Part shown: positions 1 to 64,000 of the stretch, in pieces | Numbering within the stretch: position 1 is the stretch's first letter | Layout of the letters: every line of letters starts with the position of its first letter | Assembly (NCBI RefSeq): GCF_945836005.1 | Contig: NZ_OX241534.1 | Location: 1,598,275-1,662,274, forward strand | Direction: 5' to 3' | Origin: Candidatus Nitrosacidococcus sp. I8 | GTDB taxonomy: Bacteria; Pseudomonadota; Gammaproteobacteria; Nitrosococcales; Nitrosococcaceae | DNA: 64,000 bases | Made by a program: the position numbers and the translations under genes | The notes under the pieces: generated by a model | The model's input: only the letters and a program-made list of their open reading frames with translations | What the model was told of the DNA's origin: nothing | Database searches by the model: none

Positions 1-444
1 GTCATCGTAAGGGTGAATAAAAATTTTATTTTCAATTTCAGCTAAATTTCGGGCATAAGCATAAGCTTCATCGTAAGTATCCCCTACTAAGATAGTTCTA
101 GCACCTAAACTTTGAACCGCTTGGGTTTTAATTGAGGGGGTAGTGGTAGGCATAACAATTTGAGCTTGAATGCCTAGTTTTCGTGCAGATAGAGCTACTC
201 CCTGGGCATGATTACCCGCAGAGGCTGCAATAACTCCTTTTTGTCTTGCTGATTCTGGAAGATGAATTAATTTATTATGAGCACCTCGCAGCTTAAATGA
301 AAATACGGATTGGAGATCTTCTCGCTTTAATAAAATATTATTCTTAAATCGCTGAGAAAGACGAAGCATGGGATCTAAGGGGGTTTCCCTAACAAGATCA
401 TAAATGCGTGCTTTTAAAATCTGCTCTACATAGTCATGTAACAT
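1..444 (-). CDS. ilvA: Threonine ammonia-lyase (biosynthetic), N-terminal part, runs off the left edge
   Basis: The minus-strand frame opens with ATG at 444 and stays open to base 1, giving 148 residues. It makes 2-oxobutanoate from threonine, the first committed step of isoleucine synthesis, in the cytoplasm using PLP. The family's PLP-lysine motif SFKLRGA is visible with the lysine near residue 51, followed by the typical SAGNHAQG phosphate-binding segment. The full enzyme is about 500 residues, so the rest of the catalytic domain and any ACT regulatory domains lie outside the window. It is divergent from rpiA with a short spacer. The family call is firm; biosynthetic rather than catabolic type rests on the N-terminal similarity only. 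Confidence 0.93.
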   Translation of the reverse strand, partial: MLHDYVEQILKARIYDLVRETPLDPMLRLSQRFKNNILLKREDLQSVFSFKLRGAHNKLIHLPESARQKGVIAASAGNHAQGVALSARKLGIQAQIVMPTTTPSIKTQAVQSLGARTILVGDTYDEAYAYARNLAEIENKIFIHPYDD

Positions 445-483
445 ATAAGTTTAGATATATTATGAGTAATTTCCCTATTCACC

Positions 484-489
484 TATAAT
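484..489 (+). promoter_or_regulatory. Probable -10 box of the rpiA promoter
   Basis: A perfect TATAAT lies 34 bases before the rpiA start codon in the ilvA-rpiA divergent spacer. No convincing -35 hexamer is seen at 16-18 bases upstream, so this is a weak call. Confidence 0.3.
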
Positions 490-522
490 CTATAGCTAAT
501 ATAGTTTTAAGGAGCAGTATTA

Positions 523-1185
523 ATGAATCCAGATGAAATGAAAAAAATAGCTGCTAAAGCAGCCCTTGAATACGTGGAATCGGGTACAGTCGTCGGTGTG
601 GGTACCGGATCCACTATTAATCATTTTATTGATTTTTTAGGCACAATAAAAGGTAAAATTGAAGGTGCTGTTTCTAGCTCTGAATCTTCTACAGCACGAT
701 TAAAAGCACTGGGTATCCCCGTGTATGATTTAAATACGGTCAGTGATCTCCCTGTTTATATAGATGGAGCAGATGAATCTAATCATTATTTACAGCTCAT
801 TAAGGGAGGTGGTGGTGCACTCACCCGGGAGAAAATTATTACTGCAGTCAGTAAAAAATTTGTTTGTATTGCAGATCAATCTAAACTGCTGGATATACTC
901 GGCAGATTTCCCCTGCCCGTAGAGGTAATTCCTATGGCACGTAGCTATGTAGCTCGAGAGATTGTTAAAATGGGTGGAGAGCCTGTTTACCGAGAGAATT
1001 TTATTACGGATAATGGCAATCAAATCCTCGATATTCACGGGCTTGAAATTATGGAGCCGGCTAAGTTAGAAGCTCAACTCAATAATATCACTGGCGTAGT
1101 GACCAACGGTCTTTTTGCCATGAAGCCAGCGAATGTACTTATTTTAGGTACGCCTGAAGGTGCTAAAACTATTTATCCAAAATAA
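523..1185 (+). CDS. rpiA: Ribose-5-phosphate isomerase A
   Basis: Interconverts ribose-5-phosphate and ribulose-5-phosphate in the non-oxidative pentose phosphate pathway. The 220-residue length matches the family. Visible motifs are GTGST near residues 27-31, DGADE at 81-85 and [11 protein letters not shown] at 94-104, which contains the catalytic glutamate at 103. An AAGGAG ribosome-binding site sits just before the ATG. It is divergent from ilvA and followed 30 bases later by lolC. Nothing odd is seen. Confidence 0.97.
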
Positions 1186-1215
1186 AAATAAAGTAGTCTT
1201 TCAATATAAATAGCT

Positions 1216-2463
1216 ATGTTTAAACCCTTATCTTGCTATATAGGTCTGCGTTATACTCGGGCTGAGAAACATAATAATTTTATTTCTTTTATTTCTTTAA
1301 CTTCTGTATTAGGCGTTGCATTAGGAGTTGCTGCATTGATTGTAGTACTTTCGGTGATGAATGGTTTTGAAGAAGAATTACGCAGCCGTATGCTTGATAT
1401 GGTGGCTCACATTACTATCACAGGACCTGACGGTACTCTTAAGGATTGGGAAAAATTAGAAGACAAAATAAAAGCCGATCCTAAAGTGATAGGTATTGCC
1501 CCTTTTGTGGAGGGCCAAGCCATGCTTAGCCACAGCAGTAAGGTACAAGGAGCTTTAATTCGAGGTATTGATTTAAATCGAGAATCTCAAGCCGATGACA
1601 TCCATAGCAAAATAAAGGTTGGTAGTATAGAGAAACTTCAGCCGGGGAGCTACGAAATTATTTTAGGAGCAGATTTAGCCCATAACTTAGGGGTTTTTCT
1701 TCATGATAAATTGATTTTAGTCACACCTCAGGCAACAACTACTCCAGTAGGGATTATTCCTAGGATTAAACAGGTGACTGTAGGTGGAATTTTTCAAGTA
1801 GGTATGTACGAATATGATAGTGCTCTAGCTATTATGAACATAGTAGATGCAGCTACTCTTTTTCGTATTCCTGGCAAAATCAGTGGATTAAGGCTAAAAC
1901 TCAATGACTTATTCGCTGCACCTTACATGGCACAGAAACTGCAAAAATCCTTATCTGGTAATTATTGGATCTCCGATTGGGCTTATCAGCATGCGAATTT
2001 CTTTCGGGCGTTAAAAACTGAAAAAACAGTCATGTTTGTTATTTTATTCCTGATTGTAGCTGTTGCAGCGTTTAATATCATTTCTACTTTAGTGATGGTA
2101 GTCACAGATAAGCAAACAGATATCGCTATTTTACAGACCTTGGGTGTTTCATCGGGAAGTATTATGCGTATTTTTATGATACAAGGAATTGTGATTGGGT
2201 TTATCGGTACTCTATTAGGAGCAATCGGTGGCGTTGCTCTTGCTTTGAATGTAGAAACGATTGTTCCTTACATTGAATCCTTATTTGAGGTGCAATTTTT
2301 ATCTCCGGAAGTCTATTATATTAGTGAATTACCATCAAAATTGAGTTGGTCCGATGTATACACTATATGTAGTACATCCTTTATTCTCTGTACTTTAGTA
2401 ACTATCTATCCTGCTTGGCGGGCTACTCGAGTACAACCTGCAGATGCCTTACGTTATGCCTAA
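1216..2463 (+). CDS. lolC: Lipoprotein-releasing ABC transporter permease (LolC/LolE family)
   Basis: Inner-membrane permease of the LolCDE complex, which extracts outer-membrane lipoproteins from the inner membrane and hands them to LolA. The 415-residue protein has the MacB/LolC plan: one N-terminal membrane segment near residues 23-47, a large periplasmic domain to about 265, then three C-terminal membrane segments. The N-terminal region [18 protein letters not shown] and the C-terminal [17 protein letters not shown] are typical of the family. It overlaps lolD by 8 bases. Only one permease gene is present, so this may be the single LolF-type permease or one of a LolC/LolE pair whose partner lies elsewhere. 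Confidence 0.93.
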
Positions 2464-3160
2464 TCCTCCTTCAGAAGAGCACGTTTTAAGCTGCCATTAT
2501 CTAAGTCGTAGTTATGTTGACGGTGCATTAATTGTAGAGGTGCTAAAGGAAATTGATTTATCTATTGCCTATGGTGAACGGATTGCCATTGTAGGTGCTT
2601 CTGGTTCTGGAAAAAGTACCCTACTTCATCTGCTAGGAGGGCTAGATCAACCTACTGAAGGAGAAGTTTGGGTTGCAGGGCAAAATATTTCAAAGCTAAA
2701 TGCAACCAAACGAGGAAGATTACGCAATTGCTCTCTAGGATTTGTTTATCAATTGCATCACTTATTACCTGAGTTTACCGCTCTGGAAAATGTAGCACTA
2801 CCTTTGCTGATTGCAGGAGAGAAAATTACTAATGCTCAAAAAAGAGCAACCCAACTATTAAAACGGGTTGGGTTAGGTGCTAGGCTTAATTTTAAACCTA
2901 GTAAACTATCCGGAGGAGAACGGCAACGAGCAGCAGTTGCACGGGCATTAGTAACTAATCCTCACTGTATCCTTGCCGACGAACCTACAGGAAATCTAGA
3001 TCGGGAAAATGCTGAAGAAGTTTTCAAGCTTATGTTAGAGCTTAATCGAGATTTAAATATTGCCCTCGTAGTAGTAACTCATGATTCCCATATTGCTATT
3101 CAAATGGATCGAGTTTTAACTTTAGTTGATGGTGGGTTAATACAAGGCTTAATTCCTTAA
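2456..3160 (+). CDS. lolD: Lipoprotein-releasing ABC transporter ATP-binding protein LolD
   Basis: ATPase that powers lipoprotein release through LolC/E. It carries Walker [10 protein letters not shown], the LolD/MacB-type signature [15 protein letters not shown], Walker [12 protein letters not shown] and the switch histidine in VVVTHD. I chose the ATG at 2456, which overlaps the lolC stop in an ATGCCTAA arrangement. An in-frame ATG at 2444 would add four residues. The 3' end overlaps the convergent DUF2062 gene by 4 bases. Confidence 0.95.
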
Positions 3161-3687
3161 ATGGCTGCTCTTTTACGCTTGCGTACTCTCCAGCTCTGAT
3201 ACACATCTAAGCACCATAAAAAATAAGTTAGAATAGCACCAAAAAAACCAGCCAACGCTCCCATAAGAACAGATCCCAGCAAAAAAGGTTGCCAAATAGC
3301 TAATAGCTCTATTCTTAACCATTGCCATGTAACTTGGAATCCAACCGTACTCATTGGACTCCCAAGTAGCCAAGCACCTACTTTATAGTTAAAGAAATAA
3401 ATAGGTACCATAGTCAACGGATTATTGAACCAAACTGCAGAGATACACATGGGTAGGTTAGATCGTGTCCACATGGCAGCAAGTATGGCTAATAACATAT
3501 GGGCGGGAATAGGGATAAACGCAATAAATAGACCTACTCCTATGGCTCTAGCTGTTGTACGACGATTGAAGTGCCATAAATTAGGAGCAAAAATCCACTT
3601 TTCTAAGTATTTAAAATATTTATTTTTTTGTAGCTGCTCCGGCCGAGATAAATAGCGTTTAAGGATTTGGCGTGACATACTTCGCAT
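3157..3687 (-). CDS. DUF2062 domain membrane protein
   Basis: A 176-residue protein with an N-terminal basic segment and two or three hydrophobic stretches near residues 47-75, 85-105 and 130-160. The pattern [19 protein letters not shown] followed by [16 protein letters not shown] is characteristic of DUF2062 proteins, which are small inner-membrane proteins of unknown function often placed near comEC, lolD and msbA in gammaproteobacteria. It is convergent with lolD and divergent from comEC. No function is assigned. Confidence 0.85.
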
Positions 3688-3765
3688 ATATATAGCCTAA
3701 CTTAGACTTAAGTTCCGTTGCTATTATAGCGGGTTATCATGAATTCTAAAATATAAAAGATAGCA

Positions 3766-6102
3766 ATGATGATTACTTTAAACGCACTTGCTTTTCTTTT
3801 AGGTATTTCTTTATTCCAATGCCTACCCGATCTTCCTCAGTTTAAATGGATTTCTATATTAGTTGGAATTCTCTGTTTTCTTATCTTTTTTAAGGCTCCC
3901 AAAACCTTATCACTAGTTATTATTGGATTTCTTTGGGCTTTTATTCAAGCCAGCTTACTTTTATCTCAAAGATTACCTTTAGAAATTGAAAATAAAGATC
4001 TACTTATCAGAGGAACAATTGTTTCTATTCCTATTAAGGATAATCGTAGAGTACAGTTTCTGATAGTTCCTGAAAATATTTCCTTAAAAGAAAAAGTATG
4101 GAAACCAAACCTAATTAAGCTTAGTTGGTACCATACTCCTTTACCTAATCTTAAGGTAGGCGATAAGTGGCAACTTACGGTACGATTGAAACACCCAAGA
4201 GGATTTATGAATCCGGGAGGATTTGATTATGAGAAATTGCTTTTTCATCAAAAAATTCAAGCAATAGGCTATGTGCGTCCTAAAGGAGATAACCATTTTA
4301 TAACCTCTCCTAAAAACTCTTATCCCATTAATCAAGCCCGCCAAGTACTACTTGAAGAACTAGACTGTACGCTCGCTAAGGACCCTTATCTAGGTATTAT
4401 TCAAGCACTCACTTTAGGAGAAACTAATCACATTACCCCAGAGCAATGGAAAATTCTCCAACGTACTGGGACAATACATTTAGTTGCAATTTCAGGACTA
4501 CACATCGGTTTATTAGCTGGATTAGTTTACTTTTTAGGAAAATATTTGTGGTCATTGCGGTCGGCTTGGTTACTAATATTTCCTGCTCAAAGTGTCGCAG
4601 CAATGAGTGCACTGATTGCTGCATTTATTTATGCAGCCCTTGCAGGATTTTCTATTCCTACCCAACGTGCACTCATAATGGTAGCTCTTGTAATGTTAGG
4701 TCTATTGATTAAACGCCCTATTTCTATTACTCGTACCCTATCTATCGCCCTTTTTTTAATATTGATTTGGGATCCTTTAGCAGTACTTACTTCAGGATTT
4801 TGGCTCTCATTTAGTGCGGTTACTTTGCTAGTTTTTGGAATTCATAGACCTTTAATGAAAACTAAAATTACTATGAATAGTCAAACATTTAATATTATTT
4901 ATCAATTTTGGCAGCAGTGGGGACACGCCCAATGGGTTATTGCTCTTGGATTGATGCCTTTACTTATTTATCTGTTTCAAAAATTTTCCTTCATCTCTCC
5001 TGTTGCTAATTTAATTGCGATTCCTTGGATGGAATTTTTTATTGTGCCCCTATTACTTTTAGGAGTTTTATTGTTAGCTCCTTTCCCGATATTAGGAAAA
5101 GTATTTCTGACCATAGGGAGCTATTTATTTACGCTTCTTTGGTATTTTTTGACTTGGTGTTCCCATTTCCCATTAGCCCAATGGACTTTAATAGCACCCA
5201 CTCTAGGAACGTTATTATTGGCAGTACTAGGAGTATTGCTTATCCTTGCTCCTATGGGTATACCAGGACGATGGTTAGGTATTATCGGGATTATCCCTTT
5301 ATTAGTACCACCCCAGAAACAAATTGAATATGGATCCTTACAATTTACTTTGCTTGATGTAGGACAAGGGCTTTCCTCAGTAGTACACACTCAATCCCAT
5401 ACCTTAGTATTTGATACTGGACCTAAATATAGTGAAAAATTTAATGCAGGTGATGGAATAATTGCCCCTTTTCTTCACAATCAAGGGATTCAAAAAATTG
5501 ATACCTTAATTATTAGCCATGGCGATAATGATCATGCAGGAGGCACGCTAGGGCTACTACAGCATATCCCAGCTAAAAATATTTTAACGGGTACCCCAAG
5601 TAAATTTCCTGAAATAAATATACGCTCTTGTTTGCAAGGACAACATTGGCATTGGGATGGGGTAGATTTTGAGATTCTCCATCCTCAGATTCAATCTCCC
5701 TACCAAGGAAATAACCAATCCTGTGTGTTACGAATCACTACTGGATCTCAACACATTTTGCTGACAGGGGATATCAGCAATCTAATAGAACAGAAATTAA
5801 TTAACCAGTCTAGAGAGAAGTTAGCAGCCACAGTTTTAGTAGCCCCTCATCATGGAAGTGCAGGATCATCAAGCTTAGAATTTATCGCAGCTACTCACCC
5901 TAAATATGCTCTATTTCCTATAGGTTATCAGAATCAATGGCATTTTCCTAAACCAGAAGTAATTCAGCGTTACTTAAGTCAAGATGTTGAGATATGGGAC
6001 ACAGCGTATTATGGAGCTATCACTATCCATATGACAGCTCATGCGATAGAAAAACCTGAATCTTTTAGACAAACTTATCGTCATTACTGGGCTGAAAATT
6101 AA
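3766..6102 (+). CDS. comEC: ComEC/Rec2 DNA-uptake channel protein
   Basis: A 778-residue polytopic membrane protein that in transformable bacteria forms the inner-membrane channel for single-stranded DNA. Order of parts: N-terminal hydrophobic and DUF4131 region (about 1-200), the Competence membrane domain with AISGLHIGLLAG near residues 242-253 and many membrane helices to about 515, and a C-terminal metallo-beta-lactamase-like domain with SHGDNDHAGG near 584-593 and APHHGS near 695. The length is normal for gammaproteobacterial ComEC. It sits before msbA, the common arrangement. It supports competence potential, though no other com gene is in this window. Confidence 0.95.
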   Translation: MMITLNALAFLLGISLFQCLPDLPQFKWISILVGILCFLIFFKAPKTLSLVIIGFLWAFIQASLLLSQRLPLEIENKDLLIRGTIVSIPIKDNRRVQFLIVPENISLKEKVWKPNLIKLSWYHTPLPNLKVGDKWQLTVRLKHPRGFMNPGGFDYEKLLFHQKIQAIGYVRPKGDNHFITSPKNSYPINQARQVLLEELDCTLAKDPYLGIIQALTLGETNHITPEQWKILQRTGTIHLVAISGLHIGLLAGLVYFLGKYLWSLRSAWLLIFPAQSVAAMSALIAAFIYAALAGFSIPTQRALIMVALVMLGLLIKRPISITRTLSIALFLILIWDPLAVLTSGFWLSFSAVTLLVFGIHRPLMKTKITMNSQTFNIIYQFWQQWGHAQWVIALGLMPLLIYLFQKFSFISPVANLIAIPWMEFFIVPLLLLGVLLLAPFPILGKVFLTIGSYLFTLLWYFLTWCSHFPLAQWTLIAPTLGTLLLAVLGVLLILAPMGIPGRWLGIIGIIPLLVPPQKQIEYGSLQFTLLDVGQGLSSVVHTQSHTLVFDTGPKYSEKFNAGDGIIAPFLHNQGIQKIDTLIISHGDNDHAGGTLGLLQHIPAKNILTGTPSKFPEINIRSCLQGQHWHWDGVDFEILHPQIQSPYQGNNQSCVLRITTGSQHILLTGDISNLIEQKLINQSREKLAATVLVAPHHGSAGSSSLEFIAATHPKYALFPIGYQNQWHFPKPEVIQRYLSQDVEIWDTAYYGAITIHMTAHAIEKPESFRQTYRHYWAEN

Positions 6103-6185
6103 AAAAATAGCTTATTTTAATATTTTTGGTTAAAGTGCCACAAATAAAATAAATTATATTTAATTGTTTTAATTAGAATTATTTT

Positions 6186-7946
6186 ATGCCTTTATCACTA
6201 TCCTTTCCTACAATATCTGGTAGAGCTACTTATCAGAAACTTCTGAGCTATACTCGCCCCTATCGCTGGATTTTTATTATTTCAGTAATAGGGATGGGTA
6301 TATATGCACTTACTGAAACAGGGTTAGCAGCTTTGATGAAACCATTAATGGATGGTAGTTTTGTTCGCCATGATCCAGTATCAATCCACCGTATTCCTAT
6401 TTTTCTAGTGAGTTTATTTGTGATTCGAGGTATTGCAAACTTCGTTACCGATTATGGATTACGATGGATTGCAAGGAAAGTTGTTGAGGATTTACGAGAA
6501 AAAATGTTCTCCCATTTACTTACTTTACCTGCCCGTTTTTACGATATAAATTCTTCAGGACAGATTGTTTCTAAACTTATTTATGATGTTGAGCAAGTAT
6601 CAAATGCAGCTACTGATGTGGTACTTACTTTAATTAGGGATTCTTTAACCATTGTTGGTCTACTGGCGTGGATGGTTTATTTAAACGGATTACTTGCACT
6701 GATTATATTGATTACTGCCCCTATTATTAGCGGCATTGTTTGGTTTGTGAGCCATCGATTTCGTCGGATTAGTAAAAAAATTCAAACTTCTATAGGAAGT
6801 GTATGTCATCTTGCTCAAGAAAGTATTGAAGCACACTTAGAGGTAAAAGTATTTAGTGGACAATCTTATGAGCTACAGAGATTTAAAGAAGCCAATAAGC
6901 AAAACCGTGAACAAGCCATGAAAATGGTAGTTGTGGATTCTATTAGCCAGCCTATTATTCAAATTATTGCTATTTTAGGGCTAGCTGAAGTAATTCATTT
7001 ATCTACTGAAGATTTTATGTTAGCTCAAGTTAGTATTGGTACTTTTATTTCTTTTATTACTGCTATGATGATGTTGATGGGTCCTATTAAGCGAATCACT
7101 AAAATAAATGGATCTTTACAGCGAGGTATTGCCGCTGCCCAGAGTATTTTTTATCTGCTAGAAGAACCATCAGAAATGGATCATGGAAAAAATGGGCTTA
7201 AGGGATTTAAAGGGGCAATTAAAATTGAGAATCTTTACTTCGGCTATGAGGATCGTACGGTATTAAAAAATATAAACCTAGAAATTATGCCGGGGCAAGT
7301 CATTGCTTTAGTAGGTCATTCAGGTAGCGGTAAATCTACCTTAGTTGGGCTGCTAGCCCGTTTTTATGAAATTAATTCAGGAAAAATTACCTTCGATGGA
7401 ATAGATATTAAGCAACTTCGCTTAGCTGAGCTTAGAAAACAGATCTCTTTAGTCAGCCAACAGATTGTTCTATTTAATGACACTATCGCAAGAAACATTG
7501 CCTATGGCAGTGATGACACTGATGTAAGCAAAGAAGATATTATCCATGCAGCTAAAACTGCCCATGCAATGGAGTTTATTGATCGACTTCCTCAAGGGCT
7601 CGATACCGTAATTGGAGATAATGGAGTGTTACTCTCTGGAGGGCAGCGGCAACGGCTTGCTATCGCTAGAGCATTACTTAAAAATGCCCCTTTGCTAATT
7701 TTAGATGAAGCAACTGCCTCTTTAGATACGGAATCTGAGCGACATATTCAAGCTGCTCTAGAAGCTTTAATGTATCATCGCACTACTGTAGTAATTGCCC
7801 ACCGGCTTTCTACTGTAGAAAATGCAGATAAAATTGTCGTATTACAACAGGGAAAAATTATTGAAATGGGCACCCATAGCCAGCTACTTGAGCAAGATAA
7901 TCACTATGCTGAGCTTTATCGATTACAGTTTCGCAGCTGTACATAA
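6186..7946 (+). CDS. msbA: Lipid A export ABC transporter MsbA
   Basis: Half-transporter that flips lipid A-core across the inner membrane. The 586-residue protein has an N-terminal six-helix membrane domain (about 1-320) and a C-terminal nucleotide-binding domain with Walker A GHSGSGKST (about 377-385), signature LSGGQRQRLAIARAL (about 481-495) and Walker B LLILDEATASLD. Length and motifs are typical. It is directly followed by lpxK with a 15-base gap, the usual msbA-lpxK operon for lipid A maturation. Confidence 0.96.
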   Translation: MPLSLSFPTISGRATYQKLLSYTRPYRWIFIISVIGMGIYALTETGLAALMKPLMDGSFVRHDPVSIHRIPIFLVSLFVIRGIANFVTDYGLRWIARKVVEDLREKMFSHLLTLPARFYDINSSGQIVSKLIYDVEQVSNAATDVVLTLIRDSLTIVGLLAWMVYLNGLLALIILITAPIISGIVWFVSHRFRRISKKIQTSIGSVCHLAQESIEAHLEVKVFSGQSYELQRFKEANKQNREQAMKMVVVDSISQPIIQIIAILGLAEVIHLSTEDFMLAQVSIGTFISFITAMMMLMGPIKRITKINGSLQRGIAAAQSIFYLLEEPSEMDHGKNGLKGFKGAIKIENLYFGYEDRTVLKNINLEIMPGQVIALVGHSGSGKSTLVGLLARFYEINSGKITFDGIDIKQLRLAELRKQISLVSQQIVLFNDTIARNIAYGSDDTDVSKEDIIHAAKTAHAMEFIDRLPQGLDTVIGDNGVLLSGGQRQRLAIARALLKNAPLLILDEATASLDTESERHIQAALEALMYHRTTVVIAHRLSTVENADKIVVLQQGKIIEMGTHSQLLEQDNHYAELYRLQFRSCT

Positions 7947-7961
7947 TTTAAATAGCTTTTT

Positions 7962-8993
7962 GTGCTTTTTTTGACCAATGTTATTACTCGCTATTGGTAT
8001 CATAAGCATCGATCTTATGGATTACTCGTACCACTAAGTCTCTTATATAAACTAATTATAAACATACGTAAATGGGCTTATCTTAAAGGAATTTTACCTA
8101 CACATACTCTTTCAGTACCAGTGCTCGTAGTGGGAAACCTTACCGTAGGTGGTACAGGAAAAACTCCTCTTGTTGTTTGGCTTGCTTTGTTTCTGAAACA
8201 ACAAGGTTATCGCCCTGGGGTTATTAGCCGAGGTTATGGTGGTCATACGCTACACTATCCGCAATGGGTTTCTCCCACTAGTGATCCAAAAATCGTTGGA
8301 GATGAATCAGTATTACTAGCAAAACGAGCAAAATGCCCTATCGTAGTAAGCCCTCATCGAGTAAGTGGTGCAAAAACCCTACTTGTCCATACACAGTGTA
8401 ATATTTTACTCTCTGATGATGGGTTACAGCACTATAATTTAGGACGAGATATAGAGATTTTAGTTATTGACGGGATCAGGAGATTTGGGAATAATCATTA
8501 CCTTCCTGCAGGTCCTCTAAGAGAACCACCTAGTAGAGCAAATATAGTGGATTTAACTGTAGTAAATGGAGGTAGAGCAGAAGGTAATGAATATTTGATG
8601 GTTTTACGTTTCCAAAATGTTCATAATTTAAAAACTCAGGAAATATGCTCTTTAGAAATATTTAAACAAAGTAAAATTCATGCAATAGCAGGTATTGGGC
8701 ATCCAGAGCGATTTTTTACTCAATTAGAAACACAAGGCTTATCCATTTATCGCCATCCTTTTCCTGACCATCATAATTTTAATCCTCAAGAATTGAATTT
8801 TCAGGATAAGATTCCTATAGTGATGACAGAGAAAGATGCCGTAAAATGTATTTCGTTTGCAGAGAATCACTATTGGTATCTGCCTGTAAGTGCCTCGCTA
8901 CCTAATTCTTTTAATGAAAAAGTATTAACTTTAGTACGAAAGGCCTTCGAAAAAAAGAAAATTAGTAAAAATAATAGGAGTTACCATGGATAG
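7962..8993 (+). CDS. lpxK: Tetraacyldisaccharide 4'-kinase
   Basis: Phosphorylates the lipid A disaccharide precursor at the 4' position on the cytoplasmic face of the inner membrane. The 343 residues include the family P-loop [11 protein letters not shown] near 57-67 and the [10 protein letters not shown] motif. An N-terminal hydrophobic segment fits membrane association. The start is GTG at 7962 with no strong ribosome-binding site, and a TTG at 7971 is an alternative. The 3' end overlaps the next small gene by 8 bases, showing cotranscription with msbA. Confidence 0.94.
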
Positions 8994-9165
8994 AAAGCTA
9001 CTTGAAATTCTTGTTTGCCCCATATGTAAAAGTTCACTAAGTTATAAAAAAGAAGACAAAGAGCTGATCTGTAAACCTTGTCGCTTAGCCTATCCTATTC
9101 GAGACGATATACCTGTAATGCTAGAAGAAGAAGCAAGAGAAATTCCTCCAGATCAAGATCTCTAA
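8986..9165 (+). CDS. Trm112-like / UPF0434 small zinc-ribbon protein
   Basis: A 59-residue protein starting at ATG 8986, inside the end of lpxK, after a TAGGAG ribosome-binding site. It begins [15 protein letters not shown] and has four cysteines at 11, 14, 29 and 32 in two CxxC pairs, followed by [11 protein letters not shown]. This is the YcaR/UPF0434 (Trm112-like) family, which lies in the lpxK-ycaR-kdsB region of many gammaproteobacteria. Trm112 relatives activate methyltransferases, but the role of the bacterial member is not settled. Confidence 0.92.
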
Positions 9166-9347
9166 TATTTTAGTAAATAATATCTAAACAGCCATATTAT
9201 GAATAAACGTTACTATTTGTTAATAGTACTAGAATTGTGGTTCTATATTTAGAATCCTCTGATTTATTCTAAACAATTACCTTTTTTTACTAAAAAATCC
9301 ACTTTATTTAACTTAAATCTAAAAATTAAAGGAATCTAAATATATTT

Positions 9348-10517
9348 ATGTCAGAAACAAGGCAATTTACTTCAGAGTCGGTATCTGAGGGACATCCAGA
9401 TAAAATTGCAGATCAGGTATCAGATGCAATTCTAGATGCTATTCTAGCTCAAGATAAAAAAGCTCGGGTTGCTTGTGAAACCTTAGTAAAAACAGGGATG
9501 GTATTAGTTGCGGGAGAAATTACTACAACAGCCCAGATTGACTATGAAGGAATTATCCGTAATACCATAAATCATATTGGCTACAATCACTCTGAGATGG
9601 GTTTTGATGGTAATACTTGTGCAGTCATTAATGCAATTGGTAAACAATCCCCAGATATAGCTCAAGGGGTAGATCGAAAAACAGAAGAAGATCAAGGTGC
9701 AGGAGATCAAGGCATGATGTTTGGCTATGCCAGTGATGAAACCGATGTACTCATGCCTGCCCCTATTACTTATGCCCATCGTCTTGTGCAGCGTCAAGCT
9801 GAGGTACGGCGTAAAGGAGAGCTTCCTTGGCTACGTCCCGATGCTAAAAGTCAAGTGACCCTTGTCTATAAAGATAATAAGCCTGTAGGTATTGATGCGG
9901 TAGTCCTTTCTACCCAACATAACCCTGAAATCAGCCAAACAGCTCTTCGAGAGGCAGTGATTGAAACCATCATTAAACCTGTTTTACCTAATGATTGGTT
10001 TGCACGCTGTAGAGTTGAAAATATTCATGTAAATCCTACAGGAAGCTTTGTAATTGGCGGACCAATGGGCGATTGTGGTCTTACTGGACGAAAGATTATC
10101 GTAGATACCTATGGCGGAATGGCACGTCATGGTGGTGGTGCGTTTTCAGGAAAAGATCCTTCAAAAGTGGATCGCTCAGCTGCCTATGCTGGACGCTATG
10201 TAGCTAAAAATATTGTAGCAGCAGGGCTAGCAAAACGCTGTGAAGTACAAATCTCCTATGCGATTGGGGTAGCGCAACCTACCTCTGTAAGTATTGATAC
10301 CTTTGGTACAGGGCAACTTGCCGAATCTCGTTTAGTAGAAATTGTCCGTGCCCATTTTGATTTAAGACCAGTAGGTATTCTACGAATGCTTAATTTACTG
10401 CAACCTATCTATCAAACTACCGCATCTTATGGTCACTTTGGAAGGACAGAGCTGGAAATCACTTGGGAAAGGACTGATAAAGCACAAGAGCTTAGAGAAG
10501 CTGCAGGGCTACACTAG
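9348..10517 (+). CDS. metK: S-adenosylmethionine synthase
   Basis: Makes S-adenosylmethionine from methionine and ATP in the cytoplasm. The 389-residue sequence has the family signatures [16 protein letters not shown] near residue 15, [12 protein letters not shown] near 118 and [20 protein letters not shown] near 260. Length is normal. It heads a metK-ahcY-metF group that runs the methyl cycle. The 182-base region upstream is AT-rich, and I saw no recognisable SAM riboswitch there. Confidence 0.98.
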
Positions 10518-10591
10518 TCCTTAATTAGGTTTAATTAGCTTTAACTCTAAATATATTATTTTTGCTTTATCTAATTTAGGAGAAAAAATTA

Positions 10592-11905
10592 GTGAGTATA
10601 CAAACTACAAATCCTACGCATCAAGACTATAAAGTAGCTGATATTAATCTAGCAAGCTGGGGACATAAAGAAATTGCTATCGCAGAAACAGAAATGCCAG
10701 GACTGATGGCATTAAGAGAAGAGTATGGAAAGAAAAAGCCTCTTGCTGGGGCAAGAATTGCTGGCTGCCTTCATATGACCATTCAAACTGCAGTATTAAT
10801 TGATACCCTAGTAGCACTAGGGGCAGAGGTGCGTTGGTCTTCCTGCAATATTTTCTCTACCCAAGATCATGCAGCTGCAGCTATTGCTGATGAAGGTATT
10901 CCTGTATTTGCTTGGAAAGGAGAAACTGAAGAAGAGTATTGGTGGTGTATAGATCAAACTATCTTTGGTCCTAATAATTGGCAACCCAATATGATTTTAG
11001 ATGATGGTGGTGATCTCACTGGTGTGATGCATAATAAATATCCTGAGCTATTAAAGGGTATTCGTGGGCTTTCTGAGGAAACTACCACGGGGGTACATCG
11101 TTTATATGAGATGATGAAAGCAGGTACCCTAAAAATACCTGCATTTAATGTAAATGACTCGGTAACTAAATCTAAGTTTGATAATCTTTATGGTTGCCGG
11201 GAGTCTCTTCTTGACGGCATCAAGCGAGCTACTGACGTAATGATCGCAGGTAAAATAGCAGTAGTGCTTGGCTACGGAGATGTGGGCAAAGGTTGTGCCC
11301 AATCCCTAAGAGGGCAAGGGGCTACAGTTTGGATTACAGAAATTGATCCTATTTGTGCCTTACAAGCAGCGATGGAAGGTTATCGGGTAGTTACTATGGA
11401 AGATGCTGCCAGTAAAGCTGATATTTTTATTGCTGCTACCGGTAATTATCGCGTGATTAATTTACAGCATATGCAAGCAATGAAAAATCAGACCATTGTA
11501 TGTAATATCGGTCATTTTGATAATGAAATTGATGTAGCAAGTCTTGAACAATACACTTGGGAAAATATTAAGCCTCAAGTGGATCATATTATCTTCCCTG
11601 ATGGGAAACGAATTATTCTCCTTGCCGAAGGTCGATTGGTAAACTTAGGTTGTGCTACTGGTCATCCTAGCTTTGTCATGTCGAACTCTTTTACAAATCA
11701 GACGCTTGCTCAAATTGAGCTATGGAATCACCATGGTAAATATGAAAATAAAGTCTATGTACTACCAAAGAAATTAGATGAGAAAGTTGCACGATTACAT
11801 CTACAAAAAGTAGGTGTACATTTGACTACTCTAACTGAAGAACAAGCAAAATATATTGGGATTTCCGTAGATGGTCCTTACAAGCCAGAGCATTATCGAT
11901 ACTAG
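10592..11905 (+). CDS. ahcY: Adenosylhomocysteinase (SAH hydrolase)
   Basis: Splits S-adenosylhomocysteine into adenosine and homocysteine, removing the inhibitory product of methyltransferases. The 437-residue protein has the NAD-binding loop [15 protein letters not shown] near residue 228 and the C-terminal [10 protein letters not shown] that closes the family. The start is GTG at 10592, placed by an AGGAGA ribosome-binding site. The 74-base spacer after metK lacks the compact structure of a SAH riboswitch, so expression may simply follow metK. Confidence 0.97.
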
Positions 11906-11922
11906 GGCGACCGATAAACTAT

Positions 11923-12795
11923 ATGAGTGCTCAAAAGAAAAAAGATTTAGTCTTTAGCTGCGAGTTTTTCCCTCCTAGAACTGAAAAAGGGATCGCCAAA
12001 TTAAAGGAAGTAAGAGGGCAACTCTCAATTATTGGTCCTCGTTACTACTCAGTTACTTTTGGTGCGGGAGGTTCTACTCGGGATCGAACTTTTGAGACAG
12101 TACTTGAGATTCAAGGAAAAGATCAGGGGAGCAAGATTGAATCTGCTCCCCACCTCTCCTGTATTGGTGCTAGTCGCAGCGAGATTAAGAACATCCTAAC
12201 TGCTTATAAGCAGCATGGAGTTAGTCATGTAGTTGCCCTACGAGGAGATTTACCTTCTGGTACCGTTGATTATGGAGATTTCCATTACGCAAACCATTTA
12301 GTGGAATTTATCCGAGCGCAAACTGGAGATTATTTCCATATTGAAGTGGGTGCTTATCCAGAGGTGCATCCTCAAGCAAAATCTGCTCAAACAGATCTTA
12401 TTAACTTTAAGCGCAAAGTAGATGCAGGAGCAAATGGTGCAGTAACGCAATACTTTTATAACGTAGATGCTTATCTTCGTTTTGTAGACTGCTGCTTAGA
12501 CTTAGGAATCTCTATCCCTATTGTTCCTGGTATTATGCCTATTCACCATTATCCACAGCTCGCTCGGTTTTCTGATATCTGCGGGGCAGAAATTCCTCGT
12601 TGGCTACGGAAGCGACTAGAAAATTTTAGTGAAGGTGAAGACGAAGCATTACTTTCTTTTACTACTGATGTATTAAGCCATCTTTGCCAACAACTCCTCG
12701 ATGCAGGGGCGCCCGGCTTGCATTTTTATACCCTAAATCGTGCAGAACCCACCCTTGCGATTTGGCATAATCTTGGGTTAAGCACTAAAAAATAG
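11923..12795 (+). CDS. metF: Methylenetetrahydrofolate reductase
   Basis: Flavin enzyme that reduces 5,10-methylene-THF to 5-methyl-THF, the methyl donor for methionine synthesis. The 290-residue length matches bacterial MetF. The N-terminal EFFPPRTEKG motif and the SVTFGAGGSTRDRT segment are characteristic, and HVVALRGDLPSG matches the flavin/folate region. It begins 17 bases after ahcY, completing the metK-ahcY-metF set. Confidence 0.97.
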   Translation: MSAQKKKDLVFSCEFFPPRTEKGIAKLKEVRGQLSIIGPRYYSVTFGAGGSTRDRTFETVLEIQGKDQGSKIESAPHLSCIGASRSEIKNILTAYKQHGVSHVVALRGDLPSGTVDYGDFHYANHLVEFIRAQTGDYFHIEVGAYPEVHPQAKSAQTDLINFKRKVDAGANGAVTQYFYNVDAYLRFVDCCLDLGISIPIVPGIMPIHHYPQLARFSDICGAEIPRWLRKRLENFSEGEDEALLSFTTDVLSHLCQQLLDAGAPGLHFYTLNRAEPTLAIWHNLGLSTKK

Positions 12796-12816
12796 TTTTT
12801 TTGGAGAATAAATGCC

Positions 12817-13200
12817 ATGCGTATTTTACATACTATGCTACGGGTAGGTAACTTAGGGCGATCCATTAAATTTTATACAGAAATTTTAGGGATGAAGCTC
12901 CTAAGACAACACGATTACCTTGAAGGACGATTTACTCTTGCTTTTGTGGGCTATGGAGATGAGGTAAATCATACGGTGCTAGAGCTAACTCACAACTGGG
13001 ATACAGAAAAATATAATATTGGAGATGGTTTTGGTCATGTAGCTATTGCAGTAGATAATGCAGCAAAGGCCTGCGATGAAATTAGAAAACAAGGAGGTAA
13101 TGTGGTTCGGGAGGTTGGGCCTATGAAACACGGTACGACAGTGATTGCCTTTGTAGAAGATCCAGATGGTTATAAAATTGAGCTAATTGAGCGGAAGTAA
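12817..13200 (+). CDS. gloA: Lactoylglutathione lyase (glyoxalase I)
   Basis: Converts the hemithioacetal of methylglyoxal and glutathione to S-lactoylglutathione. The 127-residue protein retains all four metal ligands at the positions found in the E. coli enzyme: His5, Glu56, His74 and Glu122. The N-terminus [12 protein letters not shown] and C-terminal [12 protein letters not shown] are family hallmarks. It follows metF by 21 bases, probably in the same transcript, and is convergent with the next gene. Confidence 0.96.
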
Positions 13201-13318
13201 AAATTTTTTAAAAAACCCAAACCCTGCAACATAAGTAAAAACTAGAAACTGCCTGTTTTCCTAGACCCTCACTTGTAATAGAATTTTTTATTACTACAAA
13301 GATCTTTGACTTTTTTAT

Positions 13319-15049
13319 TCATGAATCTACACAAAAAGCAATTCCTGCATCTATCCAACCCTCATTAAATAAAGGCTCAAGGACAGAGTGGTTAGTTACA
13401 TAACGAAAGGCTGGTTCTTTACCTAAAGCAGGACCGTTATTATAAGCCAGATACACAGTTGTATAAGAATTAGGGCAAGATTGCACACCACTTTCTATTT
13501 GTGCAGGAACTGCCATAAAAGGATACTTCACAAAATTCCACCGAGGCATATCTGCTGGAGTTTTCTCTTGTAGCTCTAAGAGCTGATTACAGTCACTTGG
13601 AGAAATAGTCCAATAATGACTATTCGGCCCTGGAAAAACTGAGCCGTAAAATTCACACACATAAGACCCTACTGTGCTGCCCAGTACTCGCCAAGCGGTA
13701 AAATTTTGACCGGTAGGTATCCAATTTGCTCCTATAGATTCCGGCTCTGTAGTCATGGAGTACCGATCTATATCTGAATTATAGAATTCAGTTACGGTAA
13801 TTTCTGTCTCTGGTGTTATACCAGACACACTAGGTCGGACATATGGAATCAGTTTATATATGTCAGATATTTCATCTTTTGGTACAGGTTGCCGATTTCC
13901 AAAACAGTCTACTTGAGAGCAGGTAAAATAACCTGCAGCACTAGTAGCAATCAGCAATCCATTGGCATTAGTAATACTGTGTGGAATTCTCAACAATCCC
14001 TTGTTCATCCCTTTCCAATCTCCCGAAGGATCAGTACTTACCATAATCCCTTTATCAATACCAGCAACCATCATAGACTTTAAGGGGGGCTCTTGGGGAA
14101 TAAAAGCTAGCCCATAAACAGATTTTTTTAAAGTGGTTAATTGCCACGATACCCCCCTATCTTGGCTTTGATATAACCCTTGATTAGAAAGGGCATAAAC
14201 AATTTGAGGATTATTAGGATCTAGGACTATTCGTACCGTGTTTTTTGGAAAGCTGCCGTCATCTATTTGATTCCAAGTAGCACCTAAATCGGTAGACTCC
14301 CAAAGCCCTACTGCTCCCAAACCATTAAATTCTGCAACATTCGCCCATAATCCTGTCCCTTCTGGATTAGCTAATAAATTATAGCGATCGTTGCCAATAA
14401 GAAGATTGCTTCCATCGCTTGCTTTTTGGGTTTCTCCTCCTTGCCAAGTTTGACCATTATCCAAGCTATGGTACATATATTGATCACCACGAGCTACACC
14501 AACAATGCCTATAAAAAAAGAATTGCCAACTTTTACAGGTGGAGCAGTAAGACCTGATCCGTTTACATAGGATGGATCAAGATCAGAGAATATTGGGGTG
14601 TGATCAATAAGCTCTCCCATAGAGGAATAAGTATCCATTCCTCCAATGCTAAAAACAAGGCTGTTTCCATCTGCTCCTGCTATCGCATTGGCATCAGAGA
14701 TGAGAACATCAGGACTGTCAGATGAAGGCACAGAGATAAGCGGATTTATAGTCGTTTGAGGCGAGTTAATCTCAAATATTCCTTGTGGGCGATATTGATC
14801 CGTATCACTGGTATCGCTGCTTCGAAAATCATTAGAATACTGTAGCCAAGCACTATTTATATTGATAAAGGGCGATAATGCCGGTGCTTGAAAAGTGGAT
14901 ATCATTACCCCATTAAGAAAAACTTGAGGACCGATACAGGAATCCGTTTCAGGACATAAAAGATTCCATTGTGCTGCTTGGGTAGTAGAGGCTAGATTTA
15001 AAGTGGTAGCGATACTTAAGAGCATAGCTAATTTATTTAACTTAGTCAT
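13319..15049 (-). CDS. Secreted protein with BNR/Asp-box repeats and a DUF5648-like C-terminal domain
   Basis: A 576-residue predicted exported protein. Residues 1-25 form a signal peptide ending around TQAAQ. The middle carries Asp-box (BNR) repeats, seen as SLDNGQTW, STDLGATW and SQDRGVSW, which mark beta-propeller folds. The last 150 residues start at EFYNSDIDRYSMTTEPE and continue through YWTISPSDCNQL, resembling the DUF5648 domain (FYN...HYFMTT...) that often ends secreted repeat proteins. Several cysteines suggest disulfides. It stands alone, convergent with gloA. It may bind glycans or other surface polymers, but no catalytic residues for a sialidase are evident and I assign no function. 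Confidence 0.75.
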   Translation of the reverse strand: MTKLNKLAMLLSIATTLNLASTTQAAQWNLLCPETDSCIGPQVFLNGVMISTFQAPALSPFININSAWLQYSNDFRSSDTSDTDQYRPQGIFEINSPQTTINPLISVPSSDSPDVLISDANAIAGADGNSLVFSIGGMDTYSSMGELIDHTPIFSDLDPSYVNGSGLTAPPVKVGNSFFIGIVGVARGDQYMYHSLDNGQTWQGGETQKASDGSNLLIGNDRYNLLANPEGTGLWANVAEFNGLGAVGLWESTDLGATWNQIDDGSFPKNTVRIVLDPNNPQIVYALSNQGLYQSQDRGVSWQLTTLKKSVYGLAFIPQEPPLKSMMVAGIDKGIMVSTDPSGDWKGMNKGLLRIPHSITNANGLLIATSAAGYFTCSQVDCFGNRQPVPKDEISDIYKLIPYVRPSVSGITPETEITVTEFYNSDIDRYSMTTEPESIGANWIPTGQNFTAWRVLGSTVGSYVCEFYGSVFPGPNSHYWTISPSDCNQLLELQEKTPADMPRWNFVKYPFMAVPAQIESGVQSCPNSYTTVYLAYNNGPALGKEPAFRYVTNHSVLEPLFNEGWIDAGIAFCVDS

Positions 15050-15233
15050 ATAGGGATATCCAGAATGATAGGGTTAAATTTTAATCCCTATTTTTTTAGG
15101 CAAAACTTAGAGATTATTCATAGTAGATTATTTTCACTATACTCAGTATAGACTACTCTTTATTGCGAGAGATGCAGTTTTAAAAGCAAAAAAATATAGG
15201 TAATATTACGGTATACTTACCTTTTACACGGTT

Positions 15234-15309
<76 letters not shown>

Positions 15310-15364
15310 CTTTTTAAGAAATTAACCAAGCCTGATTGATTTTTTTACCCATATTTCTTAGTAC

Positions 15365-15535
15365 TAATACTGGTTCGGGTCGTATTGCAACGGACTTGGG
15401 GCAGTCCCCAACTGTTGGCATGCTGCTCCTAGCATCTATTCGGATAGGTGGTGAACACCCACTAGGCAACTGCCGATAACTTTTCTTCTAGTTGTTCAGA
15501 TAACCGATCAAGGTTCTTGCCAAATTAACACTATC
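15365..15535 (+). ncRNA. Hairpin-rich element, possible structured RNA or mobile-element remnant (HEARO/omega-RNA-like?)
   Basis: No gene is visible here, but the sequence is packed with short hairpins in tandem: TTGGGG(CAGT)CCCCAA at 15396-15411, ATGCT(GCTCCT)AGCAT at 15420-15435, CTAT(TCGG)ATAG at 15436-15447, GTGG(N7)CCAC at 15448-15462 and GGC(AACT)GCC at 15465-15474. Base composition is clearly higher in GC than the flanks. The run GGTGGTGAACACCCACTAGG and the dense helices recall the guide RNAs upstream of IscB-type HNH nucleases (HEARO), but no HNH gene follows. This identification is from memory of the class and is tentative. Strand is assumed. Confidence 0.3.
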
Positions 15536-15568
15536 TATATCTTTCTGGATTTAAGCTCCGATAGCTCA

Positions 15569-16969
15569 TCACGGCAGTAAAGATAATCCCAATTCTTTCA
15601 AAAATGCGTTGTGCTTATCCTTGCTTCTCACAATTGCTTGCTCAATGTCCACTAACTGCTGGTGCGTATCAGCTAGGTCAATTGCTGCCTCAACCTCTGC
15701 CGTACTTACGTAGCGCGATATATTCAGGTTGTAGCCTTCCTTTTCAATGCGTTCCATCGACACGCGCATCGAGTAACGATCTTCTTTGCGGCGGTGTTGG
15801 TAGGTATCAAGAATCTTGTCGATATGCTCGGGCAGTAAACGGTTTTGCCGCTTGCCCTTCTCAAAGTATTGGGCAGCATTGATAAACAGTACGTCATCGG
15901 GCTTCTTGCATTTCTTCAGCACCAAGATGCACACCGGAATGCCGGTGGAGAAAAACAAGTTAGCAGGCAGGCCGATCACCGTGTCGATGTGGCCATCCTT
16001 TAGCAGCTTGGTACGAATGCGTTCTTCCGCACCGCCACGGAACAGCACGCCGTGGGGCAGGATGATGGCCATCACCCCATCTTGCTTCAGGAAGTGGAAG
16101 CCGTGCAGCAAGAAGGCAAAATCCGCCGCAGACTTGGGTGCCAGGCCGTAGTTCTTGAAGCGCATATCATCGCCCAACGCCTCGCTTGGCTCCCAGCGGT
16201 AGCTGAACGGCGGGTTGGCCACCACGGCATCAAATCTTGGCTGCTTGGCGGGGTTCATTTCACGCAGGCTGTCCCACTCGTTGGTCAGCGTGTCACCGTG
16301 GTAAATCTCGAACTCGGAATCCTTCACCCCGTGCAGCAGCATGTTCATGCGTGCGAGGTTGTAGGTGGTGATGTTCTTTTCCTGCCCCACAATTTTGCCG
16401 ATGCCGTGCGGGCCCATGCGGTGGCGCACATTCAGCAGTAAGGAGCCCGAGCCGCAGGCGAAATCGAACACGCTTTCCAGATGCTTCTTTTGGCCGGTGG
16501 CGGGTTCCTGACTGTCCAGCGTGACGATACCCGAAAGGATGCTGGAAATCTGCTGCGGCGTGTAAAACTCACCGGCCTTCTTGCCACTGCCTGCGGCAAA
16601 CTGGCCAATCAGGTATTCATAGGCATCGCCCAGCGTATCCTTGTCGGTCGAGAATTTTTCCAGCCCATCGGCAATCGCCTTGATCACCGTGCACAGCGTG
16701 GCATTGCGCGCGGTGTAGTCTTTGCCCAATTTTTCCGAATTCAGATTGATCTCGGAGAACAAGCCATCGAAGGTGCTGGCGAAGGATTCGTTCTCGATGT
16801 AATCAAAACCATTTTGCAGCGTGTGCAGCAACTCGCCGTTTTGCGTGCGTGCCATCTCGGCAATGCTGCTCCATAGATACGCGGGCTGGATCACGTAATG
16901 CACCTTGCGGCGCATCTGTTTTTCAAATTCCAGCACATCATCCACATTATCTGCATACCAAAACGACAA
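15569..16969 (-). pseudogene. hsdM: Type I restriction-modification methyltransferase subunit HsdM, N-terminally truncated orphan
   Basis: Encodes the N6-adenine methyltransferase subunit of a type I system. The 466 residues contain the coiled N-terminal HsdM domain end (YADNVDDVLEFEKQMRRK), the AdoMet motif DFACGSGSLLLN and the catalytic NPPF motif in AVVANPPFSYRW, and end normally with KELGLSLLP. Homologues are about 515-520 residues, so roughly 60-75 N-terminal residues are missing. The only in-frame start is TTG at 16969; homology seems to begin near 16985 and an in-frame stop follows at 17018-17020. No hsdS or hsdR flanks it. The DNA is conspicuously GC-rich compared with its neighbours, which indicates recent transfer followed by decay. 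Confidence 0.85.
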
Positions 16970-16984
16970 AGGACTTAGACGATC

Positions 16985-17264
16985 TTCTGGTTTCAGTTGA
17001 TAAAGAAATTCTATCAGCTAATATAAATCAAGCACTAATAATGATTTGTTTATTCTTAAAATTAAAGCAAGGATTGATCAATCAAATATTTCTTTAACCC
17101 TGCTAGAAGGATTTAATATTCTTTTACCTGACTTGGGGAGCAATAAAAAATAGCCGATTGTCTCTCTTCTTTAAATAATTTAATCACTGTCTAAGGCTGA
17201 AAGATTGATTTGTTAAATCGGCATAAAAAGGCTTAATACAACACAGTTATTTCCTTAAGGAAAT
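16985..17264. other. AT-rich non-coding stretch at the hsdM truncation point
   Basis: Composition shifts abruptly from the GC-rich hsdM to AT-rich sequence near 16985. I see no convincing gene. A widely spaced inverted pair, GCCGATT at 17153-17159 and AATCGGC at 17216-17222, is present, but it is too short and too far apart to call an element end. Confidence 0.4.
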
Positions 17265-17717
17265 CTATTCTCTCATCGCTTGAGCTTGTCTTAAAGTGAC
17301 TTCTTCCATTAAGCCATGGTAGCCTTGTGGACAAGTAATGGTTTCGTCATTAGGGTGATAAATACAGCTCTCAGGAATAGTATTTTCTATATAGGTTTGC
17401 TTAGTTTCTTTAAGCAATGCTGCTTGTGCTTTTACTTTTGCTGTAGTGCGCTCTAGTAGCGTTTGTTGGTATTGGAGCTCCTGTAAACGCTCTTTTTGGG
17501 TAATCCCCCTTGGTCTTTGCCTCTGGTAACCATAACCCATTGGGTAACCAAAAGGTAGGGTTCCTGGGTAGCTCCAAAAAAACGGATTATATATTCCTAC
17601 TGGATAACCCCAGCCAAAGAAAAAGAAACTGCTGTAGAAAAAATTACCTGCTTGAACAGAAGATAAGAAAAATAAGCTTAATAATAGGAGTAGGATAGTT
17701 TTTTGTTTCATAGCCAT
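17265..17717 (-). CDS. Predicted secreted protein rich in Gly, Tyr, Phe and Pro; unknown function
   Basis: A 150-residue protein with a clear signal peptide (KQKTILLLLLSLFFLSSVQA, cleavage expected near residue 23). The next 45 residues are dominated by Phe, Tyr, Gly, Pro and Trp (for example FFFFGWGYPVG and YPMGYGYQRQR). A Gln/Lys/Glu-rich helical region follows (about 70-110), then two cysteines near 118 and 129. I do not recognise the family. The ATG two codons downstream (17711) is an equally good start. It stands alone between the hsdM remnant and tRNA-Arg. Confidence 0.65.
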   Translation of the reverse strand: MAMKQKTILLLLLSLFFLSSVQAGNFFYSSFFFFGWGYPVGIYNPFFWSYPGTLPFGYPMGYGYQRQRPRGITQKERLQELQYQQTLLERTTAKVKAQAALLKETKQTYIENTIPESCIYHPNDETITCPQGYHGLMEEVTLRQAQAMRE

Positions 17718-17875
17718 CTCCTTTTATATACTATGTTATATCTACTATATTAAGTCATCCTGAATTTAGACATTTAAAAGTACTTGAATCAGATTTGGCT
17801 TAAGTAAAACTCCCCTCTTCATTCCATAGCATGCATAGGGTAAAATTTTAAATATATTATTTTTTTGGAAAATTA

Positions 17876-17952
17876 GCCCCGGTAGCTCAGATGGATAGAG
17901 CGTCCCCCTCCTAAGGGGAAGGTCACACGTTCGAATCGTGTTCGGGGCACCA
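17876..17952 (+). tRNA. tRNA-Arg, anticodon CCT
   Basis: A 77-base cloverleaf with encoded CCA. The acceptor arm GCCCCGG pairs with TCGGGGC, the anticodon stem TCCCC/GGGGA encloses the loop CTCCTAA giving anticodon CCT, which reads AGG. The T-loop TTCGAAT is canonical. The gene ends 19 bases before the Rof-like gene. Confidence 0.95.
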
Positions 17953-17971
17953 ATGTATTATTGGAGATAAT

Positions 17972-18208
17972 GTGTCAGGTTATATTCCTATTAGTTGCGA
18001 TCTTCATGATCGCCTAGAAATACTCGCTACTTATGGTAAGTCTTGCTCTATTGTTTACCAAGAAGAAAATGGAGGCAGCTTAGAAGTAAATGATAAAATC
18101 GTAGATATTTATACAAAGAATAAAGAAGAATTTATATTACTTGGTTCAAACCAATTCATTCGCTTAGATAGATTGATTACTGTGGATGGGCAACCCTATA
18201 AAGGATAA
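17972..18208 (+). CDS. rof: Rho-binding antiterminator (Rof/YaeO-like)
   Basis: A 78-residue protein beginning MSGYIPISCDLHDRLEILAT and ending with a FIRLDRLITVDG segment. This matches the Rof/YaeO family, an Sm-like fold that binds Rho and inhibits transcription termination. The central stretch KNKEEFILLGSNQFIRLD is the family's conserved block. The start is GTG at 17972, supported by a TTGGAG ribosome-binding site. It sits directly behind tRNA-Arg and may share its transcript. It is convergent with the next gene, leaving 1 base between stops. Confidence 0.85.
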   Translation: MSGYIPISCDLHDRLEILATYGKSCSIVYQEENGGSLEVNDKIVDIYTKNKEEFILLGSNQFIRLDRLITVDGQPYKG

Positions 18209-18209
18209 T

Positions 18210-18821
18210 TTATTTTTTAACTTCACTATTTTTTTTCATATTTAGGTACTGCCAGCTAACTGCTATCAGAATACATGGCATCAAAAAAACGCCTATCCAT
18301 ACTATTAAAGGTAGTTTATCAAGCCAGACGAAAATAAGAAGTGAATATAAAGCATCTTCTGCTTCAAAACCGAAAAAATTAGGAAGTTTAATTGCCTCTT
18401 TCCCTGCTTTTTGCTCAATTACATTACGAATTAGAAAGGTTGCTGCAATTGCGATACCTTCTAACAATCCCATAACAGGAGCCCACTGTCCTAAATAGGA
18501 ATTACTAAGTCCCCAACCAATGCCTAAAAATAAAACAGTAGTAGTGATTGCATCTACTGTTAGATCATAAAAATGCCCAAAATTGGATTGTTTACCACTG
18601 ATTCTAGCCAGTTCTCCATCCACATGATCAAGAAATCCAGTTAGAATCCATAGCCAAGCTGCAAGATAAAGATACTCTCCTCCACTAAATAAAAATGCAG
18701 AACCTATCCCTGTAGTAAAACGTAGTGTCGTAATATGATTAGGGTTAATCCAACTATTATGGAATAACTTTGCAACAAAAATAGCAAGACGTATTTCCCA
18801 AGGAGGATGAATAGAAAACAT
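18210..18821 (-). CDS. CDP-alcohol phosphatidyltransferase family membrane protein
   Basis: A 203-residue membrane protein carrying the family signature D-x2-DG-x2-AR-x8-G-x3-D-x3-D: Asp65, Asp68, Gly69, Ala72, Arg73, Gly82, Asp86 and Asp90. About five to six hydrophobic segments flank it. Such enzymes transfer a phosphatidyl or related group from a CDP-activated donor to an alcohol in the inner membrane. The acceptor cannot be told from sequence. The family includes PgsA, PssA and archaetidyl-type enzymes, but this one is not clearly any of those. It lies downstream of ubiD on the same strand. Confidence 0.88.
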   Translation of the reverse strand: MFSIHPPWEIRLAIFVAKLFHNSWINPNHITTLRFTTGIGSAFLFSGGEYLYLAAWLWILTGFLDHVDGELARISGKQSNFGHFYDLTVDAITTTVLFLGIGWGLSNSYLGQWAPVMGLLEGIAIAATFLIRNVIEQKAGKEAIKLPNFFGFEAEDALYSLLIFVWLDKLPLIVWIGVFLMPCILIAVSWQYLNMKKNSEVKK

Positions 18822-18873
18822 GAGATCTTATATATGAAATTTAAAACTAAAAAAAATATTTTATAGAAATCTC

Positions 18874-20337
18874 TTACAGCCCCAATTGATTCCAAATGTT
18901 ATCTATTTTTTGTCTTACCTCTTTACTCATAACAATAGCCTCTCCCCATTCTCTGGTTGTTTCTCCTTGCCATTTATGAGTGGCATCAAAACCAATTTTT
19001 GACCCTAATCCTGAAACAGGTGAGGCAAAATCTAAGTAGTCAATTGGCGTATCTTCAATAATAGTGCAGTCTCGTGCTGGATCTATACGAGTAGTCATTG
19101 CCCAAATTACATCTTTCCAATCCCTAGCATTAATATCATCATCAGTCACAATTACAAATTTTGTATACATGAATTGACGTAAAAAAGACCAAACCCCAAA
19201 CATAACCCGCTTTGCATGACCAGGATATTGTTTTTTCATCGTAACTACAGCCATCCGATAGGAACATCCTTCTGGAGGTAGATAAAAATCAGTGATTTCT
19301 GGAAATTGCCGCTGCAGAATAGGGATAAAAACTTCGTTAAGTGCAACACCTAAAATAGCTGGCTCATCTGGAGGGCGACCAGTGTAAGTGCTATGATAGA
19401 TAGGATTATGGCGATGAGTAATACGCTCAATCGTAAAAACAGGAAAAGATTCTACCTCATTATAATATCCCGTGTGATCCCCAAAGGGACCTTCAGGAGC
19501 TTCTTCTCCAGGATTTAAATAACCTTCTAATACAATTTCTGCACTGGCTGGAATTTGTAATTCACTACCTAAAGAGGAGATGAGTTCTGTTTTTGAACCT
19601 CGTAATAAGCCTGCAAAGGCATACTCCGATAAAGTATCAGGAATTGGGGTCACTGCACTTAAGATAGTGGCAGGGTCAGCTCCTAGCACAACAACGATAG
19701 GAAAAGATTTTCCTGGATAAACTCGCTGCCAATCTTGATAATCTAAAGCTCCTCCTCGATGAGCAAGCCAGCGCATAATCACTTTATTAGGAGCAATCAC
19801 TTGTTGGCGATAAATACCCATATTTTGCCGGGGCTTGTGGGGGCCTTTGGTGACCACTAAGCCCCAAGTAATCAGAGGGGCTACATCTTTAGGCCAGCAA
19901 GTTTGAATAGGAAATTTTCCTAGATCAACGGCCGATCCTTCAAGGACAATTTCTTGGCAGGGAGCTGATTTAACGATTTTAGGTGCCATATGTAGCACTT
20001 TTTTAAAGATAGGTAGGTTTTCCCATACTTCTTTTATCCCCCGAGGAGGATCAGGGGCTTTTAGAAAAGCAAGTAACTCTCCTATCTCCCTAAGAGCAGA
20101 TACTGAATTTTCCCCCATTCCAAGTGCTACTCTGCGAGGAGTACCAAATAAATTGCCAAGTACAGGTATAGAGGAATTTTTTGGATTTTCAAAAAGCAGT
20201 GCCGGTCCTTTGCTATGTAAAGCTCGGCTACAAATTTCAGTCATTTCCAAATACGGATCTATTTCTACCCGGATTCGTTTTAATTCTTTTTCTTTTTCTA
20301 ATTTGTTTAGAAAATCACGAAAATCTCTATATTTCAT
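18874..20337 (-). CDS. ubiD: 4-hydroxy-3-polyprenylbenzoate decarboxylase
   Basis: Prenylated-FMN-dependent decarboxylase of ubiquinone synthesis. The 487-residue length matches UbiD, and the sequence is typical throughout, including the N-terminal [20 protein letters not shown], the [14 protein letters not shown] region with the catalytic-site glutamate, and the [20 protein letters not shown] segment. UbiX, which makes the cofactor, is not in the window. Ubiquinone fits the quinol-dependent nitric oxide reductase found further along. Confidence 0.96.
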
Positions 20338-20388
20338 AACCTAAAAATTCAATAAGAAAGCTAATATATTCTTAGAGATAAACGAAAC

Positions 20389-20458
20389 AGTATACCTTTT
20401 TATAAGCAGTAAAAGTACTACATCTTTTATTGATATATCATTATTTTTATACTAAACT
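20389..20458 (+). repeat. Upstream repeat copy 1 (promoter region of smbP copy 1)
   Basis: A 70-base sequence that recurs at 21078-21147 with three differences. It contains AGCAGTAAAAGTACTAC and ends in TTTTTATACTAAACT, whose TATACT (20448-20453) is a likely -10 box with a weak TTTTAT -35 at 17 bases. It lies about 90 bases before the first smbP gene, at nearly the same distance as copy 2 from the second. Confidence 0.85.
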
Positions 20459-20548
20459 GGTTTGGATATGTTTGAAATTTTTTGCCCTTTTAAAGGGTGT
20501 AATAACTAGATAGTAGATTTTTTGACTCTTATAATAAAGGTATAAATT

Positions 20549-20854
20549 ATGAAGAAACTTATTGGTTTAATTGCTGGTGTATTGCTATCTCTTTCTGTAT
20601 ACGCAACCGGTGGGCATGTAGCTGATGCAGCTGAACATGCTAAAGCTGCAGCTAATGCTGCTACCTCAGAAGAAGTGACTGCCCATGCAACAGAGGCAAT
20701 GACCCATGCTAAGGCTGGAGGCGGCAATCCACATACTGCAGCTGGCGTAAAAAGCCTACAAGATGCTCTTGATCATGCCAAAATAGGTCATACTGATGCA
20801 GCTAAAAAATCAGCTGCTGAGGCTGCTACTCATCTAAAAGCAGCTATAAGCTAA
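20549..20854 (+). CDS. smbP: Small metal-binding protein SmbP, copy 1
   Basis: A 101-residue periplasmic protein. Residues 1-19 are a signal peptide ending VYA. The mature part is an Ala/Lys/His-rich helical protein with eight histidines (23, 30, 46, 53, 62, 76, 81, 95), several spaced by seven residues. This matches SmbP of Nitrosomonas europaea, a four-helix bundle that binds copper and other divalent metals. It has its own upstream repeat and a strong terminator. A near-identical paralogue lies 686 bases downstream. The role is probably periplasmic metal buffering, which suits an organism with copper enzymes. Confidence 0.88.
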   Translation: MKKLIGLIAGVLLSLSVYATGGHVADAAEHAKAAANAATSEEVTAHATEAMTHAKAGGGNPHTAAGVKSLQDALDHAKIGHTDAAKKSAAEAATHLKAAIS

Positions 20855-20878
20855 TTCTTCTTAGATTTGAAAAATGGG

Positions 20879-20908
20879 AAATGGCGGGATTATTCCCGCC
20901 ATTTTTTT
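20879..20908 (+). terminator. Rho-independent terminator of smbP copy 1
   Basis: An 11-base-pair perfect stem AAATGGCGGGA/TCCCGCCATTT with a TTAT loop, followed by a T-run, begins 25 bases after the smbP stop. Confidence 0.9.
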
Positions 20909-21077
20909 ATGTAAATTTTGATAAAATAGTGTGTAATTCCTAGTTTAGTTTCTAAAAATTTTATAATTTACTGATCTTATAATGAAGATATAAATATAAA
21001 ATTGTAACAAGCACAATTTGCCAATTATTGAGCTTCAGGCTGTTTTCAGTAGAGAAAATCCCTTAAATAATCAGAAT

Positions 21078-21147
21078 AGTATACCTTTTTATAAGCAGTA
21101 AAAGTGCTACATCTTTTATTGATGTATCATTATTTTTATACTAGACT
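21078..21147 (+). repeat. Upstream repeat copy 2 (promoter region of smbP copy 2)
   Basis: Second copy of the 70-base upstream repeat, 67 of 70 positions identical to 20389-20458, including the TATACT -10 candidate. The rest of the 380-base gap between the two smbP genes holds the first terminator and AT-rich sequence with no gene. Confidence 0.85.
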
Positions 21148-21234
21148 CATTAAGTACATTCAAATTCGCTGTACTTTATCTAAAGTGCAACGATTAGGCA
21201 GAGAATTTTCAACACTAATAGAGGGATATAAGCT

Positions 21235-21540
21235 ATGAAGAAACTTATTGGTTTAATTGCCGGTGTATTATTATCCTTTTCCGTATATGCAGGTGGTGAG
21301 CATCTAGCTGATGCAGTTGAGCATGCTAAAGCTGCAGCTGGTGCTGCTAACTCAGAAGAAGTGACTGCCCATGCAACAGAGGCAATGACCCACGCTAAAG
21401 CTGCAGGTCACAACGCACACGCTATGGCTGGAGTCAAGAGTCTACAAAATGCTCTCGATCATGCCAAAGCAGGCCATACTGATGCAGCTAAAAAATCAGC
21501 TGCCGAGGCTGTTACTCATCTGGAAGCAGCTGAAAAATAA
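21235..21540 (+). CDS. smbP: Small metal-binding protein SmbP, copy 2
   Basis: A 101-residue paralogue of the preceding gene with the same 19-residue signal peptide and the same helical His/Ala/Lys pattern. It has nine mature histidines, one more than copy 1 (His59 in AKAAGHNAH). Charged residues differ (Glu22 for Gly22; C-terminal EAAEK). The unit, with upstream repeat and terminator, is a tandem duplication. Probable copper or divalent-metal buffer in the periplasm; different binding properties between copies are possible but unproven. Confidence 0.88.
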   Translation: MKKLIGLIAGVLLSFSVYAGGEHLADAVEHAKAAAGAANSEEVTAHATEAMTHAKAAGHNAHAMAGVKSLQNALDHAKAGHTDAAKKSAAEAVTHLEAAEK

Positions 21541-21565
21541 TCATTTTTTTCTTATTTTAAATGAG

Positions 21566-21593
21566 AATGGCGGGATTGTTCCCGCCATTTTTG
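21566..21593 (+). terminator. Rho-independent terminator of smbP copy 2
   Basis: The stem AATGGCGGGA/TCCCGCCATT with a TTGT loop and trailing T-run is a near copy of the terminator behind smbP copy 1. Confidence 0.88.
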
Positions 21594-21684
21594 TGATATA
21601 CTAACTTTTAGTTTCTAAAAAATTTTGTTATATAAAAGTGCTAAAAAGTTATATTGGTACTATAAACGATCCCTTCGCAAGACT

Positions 21685-22458
21685 TTAATTGAATGAGCAA
21701 ACTATAGGTGTATGATCTGAAGGACGATCTGATGATCTAGGTGCTCTGTCTATTCTGCAACTATTACAGTAGGATATTAATGCCTTACTAATTAGAATGA
21801 GATCGATCCGCAATCCTCGGTTATGCATAAAGCTATTTTGCCGATAATCCCACCAGCTAAAAGAATTTTGTTCCTGAATAAATAAGCGGAAACTATCATA
21901 AAATCCCAAACCTATAATCTCTTTCAGCTTCTCTCTCTCAGGGGTACTACATAAAATTTTCTCATCCCACCGTACTGGGTTATATACATCATCATTTGTG
22001 GGAGCGATATTAAAATCACCCAAGATAATCAACTTGGGATATTGGTATAGGGATTGTTCAAGATAATCTTTTATTCTGCTAAGCCAGCTTAATTTATAAA
22101 AATATTTTTCCGATCCTACCCTCTCTCCATTGGGAACATAGAGGTTGAGAAGATAAATATCTTTATAGATTGCCCCTAGAATTCTTCTTTGGGGATCCTG
22201 TAGATTAGGGAGATCAGCAGCGATTTTTCCTAAAGGATTCTTACTTAAAAAAGCAACCCCATTATAGGTTTTTTGCCCAGCATAATAAGCTTGATATCCT
22301 ATGTTTTGAAAATCTTGCCAAGGAAAACTTTCATCAATCACTTTTGTTTCTTGGAGTGCTAAAATATCAGGTTGATTAGTTTTTAACCAATCTAATACTT
22401 GAGAAAGGCGTACTCGAATGGAATTTACGTTCCATGTAGCAATAGTGAACCCTGCCAT
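21685..22458 (-). CDS. xthA: Exodeoxyribonuclease III / AP endonuclease
   Basis: Class II AP endonuclease and 3'-5' exonuclease for base-excision repair. The 257-residue protein has the fold's conserved blocks: ATWNVNSIR at 8-16, LQETKV with catalytic Glu37, GDFNIAP in the middle and the C-terminal SDHTPIVCSF with the catalytic Asp-His. Length is normal for the XthA/ExoA family. It is convergent with smbP copy 2 and divergent from the pentapeptide-repeat gene. Confidence 0.95.
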   Translation of the reverse strand: MAGFTIATWNVNSIRVRLSQVLDWLKTNQPDILALQETKVIDESFPWQDFQNIGYQAYYAGQKTYNGVAFLSKNPLGKIAADLPNLQDPQRRILGAIYKDIYLLNLYVPNGERVGSEKYFYKLSWLSRIKDYLEQSLYQYPKLIILGDFNIAPTNDDVYNPVRWDEKILCSTPEREKLKEIIGLGFYDSFRLFIQEQNSFSWWDYRQNSFMHNRGLRIDLILISKALISYCNSCRIDRAPRSSDRPSDHTPIVCSFN

Positions 22459-22531
22459 CTTTTTTAGAATAACCTTAATAATTATAATCGCTATAGAATA
22501 GTAGCCTGTATATATAGCACACGATAAATTT

Positions 22532-22996
22532 ATGGACTCTACATTAATTAAAGAAGAAGATCTTCAAATCCATCAAAACAAACTTAAGTCTATTTTAACT
22601 AACCATGAAAAATGGCTTCAATCCAATGGAGAAGAAGGAGAACAGGCGAAATTAGAGGGAATAATCCTTAGAGGTAGAGATCTTAGTGGCGTCAACCTTG
22701 AACAGGCTGATTTAACATTAGCTTGTTTAGAAGATACTAACCTATCAAATGTAAATCTTAAAGGAGCTAGTCTTGTTTTAGCCTCTCTTAAAAGAGCAGA
22801 TCTTACTAGTGCAAATCTCCAGGGGGCTAATTTGGATAGTGCTAAATTAAATGAAGCCAATTTACAAAATGCAAACCTTAACAGTGCTAACCTAGCATGG
22901 TGTGATTTATCTAACGCAAATATTGAGAAGGCTAATTTAAAAAATATAGTGCTAAATCACACTTGCTTAGTCGGGGTACAGGGCAATTTTATTTAA
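22532..22996 (+). CDS. Pentapeptide-repeat protein
   Basis: A 154-residue protein whose residues from about 45 to 145 are tandem A(D/N)LXX pentapeptides (ADLTLA, ANLQGANLDSAKLNEANL and so on), which fold as a right-handed quadrilateral beta-helix. The N-terminal 45 residues are charged and helical. No signal peptide is seen, so it is likely cytoplasmic. Some family members mimic DNA and protect gyrase, but sequence alone gives no target here. It lies 14 bases before rsmJ and may be cotranscribed. Confidence 0.85.
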   Translation: MDSTLIKEEDLQIHQNKLKSILTNHEKWLQSNGEEGEQAKLEGIILRGRDLSGVNLEQADLTLACLEDTNLSNVNLKGASLVLASLKRADLTSANLQGANLDSAKLNEANLQNANLNSANLAWCDLSNANIEKANLKNIVLNHTCLVGVQGNFI

Positions 22997-23010
22997 AATA
23001 ATCACGACTA

Positions 23011-23790
23011 ATGGCAAATCATGACTGTAGATTTCCTATAGAAATACAGCCTGAAAGCCATGAACAAGTAGCACTTGCCCAAAAAATAGCTAATCAAATT
23101 TATCCCTCTCTAGTTATACCACCTACACAGCACTTATCTTTTACTGCATTAACACTACTTATTAATAAGCAAGATATTGCCCTTTATTCTCCCTATTTAA
23201 AAACAACTATTAAGGTAGATTTTTTAAATGGTGCAGTAGGTTATCGTTGTAAAAGAAGCAGCAACAAAGAACTTATAGCCCGTGCTGTTAAGCTTAAAAA
23301 TATAAAAAACCCTAGGGTGCTCGATATTACTGCAGGTTTAGGAAGAGATGGATTTATTTTAGCATCTTTAGGGTACCAGATTTCTATGGTAGAAAAATCG
23401 CCTATTGTGCACTTACTACTTAAAGATGGTTTAAAACGCGCTAATCAAATACCAGAATTATCTGAAATCACCTGTAGAATTTTTAATATTTATGAGGATT
23501 CTATAGATTATATATACCGTATGGATAAGCAAGATTATCCTGAAATTATCTATATGGATCCTATGTTTCCAGAACGAAATAAAAGTGCACTTGTCAAAAA
23601 GGAGATGCAACTATTACAAGATTTAGTGGGGACAGATCAAAATGATCCTTTACTTCTAGAAGTTGCATTAAAATATGCACAAAAACGAGTAGTTGTGAAA
23701 CGACCTCGATTAGCACCTCCTATTAAAGGACCTAACCCGAGTTTTGCCCTGCAAGGTAAAAGCATTCGGTTTGATATTTATCAAACCTAG
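23011..23790 (+). CDS. rsmJ: 16S rRNA (guanine-1516-N2)-methyltransferase
   Basis: Methylates G1516 of 16S rRNA using AdoMet. The 259-residue protein has the AdoMet loop VLDITAGLGRDGFILASLGY, the acidic end of strand 2 (MVEKSP) and the catalytic-type DPMFPE motif in IYMDPMFPERNKSA, then KRPRLAPPIKGPNPSFALQGKS without break in the family's C-terminal block. Length fits RsmJ (YhiQ). Confidence 0.93.
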   Translation: MANHDCRFPIEIQPESHEQVALAQKIANQIYPSLVIPPTQHLSFTALTLLINKQDIALYSPYLKTTIKVDFLNGAVGYRCKRSSNKELIARAVKLKNIKNPRVLDITAGLGRDGFILASLGYQISMVEKSPIVHLLLKDGLKRANQIPELSEITCRIFNIYEDSIDYIYRMDKQDYPEIIYMDPMFPERNKSALVKKEMQLLQDLVGTDQNDPLLLEVALKYAQKRVVVKRPRLAPPIKGPNPSFALQGKSIRFDIYQT

Positions 23791-23880
23791 TATCGGAGGT
23801 ATATTATATTTTTCCTTCTAAATTGTACTAATAGGATTGTTATAATACTATTAGTAGTATGAAACTTTGGAGCGTAATTT

Positions 23881-24225
23881 ATGACATATGAGAGTGATAA
23901 AATAAGCGATTTTACTAAAGGGTTGGTACAGAATTTAAAAAATACTAGCTTTTGGAAGCGTTTCTTATTCATGGCAATATTTGCTGCTGCTTATACCCTT
24001 GCTGCTGCGGTGGTATGTACTATTATTGCATTTCTTCTAGCCCATCATCTAATCACTGGAAAAACCAATGAACGAGCTATTCAATTTGCAAGGCAAGTAT
24101 CTGCCTACATTTATCATGTATTGTTGTACTTAACCTATAATACTGAGGAGTTACCTTTCCCATATATGGATTGGCCTAATCCAGATCATATGCCATCAGG
24201 AATAGGTAAATCCTCTGAATCCTAG
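23881..24225 (+). CDS. DUF4389 domain small membrane protein
   Basis: A 114-residue protein with a membrane segment near residues 28-55 (MAIFAAAYTLAAAVVCTIIAFLLAHHL) read in pieces, preceded by a basic region and followed by a hydrophilic tail with ELPFPYMDWP. The pattern of helix, FARQVSAYIYHVLLYLTYNTE and ELPFPYMDWP matches DUF4389 proteins, which have no known function. It lies in the same direction as rsmJ and cutA. Confidence 0.8.
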   Translation: MTYESDKISDFTKGLVQNLKNTSFWKRFLFMAIFAAAYTLAAAVVCTIIAFLLAHHLITGKTNERAIQFARQVSAYIYHVLLYLTYNTEELPFPYMDWPNPDHMPSGIGKSSES

Positions 24226-24260
24226 TCTTCATAGATTCAGCAACTACTCTAAAATATAAA

Positions 24261-24593
24261 ATGGTGATTGATAATAAAAATTACCAGTTAGTGTTATCTA
24301 CATATCCCGATAGCAAGAAAGCTAAAGAAACAGCTATCTCTTTAGTAAATGCACAGTATGCAGCTTGTGTGAATATTATTCCAAAACTAATTTCAATATA
24401 CAAGTGGCAAGGAAAAATTGAATGCGAAGAAGAGTGTTTGCTTTTGATTAAATCTAGATCAGACTATTATTCGTTAGTTGAAGAATTAATTAGGGCACAG
24501 CATCCTTATGATCTCCCTGAGATTATTGCAGTGCCTATTGAAGTAGGGTTAAATGGTTATTTTGCATGGATAGACGAAGCATTATCTCAGTAG
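24261..24593 (+). CDS. cutA: CutA1 family divalent-ion tolerance protein
   Basis: A 110-residue trimeric ferredoxin-like fold protein linked genetically to copper and divalent-cation tolerance. The blocks STYPDSKKAKETA, AACVNIIPKLISIYKWQGK and ECEEECLLLIKSR, followed by HPYDLPEI, are diagnostic. It overlaps dsbD by 28 bases, the cutA-dsbD arrangement seen in many proteobacteria. Confidence 0.96.
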   Translation: MVIDNKNYQLVLSTYPDSKKAKETAISLVNAQYAACVNIIPKLISIYKWQGKIECEEECLLLIKSRSDYYSLVEELIRAQHPYDLPEIIAVPIEVGLNGYFAWIDEALSQ

Positions 24594-26488
24594 TTATAAA
24601 AAAATTATCTTTTGTTTTTGCTTTATTGCTAATAGCAACTTTTTCGGCAACAGCTAATTTATTAGATCAATTAGGGTTAGGAAAGCCAGAAAAACCTCCT
24701 TTACTCAGATCGGATCAAGCTTTTATTTATAGTCCTAAGGTAGTTGATGACAGCACCTTAGTTGCTCAAATTAACATTGTTGAGGGTTACTATCTTTATC
24801 GAGATAAATTTGCTTTTAAGGTTTTAGATTCTCAAGGAGTAAACATTACTAATATTTCCCTTCCAGAGGGAGAAGCGAAAAAAGACCCTTTTATGGGGGC
24901 TGCAGAAGTTTACTCTGGTAAAATAGAGATTCACATTCCAATTAAACTAAGTCGTCAAAATTTAGAAGCAGAAGAAATTACTTTGGAATCTTCATTCCAA
25001 GGCTGCTCGGCAATTCATGGCATTTGCTACCCTCCGATCACAGAAAAAACACTCTTGGAGCTTCCACCTAGCAGTATTAACGAAGATATTAATGCAAGTA
25101 ATACCAACAAAGATCTAAACTTAATAATAGAAAAAACTTTTGATTCTACTCTAGCTTTTTCTGATCAAGATCGTATTGCTCAATCCTTATTTTACAACCA
25201 AGGCTGGCTTACATTAGTGGCTTTTTTTGGATTTGGTCTATTACTATCCTTTACTCCTTGTGTATTTCCTATGATTCCGATTTTATCTGGAATCATTGTA
25301 GGTCAAGGTAAGCACATTACCACTAAGCGTAGCTTTATATTATCTCTAGCCTACGTGCTTGCGATGGCATTAACCTATACCATTGTTGGTGTTATTGCAG
25401 GACTAGTGGGTAATAATCTACAAGCAACATTTCAACATCCAGTTATCCTCATAAGTGCAAGTTTAGTTTTTGTCTTATTAGCACTTTCCATGTTTGACTT
25501 ATATCAAGTACAAGTGCCTCTCAACATCCAAAGCCGCTTAAATAGCCTAAGCCAAAAACAAAAAGGAGGAACCCTATTAGGATCTGGATTAATGGGGTTA
25601 TTTTCAGCCTTAATCGTAGGCCCTTGTGTTGCTCCACCACTTGCAGGGGCATTAATTTATATTGGAGAGAGTGGTAATGCCTTATTAGGGGGATCAGCTT
25701 TATTTTCCTTAAGTATGGGAATGGGAACACCTTTGCTCATTTTAGGTACTTCAGGAGGGAAATTATTGCCTAAAGCGGGACCTTGGTTGCAGCCAATTAA
25801 GTATTTTTTTGGTGTATTACTACTTATGGTTGCTATTTGGCTTTTATCTCGTATATTTCCGCACTCACTTATTATGTTACTCTGGGGTACACTCTTTTTA
25901 ATTAGTGCAATATATCTTGGTGCATTAGAAGTGCTAAAAGCCAATGTAAGTGGTTGGCGTAAATTCCGCAAAGGTATAGGTTTAATTTCCTTAGTTTATG
26001 GCATTTTGCTAATTATAGGTGCGGCAAGTGGTGAAGGTACTGAATGGCAACCGTTAAAAGGCCTTACTACTGGAATATCCGGGGCAGTAATTAGTACAGA
26101 TTCCCAAGACAGTATTAAATTTCAATCTATTAAGGGTATTGAAGGACTACAAATGGCTCTAGATCAGTATAAAGATCGCTATATTATACTAGATTTTTAT
26201 GCAGATTGGTGTGTAGACTGTAAGCGTATGGAAGTAACTACTTTTCAAGATCCTAATGTAATAGCAGCTCTTAAAAATATAGTGCTATTACAAACTGATG
26301 TTACTGATTATAACGATAAAGATAAGGAACTACTTAAGCAATTTTCACTTTATGGACCACCCTCTATATTATTTTTTACCCCTACAGGTACTGAATTGAA
26401 ACAATATCGAATTATTGGCATTGCATCTCCAAAACAATTTTTATCTCAATTACAGCAAGTAATGCACCAAAATAATCAGAAAATTTAA
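24566..26488 (+). CDS. dsbD: Thiol:disulfide interchange protein DsbD
   Basis: Carries electrons from cytoplasmic thioredoxin to the periplasm. The 640-residue protein has a signal sequence (about 1-32), an N-terminal domain with Cys147 and Cys154 in GCSAIHGICYPP, an eight-helix membrane domain containing SFTPCVFPMIP and GPCVAPPLAG, and a C-terminal thioredoxin domain with active site Cys549-x2-Cys552 in DWCVDCK. All three cysteine pairs are present. The ATG lies inside cutA; the signal peptide supports a start there or slightly later. It probably supplies reducing power for cytochrome c maturation. Confidence 0.95.
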   Translation: MDRRSIISVVIKKLSFVFALLLIATFSATANLLDQLGLGKPEKPPLLRSDQAFIYSPKVVDDSTLVAQINIVEGYYLYRDKFAFKVLDSQGVNITNISLPEGEAKKDPFMGAAEVYSGKIEIHIPIKLSRQNLEAEEITLESSFQGCSAIHGICYPPITEKTLLELPPSSINEDINASNTNKDLNLIIEKTFDSTLAFSDQDRIAQSLFYNQGWLTLVAFFGFGLLLSFTPCVFPMIPILSGIIVGQGKHITTKRSFILSLAYVLAMALTYTIVGVIAGLVGNNLQATFQHPVILISASLVFVLLALSMFDLYQVQVPLNIQSRLNSLSQKQKGGTLLGSGLMGLFSALIVGPCVAPPLAGALIYIGESGNALLGGSALFSLSMGMGTPLLILGTSGGKLLPKAGPWLQPIKYFFGVLLLMVAIWLLSRIFPHSLIMLLWGTLFLISAIYLGALEVLKANVSGWRKFRKGIGLISLVYGILLIIGAASGEGTEWQPLKGLTTGISGAVISTDSQDSIKFQSIKGIEGLQMALDQYKDRYIILDFYADWCVDCKRMEVTTFQDPNVIAALKNIVLLQTDVTDYNDKDKELLKQFSLYGPPSILFFTPTGTELKQYRIIGIASPKQFLSQLQQVMHQNNQKI

Positions 26489-26502
26489 AGAGAGGTTTTG
26501 TT

Positions 26503-27033
26503 TTGAATCAGATTGCTCGTTGGCCGTTGTTTTTAATAATCACCTTAGTCGCTGTAATCAGCGGTTATATTGCGAACAGCTATTTACATCGAGGCGAATG
26601 GCAGTATTCCATAGTGGGTACTTATCGCCCTGATTTCCAACTACCTGATGTAAATGGGATCCAGCACAATATTAGCGAATGGGATCGACAAGTAGTTATT
26701 GTAAATTTCTGGGCAACTTGGTGTCCTCCATGCTTACGAGAAATCCCTAATTTTATTGAACTACAAAAATCATTTGGGAATAAAGGACTCCAATTAATTG
26801 GCGTAGCTATTGATAAAATGGAATCGGCTAAGCCATTTGTTAAAGAACATAATATTAACTACCCTATCCTTATAGATGAAGGAGCAGATGCAGTCGTATC
26901 TAAAAATTACGGCAATAGTTTAGATGTAGTACCCTATACTGTGGTTATAGATCGGAATGGAAAAATAACATATACCCATGCTGGCGAGTTAGATAAAAAA
27001 ACTATTGAAGGTATTGTATTACCCTTATTATAA
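26503..27033 (+). CDS. TlpA/ResA-type membrane-anchored thiol-disulfide oxidoreductase
   Basis: A 176-residue protein with an N-terminal membrane anchor (about 7-26) and a periplasmic thioredoxin fold holding the active site WATWCPPC with Cys74 and Cys77. It ends with PYTVVIDRNGKI containing the cis-proline. The start is TTG at 26503 with an upstream AGAGAGG ribosome-binding site. It follows dsbD by 14 bases, so DsbD likely reduces it. Such proteins assist cytochrome c assembly or reduce periplasmic disulfides. Confidence 0.92.
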   Translation: MNQIARWPLFLIITLVAVISGYIANSYLHRGEWQYSIVGTYRPDFQLPDVNGIQHNISEWDRQVVIVNFWATWCPPCLREIPNFIELQKSFGNKGLQLIGVAIDKMESAKPFVKEHNINYPILIDEGADAVVSKNYGNSLDVVPYTVVIDRNGKITYTHAGELDKKTIEGIVLPLL

Positions 27034-27092
27034 TGAGTAATCTTAATTTATAAAATTACCTCATATCTTGATCATTTTATACTAAACCATCG

Positions 27093-27545
27093 ATGGCACA
27101 ATTACTTATTCTTCACGGACCTAATCTTAATTTGTTAGGTGTTCGAGAGCCTAATCACTATGGAATAATTACATTAGAGACGATTAATGCTTCTTTAGCG
27201 CATCAAGCAGTTAAAGCAGGCGTGGACATAGTGTGTTTTCAATCTAATGCAGAACATGAATTGATTGAACACATTCACAATGCAGTTAAAAAAAACACAA
27301 AATTTATTATCATTAATCCTGCTGCATTTACCCATACTAGTGTTGCACTACGAGACGCATTACTTGCAGCGACCATACCTTTTATTGAAGTACATATATC
27401 TAATATCTATAAACGAGAAGAATTTCGTCACCACTCTTACTTTTCTGATATCGCAGAAGGAGTAATTAGTGGTTTAGGAGCAATGAGTTATGAATTAGCT
27501 TTACAAGCTGCATTAACCTATATTTCCTCACAGTCTAAAAACTAA
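27093..27545 (+). CDS. aroQ: 3-dehydroquinate dehydratase, type II
   Basis: Third step of the shikimate pathway. The 150-residue dodecameric type II enzyme shows [17 protein letters not shown] with the catalytic Tyr23, [17 protein letters not shown] with the catalytic histidine region, and [17 protein letters not shown]. It precedes accB-accC, the aroQ-accBC order common in gammaproteobacteria. Confidence 0.97.
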
Positions 27546-27570
27546 TGCCTCTATATACTAAAAAAAGATT

Positions 27571-28011
27571 ATGGATATAAAGAAGCTGAGAAAGCTAATT
27601 GAGTTATTTGGCTCTTCTAATATTAGCGAGTTAGAAATTCATGAAGGGGAAGAATCTGTTCGAATTAGTAAACACAATGCAGTGCCTTCTATAGTAACTC
27701 ATCCACCTGCTTTTGAAGCATCTTTGTTAAATGAGGAAACTAACTCTCAGCAGAAAAAAGAAGAAAGTTTACCTGAAGGACATATTATTAAATCTCCTAT
27801 GGTAGGTACGCTATATCGCTCTGCAACCCCTGGAGCAAATCCTTTTGTAGAAGTAGGTTATCAAGTTTCATCTGGCGATGTATTATGCATTATTGAAGCA
27901 ATGAAGATGTTTAATCAGATCGAAGCAGATAAATCAGGTACAGTAGTTGCTATCCTTGTAGAAAATGGCCAGCCTATCGAGTATGGCCAGTCTTTATTTA
28001 TCATAAAGTAG
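27571..28011 (+). CDS. accB: Biotin carboxyl carrier protein of acetyl-CoA carboxylase
   Basis: Carries the carboxylated biotin in fatty-acid synthesis. The 146-residue protein has an N-terminal helical segment, a flexible linker and a C-terminal biotinyl domain with [12 protein letters not shown], where Lys112 is the biotin site. The start of the biotinyl domain, [14 protein letters not shown], is typical. accC begins 4 bases after the stop. Confidence 0.97.
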
Positions 28012-28015
28012 CCTA

Positions 28016-29356
28016 ATGATTGATAAGGTTGTTATTGCTAATCGTGGCGAAATTGCGTTACGGGTGCTCCGAGCTTGCAGAGAGTTAGGCATTAAAACGG
28101 TTGCAGTTCACTCTGAAGCAGATCGAGAACTTACCCATGTATTACTTGCCGATGAGACTGTATGTATTGGACCTGCGGCTTCTGCTCAAAGTTACCTGAA
28201 CATACCAGCGGTTATCAGCGCGGCGGAAATTACAGATACTACTGCTATCCACCCTGGTTATGGATTTCTTTCTGAGAACGCTGATTTTGCTGAACGGGTT
28301 GAGCAAAGCGGTTTTATCTTCATTGGTCCTCGTCCTGAAACTATCCGCCTCATGGGGGATAAGGTTTCTGCAATTAAAGCAATGAAATCTTCGAAAGTAC
28401 CCTGTGTACCTGGATCTGAAGGACCACTTAGAGATGATAATAAAGAAAATCTTGCTTTTGCTAGAGAAATTGGCTACCCAGTTATTATTAAGGCCTCTGG
28501 TGGTGGTGGTGGCCGAGGAATGCGCGTTGTGCATTCAGAGGCTCATCTACTCAGTGCTATTTCTTTAACTAAAGCTGAAGCAGGAGCCGCTTTTGGCAAT
28601 GACATGGTCTATATGGAGAAATATTTAGAAAACCCACGTCATGTGGAATTTCAAGTATTAGCTGACTCCCATGGAAATGCAATTCATCTTGGGGAGAGGG
28701 ATTGCTCTATGCAACGCCGTCATCAAAAAGTTGTTGAAGAAGCTCCAGCACCTGGTATTACTGAAGAACAACGGCAGCAAATGGGAGCTATTTGTGTAGA
28801 GGCTTGCCTAAGAATCGGTTATCGAGGAGCAGGCACTTTTGAGTTTCTCTACCAAGATGGAGAGTTTTATTTTATAGAGATGAATACCAGAGTTCAGGTT
28901 GAACACCCAATCACCGAAATGATTACTGGCGTAGATATCGTTCGAGAACAGCTTAGAATAGCAGCAGGAGAGAAGTTACACTATTCCCAAAAAGATATCA
29001 AAATCCATGGTCATGCTATCGAATGCCGCATTAATGCGGAAGATCCAAGAAGTTTTATTCCAAGCCCAGGCACAGTCACTATGTATCATGCCCCTGGTGG
29101 GCCCGGGATAAGGGTAGATTCTCACTTATACACAGGCTATACCGTCCCTCCATATTATGACTCATTAATTGGTAAGCTAATTGCTTATGGTGAAACAAGA
29201 GAAATAGCAATTAGCAGGATGCAAATAGCTTTTACAGAATTGATTATTGAGGGGATAAAGTGTAATGCACCACTCCACCAAGAAATTTTAAAAGATGGAA
29301 ATTTTAAAACAGGTGGCACTAATATTCATTATCTAGAGAACATGCTTGGAATATAA
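28016..29356 (+). CDS. accC: Biotin carboxylase subunit of acetyl-CoA carboxylase
   Basis: ATP-grasp enzyme that carboxylates biotin on AccB. The 446-residue protein shows [20 protein letters not shown] at its start, the Gly-rich ATP loop [12 protein letters not shown] and [19 protein letters not shown], then EHPITEM. Length matches AccC. It forms an operon with aroQ, accB and prmA. Confidence 0.98.
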
Positions 29357-29364
29357 ATGCTTTT

Positions 29365-30240
29365 ATGCCATGGCTGGAAGTTCAATTTAAGGAGGATTCC
29401 TATAAGGCACAACAATTAGCAGATGCTTTAAGTGAGGTAGGTGCTGTGGCAGTTACTTTAACAGATGCAATAGATCAGCCCATATTTGAGCCTCCAGTTG
29501 GAGATATACCTTTATGGACACTAACTTATATTAACGCTCTATTCCCTATTGGTACTGATCTTAATTTAGTATTAACTCATTTAAAACAAATTATCTCCTT
29601 CCCCTCATCTGTACATCAATCTAAAGTTTTAGAGGATCAAGACTGGGATCAAGTATGGAGGGAGAATTTTAAACCTTTACGTTTTGGGCAACAGCTTTGG
29701 ATTTGCCCAAGTTGGTTGCCTATTCCAGAACCAGAGGCTATTAACATCATACTAGATCCAGGACTTGCTTTTGGTACAGGAACTCATCCAACTACAGCTC
29801 TTTGTTTAGAATGGCTAGCTTCGACTGAACTTAACCATAAAAATATAATAGATTATGGTTGTGGATCAGGGATTTTAGCGATTGCTGCTTTAAAGTTAGG
29901 AGCAACTACTGCAATTGGTATAGATCATGATCCACAAGCATTGTTAGCCACTAGAGAAAATGCTACTCGCAATGGAGTAGATACTTACTTACAACTTCTA
30001 TTACCTTCGAAATTAGTAACAATTAAAGCTGATTTTTTAATAGCGAATATATTGCTTGCCCCTCTCATAGAACTTGCCCCTAAATTTGCTCAACTTACCC
30101 TTCCTAATGGTACACTTATCTTATCTGGCATTCTCCAATCTCAAATAGAAGCTATCATGCAAGCGTATAATACTTGGTTTTCATTTGAGCCTCCTTTTCT
30201 AAAGGAAGGCTGGGCTTTATTGGTAGGATATCGTTTGTAA
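29365..30240 (+). CDS. prmA: Ribosomal protein L11 methyltransferase
   Basis: Trimethylates ribosomal protein L11. The 291-residue protein has the N-terminal substrate domain and a Rossmann AdoMet domain with DPGLAFGTGTHPTTALCLEW and DYGCGSGILAIAALKLGA. It follows accC by 8 bases, the common accBC-prmA linkage. Confidence 0.97.
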   Translation: MPWLEVQFKEDSYKAQQLADALSEVGAVAVTLTDAIDQPIFEPPVGDIPLWTLTYINALFPIGTDLNLVLTHLKQIISFPSSVHQSKVLEDQDWDQVWRENFKPLRFGQQLWICPSWLPIPEPEAINIILDPGLAFGTGTHPTTALCLEWLASTELNHKNIIDYGCGSGILAIAALKLGATTAIGIDHDPQALLATRENATRNGVDTYLQLLLPSKLVTIKADFLIANILLAPLIELAPKFAQLTLPNGTLILSGILQSQIEAIMQAYNTWFSFEPPFLKEGWALLVGYRL

Positions 30241-30273
30241 TTAAAACATATTAAATCTAAGCAGGAAAAATAA

Positions 30274-31845
30274 GTGGAATTACCAATTAAGCGTGCACTA
30301 ATTAGTGTTTCAGATAAATCAGATGTTGTTGAATTTGCACGCCAACTACATGACAAAGGAATTGATATTTTATCCACTGGAGGAACAGCTGCACTACTTA
30401 GAAAACATGATATTCTAGTAACTGAAATATCAGACTATACTCATTTTCCTGAAATTATGGATGGGCGAGTAAAAACACTACATCCTAAAATATATGGGGG
30501 GATTTTAGGTCGTAGATCTTTAGATGATACTGTAATGGTACAGCATGAAATTCAGCCTATCGATTTGGTAGTAGTCAATTTATACCCCTTTACTCAAGTT
30601 GCGGCTGATTCCAATGCTACACTGACTACTATTATTGAAAATATTGATATTGGTGGTCCAGCCATGTTAAGGGCAGCTGCTAAAAATTATGAATCAGTGA
30701 CTGTTATTTCAGATTCAGCAGATTATGACAGAGTATTAACTGAAATGAATCAAAATAATAATATTGTTTCTGCTGCTATTCGGTTTAATCTTGCAGTAAA
30801 GAGTTTTACACATACTGCAAATTATGATGCCATTATTTCAAACTATTTAGGATCTTTAGATAAAAAAGAAGAAGAACTAGTACAGTTTCCATCACACTAT
30901 ACAATTCAATTAAAAAAGAAGCAGAATCTCCGCTATGGAGAAAATCCTCACCAACAAGCAGGGTTTTATGTAGAATCTTTTCCTGTAAAAGGAATCATTG
31001 CCTCTGCTCAGCAATTACAAGGAAAAGAGCTTTCCTTTAATAATATTGCAGATACGGACACTGCTTTAGAGTGTGTAAAATCATTTAGCGATCAACCTAC
31101 CTGTGTCATTGTAAAGCATGCTAACCCGTGTGGAGTAGCGACTGGATCTTCCTTAAGAGAATCTTATGAAAGAGCTTATCATGCAGATCCCGTTTCTGCT
31201 TTTGGGGGAATTATTGCATTTAACCAGCCTCTGGATGAGGACACTTCAAAAGCCATTTTAGAGCAGCAATTTGTTGAAGTAATTATTGCTCCAGCTATTG
31301 AAGAAAAAGCTCAAAAAATATTAGCAACTAAACCTAATATACGGGTATTGGCAAGCGGAAATTGGTTAAATCAAAATACCACTTTAGATTTTAAGCGAGT
31401 CATGGGTGGCCTACTTATCCAAGATCAGGATACAGCTTTAATTTATTTAGAAAATTGTAATACGGTTACAAATCGTGCACCTACTCCTAATGAGGTTAAA
31501 GATTTATTATTTGCTTGGAAAGTAGTGAAATTTGTTAAATCCAATGCTATTGTCTATGCTAAAGAGGGCCAAACAGTCGGTATAGGTGCAGGACAAACTA
31601 GCCGAGTGATGAGCAGTCAGATTGCAGGGCTTAAAGCAAAAGAATCAGGTTTCACCATTGCAGGATCTGTATTAGCATCGGATGCTTTTTTCCCGTTTCG
31701 AGATGGACTAGATGCAGCTGCAGAATTAGGTATTCGTGCTGTAATTCAACCCGGTGGCTCTAAGCGAGACGATGAAGTTATTGCATCAGCTAATGAGCAT
31801 GATATAGCGATGATATTTACTGGAATTCGTCATTTCCGCCATTAG
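30274..31845 (+). CDS. purH: Bifunctional AICAR formyltransferase / IMP cyclohydrolase
   Basis: Last two steps of IMP synthesis. The 523-residue protein has an N-terminal MGS-like cyclohydrolase domain ([18 protein letters not shown], then [11 protein letters not shown]) and a C-terminal transformylase domain with the KHANPCGVA motif and [12 protein letters not shown] at the end. The start is GTG at 30274, preceded by a GCAGGAA ribosome-binding site. Length is normal. Confidence 0.97.
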
Positions 31846-31910
31846 GTATTATTTTAGAAATAGAAGTAAAACATTTATTACTATGTAAGAGGATTGCGAA
31901 ATATAATTTT

Positions 31911-32945
31911 ATGATTAAAGTAGGAATTGTTGGTGGAACTGGATATACCGGTATCGAGCTATTGCGTATTCTTGCTTTTCATCCTCAAGTAGAGATTACT
32001 GCTATTACCTCCCGTAGCCAGACTGACACTAAGGTAAGCGATCTCTTCCCAAACTTGCGTGGTCATCTAGAGTTATCTTTTACTCATCTAACTCCTAAAT
32101 TATTAGCTGATCAATGCGAAGTAGTATTTTTTGCAACGCCCCATGGCGTAGCTATGGATACTGTTGCAGAATTATTATCCTATGGTACCCGAGTTATTGA
32201 TCTTTCTGCCGATTTTCGTCTCTCTGATCCTATCTTATGGGAGCGTTGGTACGGTCAACCTCATACTGCCCCAGATCTATTACCAGAGGCAGTATACGGA
32301 TTGCCTGAAATTAATAAAAATAAAATATCTAAAGCACGATTAGTTGCCTGCCCTGGTTGTTATCCTACCACCGTCCAACTTGGGTTTCTTCCCCTATTAG
32401 AAGAAAATATTATTGAACCAACTACACTGATTGCTGATGCTAAATCCGGAGTCAGTGGTGCAGGACGTAAAGCTGCGATAGGAACCTCTCTTTGTGAAGC
32501 CAGCGAAAATTTTAAAGCCTATAGCGTAACAGGCCATCGGCACCATCCAGAAATTGTTCAAGGACTTTCTCAAGTCTGCGATACTGAGATTAATCTGACT
32601 TTTGTGCCTCACTTAGTGCCCATGATTAGAGGTATTCATGCTACGCTGTATGCTCAGCTTAAAGAAGAAGCAGATATACAGGCTCTTTTTGAGTTGCGTT
32701 ATACAAATAGCCCTTTTGTAGATATACTACCTCCTAACAGCCACCCGGAGACTCGCAGCGTACGAGGTAGCAATATGTGCCGTATTGCAGTACATCGTCC
32801 TTCAAAGGAAGATAATAGAATCGTAATTCTATCTGTGACCGACAATTTAGTAAAAGGTGCTTCAGGTCAAGCCGTCCAAAATATGAATTTAATGTTTAAC
32901 TTACCGGAAACTACTGGATTAACTGGAATCAGTTTGATACCGTAA
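31911..32945 (+). CDS. argC: N-acetyl-gamma-glutamyl-phosphate reductase
   Basis: Third step of arginine synthesis. The 344-residue protein has the NADP loop [17 protein letters not shown], the catalytic cysteine Cys150 in ACPGCYPT, and HRHHPEI near residue 206. Length is typical of the long-form ArgC. The next gene is an A-type iron-sulfur carrier, the same argC-erpA order found in pseudomonads. Confidence 0.97.
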
Positions 32946-32990
32946 ATAGAAAATTCTTTATTTAGTAGGATTATTAAGTAATTAAAAATT

Positions 32991-33335
32991 ATGAGCTTAC
33001 ATACAATTTCGAATATAAAGTTCTCTAGTGCGCTGATTGATAAAATGAAAATTCTGATGGCAGAAAAAAATAACCAAAATTTAATGCTTCGAGTATCAAT
33101 TATTAGCCATGGCTGTTCAGATTTAAAATATAGCTTTACCCTAGATGATCGCCTCCATCAGGAAGATATACAAATAGAGAGTAAAGGAGTAAAGCTTGTT
33201 TTTGATCCATCTAATTACCCCTATCTCCAAGGAGCAGAAATAGATTATATTCAGAATGCAAAAGAGGCTAAATTTATCATCCATAATCTCAATGATACAA
33301 GCACTTGTGCATGTGCTGCCCCACTCCCTCTCTAG
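32991..33335 (+). CDS. A-type iron-sulfur carrier, ErpA/HesB-like
   Basis: A 114-residue HesB-fold protein. It retains the family's three cysteines: one in ISHGCSDLKYSF and two in the C-terminal CxC of TSTCACAAP, where canonical members have CGCG. The DPSNYPYLQGAEIDY block matches the conserved PxSxxxLxGxxIDY. Such proteins pass Fe-S clusters to apo-targets. Its position after argC suggests ErpA. Overall divergence from ErpA makes IscA-like or a side branch possible. Confidence 0.8.
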   Translation: MSLHTISNIKFSSALIDKMKILMAEKNNQNLMLRVSIISHGCSDLKYSFTLDDRLHQEDIQIESKGVKLVFDPSNYPYLQGAEIDYIQNAKEAKFIIHNLNDTSTCACAAPLPL

Positions 33336-33349
33336 ATAAGATTTAGTTA

Positions 33350-33664
33350 ATGGGTACGCCCTATTATCGCTATCATGTATTTTTTTGTACTAATCAAAGG
33401 GATAATGGGCGACCCTGTTGTCAAAATCATGATTCTTTAGCTTTACGTAATTATGCTAAGGAGCAAGTAAAAAGCCTGGGGTTAACAAAACAAAGACAAG
33501 CTCGGGTCAATATTTCTGGTTGCCTTAATCGATGTGCTGAAGGCCCTATTATTGTGGTATATCCAGAGGGGGTTTGGTACACTTATAATAACCGACAGGA
33601 TATAGATGAAATTATCAATGAACATCTTATTCATGGACGAGCTGTCCAGCGGTTACAAATTTGA
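33350..33664 (+). CDS. Thioredoxin-like [2Fe-2S] ferredoxin
   Basis: A 104-residue protein starting MGTPYYRYHVFFCTNQRD. Cysteines at 13, 23, 24 and in SGCLNRCAEGP fit the C-x(8-12)-C...C-x3-C ligand pattern of thioredoxin-fold 2Fe-2S ferredoxins. The VVYPEGVWYTYNN segment is typical. Electron-transfer partner unknown. It follows the A-type carrier gene by 14 bases, which could insert its cluster. Confidence 0.87.
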   Translation: MGTPYYRYHVFFCTNQRDNGRPCCQNHDSLALRNYAKEQVKSLGLTKQRQARVNISGCLNRCAEGPIIVVYPEGVWYTYNNRQDIDEIINEHLIHGRAVQRLQI

Positions 33665-33685
33665 TTTCTCTTAGAATAGATTGAG

Positions 33686-34549
33686 GTGAATCTAGAAGTA
33701 GATTACCTAGCGAGAGTAGCTAGGCCCGGAACTGATTTATACTATAGCCTTTTATTCCTATCTAAGGAAAGACAAGAAGCAGCTACGGCACTCTATGCCT
33801 ATCAAAGAGAAATTATTAATATCTCCTTAGAGTGCTCAGAAATCTCAGTAGCACATACAAAGCTCCAATGGTGGCGAGAAGAAATAGATCGATTATTTTT
33901 AGGAAATCCTAGACATCCTATTACTCAATCTTTAGTAACCGCTACTAGACAATATCAATTATCCCAACCCTTATTTCTTAGCGTAATCGAGGCGGCTACT
34001 AGGGATTTATATTTAGTACAGTCTCTCTACCCAACACTTAAGGCTCTTATTTATTACTGCGAAGGCATCTCTGGCAGTATCAGTATGCTAATAGCTCAAA
34101 TCTGTGGTTACACTCATACAGAAACTCAAAAATATGCAAATACTCTAGGTGTTGCATTACACTTATACTATCTATTGCGTAATACTAGGCAGTATGCTGA
34201 TAAGGGTTTTCTTCATATCCCACAAGATCAATTGATGTCTTTCAAAGTATCCACTAAGGATATTTTTAATGGATATAATCCTACAGGGCAAGTAAATCTT
34301 TTTACTTATCAAATAAATTTAATCCACCAGTATTTCAAAGACTCTCTATCTTACCTAAACAAGGGTGATTATATTTCTCAACAAATAGGACTTATCCAAA
34401 TAAGTCTAAGTTTAGCTACTCTAAATGCTATTAAAGAAGATGGCTACTTATTATTAGAAAAAAAAACTTCCTTAACTCCTTTGCATAAACTATGGCTTGC
34501 TTGGCTTACTTCAAAGCGGGCGAGGTGGGGGTTGGTGCCAAAGTGTTAA
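33686..34549 (+). CDS. Squalene/phytoene synthase-family protein with degenerate Asp-rich motifs
   Basis: A 287-residue all-helical protein with the family's N-terminal RPGTDLYYSLLFLSKERQ and SISMLIAQICGY core. The first Asp-rich motif position reads YQREIINISLE and the second reads LLRNTRQYADKGFLHIP, so the metal-binding aspartates of true synthases (DxxxD) are largely missing. It is therefore more like the NDUFAF6-type branch, which is probably not a prenyl synthase. The start is GTG at 33686. Its 3' end overlaps convergent rluB by 44 bases. Confidence 0.75.
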   Translation: MNLEVDYLARVARPGTDLYYSLLFLSKERQEAATALYAYQREIINISLECSEISVAHTKLQWWREEIDRLFLGNPRHPITQSLVTATRQYQLSQPLFLSVIEAATRDLYLVQSLYPTLKALIYYCEGISGSISMLIAQICGYTHTETQKYANTLGVALHLYYLLRNTRQYADKGFLHIPQDQLMSFKVSTKDIFNGYNPTGQVNLFTYQINLIHQYFKDSLSYLNKGDYISQQIGLIQISLSLATLNAIKEDGYLLLEKKTSLTPLHKLWLAWLTSKRARWGLVPKC

Positions 34550-35399
34550 TTGATTTTTCTTTAACCATCTCTAATAAAAGTTGAATCTCTGAAGAAGTAA
34601 GCAATTGCCAATGACCTACTTTAAGTCTGGGCGGTAGTTTAATTGATCCAAATCGAATCCGAATGAGGCGGCTAACTTGCACTTGTTGAGATTCCCAGAT
34701 ACGACGCACTTCTCTATTTCTTCCTTCCTGAAGAGTAACATGGTACCAGTGATTAGCACCTGTCCCACCCGAGTCTAAAATGTTATTAAATTGCGCAAAG
34801 CCATCTTCCAGCTGAACACCTTTAAGCATGTTTTGCAGTGCTGATTCGGTCACATTTCCTAAAATACGAACTGCGTACTCTCGCTCTATTGCCATACTAG
34901 GATGCATGAGTTGATGGGCTAATTCCCCATCGTTAGTAAATAGCAGTAATCCTGAAGTATTTAAATCTAAACGTCCTACATTAATCCAGCGTCCTTGCTT
35001 AGGTCGTGGTAATGCTCTAAAAACCGTAGGGCGTTCTTTTTCATCTCTTCGAGTGCACACTTCTCCAGGAGGTTTATGATAAAGAATAACCTGCATATCT
35101 TTAAATGGGCTTAATTGCTTAGAAGATATTTTCTCTCCATCTAAGGTAATTGAGTCGTTTTTTGAGACTCTATCTCCCAACTTAGCAACCGTGCCATTTA
35201 TACGAATCCTACCCATTTCAATCCATGATTCAATTCTACGGCGAGAAGCTATTCCGCCTCGAGCAAGCACTTTTTGAAGCCGCTCCATTTCTGGGGAATC
35301 TTGCGTTTTCTTACTCTTAGATCCAGCTTTAGTGTCCTCTTCCTTTTTTTTGAAAAAAGGATTGTGGGTTTTATAATTTTTGTTCTGTCTTACTTTCAT
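34506..35399 (-). CDS. rluB: 23S rRNA pseudouridine(2605) synthase
   Basis: Isomerises U2605 of 23S rRNA. The 297-residue protein has a basic N-terminal tail (1-38), an S4 RNA-binding domain (RLQKVLARGGIASRRRIES) and a catalytic domain with GRLDLNTSGLLLFTNDG, where the Asp is catalytic. It ends with a Pro/Thr tail. The start lies inside scpB (29-base overlap), and scpA-scpB-rluB is a common order. It could also be the close relative RluE/F, but size and context favour RluB. Confidence 0.92.
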   Translation of the reverse strand: MKVRQNKNYKTHNPFFKKKEEDTKAGSKSKKTQDSPEMERLQKVLARGGIASRRRIESWIEMGRIRINGTVAKLGDRVSKNDSITLDGEKISSKQLSPFKDMQVILYHKPPGEVCTRRDEKERPTVFRALPRPKQGRWINVGRLDLNTSGLLLFTNDGELAHQLMHPSMAIEREYAVRILGNVTESALQNMLKGVQLEDGFAQFNNILDSGGTGANHWYHVTLQEGRNREVRRIWESQQVQVSRLIRIRFGSIKLPPRLKVGHWQLLTSSEIQLLLEMVKEKSINTLAPTPTSPALK

Positions 35400-35931
35400 T
35401 AAAATCTATTACTTCTTTTAAGGGAGGAAGTTCATCTAAATTTTTAAGATTTAATTGATCTAAAAACTTAGAGGTAGTGCCATATAAAGCAGGTCTACCT
35501 GGAATTTCTTTATGACCTAGGATTTTAATCCACTCTTGTTCTTGTAAAGTTTTTATGATTCCACTACTGGTTACGACTCCTCGAATCTGCTCTATTTCTC
35601 CTCGAGTAACAGGCTGGCGATAGGCAATGAGAGCAAGAGTTTCTAAAAATGCTCGGGAGTAGCGAGGAGGTTTTTCCTCCCAAAGACGAGCTATCCATGA
35701 AGCAAATTCTTGCCGTACTTGGAAGTGATACCCACTACTTGTTTCTTTTAATTCAACGGATCGAGTCTCCCAATCTATAACTAGCTCTTGAATTATACTT
35801 TGAATTTCCTCAAAACTAGGGCAAATATCTTCATTAAATAAACTATGTATTTGAGAGATAGATAGCGGCTTATTTGCAGCCAGTAAGGCTGCCTCAATGA
35901 TTTTTTTTAAAAAACTTCTATCCATAACCAC
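35371..35931 (-). CDS. scpB: Segregation and condensation protein B
   Basis: Kleisin-interacting winged-helix protein that joins ScpA and SMC in chromosome condensation. The 186-residue protein shows EAALLAANKPLSISQIHSLF, ALIAYRQPVTRGEIEQIRGV and LGHKEIPGRPALYGTT, all characteristic. It is downstream of scpA by 2 bases. A smc gene is not in the window. Confidence 0.95.
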   Translation of the reverse strand: MVMDRSFLKKIIEAALLAANKPLSISQIHSLFNEDICPSFEEIQSIIQELVIDWETRSVELKETSSGYHFQVRQEFASWIARLWEEKPPRYSRAFLETLALIAYRQPVTRGEIEQIRGVVTSSGIIKTLQEQEWIKILGHKEIPGRPALYGTTSKFLDQLNLKNLDELPPLKEVIDFNESKTEQKL

Positions 35932-35933
35932 TA

Positions 35934-36743
35934 TTATGCAGCAATAGCTCTTACATGGATTACGCTATAAATTTCAGTCTGTGTTACTTCAATTAAAGAT
36001 TCTTTAATGAGTTCCAAAATAGCAAGAAAAGTCACTACGATTCCTAAGCGCCCTTCATTTAAATGGAATAAATCTGTAAATGTACAGAAAGAATTGGGAG
36101 TTACTCTATCAAGAATTTCTACCATCCGTGTCCTTACTGATAAGGATTCTTGAGTAATATGGTGGTGAGTAAACTTTTCCATTCGTGTAAGCATTTCTTT
36201 AAAAGCAGCAAGCAGATCATCTAGTGCAAGCTCTACTTCAGGTTTAGGAATATATTTTGGAGAAAAGTATACGGTAGTTTCAAATAAATCTCGCCCCAAT
36301 CTAGGTAAGGAATCTAAATCTTCAGCTGCTTGTTTATATCGTTCATACTCTTGGAGTCTACGTACTAATTCTGCTCGAGGATCTATCTCCTCTTCTGTAT
36401 CTTTTTTTGGTTGAGGGAGTAGCATTTGGGATTTTATCTCCGCAAGCCAAGCAGACATGACTAAATACTCTGCGGCAAGCTCTAAACGTAATCCCTGAAG
36501 AACTTTTATGTATTCCACATATTGATGCGTAATATTAGCAATAGGAATATCTAAGATATTTAGGTTTTGCTTTTTTATTAAGTAAAGTAATAGATCTAAA
36601 GGTCCTTCAAAACTTTCAAGAAATATCTCTAATGCGTCAGGGGGAATATAGAGATCTTTGGGAAGCTCTGTAACAGGACATCCCTGAATAATCGCAAATG
36701 CTTGTGTATTTGTAGAAATCTGATAAATCTCGAGATCATGCAT
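35934..36743 (-). CDS. scpA: Segregation and condensation protein A (kleisin)
   Basis: Kleisin subunit that bridges SMC heads. The 269-residue protein shows FEGPLDLLLYLIKKQNLNIL and the AEYLVMSAWLAEIKSQMLLP block, then a C-terminal winged helix with FLAILELIKE. Length is typical. It precedes scpB and follows trpS in the same direction. Confidence 0.94.
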   Translation of the reverse strand: MHDLEIYQISTNTQAFAIIQGCPVTELPKDLYIPPDALEIFLESFEGPLDLLLYLIKKQNLNILDIPIANITHQYVEYIKVLQGLRLELAAEYLVMSAWLAEIKSQMLLPQPKKDTEEEIDPRAELVRRLQEYERYKQAAEDLDSLPRLGRDLFETTVYFSPKYIPKPEVELALDDLLAAFKEMLTRMEKFTHHHITQESLSVRTRMVEILDRVTPNSFCTFTDLFHLNEGRLGIVVTFLAILELIKESLIEVTQTEIYSVIHVRAIAA

Positions 36744-36798
36744 CTCTTTTATAGCGTAGTAATAGAATAAATATTATTCTTTATCTACATAGCAAGCT

Positions 36799-38040
36799 CT
36801 AATTATTTAATCCCATTGCCTCTCGGACTTCTATTATGGTTTGATGCGCAATCTTTTGAGCTTTAATACTTCCCTCATGAATAATTTCATGAACTATATT
36901 CTTATGAGCATATTCCTCTCCTCGCTCTCGAATAGGTTGCAATTCAGCTTGCATTGCTTCAATTACAGGCTGCTTACAGTCGATACAGCCGATATTGGCA
37001 GATCTACAGCCAGTTTGTACCCACTGCTTAATTTCATCATTGGAGTATAGAAGATGAAATTGCCATACAGGGCATTTATCTGGATTACCAGGATCAGTTC
37101 GCCGTACCCGGGCAGGATCTGTAGGCATAGTTTTTATTTTTTTTGAAATTTGATCCGATGAATCTCGTAGGGTAATAGTATTACCATAAGATTTAGACAT
37201 TTTTTGTCCATCTAACCCAGGCATACGAGCAGCAGGCGTGAGTAGTGCTTGAGGTTCAGGGAGAATGGTTTTGCCAGTACCCTCTAGATAGTTTATTAAT
37301 CGCTCCTGATCCTGAATAGCAAGATTTTGCTGTATTTCTACTAAAGATTTTGCCTCCACTAATGCAGCACTATCCCCTTGTTCTTGAAATTTATTTCGTA
37401 GTTGCTGATAAGTTTTTGCACTTTTTTTATCCATTTTTTTAATGGCTAAATCTATAAGTGATTCATAGTTAGATTCATAACCATAAAGATGATTAAAGTG
37501 GCGAGCAACTTCTCGAGTAATTTCTACATGAGGTACTTGATCTTCTCCTACCGGTACTTGAGTTGCCTTATAAATTAAAATATCTGCACTTTGTAACAGA
37601 GGATAACCTAGAAACCCATAGGTGGATAAATCCTTATCTTTTAATTTTTGCTGCTGATCCTTATAAGTGGGTACACGCTCTAGCCAGCTTAAAGGAGTAA
37701 TCATGGAGAGAAGTAAGTGTAACTCTGCATGTTCCGGTACCCTTGATTGAATAAATAAAGTTGCTATTTCAGGATCAATGCCCACAGCAAGCCAATCGAT
37801 TACCATATCCCAAATATTAGGGGCAATTGTTTGGGGATTTTCATATTCTGTAGTAAGTGCATGCCAATCGGCAACAAAGAAGAAACAATGGTATTGATGC
37901 TGTAATTGAACCCAATTTCTAAGCACTCCATGATAATGACCTAAGTGTAGCTGACCTGTAGGGCGCATGCCTGAAAGAACACGTTGAGATTGGAGTGGAT
38001 TCAAAAGTACTTCCTTTAAATTAAAATTAATGCGATCCAA
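36799..38040 (-). CDS. trpS: Tryptophanyl-tRNA synthetase
   Basis: Class I aminoacyl-tRNA synthetase. The 413-residue protein has the HIGH-type motif HLGHYHG near residues 32-38 and the KMSKS motif in DGQKMSKSYGNT. It is longer than the 330-residue E. coli enzyme because of an insertion around residues 185-255 (KKMDKKSAKTYQQLRNKF and beyond), as in the longer proteobacterial TrpS type. It overlaps the upstream protease gene by 14 bases. Confidence 0.95.
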   Translation of the reverse strand: MDRINFNLKEVLLNPLQSQRVLSGMRPTGQLHLGHYHGVLRNWVQLQHQYHCFFFVADWHALTTEYENPQTIAPNIWDMVIDWLAVGIDPEIATLFIQSRVPEHAELHLLLSMITPLSWLERVPTYKDQQQKLKDKDLSTYGFLGYPLLQSADILIYKATQVPVGEDQVPHVEITREVARHFNHLYGYESNYESLIDLAIKKMDKKSAKTYQQLRNKFQEQGDSAALVEAKSLVEIQQNLAIQDQERLINYLEGTGKTILPEPQALLTPAARMPGLDGQKMSKSYGNTITLRDSSDQISKKIKTMPTDPARVRRTDPGNPDKCPVWQFHLLYSNDEIKQWVQTGCRSANIGCIDCKQPVIEAMQAELQPIRERGEEYAHKNIVHEIIHEGSIKAQKIAHQTIIEVREAMGLNN

Positions 38041-38728
38041 GCAAAGCTGCTAATCCTTTAGTAAATTCCCATTCTGGAATGCGAACTAAAGATATTAATA
38101 TAGATATAAATTGACTGACTATAGGCCAAAGAATAAACCATAGTGTTCCTGTAAGAAGCAGAATAAGCAGTAATAAAATACCATAGGGCTCAATTCGGCT
38201 TACCTTATAGGCAAGTGGGTTTGGAAGTAATCCTACCAATACTCTTCCACCATCTAAAGGAGGTAACGGAACTAAATTAACTATCATTAAAATTGCATTA
38301 ATAAATACACCCGCAGTGCCCATATAAGCAAGGGGAATACCAAGTATTGGTAGGTTTTCGGTTAAACTCATTCCTAGACGAGCGATTAACGCCCATGAGA
38401 TAGCCATAATTAAATTAGCAATAGGTCCTGCAATAGCCACAATCGCCATATCTCGCTTTGGGTTGCGTAATCTATCCCACGACACAGGTACTGGCTTAGC
38501 CCAACCAAAGACTATTCCTCCTAAAATAAGTAAAATACCAGGGACAATTAACGTACCTATAGGATCTACATGACGTAAAGGATTTAAGGTTAAGCGCCCC
38601 ATTGTTTTAGCGGTATAATCTCCGAGCTGAAGTGCTACCCAGCCATGGGCTACTTCATGAACGGTCACTGCAAAAAGCACTGGTAATACCCAAATTGCAA
38701 TGTATTGTATAGTAGATAATTCAGTCAC
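38027..38728 (-). CDS. Site-2 protease family (M50) membrane metalloprotease
   Basis: A 233-residue polytopic protein with the zinc motif HEVAHG (His24, Glu25, His28) in its first membrane helix and a second motif PLPPLDGGRVLVG near residue 155 that supplies the aspartate ligand. It lacks the PDZ domain of RseP and belongs to the short YwhC/FjoA-like S2P group. Substrate unknown. It lies upstream of trpS-scpA-scpB-rluB, the usual neighbourhood for this short type. Confidence 0.92.
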   Translation of the reverse strand: MTELSTIQYIAIWVLPVLFAVTVHEVAHGWVALQLGDYTAKTMGRLTLNPLRHVDPIGTLIVPGILLILGGIVFGWAKPVPVSWDRLRNPKRDMAIVAIAGPIANLIMAISWALIARLGMSLTENLPILGIPLAYMGTAGVFINAILMIVNLVPLPPLDGGRVLVGLLPNPLAYKVSRIEPYGILLLLILLLTGTLWFILWPIVSQFISILISLVRIPEWEFTKGLAALLGSH

Positions 38729-38779
38729 TAATCCTACCTAATCACTATTTTTTCTAAGAAATATCCATATATTTATTTT

Positions 38780-40078
<1,299 letters not shown>

Positions 40079-40208
40079 TTAAAAACCTTTATTATTTTGA
40101 GTATGCGCCCAGTATAGCTTAGATATGATTGGTAATGGAAAAATTGGGATAATTTTGGTAAAAAATTCAGAGTGCTACTACCTATCTATTTAGCTTTATT
40201 TAGGCTAG

Positions 40209-40241
40209 TACATTTTTAAAAATGTATTTATAATATATCTT
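40209..40241 (+). promoter_or_regulatory. Palindromic region upstream of norZ, candidate NsrR operator
   Basis: Two overlapping symmetrical sequences lie about 95-130 bases before norZ. The first is a perfect 18-base palindrome TACATTTTTAAAAATGTA at 40209-40226. The second, 40219-40241, reads AAAATGTATTT-A-TAATATATCTT, close to the NsrR consensus built on the half-site AAGATGYATTT. NsrR is the NO-sensing repressor that commonly controls nitric oxide detoxification genes. No nsrR gene is in the window and the region is very AT-rich, so chance similarity is possible. Confidence 0.4.
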
Positions 40242-40335
40242 TTGTATATAATTATTTAATATTTAGTTTTTTACGTTGAAATATTCAGCTCTATAATTAT
40301 TAACTTATTTTTAAAGCAGGAGTAAATAAAAGAAA

Positions 40336-42666
40336 ATGAGCACGATAAATACAGGAAGTGCATCTTTATCTCCATGGTGGATGCGTAGTTTACTAATTAT
40401 AGTTATTTTTGGTTTTACTATGCTATTTATCATTACTGGATTAGCCTATCGTAATGCTCCGCCTATCCCAGGAAAAGTAGTTAACTCTCAAGGAGAAGTG
40501 ATTTTTACTGCTGATGATGTAATGGATGGTCAAGGAATATTTTTAAAATATGGTCTAATGGATAATGGGAGCATTTGGGGGCATGGAGGCTATCTTGGTC
40601 CTGATTATTCTGCGGCTGCATTGCATCGCATTGGGGAAGAAGTGGCTGAAGAACTTGCTAAAGAGCACTACGATAAAACCCTTGATGAATTAGGATCTAT
40701 TGAGCGTAGTGGTATACAAACTGAAGCAGCAACTGTGTTGAAAACCAACACTTATGATGCAACTAAAGACATACTTACCTTAACTAATGCTGAGATAGTA
40801 GCATATCGTCAACAGATTGAGTTTTGGGCAGATTATTTTAGAGATCCTAAAGATAATGGAGGGCTTAAACCAAACTTAATTACTGATCATGAAGAGCTTC
40901 GCCAATTTACTTCTTTTATTTATTGGTCTGCTTGGGCATCAGTCACAAATCGGCCGGGTAAGAGTTTTTCTTACACTAATAATTTTCCCTATGATCCTAG
41001 TGTAGGCAATATTCCCACTTCTGGAGCACTACTATGGAGTGCGATGAGTTTAATTGTAATTCTTATAGGGACAGGTTGCGTACTATTTGCAGCAGGTCGA
41101 TATGAAAATCTACTAGGGTGGACTGAATTAAAAACCACAGTACGCCCTCCTTATTTGCCTAGCCAAGATAGCCCTAGTCAAAGAGCATTGATAAAATTTT
41201 TTGTGGTAGTGGCACTACTATTTTTAATGCAAACCTTAGTAGGTGGTGTCACTGCACACTATCGTGCTGAACCTGGGGATTTCTACGGATTTCAATTAGA
41301 AAGTATTTTCCCTAGTAATCTAATGCGGACTTGGCACTTACAAACGGCTATTTTTTGGATTGCAACCTCTTTTGTTGCTGCGGCCCTCTTTTTAGCAAGA
41401 ACCTTAAGAATGCGTGAGCCTCAAGGATTGGCCACAATGATTAATATATTATTTGTGGCTTTTGCTATTGTGATTGGAGGAAGCCTCTTAGGCGAATGGC
41501 TAGGTATAGAAAATCAACTAGGCGATTGGTGGTTCTTACTTGGTAACCAAGGTTGGGAGTTCTTGGAGCTAGGACGAATTTGGCAATATTTAATGGTGAT
41601 TGGGCTATTTGCATGGTTTGGGTTACTTTTCTGGATCGCTCGCCCTAAAAATGTAGATAACCCAGATGCTCGCCCTTTGGCAAGGATGTTTTTAGTTGCC
41701 TCTCTTGCGATTCCTGTATTTTATGTACCTGCCCTCTTTTATGATGAAAGAAGCCACTTTACTGTAGTAGATACTTGGCGTTTTTGGATTATTCATCTTT
41801 GGGTAGAAGGGTTTTTTGAGTTTTTTGCCACTACAATTGTTGCCTTTATCTTTTATAGACTTAATTTAACTACCCGCAATACTGCACTAAGGGTTATTTA
41901 TTTAGATGCTATTTTGTTTTTTCTAGGTGGATTAATCGGTACAGGTCACCATTGGTACTTTAATGGGCAAACCCATTTTAATATGGCACTCTCTGGATTA
42001 TTCTCTGTGCTTGAGGTAGTGCCTCTAACTCTGCTTACGCTAGATGCATGGAAGTTTATAAAAACTACCCGCCGTGAAGATGCCTTTGAGCCCTTATTTG
42101 AATTTACCTCCCCTACAGTTCACCATATCAGAACTTTCCATTTTTTGATGGCAGTAGGTTTTTGGAATTTCTTAGGAGCAGGGGTTTTTGGCTTTTTAGT
42201 TAATTTACCGATTGTAAGTTATTATGAAGTGGGTACCATTATGACACCTACCCATGGTCATCCTGCCATGATGGGTGTATTTGGTATGCTTGCCATTGCC
42301 CTAATGACGTTTTCGATCCGCCATACTGTAGAAGATGATTTTTGGGATCATCATCTTGAAAATTATTTTAAGGTTTCATTCTGGGGATGTAATATAGGGC
42401 TTGCTATGATGATTGGGATGAGCTTATTTCCTGGGGGCGTACTACAAATATGGGATGTACTTGAAAATGGCTATTGGCATGCCCGTAGCCTTGATTATAC
42501 CGCTAGCGGGGGTGCTCGCTTATTAGAATGGCTAAGATTGCCCGGGGACATGGTATTTATTGTTTTTGGAGCTTTTCCTTTAGTCATTGCTAGCATTAAA
42601 GCATGGATACATGTACAAGAGATAGGAAAGCGAGAAAAATTAGGGGAAATTATTAATATGCAATAA
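40336..42666 (+). CDS. norZ: Quinol-dependent nitric oxide reductase (qNOR)
   Basis: Inner-membrane enzyme reducing two NO to N2O with electrons from quinol. The 776-residue protein is the fused NorC-like and NorB-like form: an N-terminal anchor (about 14-36), a periplasmic domain to about 235, and a heme-copper-oxidase-type core with about 13 helices. Visible in order are HLQTAIFW, HLWVEGFFEFFATT with the conserved His and Glu residues of the Fe-B site, GTGHHWYF and HGHPAMMGVFGM. It lacks a heme c CxxCH, as expected for qNOR. A strong terminator follows. It probably removes NO made during nitrification or nitrite reduction. Confidence 0.95.
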   Translation: MSTINTGSASLSPWWMRSLLIIVIFGFTMLFIITGLAYRNAPPIPGKVVNSQGEVIFTADDVMDGQGIFLKYGLMDNGSIWGHGGYLGPDYSAAALHRIGEEVAEELAKEHYDKTLDELGSIERSGIQTEAATVLKTNTYDATKDILTLTNAEIVAYRQQIEFWADYFRDPKDNGGLKPNLITDHEELRQFTSFIYWSAWASVTNRPGKSFSYTNNFPYDPSVGNIPTSGALLWSAMSLIVILIGTGCVLFAAGRYENLLGWTELKTTVRPPYLPSQDSPSQRALIKFFVVVALLFLMQTLVGGVTAHYRAEPGDFYGFQLESIFPSNLMRTWHLQTAIFWIATSFVAAALFLARTLRMREPQGLATMINILFVAFAIVIGGSLLGEWLGIENQLGDWWFLLGNQGWEFLELGRIWQYLMVIGLFAWFGLLFWIARPKNVDNPDARPLARMFLVASLAIPVFYVPALFYDERSHFTVVDTWRFWIIHLWVEGFFEFFATTIVAFIFYRLNLTTRNTALRVIYLDAILFFLGGLIGTGHHWYFNGQTHFNMALSGLFSVLEVVPLTLLTLDAWKFIKTTRREDAFEPLFEFTSPTVHHIRTFHFLMAVGFWNFLGAGVFGFLVNLPIVSYYEVGTIMTPTHGHPAMMGVFGMLAIALMTFSIRHTVEDDFWDHHLENYFKVSFWGCNIGLAMMIGMSLFPGGVLQIWDVLENGYWHARSLDYTASGGARLLEWLRLPGDMVFIVFGAFPLVIASIKAWIHVQEIGKREKLGEIINMQ

Positions 42667-42690
42667 TTTAAATAGTTTTTAACTTAATTT

Positions 42691-42728
42691 AAGGGAGGAT
42701 AGAAGATTTCTATCCTCCCTTTTTTTTC
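42691..42728 (+). terminator. Rho-independent terminator of norZ
   Basis: A long stem AAGGGAGGATAGAA paired with TCTATCCTCCCTT around a short loop, directly followed by a run of about eight T. Confidence 0.92.
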
Positions 42729-42802
42729 TTATGCTCTTTTATAAATAATCTCTAGATTTTAGATAAGACTTTGCTAGTAGCACTTTTTCTACCTGTTCTC
42801 TC

Positions 42803-42831
42803 TTGGAATTTCCTATATTCTGGACTATACC
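42803..42831 (+). promoter_or_regulatory. Probable sigma-70 promoter of the FNT transporter
   Basis: TTGGAA at 42803-42808 and TATACC at 42826-42831 are separated by exactly 17 bases, about 60 bases before the start codon. This lies after the norZ terminator, so the transporter likely has its own promoter. Confidence 0.5.
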
Positions 42832-42890
42832 TTATACCTTAAGTTATTAAAAATAAGTTTACTAGGAAATAATAAGGAGATTAAAAGATT

Positions 42891-43820
42891 ATGAGTACTA
42901 CCACAGATGATATGCATGGCAATAACCCTACAAAAAGCAGAGATTCTCATGAAGGACATCATGATGATCATAGCGACCATCATAAACACAAACACCACCA
43001 TGCTTCTCATTCGCATCAAGATATTAACGATATTGTGTATCCTGCTCAGATGGGCCGAGATTTAGCAGCCGATGCGGCAGTCAAAGATAAGCTTGCAAAT
43101 CATCATATCCTAATACGTGGATTTTTATGTACGCCCTTTTTAGCCTATGGTGCCTGTTTTGCCTATTTACTCACTGCTCAAGGAGCACCAAGTACGATTG
43201 CTGGATTTATGTTTCCAGTAGGTTATATCATGCTTTCGGCCCTAGGTCTTGAAATGGCTACTGGTAGTTTTTCAGTGATGCCTATTGGGGTATATGCAGG
43301 TACCGTCAGCCTAAGAGGTTTAGCTCGCAACTGGGGATTAACTTATATAGGCAATGTTTTAGGAGGTCTCTTTTTTGCTATGCTAGTTTGGGGCTCTTTA
43401 ACAAAATTTGGATCTGAAGAACCACCCCTGTTACTTACTGCAGTTGCCAAAGTGGCTGAGCATAAAGCCGCTTATATGAACTATGGTCCAGTGATTGGAT
43501 GGTGTTCTGCTATTGGAATGGGAATCTTATGTAATTGGCTGGTGAGTTTAGGACCCATTATGGCGAAAACATCCCACAGTATGATCGGTAAAGTAGTGAT
43601 GATGTGGATTGCCATTGGTACTTTCTTTGCGTTAGGTTTTGAACATGCGGTCGTAAATATGTTTGCTTTTCCACTAGGTATTCTCGCAGGTGCAAAAGTA
43701 ACTGTTGCTCAATGGTGGCTATGGAATGAAATCCCAGTGACAATTGGTAATATATTAGGTGCAGTTATTTTTAACTCTACTCTATGGTATTACACCCATA
43801 GTGCAGAACATAATAAGTAG
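42891..43820 (+). CDS. Formate/nitrite transporter family channel with His-rich N-terminal tail
   Basis: A 309-residue FNT-family pentameric channel. The core (about 65-300) has six hydrophobic segments and the family's Gly/Ala-rich hallmark stretches, such as GNVLGGLFFAMLVWGS, GMGILCNWLVSLG and GFEHAVVNMFAFPLG, whose FEHxxxNM matches the FNT pore histidine motif. The first 42 residues form a cytoplasmic-type tail with 13 histidines and many Asp, an unusual addition. Beside norZ it most likely moves nitrite (NirC-like), but formate is not excluded. GGAG precedes the ATG. Confidence 0.9.
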   Translation: MSTTTDDMHGNNPTKSRDSHEGHHDDHSDHHKHKHHHASHSHQDINDIVYPAQMGRDLAADAAVKDKLANHHILIRGFLCTPFLAYGACFAYLLTAQGAPSTIAGFMFPVGYIMLSALGLEMATGSFSVMPIGVYAGTVSLRGLARNWGLTYIGNVLGGLFFAMLVWGSLTKFGSEEPPLLLTAVAKVAEHKAAYMNYGPVIGWCSAIGMGILCNWLVSLGPIMAKTSHSMIGKVVMMWIAIGTFFALGFEHAVVNMFAFPLGILAGAKVTVAQWWLWNEIPVTIGNILGAVIFNSTLWYYTHSAEHNK

Positions 43821-43838
43821 GTAATCACTATCCTATCT

Positions 43839-43869
43839 AAGGGCAAAATAAAAAATTTATTTTGCCCTT
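43839..43869. terminator. Hairpin terminator after the FNT transporter
   Basis: A near-perfect inverted repeat AAGGGCAAAATAAA/TTTATTTTGCCCTT begins 19 bases after the stop. The T-run is weak on the plus strand. The next 250 bases up to the PEP-CTERM gene are very AT-rich with no gene seen. Confidence 0.65.
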
Positions 43870-44116
43870 CCTCATTTAGCAATTCAGCCTTAACCCCTTT
43901 TTTCCATTTTTATATTCTCTTTATTAAAGAGATGATTTTTTTATTATTTATAATCAAGTATATATCTATATTTTTATAATAAAATCAATTACATTGATAG
44001 TTATTTTTAATATAATAGAAATGTAATTTTTACTTATATCTCTATTAAATTAATAGAGGTATTTTTTCACCTTCTTATACCAAATACTTAAAACAATAAA
44101 AAGGAGATAGTACTCT

Positions 44117-44830
44117 ATGAAGCGATTCAAGAAAAAATATCGTGCAGTTATATTTATTGCTAGCCTTAGTCTATTACCGTTAGGATTTGCATCTGCATTT
44201 TTAATTAATGTAAGTGGTAAAACTTTAAATATTCCTGATGGTGAATTTTCTCTACCTGACATATCTTTTTATTCTTACGATCACCCTGTTAACTCTGGAG
44301 ATACCTTCAGTGGTAATAGCTCTCAAACGATTCCTAGCTCATCACCTCTATGTGATGGCTGTTTTCTAAATTTTAGTTTTGATTTTAATAACTATGTGCT
44401 ATCTCCTGATTCTAATATAAATGATGATTTTTTCAGTGGAGGAACATTTAATATTTATATTTCAATTGATGGTGATCCTGAGCAATTATTTTTATCAGGA
44501 GAGGGGCATGTTGATGACGATAATTATACGCTAGAAGTAGAAAATATAGCTGCTCAAGGGCCAAGTAGTGGAGTTGGGTACTTAGATATTACTGGTGGGA
44601 TTGCTGAGAATTATTTTGATACTAATCATTTTTTAGATGGTAGTGATATAAAATTCGATCTAAATAATGTAGAAAGCGGTACTAATATACTAACTGGAGA
44701 TGTAACATTTACCGCATTTGCTGCCAACTCTAGCCCTTCGATACCTGAGCCTAATAGCTTGAGTCTTATGGGTCTGAGTTTATTCATAATAGGGTTTATA
44801 TCATTTCGAACTTCTCTCTTAACTAACTAG
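44117..44830 (+). CDS. PEP-CTERM sorting domain protein
   Basis: A 237-residue exported protein. Residues 1-27 are a signal peptide with a basic start (MKRFKKKYR). The body is rich in Asp, Asn, Ser and Phe and low in motifs. The C-terminus has PSIPEPNSLSLMGLSLF followed by a hydrophobic helix and a short basic end (FRTSLLTN), which is the PEP-CTERM signal recognised by exosortase. Such proteins are linked to exopolysaccharide and surface processes. No exosortase gene is in the window. Function of the body is unknown. AAAGGAG precedes the ATG. Confidence 0.85.
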   Translation: MKRFKKKYRAVIFIASLSLLPLGFASAFLINVSGKTLNIPDGEFSLPDISFYSYDHPVNSGDTFSGNSSQTIPSSSPLCDGCFLNFSFDFNNYVLSPDSNINDDFFSGGTFNIYISIDGDPEQLFLSGEGHVDDDNYTLEVENIAAQGPSSGVGYLDITGGIAENYFDTNHFLDGSDIKFDLNNVESGTNILTGDVTFTAFAANSSPSIPEPNSLSLMGLSLFIIGFISFRTSLLTN

Positions 44831-44851
44831 GTTATTTTGTTTAAAACAAAC

Positions 44852-44882
44852 AATAAGCCCTCTTAAAAAAGAGGGCTTATTT
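44852..44882. terminator. Bidirectional terminator between PEP-CTERM gene and hisC
   Basis: The stem AATAAGCCCTCTT/AAGAGGGCTTATT with an AAAA-type loop sits between two convergent genes and has A/T flanks on both sides, so it can serve both strands. Confidence 0.88.
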
Positions 44883-44931
44883 AAGAAATTCTACTATGTT
44901 CTTTACATAAGTCTTTCTATTACAAAAAACC

Positions 44932-46017
44932 TTATATTGCTAAAGCTGCTTTCAAGGCATTTAAAAATGCAAAGTTTTCCTCTTCAGTGCCTACAGTCAC
45001 TCTTAAGCAATCTTGAAGTAGCCCCCCATAACTTGAAAGATTCTTGATTAGAACACCTTGTTTCTTAATTGCTAAAAAAATACTTTTTGCCTGATTAGGC
45101 AGAGTACTGAAGAGAATAAAGTTCGCATCGCTGGGATAAACATAAATCTTCGGTATTTTTTGTAACTCATCAAGTAATTGCTCTCGATGGGTACAAATGA
45201 GATCTGTTTGTTTATCTAAAATTTCTGTTTGAGTTAACGCAAACTCAGCACTAATCTGGGTAAGTTGATTAATATTATAAGGAAGACGAACTTTCTCTAG
45301 AATTTCAATCCAATCCGGGTTACCTACGAGAATCCCTAATCTCAGTCCTGCTAGCCCAATTTTAGAGAGTGTTCTCATGACTAACAATTGATCTTTATAT
45401 TGGCTAAGTAAGGGAATAAATGTTTTTTTTGCAAAAGCAGTATAGGCTTCATCTACTACTACTAGCCCAGGAGCTGCTTCAATAATAGTTTCTATTTCTT
45501 TAGGATCAAAGAGATTTCCTGTAGGGTTATTCGGATAAGCCAGAAAAATAACTGCAGGATTTTTTTCTTGGATAGCTTGTAGTATCAAGGAAAGATCTAA
45601 GGAAAAATCTTGGCGTAAAGGTATGCCTTGATACTCCAATCCTAGCATTAAGGAAATTTGTCGATACATTACAAAGGTAGGATCGGGAGCCATGATAGTA
45701 CGGTTTAATCCTGCTACTGCAAGTAATATCATTTGAATCAATTCATCAGACCCATTGCCAAGAATAAGCTCTATATCATCTGATATGCCTAGGTAGGAGC
45801 GAATTTTTAATTTTAAATTATGAGATTGAGGATCTGGATAGCGATTAATATTTGCAGTCTTTAATTTTTCTAACCAAGCTGCAATAAGATTTGGAGACCA
45901 TGTATAGGGATTTTCCATCGCATCTAACTTAATTAGCCTCCCCGGATCTACCGTATGATAAGCAGAAAGTGCCTGAATTTCAGGACGAACCCATTGAGTG
46001 ACAAGATCATTAGCCAT
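44932..46017 (-). CDS. hisC: Histidinol-phosphate aminotransferase
   Basis: PLP aminotransferase of histidine synthesis, 361 residues. It shows GNGSDELIQMILLAV near 85, YPNNPTGN, VVDEAYTAF, and the PLP lysine in RTLSKIGLAGLRLG. Its ATG overlaps the hisD stop by one base (TAATG). It closes a hisG-hisD-hisC run. Confidence 0.96.
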   Translation of the reverse strand: MANDLVTQWVRPEIQALSAYHTVDPGRLIKLDAMENPYTWSPNLIAAWLEKLKTANINRYPDPQSHNLKLKIRSYLGISDDIELILGNGSDELIQMILLAVAGLNRTIMAPDPTFVMYRQISLMLGLEYQGIPLRQDFSLDLSLILQAIQEKNPAVIFLAYPNNPTGNLFDPKEIETIIEAAPGLVVVDEAYTAFAKKTFIPLLSQYKDQLLVMRTLSKIGLAGLRLGILVGNPDWIEILEKVRLPYNINQLTQISAEFALTQTEILDKQTDLICTHREQLLDELQKIPKIYVYPSDANFILFSTLPNQAKSIFLAIKKQGVLIKNLSSYGGLLQDCLRVTVGTEEENFAFLNALKAALAI

Positions 46018-47304
46018 TAAAGACGGTGTTCTGCAGAACGAGCATGGGCGGTTAATCCTTCCCCTCTTGCTAAGATAGAAGCGGTTTTTCCTAGAGTTTG
46101 ACTACCCTGAGGAGAGCATTGAATTAAGCTGGATCGTTTCTGAAAATCATAGACTCCTAGAGGAGAGGCAAAACGAGCAGTACGAGAAGTAGGCAGCACA
46201 TGGTTAGGGCCTGCACAGTAATCTCCTAAAGCTTCAGCAGTGTACCGCCCCATAAAAATGGCACCAGCATGGCGAACATGAGAGGAAATATCTTGAGGAT
46301 TCTCTACAGAGAGTTCTAAATGTTCAGGGGCAATAAAGTTAATAATTTCTAGTGCCTGATCTACGTTTTCCACTTCGATCAGTATTCCCCTATTTTTTAA
46401 AGAACTCTCAATAATCTTACAACGTTCAAATGTAGGTAGTAGATTTTCTATCGTTCTTTCTATTTGATCGAGAAAACTCTTATCTGTAGATAGCAATATA
46501 GCTTGAGCATCTTCATCATGCTCTGCTTGGGAAAATAAATCCGTTGTAATCCACTCTGGATTAGTTTTTCCATCACAAAGCACTAAAATTTCAGACGGAC
46601 CTGCAATCATATCGATTCCTACCTGCCCAAATACCATACTTTTAGCAGTAGCTACGTAAATATTGCCAGGGCCCACAATTTTATCTACCTTAGGGATAGT
46701 TTCCGTGCCAAAAGCAAGGGCAGCAACCGCTTGAGCACCGCCAACCGTAAATACTCGATCAACACCTGCTACAGCAGCAGCAGCAAGTACTAATTTATTA
46801 ATTTCTCCATGAGGCGAAGGAACTACCATAATGAGTTCAGGTACCCCTGCTACTTTCGCTGGAAGAGCGTTCATAAGTACTGATGAGGGATAGGCAGCCT
46901 TCCCTCCCGGAACATAGAGTCCCACTCGATCTAGAGGAGTAATCTGCTGGCCTAGTACAGTACCATCTGACTCTGTATAGGTCCAAGATTCCTGCCTTTG
47001 ATGTTGATGATAGCGGGTAATTCTCTGAGCTGCTATTTTTAACGCCTCTTGCTGATCCATAGGAATCTCAGATAAAGATTCTTTGATGGTGCTAATGGGA
47101 ACTTCTAGTTCTGCCATAGAAGAGGCAGTGACATGATCGAATTTATGAGTATATTCTAGTAATGCCTTATCTCCTTTAGAACAGACTTCTTTAATAATAT
47201 TTTGTACCGTACTTACTATATTTTCATTAGCTACACTACTCCAAGCTAGTTTTTGTTCTAAAACTTTCCAAAAATCTGCTTGATTGATCTTAAGTCGGCT
47301 AATA

Positions 47305-47312
<8 letters not shown>
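46017..47312 (-). CDS. hisD: Histidinol dehydrogenase
   Basis: Zinc enzyme for the last two steps of histidine synthesis, 431 residues. Signatures include [32 protein letters not shown] and the zinc/catalytic block [11 protein letters not shown], then [15 protein letters not shown] with a further conserved His. It overlaps hisG by 8 bases and hisC by 1, showing tight coupling. Confidence 0.97.
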
Positions 47313-49240
<1,928 letters not shown>

Positions 49241-49292
49241 TTACCTACAATAGTAACAGTTATGGTAATAGAGAAACAAATAAGTTACTGTA

Positions 49293-49523
49293 CTAACCTT
49301 CTTCTTCTGGAGTTTTAGTATGAAGTGCTAATGCGTGTAAATTAGATTGAAAACTATTCCCTAAAGTCTCATAAACCATACGATGCCGCTCGAGTAAGGT
49401 TTTTCCATTAAATCCCGTATGAATTATAAATGCTTCAAAATGGTGGTTATCCTCACTATAGATTGCAACTTTTGCACCGGGCAGTCCAGATTCTATCATA
49501 TGTTTAATTGTATTAGCGTCCAT
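49293..49523 (-). CDS. BolA family protein, IbaG-like
   Basis: A 76-residue BolA-fold protein. IESGLPGAKVAIYSEDNHHFEAFI and KTLLERHRMVYETLG match the family, and ALALHTKTPEE closes the domain. BolA relatives act with monothiol glutaredoxins in iron-sulfur handling. Position between mlaB and murA is that of IbaG (YrbA). Confidence 0.93.
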   Translation of the reverse strand: MDANTIKHMIESGLPGAKVAIYSEDNHHFEAFIIHTGFNGKTLLERHRMVYETLGNSFQSNLHALALHTKTPEEEG

Positions 49524-49562
49524 TTAAAATAATTCCAAAACTATAACTGTAAATGTTAATTC

Positions 49563-49859
49563 CTAGCTAAAAGGGATAATTTGATCAAGATTGCTGACTT
49601 TAGCAAGTGCTAATATCTGTTCTGATGCGTTTAAAAATTGAAGAGATTTATTCTGTAATCTAGCATAACGTACCCAAGAAATAAGCAAGGCGAGACCAGC
49701 ACTATCTGTATGTGTGACTTCTTGTAGATCAACCTGTATATCACTTACAGACTCAAATAAATCTATGCCCTCTTCACCAGCACTGATTACAGTATCAAAA
49801 GTGAGTACACCCATAATCTTAAAATTTTTGGTAGAAGTTGTTTCAATTTTATAAGACAC
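49563..49859 (-). CDS. mlaB: STAS domain protein, MlaB
   Basis: A 98-residue STAS-domain protein of the Mla phospholipid transporter, cytoplasmic partner of MlaF. HTDSAGLALLISWVRYARLQ is the STAS core near residues 48-67, containing the conserved DSAGLALL loop. It lies after mlaD, where mlaC would usually intervene. Confidence 0.88.
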   Translation of the reverse strand: MSYKIETTSTKNFKIMGVLTFDTVISAGEEGIDLFESVSDIQVDLQEVTHTDSAGLALLISWVRYARLQNKSLQFLNASEQILALAKVSNLDQIIPFS

Positions 49860-49921
49860 TTAACTTCTTTCTAAATTAATTAATATAATGAAAGGTACTA
49901 AAAATTTTTACTGATTTAGAG

Positions 49922-50398
49922 CTAAGAATTATTATCTCCTTCCGCTGTTTTTTTGTAGAGAAATTGTCCTATTAATCTTTCTAATACCAATGCTGGCTGT
50001 GTTAAAGTAATTTCCCCCCCACTTTTTAACATAGTTTCAGATCCACCTGGGTCTAAGGCAATATATTGCTCTCCTAATAATCCTGCAGTATAAACGCTTG
50101 CGCTGGTATCTTCAGGAAGATAATTGTATTTAGATTCGATTTGCATTACCACTTTAGCATCATAAGTTTTGGGGTCAAGCTCTATTGATGCAATTCGACC
50201 AATTGTCATTCCTGACAAAGTAACACGAGATCGTATTTTAAGAGCACCAACATTCTGAAATTTAGCTACGATAGGATAAGTATTCTTTGTCGTAACAAGA
50301 CTAAGGTTGCTCACTTTCACAGCTAATAAGAATAGAGCTAATAAGCCAGCGGCTACAAATAAGCCTACAGCAAGTTCCAAAGTAGTGGATTGTTTCAT
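49922..50398 (-). CDS. mlaD: Mla phospholipid transport substrate-binding protein MlaD
   Basis: Membrane-anchored MCE protein that forms a hexameric ring above MlaE. The 158 residues comprise an N-terminal membrane segment (about 8-28) and the MCE domain with VGALKIRSRVTLSGMTIGRI and AGLLGEQYIALDPGG. Length is normal. It is 10 bases downstream of mlaE. Confidence 0.95.
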   Translation of the reverse strand: MKQSTTLELAVGLFVAAGLLALFLLAVKVSNLSLVTTKNTYPIVAKFQNVGALKIRSRVTLSGMTIGRIASIELDPKTYDAKVVMQIESKYNYLPEDTSASVYTAGLLGEQYIALDPGGSETMLKSGGEITLTQPALVLERLIGQFLYKKTAEGDNNS

Positions 50399-50408
50399 AA
50401 TTTAGTTA

Positions 50409-51191
50409 CTAAATCCCAAACATTAATGCGGTAAGTAAAAAATCTAGTGCCAATATCGAAAATGCGGAATACACTACGGTGCGAGTAGTTGCTTGAGATA
50501 TTCCTTCTGAAGTAGGAACGCTATCATAACCCTCAAAAACTGCAATCCAGCTTAATACAAAACCAAATACAATACTCTTCACAACACCATTTAATACGTC
50601 ACCTCTCCAGTCAGTGGAATCCTGCATATGTGTCCAAAATGCACCTTGATCTACGCCGAGTAAGCCTACCCCTACAAAATACCCTCCTAGAACCCCGATT
50701 GCAATAAATATGGATGTCAAAAGAGGCATGGAAAAGCAGCCTGCTAAAAATCTAGGAGCAATAATCTGACGCATAGGATCAACTGCCATCATTTCCAAAG
50801 CAGATAATTGTTCTGTAGCTTTCATTAATCCGATTTCTGCAGTAAGTGCTGATCCAGCCCTCCCAGCAAAAAGCAATGCACTAATTACAGGACCTAACTC
50901 TCTAACCAAAGTTAGAGCAACCATAGCTCCAAGCGATTGTTCAGCTCCAAATTTTGTTAGTGTAGTATAGCCTTGTAATCCTAAAACCATACCAACAAAA
51001 AGACCTGAAACTATGATAATAGACAAGGTCAAAACACCCACAGAATATACTTGAGTAGCTACTAAAAAGGGGCGTAAAAACAAAACAGAGCTACTCAGTA
51101 ATAGCCTTATTAAAAAGAGGCAACTTCCACCTAAACGCCGGAGAGTACTTAATCCCCGTCGACCTAGATAGCGAATAAATTTAACCACCAA
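50409..51191 (-). CDS. mlaE: Mla phospholipid transport permease MlaE
   Basis: Inner-membrane permease of the MlaFEDB complex. The 260-residue protein shows GLVLGLQGYTTL-type start (GMVLGLQGYTTLTKFGAE), LVRELGPVISALLFAGRAGS and EIGLMKATEQLSALEMMAVDP, all highly characteristic, and five to six membrane helices. It keeps intermembrane phospholipid transport going with MlaA in the outer membrane. Confidence 0.96.
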   Translation of the reverse strand: MVVKFIRYLGRRGLSTLRRLGGSCLFLIRLLLSSSVLFLRPFLVATQVYSVGVLTLSIIIVSGLFVGMVLGLQGYTTLTKFGAEQSLGAMVALTLVRELGPVISALLFAGRAGSALTAEIGLMKATEQLSALEMMAVDPMRQIIAPRFLAGCFSMPLLTSIFIAIGVLGGYFVGVGLLGVDQGAFWTHMQDSTDWRGDVLNGVVKSIVFGFVLSWIAVFEGYDSVPTSEGISQATTRTVVYSAFSILALDFLLTALMFGI

Positions 51192-51257
51192 AATCCTCGA
51201 GTTATATAAAAAGTTGCTAGTTAACGAGCTTAAATAGCTTATCCCAAATCATTTAAA

Positions 51258-52067
51258 TCATCTATCCATATCTAACAAGTCTTTTCTATAGTCCTCGCCA
51301 GGATAATGAAACGGTACAGGACCATCAGGTAATCCCTGTATAAATTGCTTAGTGGCTTCTTGAACAGACGTTTTAATTTGATTAGGAGTACCTTGGTCTA
51401 TAATTTTACCATTGGAGAGAATATAGATATAGTCAGAAATCGATGCTGCCTCCTGAACATCATGAGAAACTATGATGCTTGTGAGTCCGAGAGTATCGTT
51501 GATAGATCGGATAAGATGTAATAAAGCTCCCATAGAAATAGGATCCTGTCCAGTAAAAGGCTCATCATACATAATCATCATAGGATCTAATGCAATCGCT
51601 CTAGCTAGAGCCACACGACGTGCCATCCCACCCGAAAGCTCACTAGGCATCAAATGGCGAGCGTTACGTAATCCTACTGCTTGAAGTTTGATAAGTACCA
51701 GATCTCTGATCATCGACTTAGATAGATAAGTATGCTCTCGTAGAGGAAAAGCAACATTATCAAATACAGAAAGCCCAGTAAGTAAAGCACTGCTCTGAAA
51801 CAACATACCTATACGCTTGCGTAGCGTATATAGTGCTTTATTTGATAAGTTTGCAAGGTCTTGACCGTCTATTTTGATAATGCCTTGAGTAGGAGATAAT
51901 TGTTTTCCAATGAGGCGAAGTAAAGTGGTTTTCCCAGTGCCGCTAGGGCCCATAATTGTTGTTATTTTTCCTCTTTCAATATTAATGTCAACGCCATTAA
52001 AAATGGATCGTATCCCTCTGGAAAAATGCATATTCTGCATTGTAACTAGCCGATTGTCAGATTTCAT
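51258..52067 (-). CDS. mlaF: Mla phospholipid transport ATP-binding protein MlaF
   Basis: ATPase of the MlaFEDB complex, 269 residues. Walker A is GPSGTGKTT, the signature is LSGGMARRVALARAI, which is typical of MlaF, and Walker B is MIMYDEPFTGQDP. SIIVSHDVQEA follows. It heads the minus-strand operon mlaF-mlaE-mlaD-mlaB-bolA-murA-hisGDC, divergent from mlaA. Confidence 0.95.
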   Translation of the reverse strand: MKSDNRLVTMQNMHFSRGIRSIFNGVDINIERGKITTIMGPSGTGKTTLLRLIGKQLSPTQGIIKIDGQDLANLSNKALYTLRKRIGMLFQSSALLTGLSVFDNVAFPLREHTYLSKSMIRDLVLIKLQAVGLRNARHLMPSELSGGMARRVALARAIALDPMMIMYDEPFTGQDPISMGALLHLIRSINDTLGLTSIIVSHDVQEAASISDYIYILSNGKIIDQGTPNQIKTSVQEATKQFIQGLPDGPVPFHYPGEDYRKDLLDMDR

Positions 52068-52364
52068 AGGATATAATCTAAATAAGTGCTATATCGGAAA
52101 TTTATTTGTTTTCATTTAATTGCATACTACAAATGCATAAATTTATGAAGTTCATTTCATATCTTCAATATATGATCTACACTGATACAAAATCTGCTAC
52201 TTAAGGAATTTTCAACAATGGCTTTTTGAAAGCAGAGCTCTAATATAATACTAAAGCAATAGGACAGGAAATGCTGTATAAAGTTTTTTAAAATATTTAA
52301 GTGTATTAACTAAATTTGATAAGATGTATGAGAGTTACTTTTTTTAGGCGGCTTTAATAAAATT

Positions 52365-53291
52365 ATGAATAAAACATCAGTAGCAGGATGGCATACCAAG
52401 TTCGGGTTATTACTACTTATAACTATATTAGCTGGCTGTGGTAGTACTACAAAAATAGCAGCCCCTGATCCTAGAGATCCTTTTGAGCGATTAAATCGCA
52501 CTGCTTATAAAATGAATGAAGTCACAGATCGCCTTCTGATGAAGCCTGTTGCTAAAGGGTATCAAAAAGCCGTTCCTGGCCCTATTAAAAAGGGAATTCA
52601 TAATTTCTTTGGTAATATTGATGATGTTATTGTTCTAGTGAATGATTTTCTGCAAGGAAAATTCCAGCATGGAATTACTGACATGGCACGAGTGCTGACA
52701 AATAGTACCGTAGGCCTAATTGGATTCGTTGATATGGCATCTTTAGGGGGAATGAAAAAACATAATGAGGACTTTGGTCAAACCCTTGCTGTTTGGGGCG
52801 TGAAACCTGGTCCTTATCTGATTATGCCAATGAGTGGTCCTTCTACTGTTCGGGATGCTATCGGATATGGAATGTATGGTGCTGCTTGGCCTATCACTTA
52901 TTTTCCTAGCCTAGGCATTCGCCTGGGCTTAAGTGCAGTGCGAACAATAGATATGAGGGCAAATTTACTAGCTGCTAAGGATATACTTGATGAATCCTCC
53001 TTAGATCCTTATGTTTATATGAGAGAGGCATATTTTCAACGTCGAGAATTTGAAATTCATGATGGTAAAGTACCTGCAAAAGATTCCTATGATAATTTTG
53101 ATTTTGACGACAGTGATGATGATGAAGATTCTGCAAGTAGAAATCTTCTCTTTAAACAGTATTACTCTTTAGTGTCTAAACCTACTGATCCTGTTTTCCC
53201 AGAGCACTTTACTCCTGCACGCCCATTAAAAAAGAAACCAGATCTTAATAAGGAAGGAATTCCTGGTGATAAATTAGTTTCTAATAATTGA
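52365..53291 (+). CDS. mlaA: Outer-membrane lipoprotein MlaA (VacJ)
   Basis: Outer-membrane component that removes misplaced phospholipids from the outer leaflet. The 308-residue protein has a lipoprotein signal with lipobox LAGC at Cys25, then DPRDPFERLNRTAYKMNEVTD, the NDFLQGKF and DFGQTLAVWGVKPGPYLIMP blocks diagnostic of MlaA/VacJ. The C-terminal 65 residues are an acidic, low-complexity tail (FDFDDSDDDED). It is divergent from the mla operon across a 297-base AT-rich spacer with no gene. Confidence 0.95.
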   Translation: MNKTSVAGWHTKFGLLLLITILAGCGSTTKIAAPDPRDPFERLNRTAYKMNEVTDRLLMKPVAKGYQKAVPGPIKKGIHNFFGNIDDVIVLVNDFLQGKFQHGITDMARVLTNSTVGLIGFVDMASLGGMKKHNEDFGQTLAVWGVKPGPYLIMPMSGPSTVRDAIGYGMYGAAWPITYFPSLGIRLGLSAVRTIDMRANLLAAKDILDESSLDPYVYMREAYFQRREFEIHDGKVPAKDSYDNFDFDDSDDDEDSASRNLLFKQYYSLVSKPTDPVFPEHFTPARPLKKKPDLNKEGIPGDKLVSNN

Positions 53292-53366
53292 TATCTACCT
53301 CTCCTCTACATGGAGTTTTCTATAAATTGATTTCTTAAATATCCTCTATATCCTTACTTTTTAAGT

Positions 53367-54338
53367 ATGGATACTAAAATAATTCAGTTAGGTATTGCTG
53401 TTCTTGAAACTGAGGCTAAAGCAATAGCTGATCTTAAAACTAGAATTGACAGCAATTTTATAGCTGCATGCAAGTATATGCTCTCTTGTACTGGGCGAGT
53501 TATTGTTTTAGGTATGGGGAAATCAGGTCATATTGGCAGTAAGATTGCGGCAACCTTAGCAAGTACTGGAACACCTGCCTTTTTTGTACATCCCGGAGAA
53601 GCAAGCCATGGTGATTTAGGGATGATTACTGATAAAGATGTAGTACTTGCCCTCTCCAACTCTGGAGAAACTGAAGAGATTTGTATGCTGATTCCCCTAA
53701 TTAAACGCTTGGATATCCCTTTAATTGCATTGACTAGCCGATCTCAGTCAACCTTAGGAAAAATGGCGGATGTGCATATTAATATTAGTGTTGCGCAAGA
53801 AGCTTGTCCTTTAGGGTTGGCACCTACGGCAAGCACAACAGCGACCCTTGCAATGGGTGATGCATTAGCCATTGCATTATTGGAATCTAGAGGGTTTACC
53901 AAAGAGGATTTTGCACGATCTCACCCTGGGGGACAGCTAGGTCGACGTCTTTTACTGCATATTAGAGATATCATGCACCAAGGTACAGATATTCCAATAG
54001 TTAGGGATCATGACCTTTTGAGCCAAGCTTTGTTAGAGATGACCTCTAAGGGGTTAGGTATGACAACTGTTATAAATAATGCAGGAGAACTCGTAGGAAT
54101 ATTTACTGATGGGGATTTACGCCGATCTTTAGATCAAGGGGTAGACATTCATCACACTTTGATCGCACAAGTAATGACAGTGAATTATAAATCTCTAGGT
54201 CCTGACCAACTTGCTGTAGAAGCATTAAGTATTATGGAGCGTTACCGAGTTAATGCCTTACCTGTCGTAGAATACTCAACTCAAAAATTAGTGGGTGCTT
54301 TAAATATGCACGATTTACTCCGTGCAGGTGTTTTATAA
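53367..54338 (+). CDS. kdsD: Arabinose-5-phosphate isomerase
   Basis: Makes arabinose-5-phosphate from ribulose-5-phosphate for Kdo synthesis. The 323-residue protein has an SIS domain (about 35-170, GMGKSGHIGSKIAATLASTG and LSNSGETEEI) and two CBS domains (about 205-320). Length and order match KdsD. It is followed by kdsC 20 bases later. Confidence 0.96.
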   Translation: MDTKIIQLGIAVLETEAKAIADLKTRIDSNFIAACKYMLSCTGRVIVLGMGKSGHIGSKIAATLASTGTPAFFVHPGEASHGDLGMITDKDVVLALSNSGETEEICMLIPLIKRLDIPLIALTSRSQSTLGKMADVHINISVAQEACPLGLAPTASTTATLAMGDALAIALLESRGFTKEDFARSHPGGQLGRRLLLHIRDIMHQGTDIPIVRDHDLLSQALLEMTSKGLGMTTVINNAGELVGIFTDGDLRRSLDQGVDIHHTLIAQVMTVNYKSLGPDQLAVEALSIMERYRVNALPVVEYSTQKLVGALNMHDLLRAGVL

Positions 54339-54358
54339 AAAAATAGTAATTGAATTTT

Positions 54359-54871
54359 ATGGACGATCTTTTTACTAAAGCTTCGAAGATTAAACTAGTT
54401 ATTTTTGATGTAGATGGTGTTTTAACCGATGGAGGACTTTTTTTTGATTCTAATGGACGAGAAAGTAAAATCTTCTATTCTAGGGACGGTCATGGAATGA
54501 AAATGCTACAAAATACCGGAGTCAAAATTGGAATTATTACAGGACGTACCTCTGATGCTGTTCGTCAAAGAGCAAAAGATTTAGGTATTGTTTGTGTATA
54601 TCAGGGGCAAAAAGTAAAATTAGCTGCCTATAAAGAATTGATTGATGAGCTTAAATTTGAATCTTATGAAACTGCTTATGTAGGAGATGATATAGTAGAT
54701 CTAGGTGTTATGAAACAAGTAGGCTTATCAATTGCCGTGCAGGACGCTCATCCTCTAGTAAAAGAGCAGGCCCATTGGATAACCCCTAATGTAGGAGGAA
54801 AAGGGGCTGCTCGTGATGTTTGTGAACTCATCATGAAGGCACAGAATACCTTCCAATCCCAATTGGAGTAG
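54359..54871 (+). CDS. kdsC: 3-deoxy-D-manno-octulosonate 8-phosphate phosphatase
   Basis: HAD-family phosphatase that releases Kdo. The 170-residue protein has motif I DVDGVLTDGG with catalytic Asp pair, motif II GIITGRTS and motif IV YVGDDIVDLGVM. The ATG at 54359 is preferred; a TTG at 54350 would add three residues. It is cotranscribed with kdsD and the lptCAB genes. Confidence 0.96.
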   Translation: MDDLFTKASKIKLVIFDVDGVLTDGGLFFDSNGRESKIFYSRDGHGMKMLQNTGVKIGIITGRTSDAVRQRAKDLGIVCVYQGQKVKLAAYKELIDELKFESYETAYVGDDIVDLGVMKQVGLSIAVQDAHPLVKEQAHWITPNVGGKGAARDVCELIMKAQNTFQSQLE

Positions 54872-54875
54872 TACT

Positions 54876-55469
54876 ATTAGTCGTCGATTCCAATTCAGAA
54901 GTATTGTTACAGTCCTTTCTATTATCTTCTTGATAAGCTGGACAACTTTAATAAAAAAACCGCTCCCCAAAAAAGTTGGCCATAGTCCACACAATAAAAA
55001 ATATAGTATTGACTACTTCATGGATAACTTTATATCCACTGGAATAGATGAGCAAGGATTACCACATCATACTTTAAGTGGCCCTAGGATGGTTCATTAC
55101 TCTGACAATGATGTGATTGATGTAACTACTCCTTATATCGTCTTTTATCAGAAAGATGTTTCTCCAAAATGGAGTGCTATTTCTGAAAGAGGGCTGACTA
55201 AAGGTAACAGTGATAGAATTTTCCTTGTAGGAAAGGTAGTTATTCACCAGCTAGATGAAAATGGTATCGAACTAGATGATATGACAATTTTTACTAGAAA
55301 TGTAAGGATAGAATTGGAGAAAGAATATGCTGAAACTAGCCAACCAACCACTATGTTTAGTCCTTCAGGGAGAACAGATTCGGTAGGTGCTCGACTCTAT
55401 TTTAATGAAGATCGAGTAGAGCTCATATCACAGGTTAAAGGAGATTATGTATCAACAGGTAAGCCTTAG
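54876..55469 (+). CDS. lptC: LPS export bridge protein LptC, apparently starting at AUU
   Basis: Bitopic inner-membrane protein that passes LPS from LptBFG to LptA. The open frame runs from 54837 to 55469. The first canonical start (TTG 54930) would cut through the membrane anchor. An ATT at 54876, seven bases after GGAG at 54865-54868, gives 197 residues beginning with a basic SRRFQFR segment and a hydrophobic helix (SIVTVLSIIFLISW), the expected LptC N-terminus. The rest (DNFISTGIDEQGLPHHTLSG, then DNDVIDVTTPYI) fits LptC. Family length is about 190. It overlaps the next gene by 23 bases. Confidence 0.85.
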   Translation: MSRRFQFRSIVTVLSIIFLISWTTLIKKPLPKKVGHSPHNKKYSIDYFMDNFISTGIDEQGLPHHTLSGPRMVHYSDNDVIDVTTPYIVFYQKDVSPKWSAISERGLTKGNSDRIFLVGKVVIHQLDENGIELDDMTIFTRNVRIELEKEYAETSQPTTMFSPSGRTDSVGARLYFNEDRVELISQVKGDYVSTGKP

Positions 55470-56748
55470 TTTTATTATTTTTGGGCTTATTATTTTAAAT
55501 TTAAACTGGACAATCGTACTTGCCTCTAGCAATAGTACTGAAGAAAAACCTATTCATATTGATGCTAATCGTGGAGAGCTAGATGATCGTAAACAAACAG
55601 CTATCTATTACGGCGATGTTCATCTTACTCAAGATGATATGAAAATCGATTCTGATACTTTAACCATCTTCTATGATGAGAACAAAAAAATTGAAAAAAT
55701 GATTGCAGTAGGAAAACCTGCATGGTTTCACCAATTACCTAGTGATGGCTCTAAAGAAACAAAGGCCAAAGCATTACGTATGGAATATGTAGATAATAAA
55801 TCAATGATATATCTCTTTAAAGAAGCCCATGTATGGCAGGGAGAGGATGATTTTACAGGAGATTATATAGAGTATGATACCGAGCGTCGTATTGTTAAAG
55901 GGCAAGGAGGAGAAAAAGGAACAAGTACAGGGCGTATCCATGTAACAATTTATCCTAATGAAGAAAATAGTACTGCTCAAAAAGATAAATTAGGTTTTAT
56001 AGCAAATACATCTAAGAAAGAGAAAAAAGTAACTAAAAACTCTTTACCAACTAATACAAACTTAGAGAATCATACTAGTAATAAAGAGCACCCTGAGCAA
56101 ATAAAAAGCGATGGCTATACTAAGACAAAATTAAATCTTCGATCAGAGGCTAGTACAAAAACTAAAATATTAGCACTATTACCAGAACGTACACCTATCA
56201 CTGTCCTTAAGACGAATGGCGAATGGTCCCAAATTACAGCTGCTATTAGCGGAAAAATTTTAAAAGGCTGGGTAGTCTCACGTTTTATTAATATTGAAGC
56301 TAAACATCAAGAGTTAGAGGACTTAAACTTATCAGAACCTCAGACTAAGATAATGCCTGAGAAAGATGACATTAATGCTAAAGAAGATATAAAACTGCCT
56401 AAGAATGAAACAATAGTTACAACAAAGGATAAAGGTACCTTAGAGATAATACCAGAGGATGAATTAAAATCTTCTGAAATAGAAAAGTATGAAATTGAAG
56501 AGACTCCAGCACTTGAGGGCGATCTCTCCGATGGGCGTACTAAAACATGGCTAAAACTACTTGATCGCCCTCATCGTAAAGGTAAAGAAACTGCTCTTAT
56601 TCCGCCCCGAACTCAAGTGGTGATTTACGGTCATCAGGGACCTTGGGCTCATATTGCTACCCTTGTGAATGGAAAAGCAGTAAAGGGTTGGGTAAAAGAG
56701 AATGATATTCGGCTTAAAGAAGGGGATGATCTAGAAGAGTCATCCTAA
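55447..56748 (+). CDS. lptA: LptA (OstA-like) LPS transport protein fused to two bacterial SH3 domains
   Basis: A 433-residue exported protein. Residues 1-27 are a signal peptide, and about 33-175 form the OstA/LptA domain ([41 protein letters not shown]) that builds the periplasmic LPS bridge. A charged linker follows. SH3-like domain 1 is about 224-283 ([20 protein letters not shown] ... [10 protein letters not shown]) and domain 2 about 361-425 (ending [10 protein letters not shown]). Typical LptA is about 180 residues without SH3 domains. It lies between lptC and lptB in the standard operon. The SH3 domains may bind peptidoglycan or partner proteins. Confidence 0.85.
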
Positions 56749-56752
56749 ATTT

Positions 56753-57505
56753 ATGAATCATGTAGTAAATAAATTATCTATAAGCAAACTTGCTGCTAAT
56801 CATCTTGCAAAATGCTACCAATCTCGCTGGGTGGTAAAAGACGTTTCAGTAGAGCTTTTAAGTGGTGAGGTAGTAGGTTTATTGGGCCCTAATGGTGCTG
56901 GAAAAACTACTTGCTTCTATATGATAGTAGGATTAGTTCCTCCAAATAAGGGGCAAATTTCTTTAAATCATCACAATATCACTCACTATCCAATTCATCG
57001 TCGTGCCAAGTTAGGTATTAGCTATCTTCCTCAAGAGGCATCTGTATTTCGTAAACTTACTGCAGCTGAGAATATTACAGCCATTGTTGAAACACGAAAT
57101 AATCTAACCAAAGCACAACGTGATTACTTAGTAGATAGTTTACTTAATGAATTGCATATTACTCATGTAAGGAATACGCTAGGAATGAGTCTCTCAGGAG
57201 GAGAGAGAAGACGAGTAGAGATTGCAAGAGCATTAGCAGTAGAGCCACAATTTATATTGTTAGATGAACCATTTGCGGGTGTGGATCCTATTTCGGTGTT
57301 AGACATACAGGATATTATCCGCCACCTTACTGATAGAGGAATTGGCGTGCTTATCACTGATCATAATGTTCGAGAAACTTTAGGCATTTGTCAACATGCC
57401 TATATTGTGAATGCGGGAGAGGTGATTGCTAGTGGCAAGCCTCAAGAAATTCTTAATAATGAACAAGTCAAAGAGGTCTATCTAGGTCATAACTTTAATC
57501 TATAA
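56753..57505 (+). CDS. lptB: LPS export ABC transporter ATP-binding protein LptB
   Basis: ATPase powering LPS extraction by LptFG. The 250-residue protein has Walker [10 protein letters not shown], signature [15 protein letters not shown] and Walker [13 protein letters not shown], with [21 protein letters not shown], all hallmarks of LptB. An N-terminal extension of about 10 residues is present. It is 4 bases after lptA and 29 bases before rpoN. Confidence 0.96.
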
Positions 57506-57534
57506 TATTTAGTACTTAAAAAATCATAATAAAA

Positions 57535-58986
57535 ATGAAAACCGGACTCCAATTACGATTAAAACAACAGCTTGCATTAACCCCTCAATTACAACAATCA
57601 ATTCGTTTATTGCAGCTTTCCTCAATTGATCTCCAAAATGAGGTTCAACAGATGCTGGAATCCAACCCACTATTAGAACAAGCTGAGCATGAAGAAGAAC
57701 ATGTTATAAATAATGAAGAATCTAAAGATTCAACCTCTACTCTACTAGAAGAGAATATACCTGAAGATCTTCCCATAGACGCAAATTGGAGTGATATTTA
57801 TGATTACTCTTTATCTCCAAAACCATCTAAAGATGAGTTCCTCTTTGACATAGATAGTATTAAAAACACTCAAGAGACGCTACAAGAGCACCTACTCTGG
57901 CAAGCTTATTTAAATACTACGAGTGAAAGAGAATTTTTTATTGCTAGTAAAATTATTGATGCTATTAATGAACAAGGCTATTTAGATAGCTCGTTGAAAG
58001 AAATAATAGAAGCTATAGAAAAAAATATCGTAGTTGAATCTGAGGAAATTCAGGAAGTTTTATCTAAAATACGCAACTTTGATCCTCCAGGCATTGGTGC
58101 AAAGGATTTAAAAGAGTGTCTTTTATTACAGCTTAATCGCTATCCAACTGATACTCCATTATTAGATCTTACTAAGTGGCTTGTGCTACGCCATTTATCT
58201 GATTTGGCAGAGCGTAATTATGAAAAAATAATTAGGGCAATTAACTTATTGCCAATAGGAGAAGAGCTAAGTAGAGAAAAATTAGATTTAATATTAAAAA
58301 TGATCCGTTCTCTTAATCCCTATCCAGGCTATCAAATACAATCCAATAAAACTGAATATATTATTCCCGATGTTTATGTCACCAAATCTAATGGTTGCTG
58401 GAAAACTGAATTAAATCCAGAGATCATTCCTCAGCTTAGAATCAATAGTTACTATAAGGATTTAACTCATAAAAATAATAATGCACCTGCTACGCAGAGT
58501 TATTTGAAGGATCAACTTCAGGATGCTCGCTGGTTTATTAAGGGAATACATGTTCGTAATGAAACTTTGCTAAAAACTGCTACCTGTATTGTTAAATATC
58601 AACGGAGATTCTTAGAATATGGCAATGAAATAGATATATGCCCATTAATATTACACGATGTTGCAAAATCTATTGCTATGAATAAATCAACAGTATCTCG
58701 TATTACTACTAATAAATATATGAATACTCCTTGGGGGGTTTTTGAATTAAAATACTTTTTTTCTAGCGGTATAAAAACAGAAAATGGTGAAGGTTATTCC
58801 TCAACTGCTATTCGTGCTGCAGTTAAAAAATTAATAGCACAAGAACCAGTAAATAAACCTCTAAGCGATAACGCTATTGCACTAGTGTTAGAAAAACAAG
58901 GTATTAAAATATCTCGTCGTACAGTTACAAAGTACCGGGAATTTTTGAATATTCCCACATCTAGTGAACGAAAAAAATCTTCATAA
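57535..58986 (+). CDS. rpoN: RNA polymerase sigma-54 factor
   Basis: Alternative sigma factor for nitrogen- and stress-related promoters. The 483-residue protein has the Gln-rich activator region (LRLKQQLALTPQLQQSIRLL, residues 6-25), a core-binding domain, and the C-terminal RpoN box in SRRTVTKYREFLNIPTSSER. Length is normal. It lies after lptB as in most gammaproteobacteria. The hpf gene that usually follows is absent. Confidence 0.97.
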   Translation: MKTGLQLRLKQQLALTPQLQQSIRLLQLSSIDLQNEVQQMLESNPLLEQAEHEEEHVINNEESKDSTSTLLEENIPEDLPIDANWSDIYDYSLSPKPSKDEFLFDIDSIKNTQETLQEHLLWQAYLNTTSEREFFIASKIIDAINEQGYLDSSLKEIIEAIEKNIVVESEEIQEVLSKIRNFDPPGIGAKDLKECLLLQLNRYPTDTPLLDLTKWLVLRHLSDLAERNYEKIIRAINLLPIGEELSREKLDLILKMIRSLNPYPGYQIQSNKTEYIIPDVYVTKSNGCWKTELNPEIIPQLRINSYYKDLTHKNNNAPATQSYLKDQLQDARWFIKGIHVRNETLLKTATCIVKYQRRFLEYGNEIDICPLILHDVAKSIAMNKSTVSRITTNKYMNTPWGVFELKYFFSSGIKTENGEGYSSTAIRAAVKKLIAQEPVNKPLSDNAIALVLEKQGIKISRRTVTKYREFLNIPTSSERKKSS

Positions 58987-59025
58987 ATTTTAATAAATAT
59001 AGTTATTAACACTATATAAATTACT

Positions 59026-59499
59026 ATGAAAATCTCTGAAATCCTTACCCCTGAACAAATTATTATTGATTCTTTGGCAAGCAGTAGTAAACAAGTACTA
59101 GAGCAGCTTGCTAAATTACTTTCCCATGGTACTTATGGGCTGGAGGTAACAGATATTTTAAGTCATTTACTAGGTAGGGAACGATTAGGAAGTACTAGTA
59201 TTGGTAATGGTATTGCTATTCCCCATGCTCGAATAGAAGGAAGTCCATATACTATTGCAGCATTTATCCGTTTAAAAAACGGAATCGATTTTAATGCCAT
59301 TGATAATAAACCCATAAGTTTATTTTTTGCTCTATTAGTACCTGAAAAATCTACAGATGATCATTTAAATTTACTTGCTCAGTTAGCAACCCTATTTCGT
59401 AATCCTAAACTGTGCCAATACTTGCAAGAAGTTAAAAATTCTCAAGATTTATTACAAACTCTAATAGAGTGGGACAACAAGCCGAGTTTATCTAAGTAA
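59026..59499 (+). CDS. ptsN: Nitrogen-regulatory phosphotransferase EIIA-Ntr
   Basis: A 157-residue EIIA of the fructose type used for regulation, phosphorylated at His67 in NGIAIPHARIEG. It belongs to the regulatory PTS that reports metabolic state and controls potassium and stress responses. It follows rpoN directly, then short hprK. Membrane permeases of a sugar PTS are absent. Confidence 0.95.
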   Translation: MKISEILTPEQIIIDSLASSSKQVLEQLAKLLSHGTYGLEVTDILSHLLGRERLGSTSIGNGIAIPHARIEGSPYTIAAFIRLKNGIDFNAIDNKPISLFFALLVPEKSTDDHLNLLAQLATLFRNPKLCQYLQEVKNSQDLLQTLIEWDNKPSLSK

Positions 59500-59530
59500 C
59501 TTAGTGCTATAGTATTAGCTATTTAGATTC

Positions 59531-60052
59531 ATGAATCTAGCTACTAATAATAGTATTATGACTCATGGTGTATTACTTGTTATATTTAACCTAGGCGTAC
59601 TCCTTACAGGAGAGAGTCGAGTAGGTAAAAGTAGTCTTGCCTTAGAATTAATTCAACGAGGTCATCGCTTAATTGCTGATGATGTACCCATTTTCCATAA
59701 AGACAGCGATAACCAAAAATTAATAGGTAGCTGTTCCCCCATCCTACAAGATTTTCTTGAAATACCAAGTTTAGGTGCTGTTAATATTAGAAAAATATAT
59801 GGGGAGCAAGCTATTATTTTTGAACACGCCCTTGATTTTGTAATCCATTTAGATATAGAGAAAGAAATAGAACCTCTCAGCCGTAATTTAGGGAAGTGGG
59901 AGCAACTTGGTATTTCAGTTACCCAACTTACACTACCAATTACAGAGCGATTACCATTAGCTTCTATAATAGAAATCGCTGTTCAAGATTATCAACTATA
60001 TCAAAATGGCTATGATTCACTCTTAGAACTAGAACAGCGTCAGTGTATATAG
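59531..60052 (+). CDS. hprK: Short HPr kinase/phosphorylase (catalytic domain only)
   Basis: A 173-residue protein covering only the catalytic domain. Residues 12-51 include the conserved HG, P-loop GESRVGKS at 27-34 and RGHRLIADD. The normal P-loop has Gly where Arg30 is here, and the EVRGLG motif is changed to EIPSLG at 77-82. Full enzymes of many bacteria are about 310 residues with an N-terminal domain; that domain is missing and there is no room for it (31 bases after ptsN). Alphaproteobacterial short HprK is the nearest length match. It may phosphorylate HPr Ser46, but changed motifs make loss of activity possible. Confidence 0.85.
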   Translation: MNLATNNSIMTHGVLLVIFNLGVLLTGESRVGKSSLALELIQRGHRLIADDVPIFHKDSDNQKLIGSCSPILQDFLEIPSLGAVNIRKIYGEQAIIFEHALDFVIHLDIEKEIEPLSRNLGKWEQLGISVTQLTLPITERLPLASIIEIAVQDYQLYQNGYDSLLELEQRQCI

Positions 60053-60092
60053 TGTATTTTGAAAAATTAAGGATCGCTAAGTATAGGCTTTC

Positions 60093-60938
60093 ATGAAATT
60101 ACAAATTATTAGCGGGGTATCTGGCTCAGGAAAAAGTATCGTTCTTCATTTCTTAGAGGATCAGGGTTACTATTGCGTAGATAATCTGCCAGTTGATCTA
60201 CTCCCCCATTTTGTAGAAAACGTGGATTGGAATAATCCTCATATTCATGGAGCTGTTAGCATTGATGTGCGTAATTTTTCACAAGAACTAGCACATCTTC
60301 CTCATATTTTAGAAAAAATTAAAAAGATGGGAGTAAAGTACTCCATAATCTTTCTTGACGCAGATGATGCAACTCTGCTTAGGCGCTTTAGCGAAACTCG
60401 TCGTAAACATCCCTTAAGTAATATTCCTTTAGCCAAAGCTATTCAAGATGAGCGAGATTTACTTGCAGTCATTACGCAAAGGGCAGATATTAAAATTGAT
60501 ACGACTAATACAAATATATATCAGCTTCAGCACCTCATCAATATATATATAGCAAATGATCGAACAACGGAAATGTCACTATTATTTCAATCTTTTGGAT
60601 ATAAACATGGCGTTCCGCTTGATGCAGATTTCGTATTCGATGTACGTTGTCTACCTAACCCATACTGGGAGCTGCATTTACGCTCTTTAACGGGGCAAGA
60701 TAAAAGTGTAATTTCTTATCTTGAAAATCATAAGACAGTACTTCAGATGAAAGAGCATTTAATCCATTTTCTACAACAATGGTTAGCAGAATTTAAAAAA
60801 ACAAATCGTAGCTATCTTACAATAAGTATTGGCTGTACCGGAGGTCAGCACCGATCAGTTTATTTAGTAGAACAATTAAAATCCCACTTTCAATCCATTC
60901 ATAGTCATGTCCTTTGCTATCATCGGGATTTAGTATGA
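60093..60938 (+). CDS. rapZ: RNase adapter RapZ
   Basis: A 281-residue protein with Walker A GVSGSGKS (residues 8-15), then YCVDNLPVDLLPHFV and the C-terminal SIGCTGGQHRSVYLVE block. In E. coli RapZ binds GlmZ sRNA and RNase E to control glucosamine-6-phosphate synthesis. Its stop overlaps the next start (ATGA). Confidence 0.95.
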   Translation: MKLQIISGVSGSGKSIVLHFLEDQGYYCVDNLPVDLLPHFVENVDWNNPHIHGAVSIDVRNFSQELAHLPHILEKIKKMGVKYSIIFLDADDATLLRRFSETRRKHPLSNIPLAKAIQDERDLLAVITQRADIKIDTTNTNIYQLQHLINIYIANDRTTEMSLLFQSFGYKHGVPLDADFVFDVRCLPNPYWELHLRSLTGQDKSVISYLENHKTVLQMKEHLIHFLQQWLAEFKKTNRSYLTISIGCTGGQHRSVYLVEQLKSHFQSIHSHVLCYHRDLV

Positions 60939-61324
60939 TGGTAAGCGTATTACTGATCACTCATAATAATATTGGTTTAGCTTTACTTGATAGCGTAAGT
61001 GATGTATTAGAGTATCGCCCACAACAACTGGAATTGTTACGTGTTACTCGTACATCTAATCTAGACTCACTACAAGCACAGGCTCAATCTCTAGTGAATA
61101 ATTTATTAGATAAAGGAGATGGAGTACTTATTCTAACTGATATGTATGGATCTACACCTAGTAATATTGCTTGCCGCTTGGCAAAAAAGAATCATATACA
61201 AGTTGTATCTGGGCTAAATCTACCTATGCTTATTCGAGTACTTAACTATCCTGAATTAAGTTTAGATGAATTAACAGGTAAAGCAGTAAGTGGTGGAGCA
61301 CAAGGAATTTGTGTATGCAGCTAA
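60935..61324 (+). CDS. PTS EIIA component, mannose type
   Basis: A 129-residue EIIA-Man-fold protein. I start at the ATG at 60935, overlapping rapZ by 4 bases, which puts the phosphorylated His at position 10 (LLITHNNIG), as in E. coli ManX. DGVLILTDMYGSTPSNIACRL and VVSGLNLPMLIRVLNY match the family. With HPr and enzyme I and no EIIB or EIIC, it is most likely a regulatory phosphoacceptor. Confidence 0.93.
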   Translation: MMVSVLLITHNNIGLALLDSVSDVLEYRPQQLELLRVTRTSNLDSLQAQAQSLVNNLLDKGDGVLILTDMYGSTPSNIACRLAKKNHIQVVSGLNLPMLIRVLNYPELSLDELTGKAVSGGAQGICVCS

Positions 61325-61340
61325 CAGGGAAAAATAAAAA

Positions 61341-61610
61341 ATGGTAGAGGACAACATAACTATTATTAACAAGCGAGGGTTACACGCACGAGCTGCAGCT
61401 AAATTAGTAACTTTAGCTTCTAAATCTAAAAGTAAAATTACAATTAAATATAATGAAAAAGAGGCAAATGGCAAAAGTATTATGGGGATTATGATGTTAG
61501 CTGCGTCTCAAGGATCTTGCTTGCAAATTAACGTCTCTGGTGCTGATGAAGAAAAAGCACTTATCCAAATTAAAGAGCTTATTAATAATCGCTTTGATGA
61601 GGGCGAATGA
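61341..61610 (+). CDS. Phosphocarrier protein HPr
   Basis: An 89-residue HPr with the active His15 in RGLHARAAAK and the regulatory Ser46 in NGKSIMGIMML. Ser46 is conserved, so HprK control remains possible. It relays phosphate from enzyme I to EIIA-Man and EIIA-Ntr. Equally called NPr when nitrogen-related. It sits directly before enzyme I. Confidence 0.95.
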   Translation: MVEDNITIINKRGLHARAAAKLVTLASKSKSKITIKYNEKEANGKSIMGIMMLAASQGSCLQINVSGADEEKALIQIKELINNRFDEGE

Positions 61611-61658
61611 GAAACAAAAAATTGAACCTAATAAATAAATTATATCTAGATAAGTACT

Positions 61659-63419
61659 ATGGCGCTTGAATTACACGGTATCGGTGCTTCCCGAGGAATT
61701 AGTATAGGAAAATCCTATCTTTTAGTACAAGATCAACCTAAAGTTAATAAATATACACTTGCTCCTCCTCTCCTCGATCGAGAGATACAAAGATATCAAG
61801 CTGCGTTAGCTGCTGCTAAAAATCAACTGCATAGTATTTTAGAAAAAATCCCTGAGAGTATCTCTACTGATATTACTGCCTTTATTCACATGCGATTACT
61901 TATGCTTGAGGATAAAGCGTTTACAACTGCTCCAATCCAAATTATACAAACAGAATGCTGTAATGCCGAGTGGGCATTAAAACTACAGGGTGACATTTTA
62001 GCAAACGCCTTCAATGAGATGGAAGATGCTTATCTCAGAGATCGCAAAAGTGATGTAAATCACATCATTAATCGCATTTTGCATATTCTCATCAATCCAG
62101 AGAATTTTGGTTATGATTATCTTACCCGGCAGCTTAAAGATTGCATCGTACTTGCCAATGATTTAACGCTATCTGAAGTTATTTTGATGCAACAACAAGA
62201 AATTGCAGGATTTGTCACTGAGCACGGTGGCCATAACTCCCATTTAAGTATTCTTGCCCGTAGTTTAGGTATTCCTGCTATTGTTGGTCTACAAGGTGCT
62301 CAGCATTATATACAAGACAATGAATTAATTATCATCGATGGTGAGCAAGGCATCTTACTAGCAGGTGCACAAGATCTGCTTATTCAAAAAGCTCAAGAAA
62401 GAAAAACCGCCTATCAAAAGCGGCTTATTGGGCTTAATAAGCTTAGAAATCAGCGAGCTATCACTCTAGAAGGGACAACCATTAATTTAGAGGCAAACAT
62501 TGAACTACCTGAAGAGTTACCTTTAGTGACCCAAGCGGGAGCAGAAGGTATAGGGCTTTATCGTACAGAATTTTTATATATTAACCGTACTTCACTTCCC
62601 GATGAAGAGGAACAATTAGAGGCTTATACTCGAGTCATTCATGCTTTAAATGGATCGCCAGTTACTATTCGTACCATTGATTTAGGTGCAGATAAAACCG
62701 TAGATGATCATGCTATTTCTGCTCCGATATCTACTAGTTCTTTAGGGTTACGTGCTATTCGTCTTTGCCTACGAGAGCCCAGTATTTTTCGCCCTCAGCT
62801 TAGAGCTATTCTCCGAGCTTCAGCCCATGGGCCTGTACGCCTATTGCTACCTATGATATGTACTTTACAGGAAGTAAAGCAAACTATAGTCTTACTTAAA
62901 GAGTGTAAACAGGAATTGAAACGACAAGGATTAAAATATGATCCTAATTTACCTATCGGTGCAATGATTGAGATTCCTTCTGCAGCTATTTGTGCGGATA
63001 TCTTTGCTCAGCATCTGGATTTCCTCTCCATTGGTACCAATGATCTTATTCAATACACACTGGCAATTGATCGAATTGATAATGAGGTAAATTATCTTTA
63101 CACACCTTTACACCCAGCGGTACTACAGCTTATTTATCATACGATTTCTGCAGGAGAGAAAAGAAACATAAGTGTTTCTATGTGTGGAGAGATGGCAGGT
63201 GATGTACATTATACTCGCTTACTTCTTGCTCTGGGGTTAAGGACTTTTAGTATGCACCCTTCCTCTTTATTGGAAGTAAAGCAAATTATAGCAAAGAGTA
63301 ACCAGCAGGAACTGTCAAAAGTTACTCAGCAGATCCTAAATTGCCATGAGTATTCTGAAATACAAATACTATTAGAACATCTTAATAAAGATTTAATTAC
63401 TCAATCGCTTATTTCTTAA
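61659..63419 (+). CDS. ptsI: PTS enzyme I (phosphoenolpyruvate-protein phosphotransferase)
   Basis: A 586-residue enzyme that takes phosphate from PEP and passes it to HPr. The phosphohistidine is His195 in GGHNSHLSILARS. The PEP-binding barrel includes EGIGLYRTEFLY and the C-terminal DFLSIGTNDLIQYTLAIDR, and MCGEMAGD. No GAF domain is present, so it is the PtsI rather than PtsP type. It ends the regulatory PTS cluster. Confidence 0.96.
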   Translation: MALELHGIGASRGISIGKSYLLVQDQPKVNKYTLAPPLLDREIQRYQAALAAAKNQLHSILEKIPESISTDITAFIHMRLLMLEDKAFTTAPIQIIQTECCNAEWALKLQGDILANAFNEMEDAYLRDRKSDVNHIINRILHILINPENFGYDYLTRQLKDCIVLANDLTLSEVILMQQQEIAGFVTEHGGHNSHLSILARSLGIPAIVGLQGAQHYIQDNELIIIDGEQGILLAGAQDLLIQKAQERKTAYQKRLIGLNKLRNQRAITLEGTTINLEANIELPEELPLVTQAGAEGIGLYRTEFLYINRTSLPDEEEQLEAYTRVIHALNGSPVTIRTIDLGADKTVDDHAISAPISTSSLGLRAIRLCLREPSIFRPQLRAILRASAHGPVRLLLPMICTLQEVKQTIVLLKECKQELKRQGLKYDPNLPIGAMIEIPSAAICADIFAQHLDFLSIGTNDLIQYTLAIDRIDNEVNYLYTPLHPAVLQLIYHTISAGEKRNISVSMCGEMAGDVHYTRLLLALGLRTFSMHPSSLLEVKQIIAKSNQQELSKVTQQILNCHEYSEIQILLEHLNKDLITQSLIS

Positions 63420-63441
63420 ACTATCAAATATTAATAGTTAG

Positions 63442-63468
63442 GTTGTTGATTAAATAATTTTCAACAGC
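63442..63468 (+). terminator. Weak hairpin after ptsI
   Basis: GTTGTTGA and TCAACAGC form an eight-pair stem with one G-U pair around an AT loop. No good T-run follows, so it may not terminate alone. The remaining sequence up to 63688 is AT-rich with no gene seen. Confidence 0.35.
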
Positions 63469-63688
63469 ACCTTTAAGTGTGGACTATAGCTTAGCTTTAT
63501 ATAAGCTCCTTTTAAATTATCTTAGATTTTATTAAAAGCGTAAACCGTCACAATTTGTGGCATTTTTACTTCCTAAGATCTATATATTTTCTCAGGTGTA
63601 GATTATATTTAGAAGTATAATGTATATATATATTTAAAATAAAAGAAATAAATTATATTTTTAAGGTAGCTAATAAAAATAGGTATAT

Positions 63689-64000
63689 ATGATTACTGAA
63701 AAAACCATCGAAAAAAATAATAATCAAAGTGAACAGCAGGGTAAAAAAGCAGATAATTCAAGCTCAGATGTAAAAAATTGATCTAAGAATCAATTTAAAA
63801 AAAATTAGTTGTATTTTTTGATGGTACATGGAAGCAGGAAAATACAGATACCCCTACAAATGTATTTAAACTTTTTGAAGCTACCTGTAGTTACAGTATT
63901 AATATTGATAGTTTTCTCAAGTCTGAGGAAGAAAATAGCGATAAGAGTGAGGATATAAAGAACGATAAGAGCAAAAAAACGGAAAAGGATTACCCATACC
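63689..64000 (+). pseudogene. DUF2235 (Tle1-like lipase) coding region with disrupted 5' end, runs off the right edge
   Basis: From 63802 the frame reads KLVVFFDGTWKQENTDTPTN and continues open to the edge, matching the start of DUF2235, the alpha/beta-hydrolase domain of type VI secretion phospholipases such as Tle1. That frame has a TAA at 63796-63798 and no start codon after it. An ATG at 63689 opens a different frame that ends in TGA at 63779-63781; one extra A in the eight-A run at 63797-63804 would join that frame to the DUF2235 frame. So two lesions (a stop and a frameshift) separate a plausible N-terminus from the domain. It may be a pseudogene or contain a sequencing error. Confidence 0.55.

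Follow-up and report, generated by a model that had tools for sequence, protein, structure and literature searches.

Results

The lptC locus and its reading frame

The DNA analysed here, a stretch of 64,000 nucleotides that we refer to as the window, comes from a genome assembled as one 1.85-Mb contig and carries kdsC, lptC, lptA and lptB in the order expected for LptC (Table 1). The lptC frame, which codes for the lipopolysaccharide-export protein LptC, scored 128 bits against the Pfam profile (E 3e-37, cut-off 21) and 113.6 bits against the NCBIfam profile (E 7e-33, cut-off 38), and it is the single lptC of the genome; a second, weak match to PF06835 is LptA. The LptA protein is 433 aa long and carries SH3-like domains behind its LptA domain. 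Extensions of this kind are also present at the LptA C-terminus of relatives, both in the family and in its sister family; counted by eye, the number of SH3-like domains is two in the window, three in genome G001 and about one in sister-family and Nitrosococcus-like genomes.

Table 1. Genes and sequence elements around the putative lptC start (window coordinates).
Feature	Position	Strand	Remarks
kdsC (KDO-8-phosphate phosphatase), upstream of lptC	54359..54871	+	NCBIfam TIGR01670, E 1.4e-51
GGAG, Shine-Dalgarno-like	54865..54868	+	7 nt before ATT; equal spacing in 6/6 family genomes
kdsC stop TAG in the window genome	54869..54871	+	From the sequence
lptC	54876..55469	+	197 codons from ATT plus stop; matches Pfam PF06835 and NCBIfam TIGR04409
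ATT, inferred lptC start codon	54876..54878	+	ATT in 6/6 family genomes
TAG in the kdsC frame, overlapping ATT (ATTAG)	54878..54880	+	Site of the relatives' kdsC stop TAA
LptC transmembrane helix, approximate extent	54903..54950	+	Hydropathy; preceded by the basic segment ISRRFQFR
lptA (LptA domain and SH3-like domains)	55447..56748	+	Overlaps the end of lptC by 23 nt
lptB-like ABC ATPase	56753..57505	+	Completes the order kdsD-kdsC-lptC-lptA-lptB

The lptC frame is opened by an in-frame stop, TGA at 54834-54836, and between this stop and TTG 54930, its first canonical codon, it contains no ATG, GTG or TTG. This absence had been pointed out in the initial annotation, which proposed that lptC starts at an AUU seven bases after GGAG, ahead of a basic segment and a hydrophobic helix, and each of these observations was borne out: the spacer between GGAG and ATT is indeed 7 nt, and the N-terminus read from ATT, ISRRFQFRSIVTVLSIIFLISWTTL, has, as judged by hydropathy only, a basic start followed by one hydrophobic helix. 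TTG 54930 sits within this hydrophobic segment. The peak hydropathy over 18 residues was 2.2 in the lptC frame vs at most 0.9 in the other two frames, and in all six genomes of the family the hydrophobic stretch at this site is confined to the lptC frame.

Comparison of the proposed lptC start within the family

The family sample comprised six genomes of three genera, including the window genome, whose genus is represented by one assembly; ammonia monooxygenase was found in all six. The codon homologous to the proposed start is ATT, 7 nt after GGAG, in every one of them. The five relatives, inspected for an ATG at this codon, thus all have ATT, and the comparison lends good support to a start at AUU 54876. 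Columns in which all six genomes share a codon one mismatch away from ATG were, besides this ATT, limited to one AAG/AGG column, located just after the upstream stop of the window. The lptC frame is closed upstream in G003 and G004, which, like the window, have no canonical start ahead of the helix. This does not hold for G001, G002 and G005, where canonical codons are present upstream in the lptC frame, inside kdsC; in G002 and G005 there is also a possible ATG eight codons downstream of the ATT. None of these codons is common to all six genomes. As only a single assembly is available for the window's genus, the ATT might have been a sequencing error for a true ATG, but the five further assemblies, which belong to two other genera, have ATT here too, and G003 and G004 lack a canonical start ahead of the helix as well, which makes an error in the window extremely improbable.

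The region between the ATT and the first canonical codon looks protein-coding in the relatives. Differences between G001 and G002 were distributed as 6/2/14 over the three codon positions in codons +1 to +27 (P=0.003) and as 4/1/8 in codons +1 to +16 (P=0.03); this was the strongest pair, the others were weaker, and the pairs are not independent of each other. The test covers the relatives, the N-terminus of the window being too diverged for it. A start at TTG 54930 or further downstream, by which LptC would be deprived of its full anchor, is the choice of a gene caller limited to ATG, GTG and TTG, as this is the first canonical codon. However, the codon lies inside the hydrophobic segment without a Shine-Dalgarno (SD) sequence, the relatives have ACC, ACG or ACA in its place, and the sequence upstream of it is under coding constraint in these relatives, all of which makes such a start very unlikely. 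Another in-frame candidate, which the initial annotation did not mention, is ATA 54846, found 6 nt after AAGG. Initiation there would add ten residues; the spacing from AAGG is acceptable, and AUA is a known rare start, as in infC and ccpN of S. aureus (PMC13009471), but each of the five relatives has GCA or GAA at the corresponding codon, and we regard the use of this ATA as quite unlikely.

Local RNA folding around the start revealed no pattern consistent across the six family genomes. Scanning the genome contigs with the LptC protein yielded only three distant loci of the Chromatiales type, all with ATG, and no further members of the family.

The end of kdsC and the choice of the ATT codon

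Read in the lptC frame, the end of kdsC (..TAT TAA) is ATT ATT AA in the five relatives, whose kdsC stop takes its first T from the last letter of the second ATT (ATTAA). Since the kdsC codons CAT TAT TAA dictate the ATT in these five of the six genomes, its conservation there does not count as independent evidence for a start. By comparison of the C-termini, the window kdsC ends with ...QSQLE-TAG, three codons short of the ...QLEKHY-TAA of its relatives, leaving a gap of 4 nt between the stop and the ATT, as opposed to the ATTAA overlap in the other five. The first of the two ATT codons is ACT in the window, and the second was kept despite losing its overlap with the used stop. This favours the second ATT as the start, albeit in a single lineage. 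The spacing from GGAG is also better for the second ATT (7 nt) than for the first (4 nt).

All six genomes have an open lptC frame across the kdsC overlap (beginning at 54837 in the window), as would be expected if LptC arose from kdsC by a +1 frameshift, as a KdsC-LptC fusion with no start of its own. Against this, no slippery sequence was noticed by eye in the overlap, a phosphatase would sit ahead of the helix, and the arrangement of GGAG, 7 nt and ATT would be left unexplained. We therefore consider a frameshift origin highly improbable.

Initiator tRNA and other genes with probable AUU-type starts

A search for the anticodon arm of the initiator tRNA gave one match, with anticodon CAU, in each of the six family genomes, and the match in the window genome is a tRNA-Met according to ARAGORN; a second, unusual initiator tRNA, sought in these genomes via the anticodon arm, was not found. 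Two other genes of the family resemble lptC. There is no canonical start before the conserved N-terminus of infC (L042, L034, L036-L038 and L041), which appears to start with AUU in the window genome and with AUC in the other members. Likewise, pcnB has no ATG, GTG or TTG before its conserved N-terminus in any of the six (L046-L049, L051 and L053), and its start is probably AUU or AUA. Judging by these sequences, lptC would join infC and pcnB as a gene started at AUU. The predicted duplex of GGAG with the anti-SD sequence ranged from -5.9 to -7.4 kcal/mol at lptC in the six genomes, vs -12.1 kcal/mol for infC.

Start codons of lptC across the class, in the sister family and in genus g125

As a coarse control, 109 lptC genes, one per family, were sampled across the class. 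In 108 of them an ATG, GTG or TTG was present among the 30 codons preceding the LptC profile start, although such a codon need not be the start; the window has none. The one exception led to genus g125, in which all six genomes (L202, L203-L206 and L199) have no canonical lptC start just before the helix. A conserved CTG, 5 nt after GAGG, overlaps the kdsC TGA there (CTGA), and g125 appears to have an independent CUG start. The ATT beside this CTG was rejected as the g125 start, since some members have ATC or AGC instead.

In the sister family (Methylophagaceae-like), TTG was found 17 nt before the kdsC end in 48 of 48 readable junctions, a count that leaves out two junctions at contig ends, which could not be read automatically. 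An ATT in this region was also rejected as a start, as it varies (ATT, ATC or ACT) while the TTG is constant. In the draft assembly G048 of the sister family (L026:1-60), near a contig end, kdsC has an early stop, the usual lptC TTG is CTG, and there is no canonical lptC start ahead of the helix. The contig end of L013, near the start, carries what appears to be transposase sequencing-adapter sequence (AGATGTGTATAAGAGACAG). A possible history is that an ancestral TTG, written by a T-ending Leu or Ile codon, disappeared when that codon changed to CTG; the same change may have created the GGAG, after which the lptC start would have shifted to the ATT.

Discussion

We consider it probable that the ordinary initiator tRNA starts lptC translation at AUU 54876, in coupling with the termination of kdsC. 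Ribosomes finishing kdsC would be placed on the lptC start by the GGAG that lies in the final codons of kdsC, and would reinitiate at the AUU, read by the ordinary initiator tRNA with its CAU anticodon. This would yield LptC at full length, with its basic N-terminus and single membrane anchor, and its synthesis would probably proceed at a low rate, coupled to kdsC. We infer the coupling from the kdsC termination site, which adjoins the SD sequence and the AUU and so suggests reinitiation, and the low rate from published AUU efficiencies: ATT reached about 0.3% of the best start codon in reporters (quoted in PMC10666635). IF3 overproduction lowers reinitiation, and does so less when an SD sequence is present (PMC2268962). 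Among the points against the proposed start, the SD sequence has only four bases, compared with the eight-pair duplex of infC, and just one genome has escaped the kdsC constraint.

Bacterial chromosomal genes for which an AUU start is supported are few. Our literature search found no report of lptC with such a start, most subscription journals being outside its coverage. The gene shares with infC (AUU, AUC or AUA) a rare AUN start after an SD sequence and the lack of a canonical start upstream, but infC has the stronger SD and its autocontrol was shown experimentally in E. coli, whereas lptC, which overlaps or abuts the gene before it, is not known to be linked to IF3. In E. coli pcnB, the AUU start limits expression (Binns and Masters, 2002, as cited in PMC13009471). 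The rare AUU is a common feature of pcnB and lptC, and pcnB too is devoid of a canonical start in this family, yet it is a different gene in a different setting and its AUU is not at a stop-start overlap. Conserved non-canonical starts among related species have also been described for cvfC1 (AUU) and ccpN (AUA) of S. aureus (PMC13009471), which, unlike lptC, have extended SD motifs and evidence from ribosome profiling. Gene overlaps of -5 nt that include ATT (ATTGA, ATTAG and ATTAA) have been raised as something that might explain annotated cases (PMC10666635). The relatives have exactly ATTAA at kdsC/lptC, and the window sequence keeps ATTAG; in contrast to those cases, ours is a specific gene pair backed by conservation, and the stop used in the window is 4 nt upstream.

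The initial annotation went further and suggested that a true AUU start was retained because IF3 discriminates against AUU, providing control of LptC at the level of translation. This idea would add to the coupled AUU start that we favour and is no alternative to it. Such discrimination is known from E. coli infC (Butler, 1987, as cited in PMC1780047), Streptomyces sigR, with its GTC start, is described in PMC5472188 as repressed through IF3, and in the window the ATT has outlasted its overlap with the used kdsC stop. On the other hand, the kdsC overlap by itself fixes the codon in the relatives, and one unconstrained genome is too little to show selection, so that we find retention for the sake of IF3 control doubtful. 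Coupled, weak and possibly IF3-sensitive expression of lptC is plausible, and, on a par with it, the AUU may be a mere by-product of the kdsC overlap.

The lptC gene is essential in E. coli, and a weak AUU start would fit poorly with such a role unless it is aided by coupling. An AUU at the stop-start overlap of a gene of this type would be a concrete case for asking whether reinitiation makes AUU adequate. Gene callers limited to ATG, GTG and TTG would give a wrong LptC N-terminus, with the anchor missing, in these bacteria. As a tentative and rather unlikely extension, lptC may be the third gene in which the family has kept AUU, one that the window kept even after the overlap was lost, so that the level of LptC would stay low, in coupling with kdsC and perhaps also with IF3 activity, with g125 having independently come to a similar arrangement with CUG.
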